From a virus: 34,870 bases of DNA. The notes beneath the pieces were generated by a model. That model did not search any database and was not told the DNA's origin. It worked only from the letters and a program-made list of their open reading frames with translations. Positions 1-34,870 of the stretch are shown in pieces (the stretch's first letter is position 1; each line of letters begins with the position of its first letter). Both the position numbers and the translations under genes were made by a program. Location: IMG/VR virus record IMGVR_UViG_3300044638_005452, positions 1-34,870 of that record; one strand, 5' to 3'.

Positions 1-181
1 CGGCTTCTTCGCTCAGGTGGGGGAAACAGTCGTGCAGCAACTCATGGACGATGGTGTCCAGCTCGTTGATGCCGCTTTGCCGCGGATCAATGAACACACG
101 GCCATCACCCATAGTGAGTCCGTCCGCCTTTTCGCGGCCCAACTTCCTACGGATGATGGCGATGTATTTGCGGCGAGGCAT
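1..181 (-). CDS. HExxH metallopeptidase-like protein, 3' end cut by window edge
   Basis: The gene starts at 181 and runs off the left edge; about 60 residues are visible. It begins MPRRKYIAII and contains VHELLHDCFPHLSEEA, which holds an HELLH zinc-binding motif at about residues 48-52. Small phage proteins with a HExxH helix followed by an acidic SEEA-type segment are common in early modules, and some resemble SprT or ImmA-type zinc proteases. No substrate can be named. The ATG overlaps the upstream TGA by one base (TGATG), which fixes the start and indicates translational coupling. The C-terminal part is missing, so any third zinc ligand cannot be checked. Confidence 0.7.
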   Translation of the reverse strand, partial: MPRRKYIAIIRRKLGREKADGLTMGDGRVFIDPRQSGINELDTIVHELLHDCFPHLSEEA

Positions 182-465
182 CAGGCTTTTGCGTTGCACT
201 CGGCGCCGCACGCAGCGTAGCCAGCGATATCGATCCAGTTGTCCGCCTTGGGGCGGTGAGCTTGGCGGGCGACTTTCACGCAGATCATCAGCGCAGCGAT
301 GTCACCGGCCGTTACTTGAACGGTGTAGCCATTGCTGCGTGTCAGGTATGCGCTAATCATCGCGGCCTGCGTTGCGAAGTCATCGTCCGGCGGGCCGTAG
401 TCTTCGTTGCGCGCCCCGCAGACGGCGGACGATGCAGCGTCTAGTGTCTCCTTTGCTGTTTTCAT
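181..465 (-). CDS. DUF6378-like phage protein
   Basis: This 94-aa protein matches the pattern of the DUF6378 family as I remember it: an N-terminal helix, the segment RNEDYGPPDDDF near residues 19-30, a TAGDIAALMICVKVAR helix near 52-67, and a closing DNWIDIAGYAA near 75-85. The family is widespread in phages, often near nucleotide-metabolism or replication genes, and its biochemical role is not established. Start and stop both overlap their neighbours by one base as TGATG, so it is part of the replication operon. The aspartate-rich YGPPDDD and DNWIDIAGY segments could bind metal, but that is inference. Confidence 0.75.
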   Translation of the reverse strand: MKTAKETLDAASSAVCGARNEDYGPPDDDFATQAAMISAYLTRSNGYTVQVTAGDIAALMICVKVARQAHRPKADNWIDIAGYAACGAECNAKA

Positions 466-1232
466 CAGGCGGCTTTCTTATAGCGCAGGCTTGCGTAGTG
501 CAGGTTGAGGCGGGCCTCGAAAAGCTCCCACTCGTTGTCCGAAGAGAACATCCACTCGATGCTGTGATCGTTTGCCTTCTCCTTGCCGATGCGAACGACG
601 GCGCGGCGCTGAACCTTCTGGTCCGGCCGGTTCTCGTTCCATAAGCGCTCATAGGCTGCGAGCTGCAGCTTTTGCGACAGGTAAATGCCGCTCGATGTCT
701 TCCAGTCGAGCAACACGATGCGGCCTTCCTTGTCTACGGACGGCGCGTCAATCGTGCCGCCAAATAGATGCGCCTCGCTGACGAGTTGCACTTCCGGCTC
801 TAGCACGGTGAGACCTTGCTCGTTCCAGAAGGACAGGAAGTTATTGAACGCGACGCCCGCCTTCTCGATGTCGGCCGGTGCGAACTCGGAGAGGTCAGCC
901 ACCCAGCCGTGGAAAAAGCACTCGATTAAGAAGTGCGTGATCGTCCCGATGTCGGCCGCGCGGTCGCGCACCTTGCGATAGTCTTGGTTCTTGTTTCCTA
1001 GACCCCATGCCCAGTGGATCAGGTTGCTCTGATCGTCGCCGATCTTGGAGATGGTCGAGGCGCCGACCACTTGCGTGCCGTCCTTGAGGATATACTTCTG
1101 GTGCGCTTTCAACTTCTCCAAACGTACGAGCTTGCGTCCGTCTGCAGCGAAGCGCTCCGGCGCAGGCTCCGCGGCCTTGGCCGAAGGGGAGCGGCGTTTT
1201 GCCGCCCCCCTTTTGCGTTCAGTGGTTGCCAT
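465..1232 (-). CDS. PD-(D/E)XK (RecB/Cas4-type) exonuclease
   Basis: A 255-aa protein with a basic N-terminal tail (MATTERKRGAAKRR) and a RecB-family nuclease core. Visible motifs are a histidine in GTITHFLIE (about residue 100), GGTIDAP with the motif I Asp (about 162), LLDWKTSS with the DxK pair (about 176-178) and the QLAAYE helix (about 190-195). Such nucleases act as phage recombination exonucleases, resecting double-strand ends for annealing. An ssDNA-binding protein directly upstream fits that role. I chose ATG 1232, three bases after the preceding stop. An in-frame GTG at 1241 is possible and would overlap the upstream gene. The exact polarity and processivity cannot be read from sequence. 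Confidence 0.8.
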   Translation of the reverse strand: MATTERKRGAAKRRSPSAKAAEPAPERFAADGRKLVRLEKLKAHQKYILKDGTQVVGASTISKIGDDQSNLIHWAWGLGNKNQDYRKVRDRAADIGTITHFLIECFFHGWVADLSEFAPADIEKAGVAFNNFLSFWNEQGLTVLEPEVQLVSEAHLFGGTIDAPSVDKEGRIVLLDWKTSSGIYLSQKLQLAAYERLWNENRPDQKVQRRAVVRIGKEKANDHSIEWMFSSDNEWELFEARLNLHYASLRYKKAA

Positions 1233-1234
1233 GG

Positions 1235-1828
1235 CTACCACTCGACCTCTTCGTTGTTGGTTCCGTTTTTGGCCACACGTAGCTCGCGCTCAACGTGCTG
1301 GTCTTTGGCCTCGGTAACCTCGAAGCCGTAAGCCTCGGCCGTGCCGCCGCTGCTCCAAGTGACGAGATCCAAAATCTGGACAGCCTTGGGCTGCAACGTA
1401 ATTCCGGCGCCGAGCGACGCGGTGTACCAAAAGTATGGCACCACAGCGACCTTGAGCCTCGATCCGCCGCCGATGTTCTCGTTCGTGATCTGGCCAGAGG
1501 CGTTGAATAAGGTCGGCTTGCGCGAGTACTCTTCGCCGGTTTCTTTCTTTTTGCCGGTAGCCTTGACCTTCAACTTGAGCTGCACCATGCCGTCGTTCTC
1601 GGTCCACGGCGCTGCGTGGATCTTGAGCGTGTCTTTTTTCAGCTCGCGCTTTTTGTCGGCAACGAACTCCGAGAACATGGCCTCGATCTGTTTGAGAAAC
1701 GGCTCCGCGTCTTCGGCGGACATTTCGAGGTCTACTTTGTATTGGCCCTCCTCGGAGAACTTAGTGTCCGGCGAGTTGAGTCTGGGATAGCGAGCAACGC
1801 CCGCGGGTGTGGTTAGGGTTTTATTCAT
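1235..1828 (-). CDS. Single-stranded DNA-binding protein (T7 gp2.5-like / DUF2815 type)
   Basis: This 197-aa beta-rich protein opens with MNKTLTTPAGVARYPRLN and has an early KFSEEGQYKVDL strand pair, a central GQITNENIGGGSRLKV segment, and an acidic end NNEEVEW. The layout (OB-fold-like body, acidic tail ending in an aromatic residue) is that of T7 gp2.5 and similar podovirus ssDNA-binding proteins, whose C-terminal aromatic residue mediates contacts with replication partners. It would coat ssDNA at the fork and assist annealing. The ATG overlaps the end of the upstream resolvase gene by 8 bases. No similarity search was possible, so the family call rests on layout and on being between the nuclease and resolvase genes. 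Confidence 0.7.
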   Translation of the reverse strand: MNKTLTTPAGVARYPRLNSPDTKFSEEGQYKVDLEMSAEDAEPFLKQIEAMFSEFVADKKRELKKDTLKIHAAPWTENDGMVQLKLKVKATGKKKETGEEYSRKPTLFNASGQITNENIGGGSRLKVAVVPYFWYTASLGAGITLQPKAVQILDLVTWSSGGTAEAYGFEVTEAKDQHVERELRVAKNGTNNEEVEW

Positions 1829-2198
1829 TTTGTGTATGTGGGTTTGGTGTTTTTGGTTGGATGGGAAAATCGCTGTGGCGCATGAGTTCGCAGAAGTCCT
1901 CGAACGTGAGGGTGACCAGCATGCGGCAGTGATCCTTGCGATGGATCACGGCACAGTTTTTGCGCTCGGCGTCGCGGTAGGCTTGAGCGATAGCCGCATC
2001 GAGGTCGAAGCGCGCGCGGCCGTGGCGTTTGCACTCGAAGTGCCAATCCGGCAAGCAGGGCACGATCACGTCAGGCGCACTGATCCCCCAAGATCCTTGG
2101 CTGACCTGCGCGCCCCGCTTCGCCGGAAAACCTTCGGCGGTCAATGCCTTGGCAACTTCGCGCTCAAAGCTGGCGCCTTTCTGGCGGGAATTAATCAT
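1821..2198 (-). CDS. PD-(D/E)XK resolvase-like endonuclease
   Basis: A 125-aa protein starting MINSRQKGASFEREVAK. The layout is that of Hjc-like and VRR-type nucleases: Glu in the first helix (FERE, about residue 13), GAQVSQGSWGISAPDV with the motif Asp, then FECKR giving the ExK pair (about residues 54-56). The likely role is resolving branched recombination or replication intermediates. The start at 2198 is chosen because it overlaps the upstream stop by 8 bases (ATGATTAA); the longer reading frame upstream encodes arginine/proline-rich sequence with no domain. It sits between the DnaB helicase and SSB genes in one overlapping operon. Confidence 0.75.
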   Translation of the reverse strand: MINSRQKGASFEREVAKALTAEGFPAKRGAQVSQGSWGISAPDVIVPCLPDWHFECKRHGRARFDLDAAIAQAYRDAERKNCAVIHRKDHCRMLVTLTFEDFCELMRHSDFPIQPKTPNPHTQNE

Positions 2199-2376
2199 GC
2201 AGCGCCCCCGCTTCGACAATTTTAAGCGCCTCGACTGCCATGTCGGCGGCTTGCTGAGGACTACGCACCGCGGTTGCTGCGGCCGTGACGTGCGTGAGAA
2301 AATACATGCGCATCGATGTAATGAGAGCATCAATCAACAAAGAGTCAGGGTTGTCGCTTTGGCGCTGGCTATTCAT
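2191..2376 (-). CDS. Small hypothetical protein in replication operon
   Basis: A 61-aa protein (MNSQRQSDNPDSLLIDALIT...) predicted to be mostly helical, with an alanine-rich middle and an acidic end. It overlaps the end of the dnaB gene by 8 bases (ATGAATAG) and the resolvase start by 8 bases, so it is almost certainly translated in this operon. I do not recognise a family. Its position directly after the helicase would suit a helicase accessory protein, but nothing in the sequence shows this. Confidence 0.65.
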   Translation of the reverse strand: MNSQRQSDNPDSLLIDALITSMRMYFLTHVTAAATAVRSPQQAADMAVEALKIVEAGALHD

Positions 2377-3772
2377 TGATGGCCTCCCAGAGCTGCTTAT
2401 CCGGCGCGTAGACGCTGTTGCCCTCGTCAGTCAGGCGCGGTGCGGAGACGATGTTGCTGACCGGAGCCTTCGCATCAAAGCGCGTCAGGCTCGGACGCCA
2501 TGTCATATTCAAGGTGCCGGTGCGTCCGGCCCTGTGCTTGGCGATGATTAACTCCGCGTCCTGCGGCTCCGGCTCCTCGTCGGCGACCGCGTAGTAAGAG
2601 GGGCGATGAACAAGAGCGACCAAGTCGGCGTCCTGTTCTATGCTGCCGCTCTCGCGCAGGTCGGAGAGCTTCGGCCGGTTGTCAGGACGGTTCTCCGCTT
2701 GCCGGTTGAGCTGCGCGGCGGCGACCACTGGAATGCCTAGCTCCATGGCCATGGCCTTTAACCCGCGGCTGACAAATCCGACCTCGTTCTCGCGGCTCTT
2801 GGCGCCGCCGTGGCTTACGAGTTGGAGGTAATCGACAAAGATGATCTTCACGCCCCAGCGACGCACTGCGAGTCGTGCGCGTCCGCGGATGTCCAAGAGA
2901 CTCATACCGCACCGGTCATCTATGTACAAAGGCTCACCGGAAAAATCCAAAGCAACGGAACCGATGCGACGCTTTCCGGCCATATCGACAAATCCATTGC
3001 GCACCAGCTCGGTGTTGGTGTTGGCGCGGGACAACACTACGCGAGCGGCCAACTCATTGGCGGGCATCTCCAGCGAGAAGTAGAGCACCGGAACTTTGCG
3101 CCGCATCAGGTTATCCGCAATATTCATCATCAGCGCGCTCTTACCCATGGCCGGACGTCCGGCGATGATGGCCAACGTGCCGCCGCGGAGACCTCCGGTG
3201 ACCTGATCCAGATCAGCGAAGCCGGTGCGCAGGCCCAGCGTCTGCTTGTTGTCCATGAGCGCTTCCAGCTCTTCGAGGAGCGAGGGCACAATGTCGGCCG
3301 CGCTGCGCATCGAGTCGGTCGGGGCGCCGAGACTGAGCGACAGGACACTCTCTCCGGCAGACTGCAGCACCTCGTCGGCGTTCGCGGCCATGTCGTTAGC
3401 CGCTGCCTGCATGGCGACTGCCGCGGAAATAATCGAGCGACGGCCATGCAAATCGCGCAGGGTTTGAGTATGGTATTCGAGCGCGGCGAGACCACCGCAC
3501 GCTTGCATGAGAAATTCGGTGATCGCTCCGGCGCCGCCGACAAAGGTCAGCTTCTTCTGCGCGTCCAGCCTCTGCGTGACCGCGATAATGTTTGGCACAC
3601 CGCCGTCTGCGCGGATCTCATTAATCGCATCGAAAATCGCGCGGTGCGCCGGAGTGTAAAAAAGATCAGCGTGCAGACCGGCAACCTCATCGGCGAGCTT
3701 CGGCTCGGCCATGAGTGTGCCGAGCACTGCCTTCTCGGTGTTTGGGCTTTGTGGGGTGGTGGTGGTTTTCAT
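2369..3772 (-). CDS. dnaB: Replicative DNA helicase, DnaB family
   Basis: A full-length 467-aa DnaB-type hexameric helicase. The N-terminal DnaB_N domain spans about residues 8-110 (PNTEKAVLGTLMAEP onward). The RecA-like ATPase has Walker A GRPAMGKS at about 205-212, Walker B IFVDYLQL at about 311-318, a downstream QLNRQ, the DLRESGSIEQDAD switch at about 371-383, and the KHRAGRTG arginine-finger loop at about 412-419. It unwinds the fork and couples to primase. Together with the upstream initiator and its internal iterons, the phage supplies its own origin recognition and helicase. The ATG overlaps the stop of a 31-aa membrane microprotein as ATGA. Confidence 0.95.
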   Translation of the reverse strand: MKTTTTPQSPNTEKAVLGTLMAEPKLADEVAGLHADLFYTPAHRAIFDAINEIRADGGVPNIIAVTQRLDAQKKLTFVGGAGAITEFLMQACGGLAALEYHTQTLRDLHGRRSIISAAVAMQAAANDMAANADEVLQSAGESVLSLSLGAPTDSMRSAADIVPSLLEELEALMDNKQTLGLRTGFADLDQVTGGLRGGTLAIIAGRPAMGKSALMMNIADNLMRRKVPVLYFSLEMPANELAARVVLSRANTNTELVRNGFVDMAGKRRIGSVALDFSGEPLYIDDRCGMSLLDIRGRARLAVRRWGVKIIFVDYLQLVSHGGAKSRENEVGFVSRGLKAMAMELGIPVVAAAQLNRQAENRPDNRPKLSDLRESGSIEQDADLVALVHRPSYYAVADEEPEPQDAELIIAKHRAGRTGTLNMTWRPSLTRFDAKAPVSNIVSAPRLTDEGNSVYAPDKQLWEAINE

Positions 3773-3864
3773 ACAAAATTGTCGTCGTCGTCACTCGCCG
3801 CCATCGCTGCCAGAACCAGCAGCGCGAGGAGCGTTAGGTAAACGAGCGTTTGCACCGGACTCAT
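3769..3864 (-). CDS. 31-aa membrane microprotein upstream of dnaB
   Basis: The ORF reads MSPVQTLVYLTLLALLV followed by LAAMAASDDDDNFV, giving one clear transmembrane helix (about residues 5-23) and an acidic DDDD tail. Three things support it: a strong Shine-Dalgarno GGAGGGA seven bases before the ATG, an ATGA overlap of its stop with the dnaB start, and an unmistakable TM profile. It lies in a different frame inside the 3' half of the 68-aa ORF at 3791-3997. Function is unknown; translational coupling to the helicase may be part of its purpose. Confidence 0.6.
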   Translation of the reverse strand: MSPVQTLVYLTLLALLVLAAMAASDDDDNFV

Positions 3865-3997
3865 TGCGCTCCCTCCGGCGCTGACGCATTTTGTAGCGAC
3901 GCTTGAGCCAGCGCTCGCACGCTTCGTCCACCGCTATGACATCGTCTGCTACATGGGGCCATACGCTTCGTAGTGTTTGTTTAAGTTCGGGTCTCAT
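3791..3997 (-). CDS. Small basic hypothetical protein
   Basis: A 68-aa ORF (MRPELKQTLRSVWPHVADDV...) whose first 45 residues look helical and protein-like, with AVDEACERWLKRRYK. The end, from about residue 46, is low-complexity (SGANARLPNAPRAAGSGSDG) and is encoded by the DNA that also carries the 31-aa membrane microprotein in another frame. Either both are real and overlap by 74 bases, or the ORF once ended earlier. No family recognised. It would be the first gene after the regulatory gap containing GGAC operator repeats at 4061-4074. Confidence 0.45.
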   Translation of the reverse strand: MRPELKQTLRSVWPHVADDVIAVDEACERWLKRRYKMRQRRRERNESGANARLPNAPRAAGSGSDGGE

Positions 3998-4060
3998 GGG
4001 CTGCCGTTTCTACGTCGTTCGGCGTGGTGGCAGCCGGTGGGTCTTGATGCGTGCAAGTGT

Positions 4061-4074
4061 GGACAAATGCGGAC
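4061..4074 (+). promoter_or_regulatory. Operator-like site A: two GGAC repeats, 10-bp period
   Basis: GGACAAATGC is followed at once by GGACATGGGG, so GGAC starts at 4061 and 4071. A degenerate GTGC lies one period earlier at 4051. The same 10-bp GGAC periodicity appears in the regulatory regions at 9146, 9514 and 12829. Site A is in the 180-base gap between the stop at 4178 and the start at 3997, upstream of the dnaB gene group. The AT-rich stretch 4084-4140 next to it could hold a minus-strand promoter, but I see no convincing -35/-10 pair. Confidence 0.5.
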
Positions 4075-4177
4075 ATGGGGGCAACAACTTTTAAGCGTTT
4101 TCTGCAAAAAATTTTATCCCAGTTTTCGCGGTATTTTGAGCCGTCTACCGGCCGCGGGGCGTCGCCCTTTCCGGCAC

Positions 4178-4426
4178 TCACAGCGGCTCCTCCACGGCGA
4201 GCAGCGCTTCGTGCTTCTCGTCGCTCACGTCGGGCGAGAGCGCCGCGCACCGGCTCAGGATGAGCTTGAGCCGGTTGACGCGCTTAATCAGCTCGCGCTT
4301 CTCGGCCTGCAGGTTGGCAACCTCGGCCGAGTTGCGCTTGTCCTCGGCTCGGTAGAACTCCAGCTCCGCGGAGGAGCCGAAGTTGCTACCGAAGCCGATC
4401 TCGCCGACCACTAGGTCAGGGTTCAT
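4178..4426 (-). CDS. Small coiled-coil protein
   Basis: An 82-aa protein beginning MNPDLVVGEIGFGSNFGSS. Residues about 22-58 form a charged heptad-like helix (EFYRAEDKRN to KRELIKRVNRL), typical of a coiled coil. No catalytic motif is visible and no family was recognised. Its ATG overlaps the upstream stop as ATGA. It closes the small transcription group that starts at 4602, before the gap with operator-like site A. Confidence 0.65.
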   Translation of the reverse strand: MNPDLVVGEIGFGSNFGSSAELEFYRAEDKRNSAEVANLQAEKRELIKRVNRLKLILSRCAALSPDVSDEKHEALLAVEEPL

Positions 4427-4602
4427 TTCTTGGCCCTCCCTTGCTCTTCGGCGAGTCGCTCGATGACTGCGTTGAGCAGCAGGTAGAGCGCGTCGAGCGT
4501 GGCCTTGGCGTCGTCCACGGACGCGGTGATGGTTTCCATGTTGATGGTGTATTCAGCGAGCTTGGGCTGAGACGACTTGGGTTTAGCTGTGCGCTTTTTC
4601 AT
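4423..4602 (-). CDS. Small hypothetical helical protein
   Basis: A 59-aa ORF starting MKKRTAKPKSSQPKLAEYTI, with a basic N-terminus and an amphipathic helix (DDAKATLDALYLLLNAVIER). The ATGA overlap with the next gene and an ATGAAAAAG start typical of this genome support it. No family recognised. The gap upstream (4603-4692) carries an AT-rich promoter-like stretch and a palindrome, so this gene may be first in its own transcript. Confidence 0.65.
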   Translation of the reverse strand: MKKRTAKPKSSQPKLAEYTINMETITASVDDAKATLDALYLLLNAVIERLAEEQGRAKK

Positions 4603-4631
4603 GTGTGTGGGAAATGATGAAGAGGGGGGTA

Positions 4632-4657
4632 GGACATTTGCTGTCCGAGGGGTTAAT
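4632..4657 (-). promoter_or_regulatory. Candidate control region: GGACA/TGTCC palindrome plus shared 12-mer
   Basis: The palindrome GGACA-TTTGC-TGTCC lies at 4632-4646 and is abutted by the 12-mer CGAGGGGTTAAT (4646-4657). That exact 12-mer recurs at 6534-6545 in the other large gap of this operon. AT-rich TTAATATAAAATTGATAACTT follows, which on the minus strand could act as a promoter for the 59-aa gene starting at 4602. The arrangement suggests an operator between promoter and start codon; no strict -35/-10 match is seen. Confidence 0.35.
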
Positions 4658-4676
4658 ATAAAATTGATAACTTAGT

Positions 4677-4689
4677 GGGGGGGGGGGGG
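4677..4689 (+). repeat. G13 homopolymer
   Basis: Thirteen consecutive G (C on the coding strand) begin four bases after the stop of the PD-(D/E)XK gene at 4693. A run this long is unusual in an otherwise mixed sequence. It may vary in length between genomes through slippage, or be a sequencing or assembly artefact. Confidence 0.7.
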
Positions 4690-4692
4690 CAA

Positions 4693-5121
4693 TCAGTTAT
4701 TAGGACGCGCGAGGGATTTTGCGACATCGTCTAGCAGCTCCCAGTTACTGGGTTTTCGGTGTCGCTCTGGGGAGTAACGGATTTTCTGCCTGCCGCTGAT
4801 GTCGGAAAACGCCCAGAAGACAAACTGATTGATGTCTGACAGGTATGCCGCAAGGACGTCGAAGTCTCCAAAGGCGTAAGCCTGCTTGCTGCCGTTTCTT
4901 ACAAACACCGCATAACTTTGGTGCGACGCATCCCACCATGCCGTCTTAACCTGCACCTTGATTGGCGTTGTCCACGGTCTTAGCAGGCAAACATCGGTCG
5001 TCTGCGCGTGGCCGAAGGGCATGTAGATCTCCCAGTCGTGGACAATCGCGCCAGCGGCAAAAAGCATTTCAGCCATGTCGCCCTTGCGGCAGGACGATGG
5101 TTCCGTTTGGGTGGCAGTCAC
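4693..5121 (-). CDS. PD-(D/E)XK endonuclease-like protein (PDDEXK_5 type)
   Basis: A 142-aa protein. The core KGDMAEMLFAAGAIVHDW, then PFGHAQTTDVCLL, then IKVQVKTAWW, then QAYAFGDFDVLAAYLSD matches the order of the PDDEXK_5 family: an N-terminal Glu helix, a catalytic Asp, a QVKTA motif, and a DFDVLA strand. These small nucleases occur in phages and mobile elements. The substrate is not known; branched or mismatched DNA in replication is a guess. I use the GTG at 5121, which overlaps the upstream stop as GTGA. ATG 5076 (MAEMLF) is the alternative, but it would cut the KGD motif. Confidence 0.65.
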   Translation of the reverse strand: MTATQTEPSSCRKGDMAEMLFAAGAIVHDWEIYMPFGHAQTTDVCLLRPWTTPIKVQVKTAWWDASHQSYAVFVRNGSKQAYAFGDFDVLAAYLSDINQFVFWAFSDISGRQKIRYSPERHRKPSNWELLDDVAKSLARPNN

Positions 5122-5960
5122 GCTGCCACCTCCATGCGCGCACGCTCTAGGCTGCGCTCCAAGGCGCTGGGACCGGAGCGCTGCGGGGCAGGGGCAACCG
5201 GCGCGGCGCCATTCTTGCCGCGGAACTTGTCCACCCATGGCTTGATGTAACCGCTCGCAATCGCCGTCTTGATCGCCTCGACCGCCTGCCACTCGTTCAC
5301 CGCGGCCAGCTCGCCGAGAATGATCCGCGCGGCCTGATCGGTCAGCGGGTGATGACGACCCTTAATCTTGCCGCGGCGAAACTCGACAAACTCGCCCCAC
5401 CATTGACGGAAGCCAACGCTGTGGGGTAGGGGGCGGTCGGCGGACCAAGATTCGATGCCCTCGACCTTGGCCTTGCGCGGTTTGGATTCGGGGGCGCCGG
5501 TTGCTGTCTCGTCCTTTTTGGGGGGATGCGAAGGCGACGAAGTCGCCGGAGTGTCACCTAAAGTATTGTTCTTATATGTTCTTATAGTTGGGGTGTCAGA
5601 AAGACACCGCTTAGGTGTCGCGCTGACACCACTTGGGTGTCTTTCTGATACCTGTCTTCCTGACACCGGTGTCGCGCTGACACCTATCCCTGCGATGCGC
5701 CAAACGGTCGCCTGCACGCCGTCACCGGCCGTCCGGCGAAAGCCCTTCTTCATCTCTTCGAGCTGCTCGGATTCCTGCAAGCGGCGCAGCGAGCGGATCA
5801 CCGTGCTGCGCGACAAGCGGGTTTTTGACTGCAGCTTCGCCCAGCTCGCGTAGCAGTTGCCGTGTTCGTCCGCATAATCGGCCAAGGCGAGGAGAACCAA
5901 GAGGTCGGCGCCCTGAGCCTTGCTGTCGCCCCATACCCATGTGGTCGCGGCGACGCTCAT
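5118..5960 (-). CDS. Phage replication initiator (winged-helix, lambda O-like role) with internal origin
   Basis: A 280-aa protein. The N-terminal 15-90 region is a winged helix-turn-helix (DLLVLLALADYADEHGN, then SKTRLSRSTVIRSLRRLQES). Residues about 92-123 are a linker encoded by tandem palindromic iterons, giving repeated GVSATP-like peptides. The C-terminal 170-262 region (RQWWGEFVEFRRGK, then HHPLTDQAARIILGEL) resembles helicase-loader-type domains of phage initiators. The probable role is to bind iterons inside its own gene and recruit DnaB. An SD (AGGAGGG) precedes the ATG, which overlaps the upstream stop as ATGA. The initiator assignment is inference from the fold, the iterons and the downstream dnaB. 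Confidence 0.75.
   Translation of the reverse strand: MSVAATTWVWGDSKAQGADLLVLLALADYADEHGNCYASWAKLQSKTRLSRSTVIRSLRRLQESEQLEEMKKGFRRTAGDGVQATVWRIAGIGVSATPVSGRQVSERHPSGVSATPKRCLSDTPTIRTYKNNTLGDTPATSSPSHPPKKDETATGAPESKPRKAKVEGIESWSADRPLPHSVGFRQWWGEFVEFRRGKIKGRHHPLTDQAARIILGELAAVNEWQAVEAIKTAIASGYIKPWVDKFRGKNGAAPVAPAPQRSGPSALERSLERARMEVAA
5551..5684. other. ori: Candidate phage replication origin: five 17-bp palindromic iterons plus AT-rich repeats
   Basis: Five copies of GGTGTC-N5-GACACC lie at 5592-5608, 5614-5630, 5636-5652 (GATACC arm), 5651-5667 (left arm degenerate) and 5668-5684. The first three are spaced exactly 22 bp. Copies 2 and 5 are identical (centre GCGCT). Next to them, 5561-5590 is AT-rich with the direct repeat GTTCTTATA at 5568 and 5578, fitting a DNA-unwinding element. 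The whole array is inside the initiator gene, as in lambda, where ori lies within gene O. A half site (GTGTCACC) sits at 5551. Confidence 0.75.
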
Positions 5961-6433
5961 TGTGCCCTCCTGAGACGGTTGCGCTTGCTGATATCCGAGG
6001 ACTCAAACTGCAAGACACCCTCCGTCGTGGCCATGCCGGTGTATTTGCACCTGAGCGTGTCGAAGGGTGGGCAGACCGGCTTCCAGCTCTCCGCGTCCTT
6101 CACCCAGCAGATGGCGCGCTCGGACCAGTTGGGGATACCCTCGATGTAGAGCATGCGCGCGTTCCGCGGGGTCTGAGCCTTGCAGAGCTTTACGTTGGCG
6201 AACTCGTCGCCTTGCTCGATGCCGACCTGCCGCGCGGTCTCCTCGGCCAGCTCCTTGGCGGACTTGGGGGCGGCGACTAGGTTGGCTTCCGGCTTTGACT
6301 CCGCGGCCGTCACCGGCTCAACCGGCGGGGCGGCTACCGGTTCGGACACCGGATTAGGACCGGATACCGGCTTGGGGGCGGGTTGGGGTTGAGGCTTGAA
6401 GGCGGCTTTGGCTTTTTCGATGAGGTTTTGCAT
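5957..6433 (-). CDS. Hypothetical protein with Pro/Ala linker and Cys-containing C-terminal domain
   Basis: A 158-aa protein: a short N-terminal helix (MQNLIEKAKAAF), a proline/alanine/valine-rich linker (about residues 13-60), and a C-terminal domain (about 60-158) with four cysteines in LCKAQ, ICWVK, PVCPP and RCKYT. The cysteine spacing could hold a zinc, but no standard knuckle is seen. It directly precedes the initiator with an ATGA overlap, so it may act in replication start. I do not recognise a family. Confidence 0.6.
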   Translation of the reverse strand: MQNLIEKAKAAFKPQPQPAPKPVSGPNPVSEPVAAPPVEPVTAAESKPEANLVAAPKSAKELAEETARQVGIEQGDEFANVKLCKAQTPRNARMLYIEGIPNWSERAICWVKDAESWKPVCPPFDTLRCKYTGMATTEGVLQFESSDISKRNRLRRAQ

Positions 6434-6584
6434 GGGTGTTTTTGTGAAAAATTTTGCGAGGGCTTACCGGTCGGGGGTTTGCGAAGAAAAAATCAAGTCA
6501 GACCCCCTCCCCCCCTCTGTACAGAGGAATGTGCGAGGGGTTAATCGCTGTGGCTCCATTATACATTCTGGACATAGTATTCGG
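6434..6584 (-). promoter_or_regulatory. Candidate promoter/operator region of the initiator operon
   Basis: This 151-base gap holds, read on the minus strand, a TATAAT hexamer (plus-strand 6558-6563) about 125 bases before the ATG at 6433, without a good -35. It also holds the shared 12-mer CGAGGGGTTAAT (6534-6545), the perfect 14-bp palindrome CCTCTGTACAGAGG (6514-6527), and a C/T-rich run beside it. The combination of a -10 and a downstream palindrome suggests repressible transcription of the replication genes. A 24-codon ORF in the gap has no support. Confidence 0.4.
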
Positions 6585-7223
6585 TTATAGCGTAAGTCGT
6601 TGAACATCAGCATCGATACTCTCCGGTTGTGGCACCGAGTTGGCCGGAGGGAGGGCAGCAATCTCCTTTTGGGCCGTGTTTCCGGCCACCTCGACCGGTT
6701 CCCACGCCACATCCACCGCTTCCTGCCTCGACCTGACATCCTCCACAAAGCTCGCCCAAGCGTCCGCGGCCGGTGCAATCGTGTGCTCGACCCGCTGGGT
6801 TGGCTGGCCTCCCAGCAGGAGATTCTTATCGGCGGCGATACCGGCCAGCATCGTGAGTGCTCCGTCCTTCATATCTGCCAGACGCGCAGCGAGTTCCGAT
6901 GAAGTCATCATGGCGAGATACGCCCAGTTTAGTTTGATGATTGAATTCGCTTTCGCCATGAGGTCCGAGCGGTTGCGGACTAGGGCATGCACCGTGTGAT
7001 GACTGACGGCGAACTCGCGGCAGATCGTGGTCTGCGGAATGCCAGCCTCGACGGCACAGAGGATGCGCACTGCGCGCTCTTCGGGGATGCCGAGGCCGGT
7101 GGAGCCATAGACGCGCTCCGGCGCCAGTGGTCCGTCCTTGGGTGCGTCTGGTACAGACTTGGGGCGTCCGACCTTGCCTCGAAGTCTCGACCGCCTTGCC
7201 TTTGGTTTGCTTTCCGTCGTCAT
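6585..7223 (-). CDS. Helix-turn-helix DNA-binding protein
   Basis: A 212-aa protein with a basic N-terminus (SKPKARRSRLRGKVGRPKS) and an HTH at about residues 50-85 (RILCAVEAGIPQTTICREF then AVSHHTVHALVRNR). After that comes a helical region (SELAARLADMKDGALTMLAG, then DKNLLLGGQPTQRVEH) and a Pro/Glu-rich tail. The ADKxxLLxGxPT segment is recurrent in phage HTH proteins, some annotated as terminase small subunit-like. Its position upstream of the replication gap favours a transcription or replication regulator instead. It overlaps the upstream gene as ATGA. Confidence 0.6.
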   Translation of the reverse strand: MTTESKPKARRSRLRGKVGRPKSVPDAPKDGPLAPERVYGSTGLGIPEERAVRILCAVEAGIPQTTICREFAVSHHTVHALVRNRSDLMAKANSIIKLNWAYLAMMTSSELAARLADMKDGALTMLAGIAADKNLLLGGQPTQRVEHTIAPAADAWASFVEDVRSRQEAVDVAWEPVEVAGNTAQKEIAALPPANSVPQPESIDADVQRLTL

Positions 7224-7552
7224 TTCGCTCCTCCTACCCTTCCGCTCAATAAAAGCGCCTCCTGCTTGATTTTAGCCGGTCCACTCTGCGCTGAGATGTC
7301 GCGCAAAATCTTGGTCAGACCCCTGATCACGCTCTTCGCCTTGGCCGCGGTGCAATCCATCGCCCACAGCGTCAGGTGACCGCCCATGATCGCGTACCCG
7401 AAGCGCCGCGCGCCCTTGATGCGACGTAGCGCGCTGGACAGCTCCTGCACGCGGCTCTGGATCACCCAGCGCTTGCCGGTCGTGTTCCAGTAGCACAGCG
7501 CCGCGGGGAAGCGCGTCAGGCCGGTCTTCGGGTTGACGCTGTTCGTCGTCAC
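7220..7552 (-). CDS. Hypothetical basic protein
   Basis: A 110-aa protein read from GTG 7552 (VTTNSVNPKTGLTRFPAALC). An AGGAGG Shine-Dalgarno lies 7 bases before the GTG, which overlaps the upstream stop as GTGA; the longer ORF start at 7588 lacks these. Residues about 30-100 mix strand and helix with many Lys/Arg (SSALRRIKGARRFGYAIMGG, then AKAKSVIRGLTKILRDI). I do not recognise a family. A nucleic-acid-binding role would fit the charge but is not shown. Confidence 0.6.
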   Translation of the reverse strand: MTTNSVNPKTGLTRFPAALCYWNTTGKRWVIQSRVQELSSALRRIKGARRFGYAIMGGHLTLWAMDCTAAKAKSVIRGLTKILRDISAQSGPAKIKQEALLLSGRVGGAK

Positions 7553-7671
7553 TCCGCGTCCTCCTCGCGCCCGCACCGGATAGCCCATAGGAACATGAAG
7601 CCGTACGCCGCTAAGGCGCCGACCGGCATACCCGCGGCGAAGCCGATGAAGATGAAGCCGAGGTCAGCCAC
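7549..7671 (-). CDS. 40-aa membrane microprotein
   Basis: Read from GTG 7671: VADLGFIFIGFAAGMPVGAL then AAYGFMFLWAIRCGREEDAE. It has one long hydrophobic segment (about residues 4-32) with a Gly/Pro break that could allow two short passes, and an acidic C-terminus. GGAGG lies 10 bases upstream; the stop overlaps the next GTG as GTGA, and the start overlaps the previous gene by 8 bases. Function unknown. Confidence 0.55.
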   Translation of the reverse strand: MADLGFIFIGFAAGMPVGALAAYGFMFLWAIRCGREEDAE

Positions 7672-7774
7672 GGTGCCGCTTCCTCCAAATGCGCTGCGCG
7701 ATGACTAGCATGATGTGCGCAGGCACCGTTGGGGCGGCACCTCGGTAGGTCTTAGTTTTCTTTCCGGTATTCAT
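7664..7774 (-). CDS. 36-aa basic microprotein
   Basis: MNTGKKTKTYRGAAPTVPAH then IMLVIAQRIWRKRHRG: strongly basic ends around a short hydrophobic patch. The ATG follows an A/C-rich leader (CCTAACCCCAC) like other starts here, and the ORF fills exactly the gap between two coupled genes. It overlaps the upstream gene by 23 bases. It may be a small DNA-binding or membrane-surface peptide, but no family is recognised. Confidence 0.4.
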   Translation of the reverse strand: MNTGKKTKTYRGAAPTVPAHIMLVIAQRIWRKRHRG

Positions 7775-8069
7775 GTGGGGTTAGGCTTGGGCGTTGGTAT
7801 CTCAGGGCAAATCGGTAGCCGCTCATGAAGGCATCGCGGCAACCGGAGGCGTGCGCCGCGAAGTAGGCTTCTTTGCGGGTGAGGTGAGCGGACGCGCGTC
7901 CTTTGCGGAAGGCGCGCGAGCTGTGGTCTATGAGGTCGGCAAGGATCTCGGTGCCATCGCTAACGCGGTCCATTGCCATGGCCGCATTCGAGCGCCAGCG
8001 CGAGCTGCTCTCGTAGGTCTCAAGGCTGAACGCCTTGGCGCGGTGGGTGAGACGGTGCGCGATCGTCAT
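7752..8069 (-). CDS. Hypothetical early protein
   Basis: A 105-aa helical protein starting MTIAHRLTHRAKAFSLETYE, rich in Arg, Ala and Ser, with RASAHLTRKEAYFAAHASGC in the middle and YRFALRYQRPSLTPHEY at the end. The start at 8069 overlaps the upstream stop as ATGA. The longer upstream frame has no domain and is rejected. No family recognised. Confidence 0.6.
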   Translation of the reverse strand: MTIAHRLTHRAKAFSLETYESSSRWRSNAAMAMDRVSDGTEILADLIDHSSRAFRKGRASAHLTRKEAYFAAHASGCRDAFMSGYRFALRYQRPSLTPHEYRKEN

Positions 8070-8392
8070 GCCGCGACCTCCATGCGTTGCAGCCGGTTGA
8101 TCTCGCCACATGCTGCGCGGACAAGCTGCGCTCTTAGGTCGCGGCTCTCGCTGCGCGCTTCTCGCATCATCGCGTCGCACTTCATGTTGTCGTCGCGCAG
8201 TCCGTCGTTCTGTTGCTCAAGGTCAGCGATCCGGTCCTTGAGCTGAATGGTCTCGTTCCGGTAGCTGTCGCGGGATGCGCGCAGGCAGCGGATCAGATCG
8301 TCCTTGTCGATTTTGTCCTTGTAGGTCTTGAGCTGCTCTTCGGTGTTGCGCAGTCGCGCTTCGAGCTGTTGAATGTGCTCGGCGTCGCTCAC
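8066..8392 (-). CDS. Coiled-coil early protein
   Basis: A 108-aa protein, almost entirely a charged coiled coil (EHIQQLEARLRNTEEQLKTY, then KDRIADLEQQNDGLRDDN). It starts at a GTG that overlaps the preceding stop as GTGA, and ends in RLQRMEVAA. The ending MEVAA also occurs at the C-terminus of the initiator (ARMEVAA), which may be chance. No enzymatic motif; a scaffold or dimerising partner is possible. Confidence 0.6.
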   Translation of the reverse strand: MSDAEHIQQLEARLRNTEEQLKTYKDKIDKDDLIRCLRASRDSYRNETIQLKDRIADLEQQNDGLRDDNMKCDAMMREARSESRDLRAQLVRAACGEINRLQRMEVAA

Positions 8393-8697
8393 TTCGCGCC
8401 CTCCGGTTCATAGCTGTGCTTGTCCCACCCGCGCTGCGCTGCGCAGACGTCGGTGAAGGCTTTCTCCATGGCCACGCTCTGCGCGAGCATGCCGATGCTC
8501 ATGGCGTTGACCATGGAGACGGCGAGGCGGCGCGCTTCGTTCCTTTCCTTGATCAACTTGAGTAAGGGGCTTTCGAGCTGCGGCAGCGACTCCACCAAGT
8601 CAGCGACAACCGCCTCGACCACATCGGCGGCGCCGAGGCACTCAGGGTTGCCACACTCGCAGGTGTCGGCTTCGGGGGTGCGAATGAGGTCGATCAT
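8389..8697 (-). CDS. Hypothetical protein with N-terminal Cys cluster
   Basis: A 102-aa protein from ATG 8697 (MIDLIRTPEADTCECGNPEC). The N-terminal CxCxxxxC (C13, C15, C20) could help bind zinc but lacks an obvious fourth ligand nearby. The rest is helical (ADLVESLPQLESPLLKLIKE, then AMEKAFTDVCAAQRGWDKHS). The start overlaps the upstream membrane microprotein stop as ATGA. Function unknown. Confidence 0.6.
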   Translation of the reverse strand: MIDLIRTPEADTCECGNPECLGAADVVEAVVADLVESLPQLESPLLKLIKERNEARRLAVSMVNAMSIGMLAQSVAMEKAFTDVCAAQRGWDKHSYEPEGAK

Positions 8698-8825
8698 GAC
8701 CGTCCTCCGATGCGGTTGATAACTTCGAGGGCGAGGAACACGCTGAACGTCAGCGCGACGACGGACACAAACGTCGTGTCGGTGAGGTAGCTCAGGGCTT
8801 CGAGCATGGTGGGTGTGTTTGTCAT
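8694..8825 (-). CDS. 43-aa single-pass membrane microprotein
   Basis: MTNTPTMLEALSYLTDTTFV then SVVALTFSVFLALEVINRIG: one clear transmembrane helix (about residues 18-36) with a short basic end. Its stop overlaps the next ATG as ATGA and it begins 6 bases after the excisionase-like gene stop, so it is the second gene of the leftward operon. Small single-pass proteins early in phage operons often affect the host envelope or superinfection; no specific role can be assigned. Confidence 0.55.
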   Translation of the reverse strand: MTNTPTMLEALSYLTDTTFVSVVALTFSVFLALEVINRIGGRS

Positions 8826-8830
8826 AAAGG

Positions 8831-9022
8831 CTACTTGCTGGTGCGCAGTGCGCGCTTCTGCATGAAGGCTTCGAGCGCACGGTGGGAGATGCGCGTCCCT
8901 CGTTGTCCGCCCACCGAGAACGCGGTGAGTTCGCCGGAGCGAATGAAGTTTTCGAGGACAGTGCGGCGGCAGCGGACGGCTTTAGCCGCTTCGGTGACAG
9001 TTAGTACAAGAGGTGTGGTCAT
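8831..9022 (-). CDS. xis: Excisionase-like / MerR-type HTH DNA-binding protein
   Basis: A 63-aa protein starting MTTPLVLTVTEAAKAVRCRR. The TVTEAAKAVRCRRTVLENFI helix-turn-helix, GELTAFSVGG wing and RISHRALEAFM helix match the AlpA/excisionase (MerR-like) fold. In temperate phages such proteins bend DNA at att sites to direct excision or act as activators. It is the first gene of the leftward early operon, divergent from an RHH regulator. The start at 9022 leaves a 149-base divergent promoter region; an in-frame ATG at 9097 would run into it and is rejected. The xis label is by fold, not by homology search. Confidence 0.7.
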   Translation of the reverse strand: MTTPLVLTVTEAAKAVRCRRTVLENFIRSGELTAFSVGGQRGTRISHRALEAFMQKRALRTSK

Positions 9023-9145
9023 AAAAGTAATGGCGTATGCAAAGGTGCACACAATGCGGACCGGCGTGCAAATCTTTTTTTTGGGGGCGTGCGTCATAGG
9101 GTGAAGACCCCATGTCCGGCGAAGGGGCCGGTGTTGACATCGTGA

Positions 9146-9169
9146 GGACTTGGGCGGACGTTTGCGGAC
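9146..9169 (+). promoter_or_regulatory. Operator-like site B: three GGAC repeats, 10-bp period
   Basis: GGACTTGGGC, GGACGTTTGC and GGACG begin at 9146, 9156 and 9166, ending three bases before the ATG at 9172. A TTGACA hexamer lies at 9134-9139, so the repeats would cover the -10 and the start. The site is suited to autorepression of the RHH gene and perhaps to control of the divergent excisionase promoter. The rest of the 9023-9171 gap has an isolated GGAC at 9058 and a GGGTgaagACCC hairpin, but no clear second promoter. Confidence 0.6.
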
Positions 9170-9171
9170 GT

Positions 9172-9432
9172 ATGAAAACCAAAACAAGGGCAGCACGTCC
9201 CGATAGCAAGCGCGTCACGGTTTCGCTTCTGCCGACGCTACACGCCAGAATCATGCGAGCTGCGCCCGCGCACCGCGTGAGCAACAACCGGTATGCGCAG
9301 ATGGCGCTCGAATTCTTCCTCGACTGCGAGGAGGCATTCGGAGGGCCGCTTACGGACCAGTTCCGAGGCATGACGGTGCGGCACCTCAAGCAAACGCAGG
9401 AAAAACTGCAGCAGTTTCTCGCCGAGCAGTAA
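9172..9432 (+). CDS. Ribbon-helix-helix transcriptional regulator
   Basis: An 86-aa protein from ATG 9172. After a basic lead (MKTKTRAARPDSK) comes a beta strand KRVTVSLLP (about residues 13-21) and two helices, LHARIMRAAPAH and NNRYAQMALEFFLDCEEAF. This is the MetJ/Arc/CopG-type RHH layout. RHH dimers bind tandem short repeats through the major groove. The GGAC triplet repeat directly upstream, and copies in three other control regions, make this the leading candidate for the phage's shared repressor. The C-terminal helix (HLKQTQEKLQQFLAEQ) may oligomerise. A T8 tract follows the stop. Confidence 0.7.
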   Translation: MKTKTRAARPDSKRVTVSLLPTLHARIMRAAPAHRVSNNRYAQMALEFFLDCEEAFGGPLTDQFRGMTVRHLKQTQEKLQQFLAEQ

Positions 9433-9444
9433 TTTTTTTTCTGC

Positions 9445-9465
9445 CTGTAAGTCGCTGATTTACAG
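9445..9465. other. CTGTAA/TTACAG inverted repeat
   Basis: A 6-bp inverted repeat with a 9-base loop lies 13 bases after the RHH stop codon, just behind the T8 tract (9433-9440). The T run precedes rather than follows the hairpin on the plus strand, so it is a poor factor-independent terminator. It may be an operator or an mRNA hairpin. Confidence 0.3.
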
Positions 9466-9513
9466 AGAAAAACGCATTTCGCCACCTTGCCACCAAAAAT
9501 ATTTACTTGTGCG

Positions 9514-9537
9514 GTCCACAGTCGTCCCCTAAAGTCC
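9514..9537 (-). promoter_or_regulatory. Operator-like site C: three GGAC repeats, 10-bp period, minus strand
   Basis: On the plus strand GTCC occurs at 9514, 9524 and 9534, i.e. GGACTTTAGG, GGACGACTGT and GGACCGC on the minus strand. The site ends 8 bases before the ATG at 9546, similar to the placement of site B before its gene. AT-rich AAAAATATTTACTT just upstream (9495-9508) could hold the promoter. Orientation is opposite to site B although the gene direction is the same. Confidence 0.6.
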
Positions 9538-9545
9538 GCATTGTT

Positions 9546-9815
9546 ATGCAAAACACATACGCAACAATGGGCGCAGCGGTCACACCGGCTGCACAAAACC
9601 TCGATCAAATTGTCCGCGGATGGGTGATGTCATCGCATCGCCGCCAGTTCCGCTTCAACACCGACTACCAGCGCATTAGCTGGGAGTTTTTGAACTCCCC
9701 GCAAGCGGATGAGCTGGGGCTGACTGCTGACGACGAGGAAATCTGGCAGCAGGTCGAAACCTCTCCTCATCCCGATTGCGATTGCGGCTTCTGCGCTACC
9801 GCCGACTGGCAATAA
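9546..9815 (+). CDS. Hypothetical early protein with C-terminal Cys cluster
   Basis: An 89-aa protein from ATG 9546 (MQNTYATMGAAVTPAAQNLD), helical, with YQRISWEFLNSPQADELGLT and an acidic stretch before HPDCDCGFCATADWQ. The HxxCxCxxC end (His plus three Cys) could bind one zinc ion. It directly follows operator-like site C, so it is probably controlled separately from the RHH gene. No family recognised. Confidence 0.6.
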   Translation: MQNTYATMGAAVTPAAQNLDQIVRGWVMSSHRRQFRFNTDYQRISWEFLNSPQADELGLTADDEEIWQQVETSPHPDCDCGFCATADWQ

Positions 9816-9836
9816 CCAACACCAACCACCAACCAC

Positions 9837-10097
9837 ATGAAAACACACACCACACACATCCGCTGGAACTTCAACCAGCAACTCACCCGCCTCCGCACCG
9901 GCGACCTCGTCCGCTACGACGGCCGACCGGTGCGCGTCGAGCGCGTCACACCCACGGCAGCCTACATTGCGCTGCCGGTCGAACCCCGCACGTTCACCAC
10001 CCTGATGGGCCAGACGGTGACCGTGAAAGCCAAGCCGAAGTGCGTTGCCATCAGCGCCAACTCGGAGATACCTGTGCTTAACCGGAGGGCTGCGTGA
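9837..10097 (+). CDS. Hypothetical basic protein
   Basis: An 86-aa protein (MKTHTTHIRWNFNQQLTRLR) that looks beta-rich, with TGDLVRYDGRPVRVERVTPT forming a small barrel-like (SH3-like) pattern. The leader is the A/C-rich CCAACCACCAACCAC just before ATG, without a Shine-Dalgarno. Its TGA overlaps the next ATG (TGATG). No family recognised. Confidence 0.6.
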   Translation: MKTHTTHIRWNFNQQLTRLRTGDLVRYDGRPVRVERVTPTAAYIALPVEPRTFTTLMGQTVTVKAKPKCVAISANSEIPVLNRRAA

Positions 10098-10510
10098 TGA
10101 TCATCAAACTGACCGACAACGAGTGGGGCATCCTTGAGCATCGCCTCGACATCTACGACTGCATCGCGGAGTGCTACGCCGATACGATGTATGTGGAAGC
10201 CGAGGATCGCGGCGAAAAAATGACCGACGAGCAACACAAGGCTGCTTACGCGGTAGCCTACGATGCTGGCTCGCGGCTCAACTGCGACACTCGCAACGCG
10301 CGCCAGATCGACACCGACAAGCTGTCCGACCTCGACAAGTGGATTCTCGCGGACTGCCTCGACGGCACTACGTTCTTCACTGGCATAGACGACGCGGTGT
10401 GGGACGGCGAGCTAACCAAGGGCAAGGCACTGTCGCTCCGCAAGGCGGGCCACTCGCTGCAACGCAAGTTCAACGAAGCTGGCATCGACTGCCGCATAAA
10501 TTGGGGATGA
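10097..10510 (+). CDS. Hypothetical acidic protein
   Basis: A 137-aa acidic protein starting MIIKLTDNEWGILEHRLDIY. It has several Asp/Glu-rich helices (YADTMYVEAEDRGEKMTDE) and ends in a short SLRKAGHSLQRKFNEAGIDC segment. I chose ATG 10097 because of the TGATG junction; a GTG at 10094 adds one residue. The next gene overlaps as ATGA. The overall acidity would fit a DNA-mimic or protein-binding early factor, but that is speculation. Confidence 0.6.
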   Translation: MIIKLTDNEWGILEHRLDIYDCIAECYADTMYVEAEDRGEKMTDEQHKAAYAVAYDAGSRLNCDTRNARQIDTDKLSDLDKWILADCLDGTTFFTGIDDAVWDGELTKGKALSLRKAGHSLQRKFNEAGIDCRINWG

Positions 10511-10698
10511 CAGCCATGACCCTCAACACCCACACCATCGCGCAGTCCGCGGCCACGTTCAACGCGGACCATGACTACGACCTGCAGGCGGCGCTCAAGT
10601 TGACCGAGCTGGTCATCAGCCACGCGCACATGGTTCAGCTCGCCCGCAAAGAAGCCGCGGACCCGCAACTGATGCTGCCCATCGAGGAGGTCGCATGA
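10507..10698 (+). CDS. Small hypothetical helical protein
   Basis: A 63-aa protein (MTAMTLNTHTIAQSAATFNA), helical with a central DYDLQAALKLTELVISHAHM. Both ends are ATGA overlaps with neighbours, which strongly supports translation. No family recognised. An SD-like GAGGAGG near its end serves the lipoprotein gene that follows. Confidence 0.6.
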   Translation: MTAMTLNTHTIAQSAATFNADHDYDLQAALKLTELVISHAHMVQLARKEAADPQLMLPIEEVA

Positions 10699-11078
10699 GA
10701 CCGCTCGCCATCCTCGCGCTGGCCTTGGCGGGCTGCGCCGCCACACCCAACGACTACAACACCGAGCAGGCGCTGCCGGTCCTGACCATTGACATTCGGA
10801 GCATCCCGACCGGCGCCATCATCTACATGAACGCGGAGTACGTCGGCACCACACCGCTGCAGCTCAAGGTCGTTGCGGATAAGTTTGGCAACTGGGAGCG
10901 GCCGACACGCATCCAAGCCTATGTCCCGCACGATACGCAGAACTTCGAGGAGGCGCTGTATCCGGTCGGCTCCCGCGTGCCGTCGAGGCTGCTGCTGCGC
11001 GTGCCGCGGTACACGCATTGGTACTCGGCGACGCAGCCGAAGGCGCCACAGACCGCGCAAACCCTGCAGGTGCGATGA
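10695..11078 (+). CDS. PEGA-domain lipoprotein
   Basis: A 127-aa protein with a lipoprotein signal (MRPLAILALALAGC, lipobox LAGC, lipidated Cys at about residue 14). A PEGA-like domain follows at about residues 32-60 (VLTIDIRSIPTGAIIYMNAE, then YVGTTPLQLKV), a pattern of surface beta domains. It should be anchored in the envelope. Its place in the early/regulatory plus-strand operon, away from the lysis genes, suggests expression early or in lysogens. Candidates are superinfection exclusion or envelope modification. A strong SD (GAGGAGG) precedes it and it starts in an ATGA overlap. Confidence 0.7.
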   Translation: MRPLAILALALAGCAATPNDYNTEQALPVLTIDIRSIPTGAIIYMNAEYVGTTPLQLKVVADKFGNWERPTRIQAYVPHDTQNFEEALYPVGSRVPSRLLLRVPRYTHWYSATQPKAPQTAQTLQVR

Positions 11079-11299
11079 CCCGCCACGATTACTTCGCCAC
11101 CGGCACCTTCCCATGGTCCGGCCTGCGCCTCGCCGGTCGCGTCTTCGACTCGCCGGAGCTGTTCTCGATGATGCGCCGCCAGTGCCTGAGCGACGGCTGC
11201 GTGCGCAACGCCTGCCTCGAACTCGATGTCCTGCCATACGCCGAAGAAGTTGCGGAGATTGAGGAGCATATTTGCCGCACCGAGGCGGCTTACTACTGA
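11075..11299 (+). CDS. Small hypothetical protein, last gene of the plus-strand operon
   Basis: A 74-aa protein (MTRHDYFATGTFPWSGLRLA) ending in an acidic helix (YAEEVAEIEEHICRTEAAYY). It has three Cys (RQCLSDGCVRNACLE) with CxxxxCxxxxC spacing. It starts in an ATGA overlap with the lipoprotein gene. No family recognised. The operon stops here, four bases before a convergent minus-strand terminator. Confidence 0.6.
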   Translation: MTRHDYFATGTFPWSGLRLAGRVFDSPELFSMMRRQCLSDGCVRNACLELDVLPYAEEVAEIEEHICRTEAAYY

Positions 11300-11302
11300 C
11301 GC

Positions 11303-11334
11303 AAAACGGCCGCGGGCATCTCTGCCAGCGGCCG
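11303..11334 (-). terminator. Rho-independent terminator for integrase-side transcription
   Basis: On the minus strand CGGCCGC, then an inner TGGCA/TGCC part, then GCGGCCG closes a strong stem followed by TTTT. It lies seven bases after the 43-aa microgene stop and faces the integrase direction. In the plus direction there is no T tract, though the stem could still slow transcripts of the plus operon. Confidence 0.65.
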
Positions 11335-11340
11335 CTGGGA

Positions 11341-11472
11341 CTACACCGGCTTCAAGCCGAGCCACTCGAACAGGACCGTGATCCAGCTCAAGTTGCTCCG
11401 CTCGCCGACAAACCCTGTCGCGCCATAGGGACCGTAAACAATCCCCAGCGCCGAGGACGTATCGTAACGCAT
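11341..11472 (-). CDS. 43-aa microprotein downstream of integrase
   Basis: The ORF begins MRYDTSSALGIVYGPYGATG and ends SWITVLFEWLGLKPV. A textbook SD (GGAAAGGAGG) lies 7 bases before the ATG, stronger than that of most genes here. A TAGAAT hexamer upstream could be a -10. The peptide has a glycine/tyrosine-rich first half and an amphipathic hydrophobic end. No family recognised. It is followed directly by the terminator. Confidence 0.6.
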   Translation of the reverse strand: MRYDTSSALGIVYGPYGATGFVGERSNLSWITVLFEWLGLKPV

Positions 11473-11503
11473 CTGCGCACCTCCTTTCCGCTATCTATTC
11501 TAC

Positions 11504-11524
11504 CCGCTTTTCGCGTCGAAGCGG
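11504..11524. other. CCGCTT/AAGCGG inverted repeat
   Basis: A perfect 6-bp inverted repeat with a 9-base loop, located between the tandem palindromes and the SD of the 43-aa gene. On the minus strand it precedes TAGAATAG. It may be an mRNA hairpin controlling that gene. Confidence 0.35.
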
Positions 11525-11533
11525 AGTTACGTT

Positions 11534-11604
11534 TTCGACACGTCGCGCAGGACGTGTCTAAATTTCGGCGTTTCTTCGACACGTTGCACCGGACCTGTCT
11601 AATT
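11534..11604. repeat. Tandem pair of ~31-bp imperfect palindromic repeats at integrase 3' end
   Basis: Repeat 1 (11534-11564) contains GACACGTC-gcgcag-GACGTGTC, a perfect 8-bp inverted repeat. Repeat 2 (11575-11604) is a diverged copy (GACACGTTGCACCGGACCTGTC) overlapping the integrase stop codon. Both start with TTCGACACGT and end with a TGTCTAA-AATT-type motif, 41 bp apart. They could be binding sites for a dimeric protein, recombinase accessory sites, or paired hairpins. No poly-T follows in either direction. Confidence 0.6.
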
Positions 11605-12720
11605 ACTTGGCTTATCCCAGACTGATGCCACATCAACCTCGCGGTCGTACACCGCGTAGAATCTCGCCGTCGTCTGCGGGCTGGTGTGTCCGAGCATGTG
11701 CTGCACAAGCGAGATCTTTCCGGTCGCGTTGAGCATGTCGGAACCGGCTTGCCGTCGCAGCTCGTAGGCAGCCGAGCGACGGTCGGGGATGAACTCGCGG
11801 ACCCATGCGTTGAACATCCGCTCCATGAATCTCTTCCGCGCCTCAAGAGTCTTGCCGGTGATCAGGTAGTCGCCCTCGACCGCGAGCAGCTCCGCGGACA
11901 TCCACTCCGGTAGGCTCATGACTCTGCCGCGATTGTGGCCGGTCTTGAGCGTCACGCCTTCCTCCGGCCGCTCGATGATCACGATAACCTTCCGGTCCTC
12001 GCGGTCCTCGATCCATGACTTGCGGGCGGCGGCGCACTCCGAGGGGGTCATACCGAGGTATCGAGTTAGTAAATACGCGCGGCGGACGGACCCGCCCATG
12101 GCCTTGCTCGAAGCATCCATCTTTTCGAGGATCTCCGGCGCGATACGGACGAATGTGCTGACCGGCGCCTTCATGCGCGTAGAAGCGACGCAAAATTTGT
12201 AGATGCTATCCGGCAGCTCAAAACCCTCCCATTCGAGGCTGTGTGCAAAGATGGAGCGGGTCGCGGCGAGGTTGGTGCGGACGGAGTAGGGGCTGCCCTT
12301 GTAGTTTTGTTGGTATTGCGCAATGAGCGCGGGCGTTAGGATCGAGAGTGGCTTTTGCTTGATGACTTCCGCGTCCTCAATGCCCAAAGCCACGCGCAAA
12401 AACCGGATCATGCAATTGACATTTTCACGCGCGCTATTGATCTTGCTGACCTTCTGGTAATGCTCAATTGCCCTGCCAATCGTTTTGGACGTGTCTCGCC
12501 GCGCGTATTCGCGGACGGCGGCCATACCCTTGGCTGCCGCCTCATCGATGATCACCTTTGCTCGCGCCTTGGCAAACGGGAGGTCGGCCGTTCCAAGACT
12601 GATGCGCTTACGGTTCCGGTCGCTAGGGTGGTAAAATTTGAGCTGCCAGTAGGGCGAGTTACCAACTTTGTAAATTCGCCCCTTGATCGAGCTTGCTGTG
12701 ATGAGGTGAGTGGTTTCCAT
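11599..12720 (-). CDS. int: Tyrosine integrase with atypical catalytic residues
   Basis: A 373-aa phage integrase. It has an N-terminal arm-type region (residues 10-90), a core-binding domain (about 95-190) and a C-terminal catalytic domain. Visible motifs are LKTGHNRGRV with the beta-hairpin Lys (about 259), YELRRQ with motif II Arg (about 322), LGHTSPQTT with His (about 345) and RFYAVYD with the likely nucleophilic Tyr (about 355). The usual motif I G-L-R is LGMTPSE here, so the first Arg appears replaced by Thr, and the usual HxLR is YELR. ATG 12720 (METTHL) is chosen; the longer frame crosses non-conserved sequence. It reads away from the attachment site. Confidence 0.85.
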   Translation of the reverse strand: METTHLITASSIKGRIYKVGNSPYWQLKFYHPSDRNRKRISLGTADLPFAKARAKVIIDEAAAKGMAAVREYARRDTSKTIGRAIEHYQKVSKINSARENVNCMIRFLRVALGIEDAEVIKQKPLSILTPALIAQYQQNYKGSPYSVRTNLAATRSIFAHSLEWEGFELPDSIYKFCVASTRMKAPVSTFVRIAPEILEKMDASSKAMGGSVRRAYLLTRYLGMTPSECAAARKSWIEDREDRKVIVIIERPEEGVTLKTGHNRGRVMSLPEWMSAELLAVEGDYLITGKTLEARKRFMERMFNAWVREFIPDRRSAAYELRRQAGSDMLNATGKISLVQHMLGHTSPQTTARFYAVYDREVDVASVWDKPSN

Positions 12721-12729
12721 AACGCACTC

Positions 12730-12900
12730 ATGGCACGCCCCAAAATGCCCCGCAAGAACTATCTGACGGAGCACTTACTAGATCCGTCAAAAATTGGCGG
12801 ATCGTCCGGCAGTAAGGCCCGCTATTCGGGACAATTTTGGACGACGAAGGACGCTAATTTACTCAGGAATTTGAGAGTCGCCGGTATAGCTCAGTGGTAG
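12730..12900 (+). CDS. Possible 56-aa basic protein running into the tRNA half-gene
   Basis: The ORF begins MARPKMPRKNYLTEHLLDPS and has protein-like composition (KARYSGQFWTTKDANLLRNL), but its last residues (GIAQW) and stop are encoded by the tRNA 5' half. No Shine-Dalgarno is seen; the ATG is 10 bases from the divergent integrase start. Operator-like site D lies inside it. It may be a chance ORF over the attachment region. Confidence 0.3.
   Translation: MARPKMPRKNYLTEHLLDPSKIGGSSGSKARYSGQFWTTKDANLLRNLRVAGIAQW
12829..12852 (+). promoter_or_regulatory. Operator-like site D: three GGAC repeats, 10-bp period
   Basis: GGACAATTTT, GGACGACGAA and GGACGC start at 12829, 12839 and 12849. The site is about 110 bases upstream of the integrase start and 27 bases before the tRNA half-gene. 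It could control integrase transcription or modulate assembly of the integration complex, linking both to the regulator that reads sites A-C. Confidence 0.6.
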
Positions 12901-12919
12901 AGCACCTGATTTGTAATCA
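12880..12919 (+). tRNA. 5' half of tRNA-Thr(TGT) carried in the attachment site
   Basis: GCCGGTATAGCTCAGTGGTA continues through a normal D-arm into CCTGA-TTTGTAA-TCA, giving a TGT anticodon loop. Then homology to a tRNA stops: the next bases TCTG do not complete the anticodon stem and no T-arm (GGTTCGA) or matching acceptor end follows in the next 250 bases. The centre TGATT-TGT-AATCA (12907-12919) is a perfect symmetric site fitting a 7-bp tyrosine recombinase crossover at the anticodon loop. Integration into a host tRNA-Thr would replace its 5' half with this phage copy. Confidence 0.75.
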
Positions 12920-12990
12920 TCTGCGGACCCAGCATTCATGCGGGTTGGCGGGCACTCTGGCGGTGTATCTGGCAGTGCCGTTTTTGACGG

Positions 12991-13169
12991 TTTTACAACC
13001 GGCGGCGGTCGGAGCGCTACCGATTGTCGTCTGTGCTACAGCAAATTTATCAAGCAGCGCTCTTTGCCTTGGGCCATAATCAGATCACCTACTTGGGGTC
13101 TGTCCAAGGCTTCGCACCGAGCGCGACACGTTAGGGTCTTCCTTGCGGAATGCTTGAAAAGTTATGCAG
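12991..13169. other. Spacer between attachment region and structural operon end
   Basis: I see no supported gene, clear terminator or further tRNA sequence here. ORFs crossing it on the plus strand have no domain pattern. Minus-strand transcription of the structural operon would run through it towards the attachment site. Confidence 0.4.
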
Positions 13170-16100
13170 CTATTGAATGCCGAGGTTGCGCAGCTCGGCC
13201 GGAGACAGCCCGATTAGCTCCTCAACCGGCCCTAGGAGGCCGCGGCCAAGCCGCACTCGTCCATCAGATCCTTGCACCCCTTGACCTGATCCAGCGTCAC
13301 CTTGTCCGGCCCTCCGCTGTAGGCCACCGCCTCGTCGAGAAAGCCGTCCAGAAGATCCTTCTGCGTCTCGGAATAGAGACCCTCGTTTATCTCCTTGGCG
13401 AACACCTGACGAACTTTGGCTAACAAGCTCTCGTAGGCTTTTTGGTCTTTGTTCATTGGTTCCCTTCCATTTCATTAGAACGATTGACGGCATTCCTGCC
13501 GCTTCGTCCCACCCTGTACTCTTCCAGTATTTCTTGAGATCGGCAAGCTCTGTTTTTGAGTAAAAAGACGAGTCAAACGGTATCTCGCCAACCTTTTCAA
13601 AGCCAAATCGCTTGTAAAGTTTCGGCAAAAATCCGGTTGGCGCTTTGCTGCTTTTGACGGCGAAACAGTCCAGCGCCGTCACACCATTTTGCAGCGCCTT
13701 GACGACAATGGCGTCGGCCATACCTCCGGCCTTGCGCTCGTTATTCATCACCAGCGTCAGCGTGCGCTCATCCGGCCCAAAGCCATACGCATCTGGAGCC
13801 AGACCATAGTCTGACGCCGGATCGCCTTTCCGCACTCCGAAGTACACGCCGGAGTCGCCTAGCTGGAAGACCTCAAGCTCTTTTGCGCGCACCTTGCCGC
13901 TAAGGGTTTTTAGATCATACCTAGAAAGAGCCACTTTGGCGGGAGATGCGTTCAGCGCGCTAACGATGTCTGCCGGACTAACGCCGCCCTGCTTCACGCT
14001 TGCCGAGGTGGAGCGCCACTGATCGTTGACGGCCATGTTGATAAGCTGCGCATGCCGCGGAGACTTGATCGCCGTGTACGCGGTGCTTGGAATCCTGTCA
14101 GCAATAGCGTCAGTGATCACCTGCACAGGCTTTGCCAAGTCAAGCGCGCGTCTGTCTCCTTGCTGCGGCTTACCCTGTGCCCTTCTCTGCGCGTAAAAGT
14201 CATCGAAGATCGTCTCGACGTTAATGGGGCGCGCGAATCGGCCGAGAACCCTGCCGCGCACGGCGTATTGATAGGATGGATGCTTCAGCGTTCCATTCTC
14301 TCCGAGTTTAAGAACCGGAGCGCCCGCCGTTAGCTCGATAGCCATGACCGCGTCGCCGATCCGCAGTCCGTCAAACTCCGAGGAGCGCATCTCGTCCAAT
14401 ATGCGCTGCAAGTTTGGCGCCCCCAGAGCTTCGGCCTCTTTCGATCCGAGAATCTGCGCGATGCGACTTCTGCTTCTTTCTCCTTGGAACGGTAGCTTGT
14501 TGACGTACGCCATGACGTCCGGCGACTCGATGCCAACAAAGTCAGGCATCTCCACGCGAATCATGTCATCGAGGCGCTGCAAATTGTCTCCGGCAATTCT
14601 TCCATCGCGCGCATAGGCTGCGTTTGTTGCAATGACCGCCGTGGACGTTTCCGTGTTGCTGACGTGCGCGTTTTTGTGCATGGCCGCGACGAGCATGATT
14701 GCGCCCTCGTCTGCGCGCTTGGCCTTGGTTGTTGAAACTCCGGCGCCCTGATTAGACCACACGTTGGTTTCCTCGCCAACACGCTCTGTTTGTAGCAACG
14801 GCCATTCTGGTCCGCCGTGTGTTCTCACCGGTATGGCCACCTCGCTTGAATCAATGCCCCTGTACAACTTGCCCGCGCTTGTAAGGTCCGCGAAGGACGC
14901 AAAGACCTTTCTCCCGCGCAGGTCTTTGAGCGTAATAACAGGAGCCTCTTGCAGCGTGCGCCAGACGGTGCCGCCTTCGTCGCTGACAACGGTGTCCGGC
15001 AGGAAGCTGACATTTGCCTTGTCCGGCATAGCACTCCCACGCTGCGCCGCGCCACCCGCCGGAAACTGTTGCCTATACTGCCCATCCGCCGCTCGGAATC
15101 CCTGCGCGTCCGCGTTCTGCCAATTGGTTGCGTTGCTAAAGCCGCGCTTAACCGCCTCCTTGTTCATCCAAGCCGCCTTGCGGTCGGCGTCGAACTGTCC
15201 GTATTGATCCAGAGACATGCGACCGGCGTCGTCCGGCAGCGCGTTGATGTTGATCTTGTTGTAGTGCGGGAAGTAGCCGGTGCCATATGGCTCCGCGTAG
15301 TTGATGCGGTCTAGGCGGAACGTGCGGACGCTGCCTTGGTTGTTCAGCGTGTACCAAGCAGGGTTGCTCTGGCGCTGCATCACCGTGCCGGTGCCCAGCA
15401 ATCCGTTGAGGATGTTCTTGCGCGTCACGCCGAGTCCGGTCTCGCCCGCGACGCCGTTCTCGTAGTTGCTGAGAAGCTGCTTTAAGCCGGTCTCCACCGC
15501 GCGGAGGTCATTGCCAAACTCACCGAGCTGCTCGTTATCGATGGCGCGAATGGCCGAAGCGCGAAACGAGTTAAGGTCAATCGCCTTGATCAGCACATGA
15601 TTCTTGGTCGAGACGGCGGCACCGAAGGGAACCATCTCTCCGGTCTTGGCCTCGATGTTGCCGTAGTTTGTGACCTTGTACGTTCCTGAGTCGCGACTGC
15701 CGATGACGTTGATGGAATACAAATAGCTGCGACCTTCTGCGCGTCCGGCCTCAAACTCTCGAACGAGATTGCGATGGTACTCCGGTATCTGGATGAAGTA
15801 GTCGAACTGGGGCGGCAGGTTGGGTCCGCCAACTTCGACGCGGCCATTGCTAAGTTTGCGAGCGCCCCACTCGTTGCTGTTCTCGTTGACGAACTTAGTC
15901 CGGTCGTTGATCGACTTAATCGTGGCAGCGCGCGACTTGTCCTGCGTATTGATCTGCTGCTGTGACTTGGGAACGACTGTTCCGTCTGGACGCTGAAAGA
16001 ACAAATCGTTTTCAACCACATTGCCGTTCTTATGCAGGCGAGTGTGAGGACTGCGGATGGCATCGCTGGCCTTGCCGGTAGGAGCAATCGGCGTGCCGCG

Positions 16101-18701
16101 CTGCTTGACGGCGCCTTCCTTTTCCAGACCGACCAGATACCGGTCGAACGTCTTGACGTAGTCGTTGACAGCTTTGCGCATCTCCGGCGTGTCGAAGAGC
16201 GGGTTTTCCACGAAAAGCCGGTTCGGTGTCTCCAGTCGTCCATTGCCGCGCATCCGAGCGCCCATGGCTTCGAAGCCTGCAGAGGCGGCGCCGACCGCGC
16301 GACTGAGCGGACCACTGGCGCGAATGCCGGAAAGGTTCAGGCCCTTGCCAAGTCCGCTGAATGTCTCCGCGGCAATCTCGTCGCGCGCCCAGTCCCAAGA
16401 GATCTCGCCCTGCGCCAAGCGCTCTTGGTTTAGCATGTCGGCGCGCTCTTCGATGGCCTGCTTGCGCCAGTCGGTGTCGTTTGCCCAGCGTTCGCGGATA
16501 AACTCATTCTTGAGCGCCTGCTCGGCCGCTTCGTCGCCACCGGCCGCGGCGATGCGTGTCACCTCATCAGGGCGCAACACGTTCAATTGGATGCCGGTCG
16601 TGCCGTCGCGTACCTCCTGCGTGAGATTCGCTGTGACGTATTCGCGCCCGCGGGCAGCGACTCCATCGGTGCCATACTGCTGGTCAACCATGGCCCGCAT
16701 GCCGCGCTTGACCTCACCGCCGAGGATGTCGCTCTTGAGGATGGCGTGGCCGATCTCATGGCCAGCCACGTCGCCGGTCGCCATCTTGTCTAGGTTAACA
16801 AAGATCCGCGGGCGCTGGCCCTTCTTGGCGTCAACATAGATGCCGCGCGTGCCGAGACCCATGGCTTCCTTGACCGTAGTGTTGATCTCGTAATCCGTAG
16901 CGCGCAGGGGAATGAAGTCCGCCTTGGGCGAGATGACCGACTGCATGCGAGCCATGTTGACCAGCCTGTCGTGCGGCATCATGTTGGCCATCGATGTGGC
17001 GTCGCCGCCGGAGATCTCTGCATCGGCCAGCATCTTGGCTACCAGCGCGTCATCGAACTCCGACATGCGGCGCATCTTGCCGCCGATCACACCGGCACCG
17101 GCGCCGACAGTCATGATCGCGCCAAGGATCTCCGGCTGGCGCTCTTCGGGCGCAATGGCTGCCAGCGGCACGGCGATGGGCGCCGTCGCCACCGCACCGC
17201 TCACTGCGTCGTCGGCTAGGCGGAATGCCTGCGTGGCGCCCAGCTTGTCGAGCGTAGCGGCCGACCGGCGGGCGATAGGCGAAAGTCCCTGCGTCTCGCT
17301 GACGCGGCGCAGTGTGCTGTCTGCGGAGGTGAAAAAGCCATCGTAGGCACGGCGGTAGCGCTCAGGGATGGGAGCGCTGCGCAGCTTGCTCGCCGCTTCA
17401 ACGCGCGATGCACCGACACCGCCGATGCCAATCTCGCGGGCGAGGATGCTGCCGGTCTTTAGTCCGCGCTCGGTTACCCGAAGAACGGCACCTGACTTTT
17501 TCAGCGCGGCCATCGCCGCCGCCGCCTTGAATGAAACACTGCTCAGGGCGGACATCTGCTGCGAGCCGGTCAGGCCGGTTGCGGATTCAATGCCTTCGAC
17601 AATTCTTCCGTAGCCAGCCTCTGCTTTGCCTGCCGCATAACCGGCAACCTTCGACACGCCCTTGAGCGGTGTGCCCGCGAGACTGCCAACGCGACGCAGC
17701 AACCTCACCTTGTTGGCGGCGCCAAGGCCCGCCGGAATGGCAATGTTTAGAGGATCTAAAACAAGCGCGCTGCCAAGCACTAGACCCTCGTTGAGCTTCG
17801 ACTCATCGATGCCCATCTCCGCGCGGCCGTCCGGCAGCGTGCCGATGTTGGTCTCGGTGACGTTCGCCGCCTGTTGCTGGAACGAGCGGTCGCGGATGAA
17901 GCGCTGGTATTGGGTGTCCTCGTCGTCCGCCTCCTGCTCCTGCGTCTTTTCGTAGGCACCGGACGCCATGGCCTGCTCTCTGGCCTGAGCGAAAATCTGC
18001 GCGTCGGCCTGAGCGTTGCCGGTGAACTTGTTCTCCGCGGCGAGTTGCTGGCGCAGTTGGTTGTCGATCACGTTGACGCGCTCGGTCTCTCGGACGCCGT
18101 CATTGACGACGTCACCGGCCCAAGACCACAGCTCGGCGGTGCTGATGCTGGCTTGGCGCATGCCCTCCGCGGAAGAGTTGACCCACTCGTCGTAGGCTTT
18201 GGTCCCGCGCGCGACGAAGTCAAAAGGAGCGTAGGCTGTCGCAGCCGCCGCTTGAACGAGACCACCGGCAATAGCCTGACCGGCCTCGAAGAACTTGCCC
18301 ACCTTGTCGTCGCGGCGCTGGCGCAGTTCGCTGTAGCGCTTCCACTCGTCTTTGGTGGGAATGTAGGAAATGTTGCCGACCCGCTCGTAGTCCGCTTGGT
18401 CTACCTCCGCGACGGAAAGCACCCTCTTGGGAGCAGGAACTTGAGGGCCGACCGAGCGGTCAGGGCGAGCGCCCATAGCGCGGCCAAAAGACGTCTCAGC
18501 CGCCACGCTGTTCTGCGCCTCTGCAGCGTCAGTCTGCTCGGCCGTCAGCATGGCGGGAGCGTCCTGACGCGCCGCCGCGCGGTTAACGCGGGCGGTCAGA
18601 ACGTCTTCCTTTTGCGGAATTACGGCGCTCCAATTGACCGGCTTCTGCTGCTTGCCGTCAATCTCAGCGACCTGTTCCGCCGTAAGTGTTTTTGGCGGCA
18701 T
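13170..18701 (-). CDS. Giant polyvalent internal virion protein (HExxH motif and GNAT-like domain)
   Basis: An 1843-aa protein. The N-terminal third is helical with alanine-rich hydrophobic stretches (LVQAAAATAYAPFDFVARG; later APIAVPLAAIAPEE), as in ejected internal virion proteins of podoviruses. At about residue 647 there is GHEIGHAIL, a zinc-protease HExxH motif. Residues about 1240-1500 resemble uncharacterised domains of phage large polyvalent proteins. Residues about 1600-1740 are GNAT-like (VMNNERKAGGMADAIVVKAL, then PKLYKRFGFEKVGEIPF). The likely role is ejection into the host with peptidoglycan, membrane or host-protein activities. The last ~95 residues are Gly/Arg/Ser-rich and overlap another gene. 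Confidence 0.75.
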   Translation of the reverse strand: MPPKTLTAEQVAEIDGKQQKPVNWSAVIPQKEDVLTARVNRAAARQDAPAMLTAEQTDAAEAQNSVAAETSFGRAMGARPDRSVGPQVPAPKRVLSVAEVDQADYERVGNISYIPTKDEWKRYSELRQRRDDKVGKFFEAGQAIAGGLVQAAAATAYAPFDFVARGTKAYDEWVNSSAEGMRQASISTAELWSWAGDVVNDGVRETERVNVIDNQLRQQLAAENKFTGNAQADAQIFAQAREQAMASGAYEKTQEQEADDEDTQYQRFIRDRSFQQQAANVTETNIGTLPDGRAEMGIDESKLNEGLVLGSALVLDPLNIAIPAGLGAANKVRLLRRVGSLAGTPLKGVSKVAGYAAGKAEAGYGRIVEGIESATGLTGSQQMSALSSVSFKAAAAMAALKKSGAVLRVTERGLKTGSILAREIGIGGVGASRVEAASKLRSAPIPERYRRAYDGFFTSADSTLRRVSETQGLSPIARRSAATLDKLGATQAFRLADDAVSGAVATAPIAVPLAAIAPEERQPEILGAIMTVGAGAGVIGGKMRRMSEFDDALVAKMLADAEISGGDATSMANMMPHDRLVNMARMQSVISPKADFIPLRATDYEINTTVKEAMGLGTRGIYVDAKKGQRPRIFVNLDKMATGDVAGHEIGHAILKSDILGGEVKRGMRAMVDQQYGTDGVAARGREYVTANLTQEVRDGTTGIQLNVLRPDEVTRIAAAGGDEAAEQALKNEFIRERWANDTDWRKQAIEERADMLNQERLAQGEISWDWARDEIAAETFSGLGKGLNLSGIRASGPLSRAVGAASAGFEAMGARMRGNGRLETPNRLFVENPLFDTPEMRKAVNDYVKTFDRYLVGLEKEGAVKQRGTPIAPTGKASDAIRSPHTRLHKNGNVVENDLFFQRPDGTVVPKSQQQINTQDKSRAATIKSINDRTKFVNENSNEWGARKLSNGRVEVGGPNLPPQFDYFIQIPEYHRNLVREFEAGRAEGRSYLYSINVIGSRDSGTYKVTNYGNIEAKTGEMVPFGAAVSTKNHVLIKAIDLNSFRASAIRAIDNEQLGEFGNDLRAVETGLKQLLSNYENGVAGETGLGVTRKNILNGLLGTGTVMQRQSNPAWYTLNNQGSVRTFRLDRINYAEPYGTGYFPHYNKININALPDDAGRMSLDQYGQFDADRKAAWMNKEAVKRGFSNATNWQNADAQGFRAADGQYRQQFPAGGAAQRGSAMPDKANVSFLPDTVVSDEGGTVWRTLQEAPVITLKDLRGRKVFASFADLTSAGKLYRGIDSSEVAIPVRTHGGPEWPLLQTERVGEETNVWSNQGAGVSTTKAKRADEGAIMLVAAMHKNAHVSNTETSTAVIATNAAYARDGRIAGDNLQRLDDMIRVEMPDFVGIESPDVMAYVNKLPFQGERSRSRIAQILGSKEAEALGAPNLQRILDEMRSSEFDGLRIGDAVMAIELTAGAPVLKLGENGTLKHPSYQYAVRGRVLGRFARPINVETIFDDFYAQRRAQGKPQQGDRRALDLAKPVQVITDAIADRIPSTAYTAIKSPRHAQLINMAVNDQWRSTSASVKQGGVSPADIVSALNASPAKVALSRYDLKTLSGKVRAKELEVFQLGDSGVYFGVRKGDPASDYGLAPDAYGFGPDERTLTLVMNNERKAGGMADAIVVKALQNGVTALDCFAVKSSKAPTGFLPKLYKRFGFEKVGEIPFDSSFYSKTELADLKKYWKSTGWDEAAGMPSIVLMKWKGTNEQRPKSLRELVSQSSSGVRQGDKRGSLFRDAEGSSGRLSRRGGGLQRRAGQGDAGSGQGVQGSDGRVRLGRGLLGPVEELIGLSPAELRNLGIQ
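13232..13456 (-). CDS. 74-aa protein overlapping the 3' end of the giant gene
   Basis: MNKDQKAYESLLAKVRQVFA continues to a helical, acidic C-terminus (QVKGCKDLMDECGLAAAS). GGAAGGGA lies about 5 bases before the ATG. It is read in a different frame entirely inside the last part of the 1843-aa gene, and its composition is far more protein-like than the overlapping Gly/Arg-rich frame. It may be the last gene of the structural operon, with the giant frame extended through it. No family recognised. Confidence 0.6.
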   Translation of the reverse strand: MNKDQKAYESLLAKVRQVFAKEINEGLYSETQKDLLDGFLDEAVAYSGGPDKVTLDQVKGCKDLMDECGLAAAS

Positions 18702-18708
18702 GTCAGAG

Positions 18709-19779
18709 TTACTGTCCTAGAATTGGGTTCCCGCTTGGGTCGAAGCCAACAACGATTGTGGCCGATCCATCGGCGTTGCGGTGGTATTGTTCGCCGTCGT
18801 GCATGAACAAGTTTTTGCGAGCCGGTGCGGCGGCGCCAGATTGTGGCTGTCCTCCGGTCCTTGCGGCCTTGATCTCTTCCACCGGCACACCCTTCGATCT
18901 CGCCTCGAAGCGGTCAGCGAAGTCTTCAACCTCTGCCAGAGCGGCGCCGAAGTCGGAGTCACTCAATTCAAGCGACAGACGGTTGGCCGAATTGACCGCC
19001 GCCTCTGCCTCGCGCACCTGCATCGAGCCGAAGCCACGCATACGCTGGATGACCGGCAAAAAGACCTTGGCGCGCGAGCTGTCGATCAGGCTGGAGAATC
19101 CAGCGGCGGCAGTTCCCGCGGCGGGGCGCTGCTTTCCGGTCTCTTGATCGACCACACCGCCCCAATAGGAAGGCGCGGCGACGTTGAAGGGTCCGCGGTA
19201 TCCGAGCGCCTTGGATCTTCCCTCATGGTTCTTGATGGAATCAATCGTGTTGCGCATCAGCGCCACGTCATCCATGGCGACCTGCAGCTCGCGCGGGCCG
19301 AGCGGCTTGTTGGCCTTGTCTTCCGGCTTTGCCTTCGTCTCGCGCTCGTAGAACTCATCGAGCCACCGGTTGGCGTCACGCGGGTCTAGCTGCGCCGGAG
19401 TCTCGCTGCCTTCATTGTTGTACGAAAAATCAGCAACGCGGTCATAGACGTAGCGCAGCGCGGGCGGCAGCTTGTTGTATTCCGCCGCGGCCTGCTCTTC
19501 GGTCAGGTTTGGATCGTTGAGCTTGTTGATGAACGAAAGATCCATCGTGGACGAAGTGACGCGACGCTCGGCGGGTTCAGCGCGACGCACCTCCGCTTGC
19601 TCTGCCACATCGTTGACGACATCTTCCGGCGCAGTGTCCATGTATTCATCGCTCATCGGGGGCGCATAGCCAGCGTCCATTTCGGCCAGCGAGTTGGACA
19701 CGCTGGTGTCGCTAGGGCTATACGGCGGAAGATCAGGCTCTACCGGATCGGGCAGTCGGTTGCGGTTGCGCGTGGACAT
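18709..19779 (-). CDS. Internal virion-like protein
   Basis: A 356-aa mainly helical protein. The N-terminus is disordered and proline/aspartate-rich (RLPDPVEPDLPPYSPSDTSV), followed by a helical body (AAAEYNKLPPALRYVYDRVA, then LGPRELQVAMDDVALMRNTI) and a glycine-rich end. It lies just before the giant polyvalent gene in transcription order, the place of the middle internal proteins (gp15-like) in podoviruses. Function is inferred from position only. Confidence 0.55.
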   Translation of the reverse strand: MSTRNRNRLPDPVEPDLPPYSPSDTSVSNSLAEMDAGYAPPMSDEYMDTAPEDVVNDVAEQAEVRRAEPAERRVTSSTMDLSFINKLNDPNLTEEQAAAEYNKLPPALRYVYDRVADFSYNNEGSETPAQLDPRDANRWLDEFYERETKAKPEDKANKPLGPRELQVAMDDVALMRNTIDSIKNHEGRSKALGYRGPFNVAAPSYWGGVVDQETGKQRPAAGTAAAGFSSLIDSSRAKVFLPVIQRMRGFGSMQVREAEAAVNSANRLSLELSDSDFGAALAEVEDFADRFEARSKGVPVEEIKAARTGGQPQSGAAAPARKNLFMHDGEQYHRNADGSATIVVGFDPSGNPILGQ

Positions 19780-19782
19780 AGA

Positions 19783-20295
19783 TTAGATGGGTTTGTTAAA
19801 GCGGCGCATGGCCGTTGGGACAGTTACCGGAGTGGGGCCTTGTGGCGTGTTCATCACCTCGCGCTCACGCTGCAGCCGCTCGCGCTCATACATGATGTCG
19901 CGCTGGTCGTTTGTGCGCTGATTTTGCAATTCTGGAGCCTGCTCCATCCTGCTGCTCGCCAACGTCGAATTAATCCACGAAGGCAGCACCGGCATGATCA
20001 TCTCGCTGGCGTTGTAGTAATCCATGTCGTTTTTGAGGTCGCCGAAGGCAGCCTTGAGCTTGTCGGTCGTCATGCCAAACGACGGTCCAAGCACTTCGAG
20101 GGTTTTCTTAAAGGCGCGACCTTTGGCCTTGCGGCCTTCCATCTCGCCATACATCTGGCCGATTCCTGCGAGCGCTCCTCCGATGTCCTGTCCCACCTGT
20201 CCCATCATCTGGGCATTGGCCTGTGCGGCACCGACCTGTCCTGCGGCAAGGATCTGGCCGCTATTGTCATTCACTGAGGGGTTATAAGCAAACAT
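19783..20295 (-). CDS. Small internal virion-like protein
   Basis: A 170-aa protein with a Gln/Ala/Gly-rich N-terminus (AAGQVGAAQANAQMMGQVGQ), a charged helix (EMEGRKAKGRAFKKTLEVLG) and a coiled C-terminal part (DIMYERERLQREREVMNTP). The composition is typical of small ejection proteins. It lies between the S74-type protein and the 356-aa protein, in the usual run of internal virion genes. No family recognised. Confidence 0.55.
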   Translation of the reverse strand: MFAYNPSVNDNSGQILAAGQVGAAQANAQMMGQVGQDIGGALAGIGQMYGEMEGRKAKGRAFKKTLEVLGPSFGMTTDKLKAAFGDLKNDMDYYNASEMIMPVLPSWINSTLASSRMEQAPELQNQRTNDQRDIMYERERLQREREVMNTPQGPTPVTVPTAMRRFNKPI

Positions 20296-20313
20296 AGTTT
20301 TGTCTCTTTCTAA

Positions 20314-21381
20314 TTAAGCCGCCTTCGCAGCCATCAATTCATCAGCGAGGGCGGCGCCGATAACCGCTGGCTTGATCGCCAGACGTTTCTTGCCCTTGTA
20401 ATCGACTTCGGCGACAGCCTCCGGCAGCACCTTCGCAACATCCTGCGCCATGAAGCCCTTGTGCTTCTTGTCATCGCCCTTGTAGCTGAACTCGTAAGCG
20501 GTGAGGCCAAGCACGCTGCCCGCCTTGCCGACCGGCTTGATGTCAGCCTTCATGCGCTTGTCTGAGAAGATTGAGCCGCCGATCTGGCCAAACATGCCCA
20601 TCATCCCGGCGTCACGCATCGCGCCTGCCTGCATCGATGCGCCCTGCATGGCGGCATTGTTGTTGAGTGCAGAATTTCTCAGGCTCATGCCCATATTATT
20701 ATTGAAGCTGGCCACGTTGCCGCTTTGCTGCAGGGAGTTGCCGAAGATGTTGCCGACCTGTCCTGTCGTATTACTGAGCGTGGAGGCGCCCAGCCCAAAC
20801 GCCGGACCAATCGACTGCCGGAACGGATCAAGTTCGGTATAGGCACCGGCCAGACCAATCCGCCGCTGCCTGCGCGCAAGATCCATCTGGTTTACATTCG
20901 CCGCAAACCCACGGCGAGCATCCTGCCGAGCGGTGCCATAGGCATCACGATTGAGGATCTCAGCCGCGCTGCTACCCATCGAGGTGCCAAGCCCGCGAGC
21001 CGCAAAGGCCGCGCGTGCCGACTGCGATGCCTCACGCTGCTGCTCCGGTGTTAGCTGGCGGCCAAGGGCCAGCTCAGACTCCGCGTCCCGCTGGAGCTGC
21101 GCCTCAATGGCATTAGGCGCGGACGCCGCTTGCAGCTCCTCGCCGACAACGCCGCGTGCGCGCTGGAGGTATTCGTTGTCGAGCTTACCGGCGAGCTGGT
21201 CGGCGGTGCCGAACTGCATGCGGATATACTCAGGGTATAGCCGCTTGATCGCCGCTTCTTCAGCGGCAGACTGTGCTTGGGCCACGCGAATGCTCGCATT
21301 GGCCATTTTATCGTAGTCAATCGGCGCCGGTGCGGCTGGCACTGGTTGCGGCGCTGGTGCGCTCGGTCCTTTTCCTCCCAT
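20314..21381 (-). CDS. Virion protein with C-terminal S74-type self-cleaving chaperone
   Basis: A 355-aa protein: Pro/Ala-rich start (PSAPAPQPVPAAPAP), helical Ala/Gln-rich body, an Asn/Gly/Met-rich section (about 200-270), then FSDKRMKADIKPVGKAGSVL and KGFMAQDVAKVLPEAV at about 273-325. The last part is the peptidase S74 / intramolecular chaperone pattern of phage fibres, where cleavage occurs before the Ser of SDxR (about residue 273). In other phages this domain trimerises and is shed after folding. Its use on what looks like an internal or tail-needle protein is unusual. ATG starts two bases after the following gene region. Confidence 0.75.
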   Translation of the reverse strand: MGGKGPSAPAPQPVPAAPAPIDYDKMANASIRVAQAQSAAEEAAIKRLYPEYIRMQFGTADQLAGKLDNEYLQRARGVVGEELQAASAPNAIEAQLQRDAESELALGRQLTPEQQREASQSARAAFAARGLGTSMGSSAAEILNRDAYGTARQDARRGFAANVNQMDLARRQRRIGLAGAYTELDPFRQSIGPAFGLGASTLSNTTGQVGNIFGNSLQQSGNVASFNNNMGMSLRNSALNNNAAMQGASMQAGAMRDAGMMGMFGQIGGSIFSDKRMKADIKPVGKAGSVLGLTAYEFSYKGDDKKHKGFMAQDVAKVLPEAVAEVDYKGKKRLAIKPAVIGAALADELMAAKAA

Positions 21382-21382
21382 A

Positions 21383-21730
21383 TTATTGTCCTCCTACTTT
21401 CTTAGTTAGTTGTTCCCACGAATAGACTCGCGGCTCAAAGCTCCCCCTGCGGCACCAAGCCACATAGGTCTGCGGATGCGGCGCCACGCGAAGGCACTCC
21501 CGCACAGGGTTTGTGCCAGCAGTGCCAGCAGCCAGAGTGACGAACCAGCAGTTGCTTTCACCGAGTTCAAATTGTTGCTCCTCCGCGTTCCAGCGACAGG
21601 CTTTGGCCAGCATGAAGCAAGACGGCGAGTTCCACACATAGCCCGCCGACAAGTGCTCGCCGACTGCCTCCCAGAAGTCCTGCGTGCTGTGGTTGTCCCA
21701 CCAGTGTTTTGCGCGTTGCCATGGGGTCAT
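21383..21730 (-). CDS. Hypothetical Trp/Cys-rich protein
   Basis: A 115-aa protein from ATG 21730 (MTPWQRAKHWWDNHSTQDFW), chosen because it overlaps the upstream stop as ATGA. It has several Trp and Cys (SCFMLAKACRWNAEEQQFEL, then SNCWFVTLAAGTAG, then AWCRRGSFEP). Such small proteins between tail fibre and internal genes occur in podovirus genomes, without known function. Confidence 0.6.
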   Translation of the reverse strand: MTPWQRAKHWWDNHSTQDFWEAVGEHLSAGYVWNSPSCFMLAKACRWNAEEQQFELGESNCWFVTLAAGTAGTNPVRECLRVAPHPQTYVAWCRRGSFEPRVYSWEQLTKKVGGQ

Positions 21731-22332
21731 CGGAAGATAGCTACACACACTTGGCCAAGGTCGCCTGCCGCACCCGATGAGCCTGCTTGCGTCCCTATGC
21801 GCAAAGAGGCAGCGGAAATGGTTCCGAGCGGACCCGCATTATATATAACACTGAAGTTTAAGTCTCCAGTCACCATCGCAGCATAGTTCGCATCCGGCAT
21901 AGCCGTTGAGAACGTGACTGTATAATCACCGACTCCATTGCGAAGCACGCTGGCCACATTGCCAGAAGCACGAATAAGACGATTGGTGTTTGCGGTGGAC
22001 ACAGCGCCGGTTGCGTCCGCTGCTCCGTTAAAATTTACCCAAGCCCTGCACGCAAAGATCGGCGGAGAGTTGTCGGCGTTGATCGCCTTTTTGATTTCAC
22101 CAGCGTTGGCTGCGAGGGAGAGCTTGGCGTCGGTGACGGCATCGTCGGCGATCTTGGCTGTCTCGACTGCGTTGCTGGCCAGCTTCGCGGATGTGACATT
22201 CGCGTCCGCAATCTTCGCGGTCGTGACTTCATTGTCAGCGACAACGACAGTCGGCGCGGCGGCGCTGTTGAGTTTCGCGGGGGTGACGGTCTCGCCGCTG
22301 ACCCAGTTATATCCTGCACTTACGTTTGCCAT
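21727..22332 (-). CDS. Tail fibre protein with degenerate heptad repeats
   Basis: A 201-aa protein. Residues about 30-72 are repeats of the form VTTAKIADANVTSAKLA, typical of trimeric fibre shafts. The C-terminal domain (about 88-201) begins FACRAWVNFNG and continues IRASGNVASVLRNGVGDYTV, and closely resembles that of the 224-aa protein at 24372. It is likely a fibre tip or receptor-binding part. It lies next to the large tail protein gene at 22351. Confidence 0.7.
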   Translation of the reverse strand: MANVSAGYNWVSGETVTPAKLNSAAAPTVVVADNEVTTAKIADANVTSAKLASNAVETAKIADDAVTDAKLSLAANAGEIKKAINADNSPPIFACRAWVNFNGAADATGAVSTANTNRLIRASGNVASVLRNGVGDYTVTFSTAMPDANYAAMVTGDLNFSVIYNAGPLGTISAASLRIGTQAGSSGAAGDLGQVCVAIFR

Positions 22333-22350
22333 AATTGTTCTCCTTAGTTG

Positions 22351-24369
22351 TTAAGCTGCGTTGCGTGTCTCAGTCGGCGGGTTGCTCGGGCCAGCCGCCT
22401 CGATGCTGACGTTGCGGATTTCCGGCCGATTGGCCGTGGTTAGAAATTCCAGTTCGCAGTAATGCGCTTTTTGCCGGATCGGCTGCTTGAGCGTGTAGTC
22501 TTCTGCCAAGCCGGACGTGTTGGTCTGTCCCTGCACTAGCGTGATCTCTGCATCGGGATTGACGGTAATAGCCTTCACCGTGACCGATGCGGTGTTGGGC
22601 AAGACGACATCGGAGAGCGAGCGGACGAAGCGTTTCGTGGTCATACCGATCATGCCGCTGCCCATGCCGTAGCGGCGGGTGACGATGCGGCCAGCGACCG
22701 GCGTGATGACATCGGCCTCCACGTCGGGCGACTGGTCGCCCTCCTCGATCTCGTCGAGGAGCATGAGGCGACCGGCCTTGTTGCTGACGAAAAGACGGCG
22801 CTCGTTGGCGCGGGTGGCCACAACGAAGTCATCCACGCCGAAACCATAAATGTCGCGGGTTTCCCACTGGTCGTTCAAGGCATTGTATAAAAACACACCG
22901 TTGTTGCTGTCGGCACCGGCCAGCGGGACGGCGAGGTAGTAGCGGTTGCTATACCAGAGGCCGACCGAGTTCTTGAGCAATGTCGCGTTGAGGTCGTCGA
23001 GCTGGTTGGCGATGGGGTCGCTGAGAGGCTTGGTGTCGCCGCGCAGCTTCAAGTCGAGGCGGCTGTCGAGGCGATACACGCCGGAGTCGCTGAGGAAATA
23101 GACAAACTGCCCCGCCGTGGCGATGGAGCGGCGGGCCGCGCAGCCGACCTCATCGGTGAGGAGAGTGAGCTTGCTGAGTGCCGTGTTGATGGCTGTGGCG
23201 CTGCCGTCCACGCTGGCGAATTGATTGACCTCCGCGAGCCAGATGGACTTTCTACAAAAGACGAGGAAGCTGTTTTCCACCCACGGATGCACCGCGACGA
23301 CGAAGTCATTGCTGCCCGCACCGGCGCGGAACGACTGCCAGTAAGGATCGTAGGTATTGGCGTCCAAGATATCGCTGATGAGCACGTTGTTCTTGCCGTC
23401 AGGAAGCACCAGTCGGTTGTTGACGTAGGTGCCCCAAGGCGTCGAACGCATGGTCTTGTAGGTCGCCGACATTCCGGTGGGCACGCCTGCGGGACTGCGG
23501 ACGAAGGAGGTCGTGATGCCGTCCCAGTAAAGCGGTGCCTTCACGCGGCGGATGGTGCGGCCGCTGGTCGTGGCGTCGGTCGCGGTGCCGCTGGGCACGG
23601 TAATCGTGAAGGAGTTCGTTGAGGACGTGGCGATGTCGTATTCCACGCCGTCGAAGGCAGCGACATTGCTCCCCTCGATGCGCACGCGGGCGCCCGCGGG
23701 GAATCCGTGGCCAGTCAGGTTGACGGTCGCCGTGGTGGACGCCACCGTAATGCCGCCGGTGGTCACGTTCTTGACAACCCAATTCGGACGCGAGGCATCG
23801 GCTTCGCGGAACAAGTAAAGGCGGTCGTTAGCCTGCACCATGGAGACCGTATCGGTCGGCTCGATGACCTCGTCCGGTGAGGTCGGGTAGCCCAGTTCCT
23901 GTGGGAGCACCGAGATGACGATAGTGTCGCCGTTCTCGTCTACGATTTCTTCTCCGGTGTCAGTAACCAGAAAGCCGCCCGCCCAGACACCGGCGAAGGA
24001 TTGGTTGTCGTCCAGCAGGATGGTGTAAGCGCGATCCCCGCCTGCCAGCACTACGATCTCCGCGCTCTGCACCTGATCTGGCGAGCGGTAGACGCTGGCC
24101 GCAAAGATGCCGCCCGAGTAGACGCTCTGCACGATCGGCGCGTTGGGCGCAGGGTTGAGCACGAAGGGCACCGTGAGCGGCGAGCTGGCCACGCTGATCG
24201 CGTCCGCCATGCGCTTTGCACCCTTGCGCGTCACCGCCACGCCACGATCAAGCCGCATGTTCTCGCTCAACTGGAGCATGCCAGCGGGCAATGCCACCGG
24301 ATTGATGCGCGAGGCATAGCCTGCGAATCCGGCGTCACCGTCTCTGAGGATGGGGCTTTCTAGGGACAT
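22351..24369 (-). CDS. Large tail protein (nozzle / tail-tubular-B-like)
   Basis: A 672-aa beta-rich protein with no signal peptide. It has repeated strand-turn elements (VTTGGITVASTTATVNLTGH, then WPQ/DPYWQSFRAGAG-type loops) and a mid-protein propeller-like series ending KLTLLTDEVGCAARRSIATA. It is flanked by two fibre genes sharing a C-terminal domain. Large beta-rich proteins of this size downstream of the portal/adaptor in podoviruses form the tail nozzle. The assignment is by size, strand pattern and context, not by a recognised motif. Confidence 0.55.
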   Translation of the reverse strand: MSLESPILRDGDAGFAGYASRINPVALPAGMLQLSENMRLDRGVAVTRKGAKRMADAISVASSPLTVPFVLNPAPNAPIVQSVYSGGIFAASVYRSPDQVQSAEIVVLAGGDRAYTILLDDNQSFAGVWAGGFLVTDTGEEIVDENGDTIVISVLPQELGYPTSPDEVIEPTDTVSMVQANDRLYLFREADASRPNWVVKNVTTGGITVASTTATVNLTGHGFPAGARVRIEGSNVAAFDGVEYDIATSSTNSFTITVPSGTATDATTSGRTIRRVKAPLYWDGITTSFVRSPAGVPTGMSATYKTMRSTPWGTYVNNRLVLPDGKNNVLISDILDANTYDPYWQSFRAGAGSNDFVVAVHPWVENSFLVFCRKSIWLAEVNQFASVDGSATAINTALSKLTLLTDEVGCAARRSIATAGQFVYFLSDSGVYRLDSRLDLKLRGDTKPLSDPIANQLDDLNATLLKNSVGLWYSNRYYLAVPLAGADSNNGVFLYNALNDQWETRDIYGFGVDDFVVATRANERRLFVSNKAGRLMLLDEIEEGDQSPDVEADVITPVAGRIVTRRYGMGSGMIGMTTKRFVRSLSDVVLPNTASVTVKAITVNPDAEITLVQGQTNTSGLAEDYTLKQPIRQKAHYCELEFLTTANRPEIRNVSIEAAGPSNPPTETRNAA

Positions 24370-24371
24370 TG

Positions 24372-25046
24372 TTATCTAAACACGGAAATCATGCACAGCT
24401 CGTCATCTGCGCGAGTTGATCCGTCATCTTGTCTTGAAAACAAAACACTGAAACTGCCTGCCGTTTGCGAGCCAAACGAAAGGTGGCCGAAATGAAGGTT
24501 GGCCAAGCTGCGACCAGACCCATTGACTATTGCATAGTTGGCATCTGCCATGGCCGTTGTGAATGTTACCGTGTAGTCGCCCGTTCCGTTCTTGAGCACG
24601 CTGGCCACGTTGCCGCCTGCTCGGATATGCACGTTGGCTCCGTTGGTTGACGCTCCGGTGTTTGCGGCGTTGCGCGCTCCATTAAAGTTGACCCAAGCAC
24701 GGCAGCCATAGATCGGGGCCGATCCAGTTTGTGCTCCGTCAAGCATTGGCGCGGTCACCCTCGCGCTACCAATCGCCGTCACTCCGGTATTACTCACCGT
24801 CACATCCCCAGTCAGCTCCGTGGCGGTCGGCACGTTGCTGGCGTTGCCGAGGAGCACGCGGCCTGCGGTGATGTTGGCGAGTTTGGTGTGGGCGATGGCG
24901 GCCGCCGCATCAACATCCGCATTGACCAGTCCGCCGCGCACAACAGATGCGGCGACACGCTTGGTCAGTCCGCTCTGCTCGATGATAAACTCGTCGCCGC
25001 CTGCGAGGGTTGTGGCTTGGGTTAGTTGTCCGATTGTTTTGGCCAT
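24372..25046 (-). CDS. Tail fibre / tip protein
   Basis: A 224-aa protein. The N-terminus is IGQLTQATTLAGGDEFIIEQ, a pattern found at the virion-attachment end of fibres. An Ala-rich shaft follows (VDAAAAIAHTKLANITAG), then a C-terminal domain from YGCRAWVNFNGARN through VASVLKNGTGDYTVTFTTAM. That domain is duplicated in the protein at 21727. Probably trimeric and receptor-contacting. It overlaps no neighbour but is only two bases from the nozzle-like gene. Confidence 0.7.
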   Translation of the reverse strand: MAKTIGQLTQATTLAGGDEFIIEQSGLTKRVAASVVRGGLVNADVDAAAAIAHTKLANITAGRVLLGNASNVPTATELTGDVTVSNTGVTAIGSARVTAPMLDGAQTGSAPIYGCRAWVNFNGARNAANTGASTNGANVHIRAGGNVASVLKNGTGDYTVTFTTAMADANYAIVNGSGRSLANLHFGHLSFGSQTAGSFSVLFSRQDDGSTRADDELCMISVFR

Positions 25047-25054
25047 AGTCGTAA

Positions 25055-25639
25055 TTAGTTAAGTGCTGCCTTGAGTCTGCTCTTGAACCGCGCCGCGTCG
25101 GCGGGAGAGATGTCGTTCTTGCGATTGGGGGCGATTTGTTGGTGCGTGACGATGCGGGACATCGGGATGTGCCACTTCTTCATGCGGGGCACGATGTATT
25201 GGATGGCGCTGTCCATGGCCGCTTCACCGAGCGGGTCTTCGTAGGTGTCGCCGTCCCACGCCACACCGAGGCTGTAGCTGTTACAGTCCGGCGCGCCTTG
25301 CCACGAGCTGATGCCTGCGTGCCAGCAGCGGGCCGTATCGTCGGCGAGGACGGTGCGGTTGCCGTTTCTGGCGATGATGACGTGGTAACTCACTTTGCTT
25401 TCAGGGTTCATGCACCAGCTCACGCTGCCGTTATAGCTGCCGCTCGTATGGTGCAGGACGATCATTGATGGCGTGATGGGGCGTCCGCTTTTGTTCGGGG
25501 TGTTGAGACGGCGTTCGTCGTAGGCTTTGCTCGCGGCGGGTGTGGAGACGGTTGTGGATTCTAATGGCAAGCTCGGCGAGGCTGGCGCTGGGCCAGTCGC
25601 GGACTTCTTGCCAAACAGATTCTTGATCCACTTCCACAT
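25055..25639 (-). CDS. N-acetylmuramoyl-L-alanine amidase endolysin (Amidase_2)
   Basis: A 194-aa lysin. The N-terminus is short, basic and aromatic (MWKWIKNLFGKK) and is followed by a Pro/Ser-rich linker. The Amidase_2 domain covers about 55-180. Zinc ligands by family pattern are His63 or His64 (VLHHTSGS), His166 (THQQIAP) and Asp176 (KNDISP). H107 (CWHAG) and K174 match active-site positions. It cleaves the amide bond between MurNAc and L-Ala in peptidoglycan. Together with two membrane proteins and a small lipoprotein upstream it makes a lysis cassette. Confidence 0.88.
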   Translation of the reverse strand: MWKWIKNLFGKKSATGPAPASPSLPLESTTVSTPAASKAYDERRLNTPNKSGRPITPSMIVLHHTSGSYNGSVSWCMNPESKVSYHVIIARNGNRTVLADDTARCWHAGISSWQGAPDCNSYSLGVAWDGDTYEDPLGEAAMDSAIQYIVPRMKKWHIPMSRIVTHQQIAPNRKNDISPADAARFKSRLKAALN

Positions 25640-25641
25640 GG

Positions 25642-25794
25642 TTACTTCGCGTGGCCTTTGGGCGGCGGGTTGACCGTTACGGTTGCCTGTTGCTTAATGA
25701 AGTCATAGCCGACCGTCACGCAGCCAGCCGCAGCGACAGCCCAGCTCACGGCGAGGATCGCAACTGCAATGGCTTTTGTGACGCGGGCGGGCAT
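25642..25794 (-). CDS. Small lipoprotein-like lysis protein
   Basis: A 50-aa protein: MPARVTKAIAVAILAVSWAV then AAAGCVTVGYDFIKQQATVT. A hydrophobic signal ends in AAGC, a weak lipobox, so lipidation at Cys25 is possible. A Pro-rich tail follows. Placed between a membrane protein and the amidase, it would suit an outer-membrane spanin or a small lysis accessory. It is too short to be sure. Confidence 0.55.
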   Translation of the reverse strand: MPARVTKAIAVAILAVSWAVAAAGCVTVGYDFIKQQATVTVNPPPKGHAK

Positions 25795-25798
25795 GGAG

Positions 25799-25972
25799 TC
25801 AGAGGCGGGCGTTGTTGTCTTTGGCCACGATCAAGCCCCAACCGGCGAGCAGACTCGCGGCGATGAGGCCGAGGTCGGGCACGCTGCCATTGGCGAGGAA
25901 CTCGCGGCCAGCGGTCGAGAGCGATGCGATGATAGTGAGGATTCCCAGTAGGGTTGTTTTCCAGTTTCTCAT
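25799..25972 (-). CDS. Small membrane protein, holin candidate
   Basis: A 57-aa protein (MRNWKTTLLGILTIIASLST, then DLGLIAASLLAGWGLIVAKD) with two hydrophobic segments (about 8-22 and 35-50). The N-terminal KNWKTT-like start and WGLxxAKD end resemble a class of small phage holins. It starts one base after the preceding membrane gene and lies upstream of the lipoprotein and amidase genes. Confidence 0.65.
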   Translation of the reverse strand: MRNWKTTLLGILTIIASLSTAGREFLANGSVPDLGLIAASLLAGWGLIVAKDNNARL

Positions 25973-25973
25973 A

Positions 25974-26180
25974 TTATTTCATTTCCTTCCGTTTCTTCCG
26001 AATGTCGTGCAGGACGCTTATGAGCGTGGCCAGTCCGACCAAAATACCGATGCAAAGACCTGCAACGCGCAGGGTGGTTTCAAGGTGGGGGAGCATACTA
26101 AAAACAGATGAACCAATGCTTGTCGCCGTTCCGATGACGCCTTTTTCGGTGGTCGTCATGTCGTAGTGCCACGAAGTCAT
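25974..26180 (-). CDS. Membrane protein, holin or antiholin candidate
   Basis: A 68-aa protein from ATG 26180 (MTSWHYDMTTTEKGVIGTAT). A TM helix runs about 40-57 (VAGLCIGILVGLATLISVL) with a strongly basic end (HDIRKKRKEMK), the usual class II/III holin charge pattern. It starts in an ATGA overlap; the GTG at 26186 is a weaker alternative. Two adjacent small membrane proteins may form a holin/antiholin pair. Confidence 0.65.
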   Translation of the reverse strand: MTSWHYDMTTTEKGVIGTATSIGSSVFSMLPHLETTLRVAGLCIGILVGLATLISVLHDIRKKRKEMK

Positions 26181-26449
26181 AGCCACACCCTCCGTTGCTG
26201 CGTCGGTGTGACGCTGTAGTCCGCCGCCGGATCTGGCCGTTCGTCAGTCACGCGCAGATTGAGGTGCCAGCCGTCGAGCAGCGTGCTGACCGGATTCTCG
26301 GGATCGCTGTTGTCTACGTCTGCCAGCACACCAACAGGATCAAGCGCATAGCCGGTGCCGCTGGTCTTCCAGCCGTTCTCGCTGTCGTAGTAATCGGCCA
26401 GCGCGGTTTGGGCGGTAGCTTCGCTTGGGAATTTGTAGAGGTAGTCCAT
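26177..26449 (-). CDS. Hypothetical tail-region protein
   Basis: A 90-aa protein (MDYLYKFPSEATAQTALADY) ending in DYSVTPTQQRRVWL. This ending is familiar from small phage proteins found after tail genes, without a known function. It overlaps the downstream membrane gene as ATGA, so it is translated just before the lysis genes. Confidence 0.6.
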   Translation of the reverse strand: MDYLYKFPSEATAQTALADYYDSENGWKTSGTGYALDPVGVLADVDNSDPENPVSTLLDGWHLNLRVTDERPDPAADYSVTPTQQRRVWL

Positions 26450-26450
26450 G

Positions 26451-27737
26451 TTAGGTCGTCAGTTGCTGGAGCAGCGTGTCGGTGAGGCGTTTGGGCCAGT
26501 ACGCGATCTTGCGGATGTGGCCGTTGAGGGTTACTTGGTTGCCACTGGCTGCAAACACCAATCGACTCACAACTGGAAGAGTTCCGCTTGTATCGGTTCC
26601 GACTACAGTTCCATTGATGGCTTGCGCGAAATCATCAACTTTATATACGCCGATGCGCTTATAGACGCCCGCCGCTGTATACCCACTAGCTGCGATGCTG
26701 ACATGTGTGACGTTGTCAGCGACAACAGCAAACTGCGCTTGCGTGTTACCGGCCCACCGCAATCCAATCCAGTTGTTTGCGATGTCGCTATTAAACGTAA
26801 CAACGTCTCTGCCGCCCGCGATGTCGGATGTCACCGAAGTCTCCGCAAACAACGTCCCCTCCGCTTGATTGTAAAACGAAGAGATCGGCGTGACGACCGC
26901 CGAGTCCGCTGCGCGGGTGGCGGCGGCGGTGGTCGTCGGGATGTAGCTGGTGGGGAAGGCGCCTGCTTCTAGTTGGGCGCCCCAGATGAATAGGCCGGAT
27001 GTGCCGTCGCCGGTGTAGGCGCTTTGGCCGGTGTTATCAGCCATAAATATCGAGGGCTGATTTGTAAGCGAAGACGTTGCCGTTGCCGATATAGACACTC
27101 TCCACCAGCCAGACCCGACACTTGTGACAGAAGACGCTGTTACTGATGCAGTAACACCGCTGGTAGCTCCTGTTGTTAAATTAACTAACAGGCTTGGATT
27201 TGTAGAAAATGCTGTGCCAGTATTTGATTGGTGCATCGCCAAGTATGCCTGAGATCTTTCTGCCGCTTTTAGGAATACCGAAAATGTATATGTTGTGCCT
27301 GAAACGTATGATACTGATGGTGCAGCGATTCTGTGGCTGTTGTTGTCAGTATTTTCTACAATTTTTTCAGCCGTTGTCGTCCCGTCTGGTGAGGCTGCGG
27401 CATTTGCCGTTACCGATAGTCTTACTTGACCCCACGCCGCATTTGCCGCATCCGCCGAATGCGTCAGCAAATTCGTCCGCGACTCCTCAATCAGCAACCC
27501 ACGCGACTCACCAGTCACCGGATCGTGGTCGAAGCGCGGCGTGTCATTGGCGGCCGTCTGCAAGACACCATTGGCGTCAAAGAAGGTCGCGCCGCTCGCC
27601 CGCGTGAAGGTGATCGCGGGGCCGGTGCCGTGGTCGAGGGTCTTCAGCGCGGCGAAGTCACGCTGGAATGACGGAAGATCCGTCTCGTAGATCAGCTCGC
27701 GGTTGCCGATGAGGCCGCTGGAGAATCCTTGGATCAT
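26451..27737 (-). CDS. Tail/head spike adhesin with lectin-like domains
   Basis: A 428-aa protein. The N-terminal part has GTGPAITFTRASGATFFDAN and GESRGLLIEESRTNLLTHS, the recognisable start of phage head-spike fibre / carbohydrate-binding domains. A central beta domain ends in a FIWGAQLEAGAFPTSYIPT segment. The last 130 residues form a concanavalin-like domain ending HIRKIAYWPKRLTDTLLQQL. The role is probably host surface binding. Part of the gene (about 27040-27420) is visibly AT-richer than its surroundings, which suggests exchange of receptor-binding sequence. Confidence 0.75.
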   Translation of the reverse strand: MIQGFSSGLIGNRELIYETDLPSFQRDFAALKTLDHGTGPAITFTRASGATFFDANGVLQTAANDTPRFDHDPVTGESRGLLIEESRTNLLTHSADAANAAWGQVRLSVTANAAASPDGTTTAEKIVENTDNNSHRIAAPSVSYVSGTTYTFSVFLKAAERSQAYLAMHQSNTGTAFSTNPSLLVNLTTGATSGVTASVTASSVTSVGSGWWRVSISATATSSLTNQPSIFMADNTGQSAYTGDGTSGLFIWGAQLEAGAFPTSYIPTTTAAATRAADSAVVTPISSFYNQAEGTLFAETSVTSDIAGGRDVVTFNSDIANNWIGLRWAGNTQAQFAVVADNVTHVSIAASGYTAAGVYKRIGVYKVDDFAQAINGTVVGTDTSGTLPVVSRLVFAASGNQVTLNGHIRKIAYWPKRLTDTLLQQLTT

Positions 27738-27995
27738 TTATTTGCGGTAGGCGATGACGCTGCCACTGTGCAGGTCAATGGCGGTGAACAGACCGAAGAT
27801 GGTCAACCCAGCGGGCACCGTGATGGCACTGCCGAGCAGCGTGTTGGCGAGGCCGGAGACGTTGCCGGTCAGGGTGTGGAACTTGGTGTCCGTCACGGCT
27901 TGGATCGCGGCCCACTCGCCGGTGTAGAGGGCGGTGTCGCCGATGTATTGAGCGCCGGATTGGCTGTTAGTGATGCGTGCGTTAGGGAATCCCAT
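27738..27995 (-). CDS. Small tail-associated protein
   Basis: An 85-aa beta-rich protein (MGFPNARITNSQSGAQYIGD, later NVSGLANTLLGSAITVPAGL). It directly precedes the spike gene in transcription order (stop at 27738, one base from the next start). Small proteins of this kind occur in tails of related phages; a chaperone or adaptor for the spike is possible. No family recognised. Confidence 0.55.
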   Translation of the reverse strand: MGFPNARITNSQSGAQYIGDTALYTGEWAAIQAVTDTKFHTLTGNVSGLANTLLGSAITVPAGLTIFGLFTAIDLHSGSVIAYRK

Positions 27996-28007
27996 AGTGT
28001 TGGTTGG

Positions 28008-28625
28008 TTAGTATTGGTTAATTCGGGCGGTCCACATGGAGGGCTGGCCCTGCTGAAAGTAATATTTGTCGCGCTGAGAAATCAGTTCGCTCTCTGCGAG
28101 CTGCTCCATGGCGAGTGCCTTGTCGAGCTGGCCGTCTTCGGTGAGAAGATCGGAGGTCAGCATGAGCGCGACGGCTTTTGCGATGACGGCGGGCACGGTT
28201 GCGGAGAGGTTGCTCGCGCTGTATTCGGTCGGGCGGATGCGGTAGTTGACCCAGACGGTGGTTGGCAGGTCGGTGCTTTGCGGGAAGCGGACGTTGTCGC
28301 CCAAGAGCGTGTAGCCAATCTGGCGAGGTGCAACGTGTGTTGCTGGGTTGTCGCGGAGGACGGCGAAGACTTCGCCCATGGCGGTCTCGCCGGTTTGCTC
28401 GTAGGGGATGAAGTAGCCGTTGGTCTCGTTGCCTTCGACGGTGCGTTCTTCGACGCGCATGAGTTCTGGCCAGTCGGCCCACTCCCAGCAGTCGGCGATG
28501 CGTTCGTTGGCGGCGGCGGTCATCATGGTTCTTGCGCCGGATGGGATGGCGTCGATGGTGCTGGCGTCGTTGCCGACACGTTGCCATGCGCGGAGCAAGA
28601 TAGACTGTAAGGTGACAGTCCTCAT
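28008..28625 (-). CDS. Head-tail adaptor-like protein
   Basis: A 205-aa helical protein (MRTVTLQSILLRAWQRVGND, then ERIADCWEWADWPELMRVEE). The length and helix content fit podovirus adaptors (T7 gp11 / P22 gp4 role) that join portal to tail. The region after the portal and fibre and before the spike suits this. It starts in a TAATG overlap with the 53-aa gene. The adaptor role is inference. Confidence 0.5.
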   Translation of the reverse strand: MRTVTLQSILLRAWQRVGNDASTIDAIPSGARTMMTAAANERIADCWEWADWPELMRVEERTVEGNETNGYFIPYEQTGETAMGEVFAVLRDNPATHVAPRQIGYTLLGDNVRFPQSTDLPTTVWVNYRIRPTEYSASNLSATVPAVIAKAVALMLTSDLLTEDGQLDKALAMEQLAESELISQRDKYYFQQGQPSMWTARINQY

Positions 28626-28786
28626 TATTCAGCAGCGGGCGCTTCCTCCGTGAGCTGCTTCTCGATGCTCGTTGCCAAAGGCAGGATCTGCGCGGCGGCA
28701 TTCAGCCCGCCGGTTTTGACGGCGAGGTCGAGGCACTGCATGACGAGCTTGGCCTGCTCTTCGGTCAGCGTGACGGTCTTATTCAT
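28625..28786 (-). CDS. 53-aa hypothetical protein
   Basis: MNKTVTLTEEQAKLVMQCLD then LAVKTGGLNAAAQILPLATS, a compact helical protein with an acidic end. It is fixed on both sides by overlaps: 8 bases (ATGAATAA) with the upstream gene and one base (TAATG) with the adaptor-like gene, so it is very probably translated. The length and helical form resemble small chaperones of virion assembly, without a family match. Confidence 0.7.
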   Translation of the reverse strand: MNKTVTLTEEQAKLVMQCLDLAVKTGGLNAAAQILPLATSIEKQLTEEAPAAE

Positions 28787-29087
28787 TAGGCTGCTCCTGT
28801 TGCGCGGCGAGGTAGGCTTGGGTTGCGGGGATGGCGGCCAAGACGGCGTCGAAGGCGGCGGCCAGCTCGGGAACGGCGGCGAGGATCTCGGGGGTGAGCG
28901 GCGTGGTCATGCGCTGGACGAGGTCGCCGGAGGCGAGTTCGCCGGTTGCCGTGGCGGGCAGGAGTTCGACCGTAATGCTGCCGGTGTCGGCCGTTGGCTG
29001 AATGGCCGAGAGACTATAAACGTGGAGGCGGTCGTAGACCTTGGCGGCTACGGCGGGCGTTTCGATGGGTGTTGGATTCGTTAGCAT
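28779..29087 (-). CDS. Hypothetical protein, virion region
   Basis: A 102-aa protein (MLTNPTPIETPAVAAKVYDR) with a beta-rich first half (LSAIQPTADTGSITVELLPA) and an Ala-rich helix at the end (AAAFDAVLAAIPATQAYLAA). It lies between the tail fibre and adaptor genes and overlaps the next by 8 bases. No family recognised. Confidence 0.6.
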   Translation of the reverse strand: MLTNPTPIETPAVAAKVYDRLHVYSLSAIQPTADTGSITVELLPATATGELASGDLVQRMTTPLTPEILAAVPELAAAFDAVLAAIPATQAYLAAQQEQPNE

Positions 29088-29090
29088 AAA

Positions 29091-30617
29091 TTAGGTGGCG
29101 ATGAGGCCCAAGGTGCGGAGGCGGGCAAGCAGATCGTTGAGGCGGGCTTGCGTGCTGGCGGCGTCTGTGGCGTCTGCCACAGCGGCGGGTTGTGCGGCGG
29201 CGGTTGCTCCAAAAAAACCTATTTCGCCAGCGGTCCCGATTCTAATGCGAGCGGTCGCGTTGGTCACAAACTCCATTGCTCGCGCAACGCCTGTTCCCGC
29301 CTGTGCGGTCCCGATTTGAAAAATGTTTGCTGCCGTTTGAAACGAGAGGAATCCGTATTCGGCATTTGCTCCACCGCTGGAAAATAATCCACCGTTCACG
29401 CGCCACTCAGCATTGGTTCCAGAGGTCGATCTAAAATGTAGTATCCCAGTGTTGGGAGAGGCTATGTTGCAGTTTCTTGGGAGGTTAAGGGCGGCGCTGG
29501 CAGCAGAGAGAGTGAGGCCAGATGCGCTGGAGACGGTGAATCCCGATGCACAATCTATGGCTCCAGCAGCGGCTATCGTGAATCGTGTGGTTCCGTCTGT
29601 CTGGAAAACAAGATCCCTCGCCGTCCCGCCGCCCGATCCCTTCTCCGTGCCGATCTGAAACACGTTGCTCGACCACTTGAGGAAGCCGCGTTCGTGGTTC
29701 GTCGCGGAGGTGAAGGTGTTGTAGATGTTAAAGGTTTGGGCGTTGGTGCTGCGGCGTTGAGCGAGCGTGTCGGAAGCCCCATCTCGTAGAAGGGCAACAT
29801 CTCCTGCCGCTGTTCCCGATGCGGTAGCCAAAAACTCTAACGATGAGCCAATACCTAATGTATCCGCAAAGTTTAATCCAACGCCTCCTCCTGTGCGCGT
29901 GCGTGCAGTCCACCTCAAGCCGCTTCCGCCGCACCTAATTAGCGTGGCGTTGACGTTTGATTCGCCACGACGAATGGCAAACGCCTCGCCACCATCAAGA
30001 TTGATATTGAAGTAAGAGCTTGCACTGGCGCTTGCCGTATTGGTCAACGAAAGGTTTAGCCCAGTGAAAGTTGTTCCGCTCGCGTTCCACGTTTGGCTCA
30101 AATCCAGCACAGGCGCGGACGCCGTGAGCGTGCCGTTGTTGGCGGTGAGGGTCGTGAAGGTGCCAGTGGTTCCAGTGATTGCGGCGGGCGTGGTGTTGCC
30201 GATGGGCTGGCCTTCGACTTGGATGCGGCCAGAGGCATCTGGCGCGGTCAGCGTGCGGGTGGTGCCGGTGGTGATGCCGCTGAGTTGGAAGGCTAGATTT
30301 TTGGAGCTGTCGGCGTTGTCATAGAGGAGGAAGTTGGCGTCGTTGAAGACGTCGGGCAGAATGCCCGCGTAGGTCCAGTCAGTTGCGCGTGTTCCGGTGG
30401 TGGCAACGCGAATGTAGATGCCAGCGGGCTTGCGGTTGATGAGCCAAGTGCCTTCTGGCTCGCGGACGAGGTAGGCGCTGTCTACGGCTGGCGGGTTGGC
30501 GGTGGGCAGCGCGCTGAAGTTTTGCACCTCGCCTTCAAGATACGACGATCCGCCGCCGCCGCCACCAGAGCCTTTCTGGTCGAACGTGCCGCTGAAGGGA
30601 TTAAAGGTCCAAGCCAT
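29091..30617 (-). CDS. Tail fibre with Gly-rich N-terminus and repeated beta domain
   Basis: A 508-aa fibre. MAWTFNPFSGTFDQKGSGGG starts a Gly hinge, then a virion-attachment-like domain (about 25-110). The beta shaft contains two related ~40-residue units: FLKWSSNVFQIGTEKGSGGG and FLSFQTAANIFQIGTAQAGT. The C-terminus (QPAAVADATDAASTQARLND, then LLARLRTLGLIAT) is a coiled-coil trimerisation tail common in phage fibres. It is the first large gene after the portal and 72-aa gene in transcription order. Confidence 0.8.
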   Translation of the reverse strand: MAWTFNPFSGTFDQKGSGGGGGGSSYLEGEVQNFSALPTANPPAVDSAYLVREPEGTWLINRKPAGIYIRVATTGTRATDWTYAGILPDVFNDANFLLYDNADSSKNLAFQLSGITTGTTRTLTAPDASGRIQVEGQPIGNTTPAAITGTTGTFTTLTANNGTLTASAPVLDLSQTWNASGTTFTGLNLSLTNTASASASSYFNINLDGGEAFAIRRGESNVNATLIRCGGSGLRWTARTRTGGGVGLNFADTLGIGSSLEFLATASGTAAGDVALLRDGASDTLAQRRSTNAQTFNIYNTFTSATNHERGFLKWSSNVFQIGTEKGSGGGTARDLVFQTDGTTRFTIAAAGAIDCASGFTVSSASGLTLSAASAALNLPRNCNIASPNTGILHFRSTSGTNAEWRVNGGLFSSGGANAEYGFLSFQTAANIFQIGTAQAGTGVARAMEFVTNATARIRIGTAGEIGFFGATAAAQPAAVADATDAASTQARLNDLLARLRTLGLIAT

Positions 30618-30620
30618 GCG

Positions 30621-30839
30621 TTAAGAACGAGTGACGGAAGCCAGCGAGGCGTCGTCGGTGGTCGGCGGGTTGGTCGTGTAGGAGAAGGTCAGCGTGGCAA
30701 CTGTTTGGCCGCCGCTGCCGCCTTCTTTGTAGGTCACGGTCTGGATGTTGTTCGTGCTGCCGTAGTAGCTGATCGAGAGATAGTCGTGCTGCGGGATGTT
30801 GAGACCAGCGACGTTGCGGACGTTGATGTTCGGGTGCAT
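30621..30839 (-). CDS. 72-aa protein downstream of portal
   Basis: MHPNINVRNVAGLNIPQHDY then LSISYYGSTNNIQTVTYKEG: a small beta-rich protein. ATG 30839 is chosen because the longer frame upstream overlaps the portal gene. It lies four bases after the portal stop. Small beta proteins here in podoviruses can be tail or head completion factors; no family recognised. Confidence 0.6.
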   Translation of the reverse strand: MHPNINVRNVAGLNIPQHDYLSISYYGSTNNIQTVTYKEGGSGGQTVATLTFSYTTNPPTTDDASLASVTRS

Positions 30840-30843
30840 ACGG

Positions 30844-32943
30844 TTAGGCGGCGGGTTGGGCGGACATGCCGAGTTGTTGCTCTTGCGCCATCTTTTGCAG
30901 CGCAGGTTGCGTGCCAACGCGGCCAATAATTGCATTCTGTTGCTGCTGCAGTTGGAAATTAAACGCCTGCATGCGCGCATCGATCATGCGCTTAAAGATC
31001 TCGTCGGATTGATAGCGCTGCATAACAGCAGGGTTGCTTTGGATAATCTGTTGCAGGGCCTGCAATCGGATCTGGGCATTTTGTCCGCCCTCTTTAAGCG
31101 GCGGCTCGGTTCCCGCGGCTATCTTCGCAAATGCGGTCTGCTCGTCCTCAACTTCCATCTGCGTAGCGGCGCCGATATCCCTGACGAGGAGGTTGGCGAG
31201 GTTCTGGTCTACTGAGCCGAGCATGACCTTGATCAATTGCGCGCGGTCGATCACTCCCATCGAATCAAGGGGCACTAGATTTTGGGTCAGGAACGTCATC
31301 TTGGCCTCCAAGGCGGCGTTATCGAGGGTTCTCGCGTCGAACTCGGCAGTGATGTCATAGCGACCGCGGATGTCGGCGGCGCCTTCAGCTAACGGCGTGG
31401 CGTTTCCGGTGACGCGAGAAATTTCCTCCGGCAACATATACTGCTGCGCTAAAGCAAGGATCTGGATCATCATGACCTTCATGTCGAGGAGCCACGAGTC
31501 GGCCAAGTCCTGCATGTGCAGCATGGCGATGTTGGGGTTGACGCTCTCGGTCATGCGGCCGAAGTAGCGGTCAACGTCCGCGCGGGTTGCCTGCTCGACC
31601 TCGATAGAGCCTTGGTCAAACGGCGGCGGCGTCATCCAGTTGATTTCGTTCGGGCGCCTCTCCGGTATCTGCATCGCTGGTCCGAGGACGAGATCGAGGC
31701 GACCTCTGGAAGCGGGCACTTTGAGCGGAGGAATGATGCTGATGCTGGCGCGGTCAACGCGGTAGTCGCGCTGCACCTTCACCTCTTCCTGCGCCGACTG
31801 GACAATCTCAGGGATGCCGCGGCTTTCGAGGAGCGGTCGGGTGTTGCGCTCGCGGGGCAGCTCGATGAAGGGGTACATCTGATGCTCGTAGGGCATCAGC
31901 TCATGCAGGGCGACGGAGTCGGTGATGCTGTAGTTGACGACGGTGCGGGTGACCTTAGTCGCTCCGGTGCGGTCGTCGTGCTCCTTGCGATACACATGCC
32001 ACACTTCGATCAGGTCGCGCATCTGCTCGTAAAGGAACTGGTCCGAGCGGTGGATGTTCATGTGGATGCGCTTCATCTCGCCGCGATGCTTCACCGCGCG
32101 CTCGACCCACTCCTTGTCCCAGCCTTCCAGCGCGGCGCGCTCACGCAGCTCGAACTCACTGAGCAGCTCGCGGCGGGCGATGAAGGGCGCCCTTTGTAGC
32201 GAGTCCGTCTGTATGGGAAAAATCACGTCCTCCCACGCTTCGAGGGCGCGCACCACCGGCTTGCTGGAGAAAATATAAGGGCTTTCCCACTCGACCTCGC
32301 CCTTCTCGCGGAGCTGGCGAACCTTGGAGACGCTGCCCAGCTCCGGCACCACCTGACCGAGAAGCTCCGCGGCCAGCTCCTCCTGAGCCGGATCAAGAAC
32401 GACTTCGAGGAGCGCCTGCAGGTTGGGATCTTGCGTCTCCTCGATCATCATCATGGCCTCTTCGAGCGTGAACTTCTTCACCTCGACGCGGGTCTGGCGC
32501 TCCCAATCCACGGCCATGACGGCGAGGCCATAGGTCTCTCTAAACTCGGCAGCCAAGCGGATCTCGCGGCGCATGTCGTCGGCACAGTGGCTGTGCAGGA
32601 GCCAACGTAGCACAGTCTCGGCGGCATTCTTCTTGGGAGCGTCCATCACCTCGACCGGCTGGACTTGAAGGCGAGACTTAAAGAATGCGGACGTGAGAGA
32701 AATCACCCGCTCCGCAATTATGGCTTCAGCCAGCCTCACGGAACAGTCACTACTATTCTCCCAAGGAAAGACCTTCTTGCCGTAGAAGGCTTGGTGCTTG
32801 CGGCCGTCGTCGCTCTGTCCAGCCCAGATACAATACCGGACGTTGAAGTTCTTGAGCTTGCGATGCAGGTAGCCGGAGCCGTCGTGGTCCGCCTGATCGA
32901 TGTCGCTGATCATGCGCGTGATTTTGTCGCGGTCGAGTTTCAT
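30844..32943 (-). CDS. Portal protein
   Basis: A 699-aa protein with an N-terminal DRDKITRMISDIDQADHDGS, a YGKKVFPWENSSDCSVRLAE segment, a helical middle (YRVDRASISIIPPLKVPASR, then PFDQGSIEVEQATRADVDRY) and a Gln-rich C-terminal end (FNFQLQQQQNAIIGRVGTQP). This is the pattern of large podovirus head-tail connectors (SU10- and T7-like portals). The portal forms the dodecameric DNA channel at the capsid vertex. It overlaps the preceding 111-aa gene by one base, and the capsid gene lies upstream. Confidence 0.8.
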   Translation of the reverse strand: MKLDRDKITRMISDIDQADHDGSGYLHRKLKNFNVRYCIWAGQSDDGRKHQAFYGKKVFPWENSSDCSVRLAEAIIAERVISLTSAFFKSRLQVQPVEVMDAPKKNAAETVLRWLLHSHCADDMRREIRLAAEFRETYGLAVMAVDWERQTRVEVKKFTLEEAMMMIEETQDPNLQALLEVVLDPAQEELAAELLGQVVPELGSVSKVRQLREKGEVEWESPYIFSSKPVVRALEAWEDVIFPIQTDSLQRAPFIARRELLSEFELRERAALEGWDKEWVERAVKHRGEMKRIHMNIHRSDQFLYEQMRDLIEVWHVYRKEHDDRTGATKVTRTVVNYSITDSVALHELMPYEHQMYPFIELPRERNTRPLLESRGIPEIVQSAQEEVKVQRDYRVDRASISIIPPLKVPASRGRLDLVLGPAMQIPERRPNEINWMTPPPFDQGSIEVEQATRADVDRYFGRMTESVNPNIAMLHMQDLADSWLLDMKVMMIQILALAQQYMLPEEISRVTGNATPLAEGAADIRGRYDITAEFDARTLDNAALEAKMTFLTQNLVPLDSMGVIDRAQLIKVMLGSVDQNLANLLVRDIGAATQMEVEDEQTAFAKIAAGTEPPLKEGGQNAQIRLQALQQIIQSNPAVMQRYQSDEIFKRMIDARMQAFNFQLQQQQNAIIGRVGTQPALQKMAQEQQLGMSAQPAA

Positions 32944-33278
32944 TAGATCAGGACGGTGGTTTTGCGCGGGGTATACTTAATCGCGCACTCAGGGTTCCGT
33001 TTTAGAAACCAGTGGCGGAATGTTTTGTCAGACCAGCAGCCGTCACCTAGATGCTTCTGCCACGCAAAATAAGCATCGGCCGGAACGTCCATGACGTGTT
33101 GGCCGATGCCGTCTACAGTGCAGTGTTCTAACTGGTCGTTGACCTGTTTGGCTTTGCGAGCTTCGATAGCGGCCATCACTTGTTGTGCGCGCCATCCTGT
33201 CTGCAGCTCCTCTTTGACAAGGTGAGCCAGCTCGTCATCCATGTCTCCGACCAGATCGGAGAATATTTGATCTGACAT
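32943..33278 (-). CDS. Hypothetical protein between capsid and portal
   Basis: A 111-aa protein (MSDQIFSDLVGDMDDELAHL) with an acidic helical N-terminus and a Trp-containing C-terminal part (DAYFAWQKHLGDGCWSDKTF, then RHWFLKRNPE). It may be a structural accessory such as a scaffold fragment or head-completion factor. Its end overlaps the portal start. No family recognised. Confidence 0.55.
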   Translation of the reverse strand: MSDQIFSDLVGDMDDELAHLVKEELQTGWRAQQVMAAIEARKAKQVNDQLEHCTVDGIGQHVMDVPADAYFAWQKHLGDGCWSDKTFRHWFLKRNPECAIKYTPRKTTVLI

Positions 33279-33286
33279 CCTAACTG

Positions 33287-33319
33287 CTGCCGCCGACCCG
33301 CTAGGCGTTTCGGCGACAG
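33287..33319. other. Intergenic hairpin between decoration-like and 111-aa genes
   Basis: CTGCCGCCGA and TCGGCGACAG pair with one mismatch around a 13-base loop. No T tract follows on the minus strand, so full termination is unlikely. A partial terminator or mRNA-processing hairpin that lowers downstream expression after the capsid genes would fit. Confidence 0.35.
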
Positions 33320-33334
33320 TGTGTTAAGACGCTC

Positions 33335-33781
33335 TTAGAGCTTGTTGAGGTCTTTGACCGCGAGGAAGATGTGGATCTCTCCAGCATTCAGCTCAAGCAG
33401 GTCATACGAGGCCATCGAAGCAACGGTAGCGATGATCGGGGTGCTCGCCGTATAAGCAACAGGGGTGTTGCTGTTGAAGCGGCGGGTCGTCACCGGAGTG
33501 CCGTTGGTGTTGATCTGCTGGGAAGCGATCAACTGGTCGGTCGTGCCGGAAACACCAACAACAATCGTGTTGGAGTTGTACGCGGTCGTGCCAGTCAGCT
33601 GGAACGACGTGACCAAGTGGGTCGCGGCGTCAGTGACGATGCTGTCGGCGGGCAGGGTGATCAGGGTGATCGTCTGCGCGGTGTTGTCGGCGGCGGTCGT
33701 CAGATCGGTGTGATCGATGACGACTTTGTGCGTGTAGCCGGTTGCGGCTTTGGTTTCGGCGGGCAATTCAAACGCTTGCAT
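33335..33781 (-). CDS. Beta-rich virion (decoration-like) protein
   Basis: A 148-aa protein (MQAFELPAETKAATGYTHKV) dominated by Thr/Val/Ala beta strands (ITLITLPADSIVTDAATHLV, then VVGVSGTTDQLIASQQINTN). It directly follows the major capsid gene in transcription order, the usual place of head decoration or stabilisation proteins. No family recognised, so the role is by position and composition. Confidence 0.55.
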   Translation of the reverse strand: MQAFELPAETKAATGYTHKVVIDHTDLTTAADNTAQTITLITLPADSIVTDAATHLVTSFQLTGTTAYNSNTIVVGVSGTTDQLIASQQINTNGTPVTTRRFNSNTPVAYTASTPIIATVASMASYDLLELNAGEIHIFLAVKDLNKL

Positions 33782-33816
33782 ATGATTATTTTTCTATTTC
33801 GTTGTTAGGGTTTGAA

Positions 33817-34839
33817 TTAGGCAGTCGCGGAGAACTTGCCCATATTTTTGGGCGACATAACCGCGAGCGACACGATGCAATCGACGAGACCGCGAGGTCC
33901 GCCACCGCTGTCTTGCAGCTCTTGGAAGCGCGGCTTACGGCCGTAGCGAAGCATGACGCTCTCAGGCGACATGATGTAACCGCGAGCATACTTCTCGGCG
34001 TCGGTCGTGGCGTTGGCAGCCAAAAATAGGCTACTCACGATTTCGAGCGTCGAAAAATCGCCCTCATAGAACGAGATATTCGAGACGAGACGATCCGAGC
34101 TGGCGGCTTGCGCCGTCTGACGGAGGTTGAACACGTTCGAGGTGCTGTTGACCGTGAAGCGCGTGAAGTTTGTGATGGCTTTCTTCAGGGAAGGGCCAGC
34201 AACAAGCACCAAGCGGTCTTGGCTACCAGTCTGCTCATAGATGCTCTGCAAGACGTTCTGCAGGGCGCTTTCGGTGAGCGACGCGGTCGCGGTCGTGTTG
34301 ATGCTGGCAGAAGGAGTCGCCTGCGATGCAGGAACCGGAAGGTCGGTTTGAGAACCGGCCGTCGCGATCCACTTGCCCAAGCCGCGAGTTTTATAGGCCA
34401 CGCTGCCGGAGCCTTCGACGGATTCGTTGTCCGAGCTGATGGTCGCTTCGACGTCACGTTTGACTTCCAAGATCGTCTTGGCGATGGCCTTGGAAAATTC
34501 CTTGCGACGGCCGATGGCGGCAACGTCAGCGAGGTTCGCTTGGAAGTCCGACACGCGGGCAGTGCGGCGAATTTTCTGAGCGCGAGCGCTGAGAAGAACG
34601 CGGTTTGCGGCTGCGTCCGAGAAGTCGGTCACATCGGAGGAATCAACAACGCCGTCAGTAGACGGAGCGCTGTAGGAATCGGCCAAATAGCTGTAAACCG
34701 AAGGATTAGTGATGTCCGCACCTACGCGAGCGATGCTCGAAGAGATGGGTGTGTTTTTGTTATCGACGTAGGTAAGAACATCAAGGATGTCTTCCCTATT
34801 TCCAACTGAGGGGAACAATTGTCCCGCGGGAGCTGCCAT
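33817..34839 (-). CDS. Major capsid protein (SU10/DUF5309-like, HK97 fold)
   Basis: A 340-aa protein starting MAAPAGQLFPSVGNREDILD. The N-terminal GNREDILDVLTYVDNKNTPI and ARVGADITNPSVYSYLADSY pattern is the recognisable start of the SU10-like (DUF5309) capsid family. A helical spine-like region follows (FQANLADVAAIGRRKEFSKA), then a beta/loop-rich domain (SLKKAITNFTRFTVNSTSNV). It forms the icosahedral shell. It is the first gene of the structural run in this window; scaffold and terminase genes would lie beyond the right edge. There are 31 bases upstream of the start, too few to judge a promoter. Confidence 0.82.
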   Translation of the reverse strand: MAAPAGQLFPSVGNREDILDVLTYVDNKNTPISSSIARVGADITNPSVYSYLADSYSAPSTDGVVDSSDVTDFSDAAANRVLLSARAQKIRRTARVSDFQANLADVAAIGRRKEFSKAIAKTILEVKRDVEATISSDNESVEGSGSVAYKTRGLGKWIATAGSQTDLPVPASQATPSASINTTATASLTESALQNVLQSIYEQTGSQDRLVLVAGPSLKKAITNFTRFTVNSTSNVFNLRQTAQAASSDRLVSNISFYEGDFSTLEIVSSLFLAANATTDAEKYARGYIMSPESVMLRYGRKPRFQELQDSGGGPRGLVDCIVSLAVMSPKNMGKFSATA

Positions 34840-34870
34840 AGTAAGTTTTTCTTTCTAGTGTGAGGTTTTG

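Follow-up and report, generated by a model that had tools for sequence, protein, structure and literature searches.

A putative phage attachment site that carries the 5' half of tRNA-Thr(TGT), in an integrase clade with five tRNA targets

The stretch of DNA analysed here, which we call the window, is the whole of a 34,870-bp IMG/VR virus record. Besides a tyrosine integrase gene, it encodes a DnaB helicase, a T7-type SSB and an SU10-type major capsid protein. The nearest relatives of the capsid protein in the phage collection (<=37% identity) include phages of Sulfitobacter, Vibrio, Sinorhizobium and Pseudomonas, and a check of the annotation of five capsid-protein relatives gave no lead. A 121-aa protein with an excisionase-type HTH_17 domain (8831-9196, minus strand; Pfam E 5.9e-9) is a candidate excisionase, and the 1843-aa reading frame that adjoins the attachment site (13170-18701, minus strand) is without a PHROG or NCBIfam match. 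The integrase gene is divergent from a partial tRNA gene, whose first base lies 160 bp upstream of the integrase start; an upstream GTG at 12774 is a possible alternative start. The features of the locus are as follows:

11599-12720, minus strand: tyrosine integrase, 373 aa (Pfam PF00589, 8e-9; PHROG 1, 3e-23), start placed by alignment
12783-12811, plus strand: P-arm repeats TCCGTCA (12783-12789), ATTGGCG (12793-12799) and TCCGGCA (12805-12811)
12829-12852, plus strand: GGAC three times, spaced exactly 10 bp apart (12829, 12839, 12849), between the P arm and the core
12864-12876, minus strand: tentative IHF-like sequence TCTCAAATTCCTG in the leader that belongs to the phage, with a match at 7 of the 9 consensus positions
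12880-12919, plus strand: predicted attP core, the 5' half of tRNA-Thr(TGT), consisting of tRNA bases 1-37 and TCA of the 3' anticodon-stem strand
12910-12916, plus strand: anticodon loop TTTGTAA (anticodon TGT at 12912-12914), at or shortly after which the similarity of clade members to tRNA stops (inside it in L039-L043); presumed 7-bp overlap region of the crossover
12917-12923, plus strand: TCATCTG, an imperfect inverted repeat of CACCTGA (12903-12909) that matches at 5 of 7 positions and is presumed to be the integrase's right core-type site
12956-12974, plus strand: P'-arm repeats TCTGGCG (12956-12962) and TCTGGCA (12968-12974)

The 40 bases at 12880-12919 (plus strand; GCCGGTATAGCTCAGTGGTAGAGCACCTGATTTGTAATCA) cover a tRNA from the acceptor 5' strand through a complete D-arm, the 5' strand of the anticodon stem and the anticodon loop, and reach three bases into the 3' strand of that stem. 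The Rfam tRNA model aligns its 5' part at 12880, reaching 25.3 bits against a gathering score of 29, with its 3' part forced onto unrelated phage sequence. By BLAST the 40-mer matches bacterial tRNA-Thr genes at up to 95% identity (E 1e-8); the closest matches seen were mostly proteobacterial, in a collection that is itself dominated by such organisms. The first-pass annotation had claimed that the attP holds the 5' half of tRNA-Thr(TGT) and not the 3' half, and this proved correct: the tRNA sequence runs from base 1 through the anticodon loop, and while natural tRNA-Thr(TGT) genes mostly go on ...TGTAATCAGG.GGTC, the phage departs from that after TCA (TCATCTGCGG). ARAGORN called no tRNA over the 34,870 bp, a T-arm consensus was absent from both strands of the window, and the best window matches to two genuine tRNA 3' halves scored no better than shuffled ones. 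With no matching 3' half in the window by these searches or by Rfam, a split tRNA is rejected as well. The Rfam, BLAST, T-arm and 3'-half searches thus establish that the tRNA half is genuine and not a product of chance. When the window's half is joined to the 3' half from Neisseria or Pseudomonas, ARAGORN calls the chimera tRNA-Thr(tgt).

A partial tRNA at an integrase site also brings to mind a different use of tRNA genes by phages. In mycobacteriophage Fionnbharth, the host tRNA is destroyed when the phage integrates, and the phage supplies a complete tRNA in its stead (PMC10865867). Such tRNA-dependent lysogeny of actinobacteriophages is like what we propose here in that a tyrosine integrase acts at the anticodon region of a tRNA (PMC10865867), but there the phage tRNA complements what is lost, whereas here the half gene should restore the tRNA and the phage brings no tRNA of its own. 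No complete tRNA was detected in the window by ARAGORN or Rfam, the tRNA model matches ten long relative records only at attP (save for a tmRNA-like piece in G005), and the shared block is about 40 bp rather than about 10. We give tRNA-dependent lysogeny virtually no credence, and for the window it is contradicted, as a complete cognate tRNA was not found. The tmRNA-like piece is a 71-nt stretch joining both tmRNA ends with nearly all of the middle missing, seen in G005 (the contig of L022; 20790-20857, minus strand) and in L077 (88-158, minus strand). It has the 5' sequence GGGCGCGGACAACAGGCTTCGACGG, a T-arm and a matching acceptor strand, with an Rfam tmRNA E of 1.7e-10 that falls below the gathering score, and it is situated within reading frames.

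About 50 viral contigs with related integrases came out of three scans, and the integrases from the first two scans are 54-88% identical to the window's. Wherever the upstream region could be read (44 of 44 contigs, a set that includes the window and some near-identical copies and holds 13 distinct halves), a tRNA 5' half occupies the same position, flanked by arm-type repeats and 132-160 bp away from the start of the integrase, and all of these integrase-side sites are attP. The targets are Thr-TGT (24), Phe-GAA (8), Met-CAT (5), Thr-CGT (5) and Lys-CTT (2). In a midpoint-rooted integrase tree, from which the later-found Phe members were left out, members group largely by target, with Thr-CGT and Met apart from the rest and Lys nested among Thr-TGT. 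Alignment of the clade sets the limits of identity that the first-pass annotation had read from the window: similarity to the tRNA starts at base 1 and continues to the anticodon loop or a few bases beyond, seeming to stop inside the loop in L039-L043, while natural genes continue differently.

Each of the 44 halves has a fully paired 4-bp D-stem, which occurs in three Watson-Crick versions (GCTC/GAGC, GCAC/GTGC and GTTC/GAAC) and one with a G-U pair. Both GCTC/GAGC and GCAC/GTGC are found within the Thr-TGT members and again within the Met members, so this compensatory difference arose more than once. Renewed copying from hosts or selection may account for the halves, and either way they fit a tRNA. 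Two further observations concern variation at single sites. The attP of L009 and L011 have identical leaders and P' sides over the stretch compared but differ in the D-loop of the half (CAGCTGGTAG versus CAGTGGTAG), which looks like a swap of the half by itself. In L039, L041, L042 and L043 the attP loop reads TTTGTTC and is followed by TCAGGTG, a perfect inverted repeat of the 5' stem side; since an ordinary tRNA-Thr(TGT) loop has AA at its end, the overlap would not be identical between attP and attB in these members.

Arm repeats of the form T[TC][TC]GGCA flank the half whichever tRNA it comes from, at about -98, -87 and -75 on one side and +66 to +89 on the other, counted from the tRNA start. 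The offsets of the window's P-arm repeats are about the same in relatives with other tRNA halves, and although not all sites are present in all members, their arrangement resembles that of lambda-type arm sites. Thr-TGT and Lys members have in common the leader immediately in front of the tRNA, GAATTTGATAG..C, which is therefore the phage's own and not tied to a single tRNA gene. The IHF-like sequence recurs at -16/-17 in many members, fits the consensus at all 9 of 9 positions in L039 and L044, and is absent in Thr-CGT and Met members. GGAC-like repeats are also present in several Thr-TGT and Lys relatives, and those of the window are possibly sites for an excisionase or an accessory protein. 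The inverted repeat that forms the presumed right core-type site is perfect in L039-L043. Just downstream of the P' arm, L014, L016, L018, L025 and L153-L158 have a conserved hairpin-like stretch (GGGCCAGCCGTAGCTGACCC and variants), which was not seen in the window; it is located where transcription from the host tRNA promoter would enter the prophage, and is possibly a terminator.

The integrase itself departs from the canonical active site. Its Phage_integrase domain scores above the curated cut-off (35.9 bits versus 27.1), and K259, R322, H345 and Y355, which correspond to the beta2-3 Lys, Arg II, the LGH His and the Tyr nucleophile, are invariant in the clade. When aligned with the lambda and phiM5 integrases, however, the Arg I position is Thr225 and the His of HxxR is Tyr319, both likewise invariant, and the clade has GMTP.E where others have GxRxxE. 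In CTnDOT-type integrases Arg I has been lost and another arginine substitutes (PMC8138268). Our integrases are likewise without Arg I in the usual place, a single trait that we compare without claiming membership in that subgroup (PMC8138268), and because the CTnDOT integrase also lacks Arg I, assignment as a tyrosine recombinase rests on the domain match. Activity is not assured by the sequence, given that Arg I and the HxxR His are missing, although the other catalytic residues are conserved in the clade. The AlphaFold model of the integrase is poor (mean pLDDT 62.5, with much of the catalytic domain below 60), and a search of solved structures by integrase sequence returned no match. The loss of Arg I, together with the fact that no integrated copy is known, is what one might expect if the 5' half were a relic or captured piece of a tRNA and not an active attachment site. 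But all 44 members hold a half at the same position between arm repeats beside the integrase, drawn from five different tRNAs, and a relic would not swap to other tRNAs and yet keep its D-stem. We consider a relic highly improbable and reject that reading on the strength of this conserved placement.

It is very probable, in our judgement, that 12783-12974 is the attP of a temperate phage, with its core at 12880-12919, and that integration at the anticodon loop of a host tRNA-Thr(TGT) gene restores the tRNA with a phage 5' half. The integrase would bind the arm repeats on both sides of the core, and strand exchange would take place between the anticodon loop of attP and the same loop of the host gene, and the integrase side would keep the leader and tRNA 5' half of the phage. 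We infer that the phage integrates in this way and that the exact cuts fall at the loop, 12910-12916. A crossover at the anticodon loop, as the first-pass annotation had proposed, agrees with the end of tRNA similarity there across the clade, with the flanking arm repeats and with the like geometry of a provirus described below. Because the crossover would lie in the loop, with the 5' half towards the integrase, one end of the prophage would carry phage leader, phage 5' half and host 3' half, making a whole chimeric tRNA-Thr(TGT) beside the integrase, and the opposite end would carry the host promoter, the truncated host 5' half and the phage P' arm, a dead fragment. The predicted junctions are an attL of host DNA, 5' half and CTGCGGACCCAGC, and an attR of GGAATTTGAGAGTC and whole tRNA-Thr.

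Transcription of the chimeric tRNA from phage DNA, which the first-pass annotation had also put forward, would follow from this geometry. A search upstream of 12880 did not bear it out with a promoter: no recognisable sigma-70 consensus was found there, and scanning 14 representatives at the right distance with a promoter matrix (approximate frequencies written from general knowledge) gave nothing better than shuffled sequence. One could therefore suppose, from the lack of a promoter consensus, that the phage integrates at the loop and leaves a chimeric tRNA that is unexpressed or unneeded, the 5' half being only a long recognition sequence and redundant host tRNA copies sufficing. Thr-CGT and Lys-CTT tRNAs are often dispensable, which would suit this idea, but Met-CAT, Phe-GAA and Thr-TGT tRNAs are usually essential. 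Also against it, the acceptor 5' strand and the D-arm, which lie outside the anticodon stem-loop, are intact in 44 of 44 halves, with compensatory changes in the D-stem, although the halves may simply have been copied recently from host genes. A silent or superfluous chimera seems unlikely to us.

The first-pass annotation had looked to attL and attR junctions in candidate hosts for confirmation, and for this clade none turned up in genome scans or in pattern scans with the core and P' side. No relatives of the integrase were found in 84,980 species genomes, whether searched with the integrase alone or with its alignment, with the caveat that pattern-based scans can miss distant relatives, and tblastn of phage and plasmid collections found no integrase relative. 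The core and P' pattern retrieved only integrase-bearing contigs already in our set and no attL, and a pattern scan for a full-length tRNA-Met retrieved nothing.

The predicted geometry does exist in an unrelated element. Among 45 viral contigs that contain a complete tRNA-Thr(TGT) of the window's core, provirus G011 has tRNA bases 1-42 at its left end, a whole 76-nt tRNA-Thr(TGT) at its right end and a tyrosine integrase, unrelated to the window's, inside:

L125:1-126 and L126:6612-6771: the two ends of G011, in 5'-half mode at tRNA-Thr(TGT)

For the window's clade G011 is only an analogy. Its core is flanked left and right by copies of one repeat (TTACGTCACAC), and when the 84 bp that precede the tRNA are compared between the two ends, they show 61% ungapped identity, as if G011 carried a diverged copy of the host region upstream of the tRNA, including the promoter, in which case such identity would be expected; alternatively, the left flank could be the edge of another element. 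The same tRNA gene is used in the ordinary 3' mode by G018 and, less exactly, by G017.

Integration that restores the 5' part of a tRNA is rare but already known, and the window is very probably a new, clade-wide case. Of the 3919 islands in the Islander collection, 3760 carry a 3' tDNA fragment and 159 a 5' one (PMC4383910), numbers that uphold the first-pass annotation's statement that carriage of the 3' end is the usual mode. The 5' islands and prophages of that collection share with our phages a tyrosine integrase, together with a crossover inside the tRNA gene and restoration of its 5' part by the element, both of which we predict for our phages (PMC4383910). In contrast to those islands, what we see here is the attP of free phages with no known integrated copy, a single integrase clade that holds to the mode over five tRNAs, and an integrase for which searches of genome, phage and plasmid collections found no relative. 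Archaeal integrases of the pTN3 type also use a tRNA 5' half, with the restored tRNA read from the integrase promoter (PMC8371274; PMC5495485), and 5'-half use is seldom seen in bacteria according to one review (PMC8371274). Like our system as we predict it, they have about 40 bp of attP-attB identity over the tRNA 5' half and part the restored tRNA from its original promoter (PMC8371274; PMC5495485), but in pTN3 the attP is part of the integrase gene and integration interrupts that gene, whereas ours is upstream of an integrase gene that is divergent and intact. Classic anticodon-loop prophages, G018 at tRNA-Thr(TGT) among them, resemble the predicted system in crossover region, arm sites and tRNA restoration; they carry the 3' half, however, so that the host promoter stays, whereas the window carries the 5' half.

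Integration in the 5'-restoring mode is not only rare but little studied, and it severs the host's own tRNA promoter, such that the invader must supply one. The 44 readable attP sites, with five tRNA targets and near-constant arm spacing, form a natural data set for studying how integrases change target, and the same set suits the question of whether phages supply tRNA promoters. We would go further only as speculation, on balance doubtful: this might be a widespread lineage whose lysogens have an essential tRNA (Thr-TGT, Met or Phe) transcribed only from the constant, phage-owned leader, with the prophage controlling host translation and possibly being addictive through it, and an integrase without Arg I might tolerate mismatches in the overlap, as the TTTGTTC attP loop of L039-L043 would entail, and so retarget easily between tRNAs.
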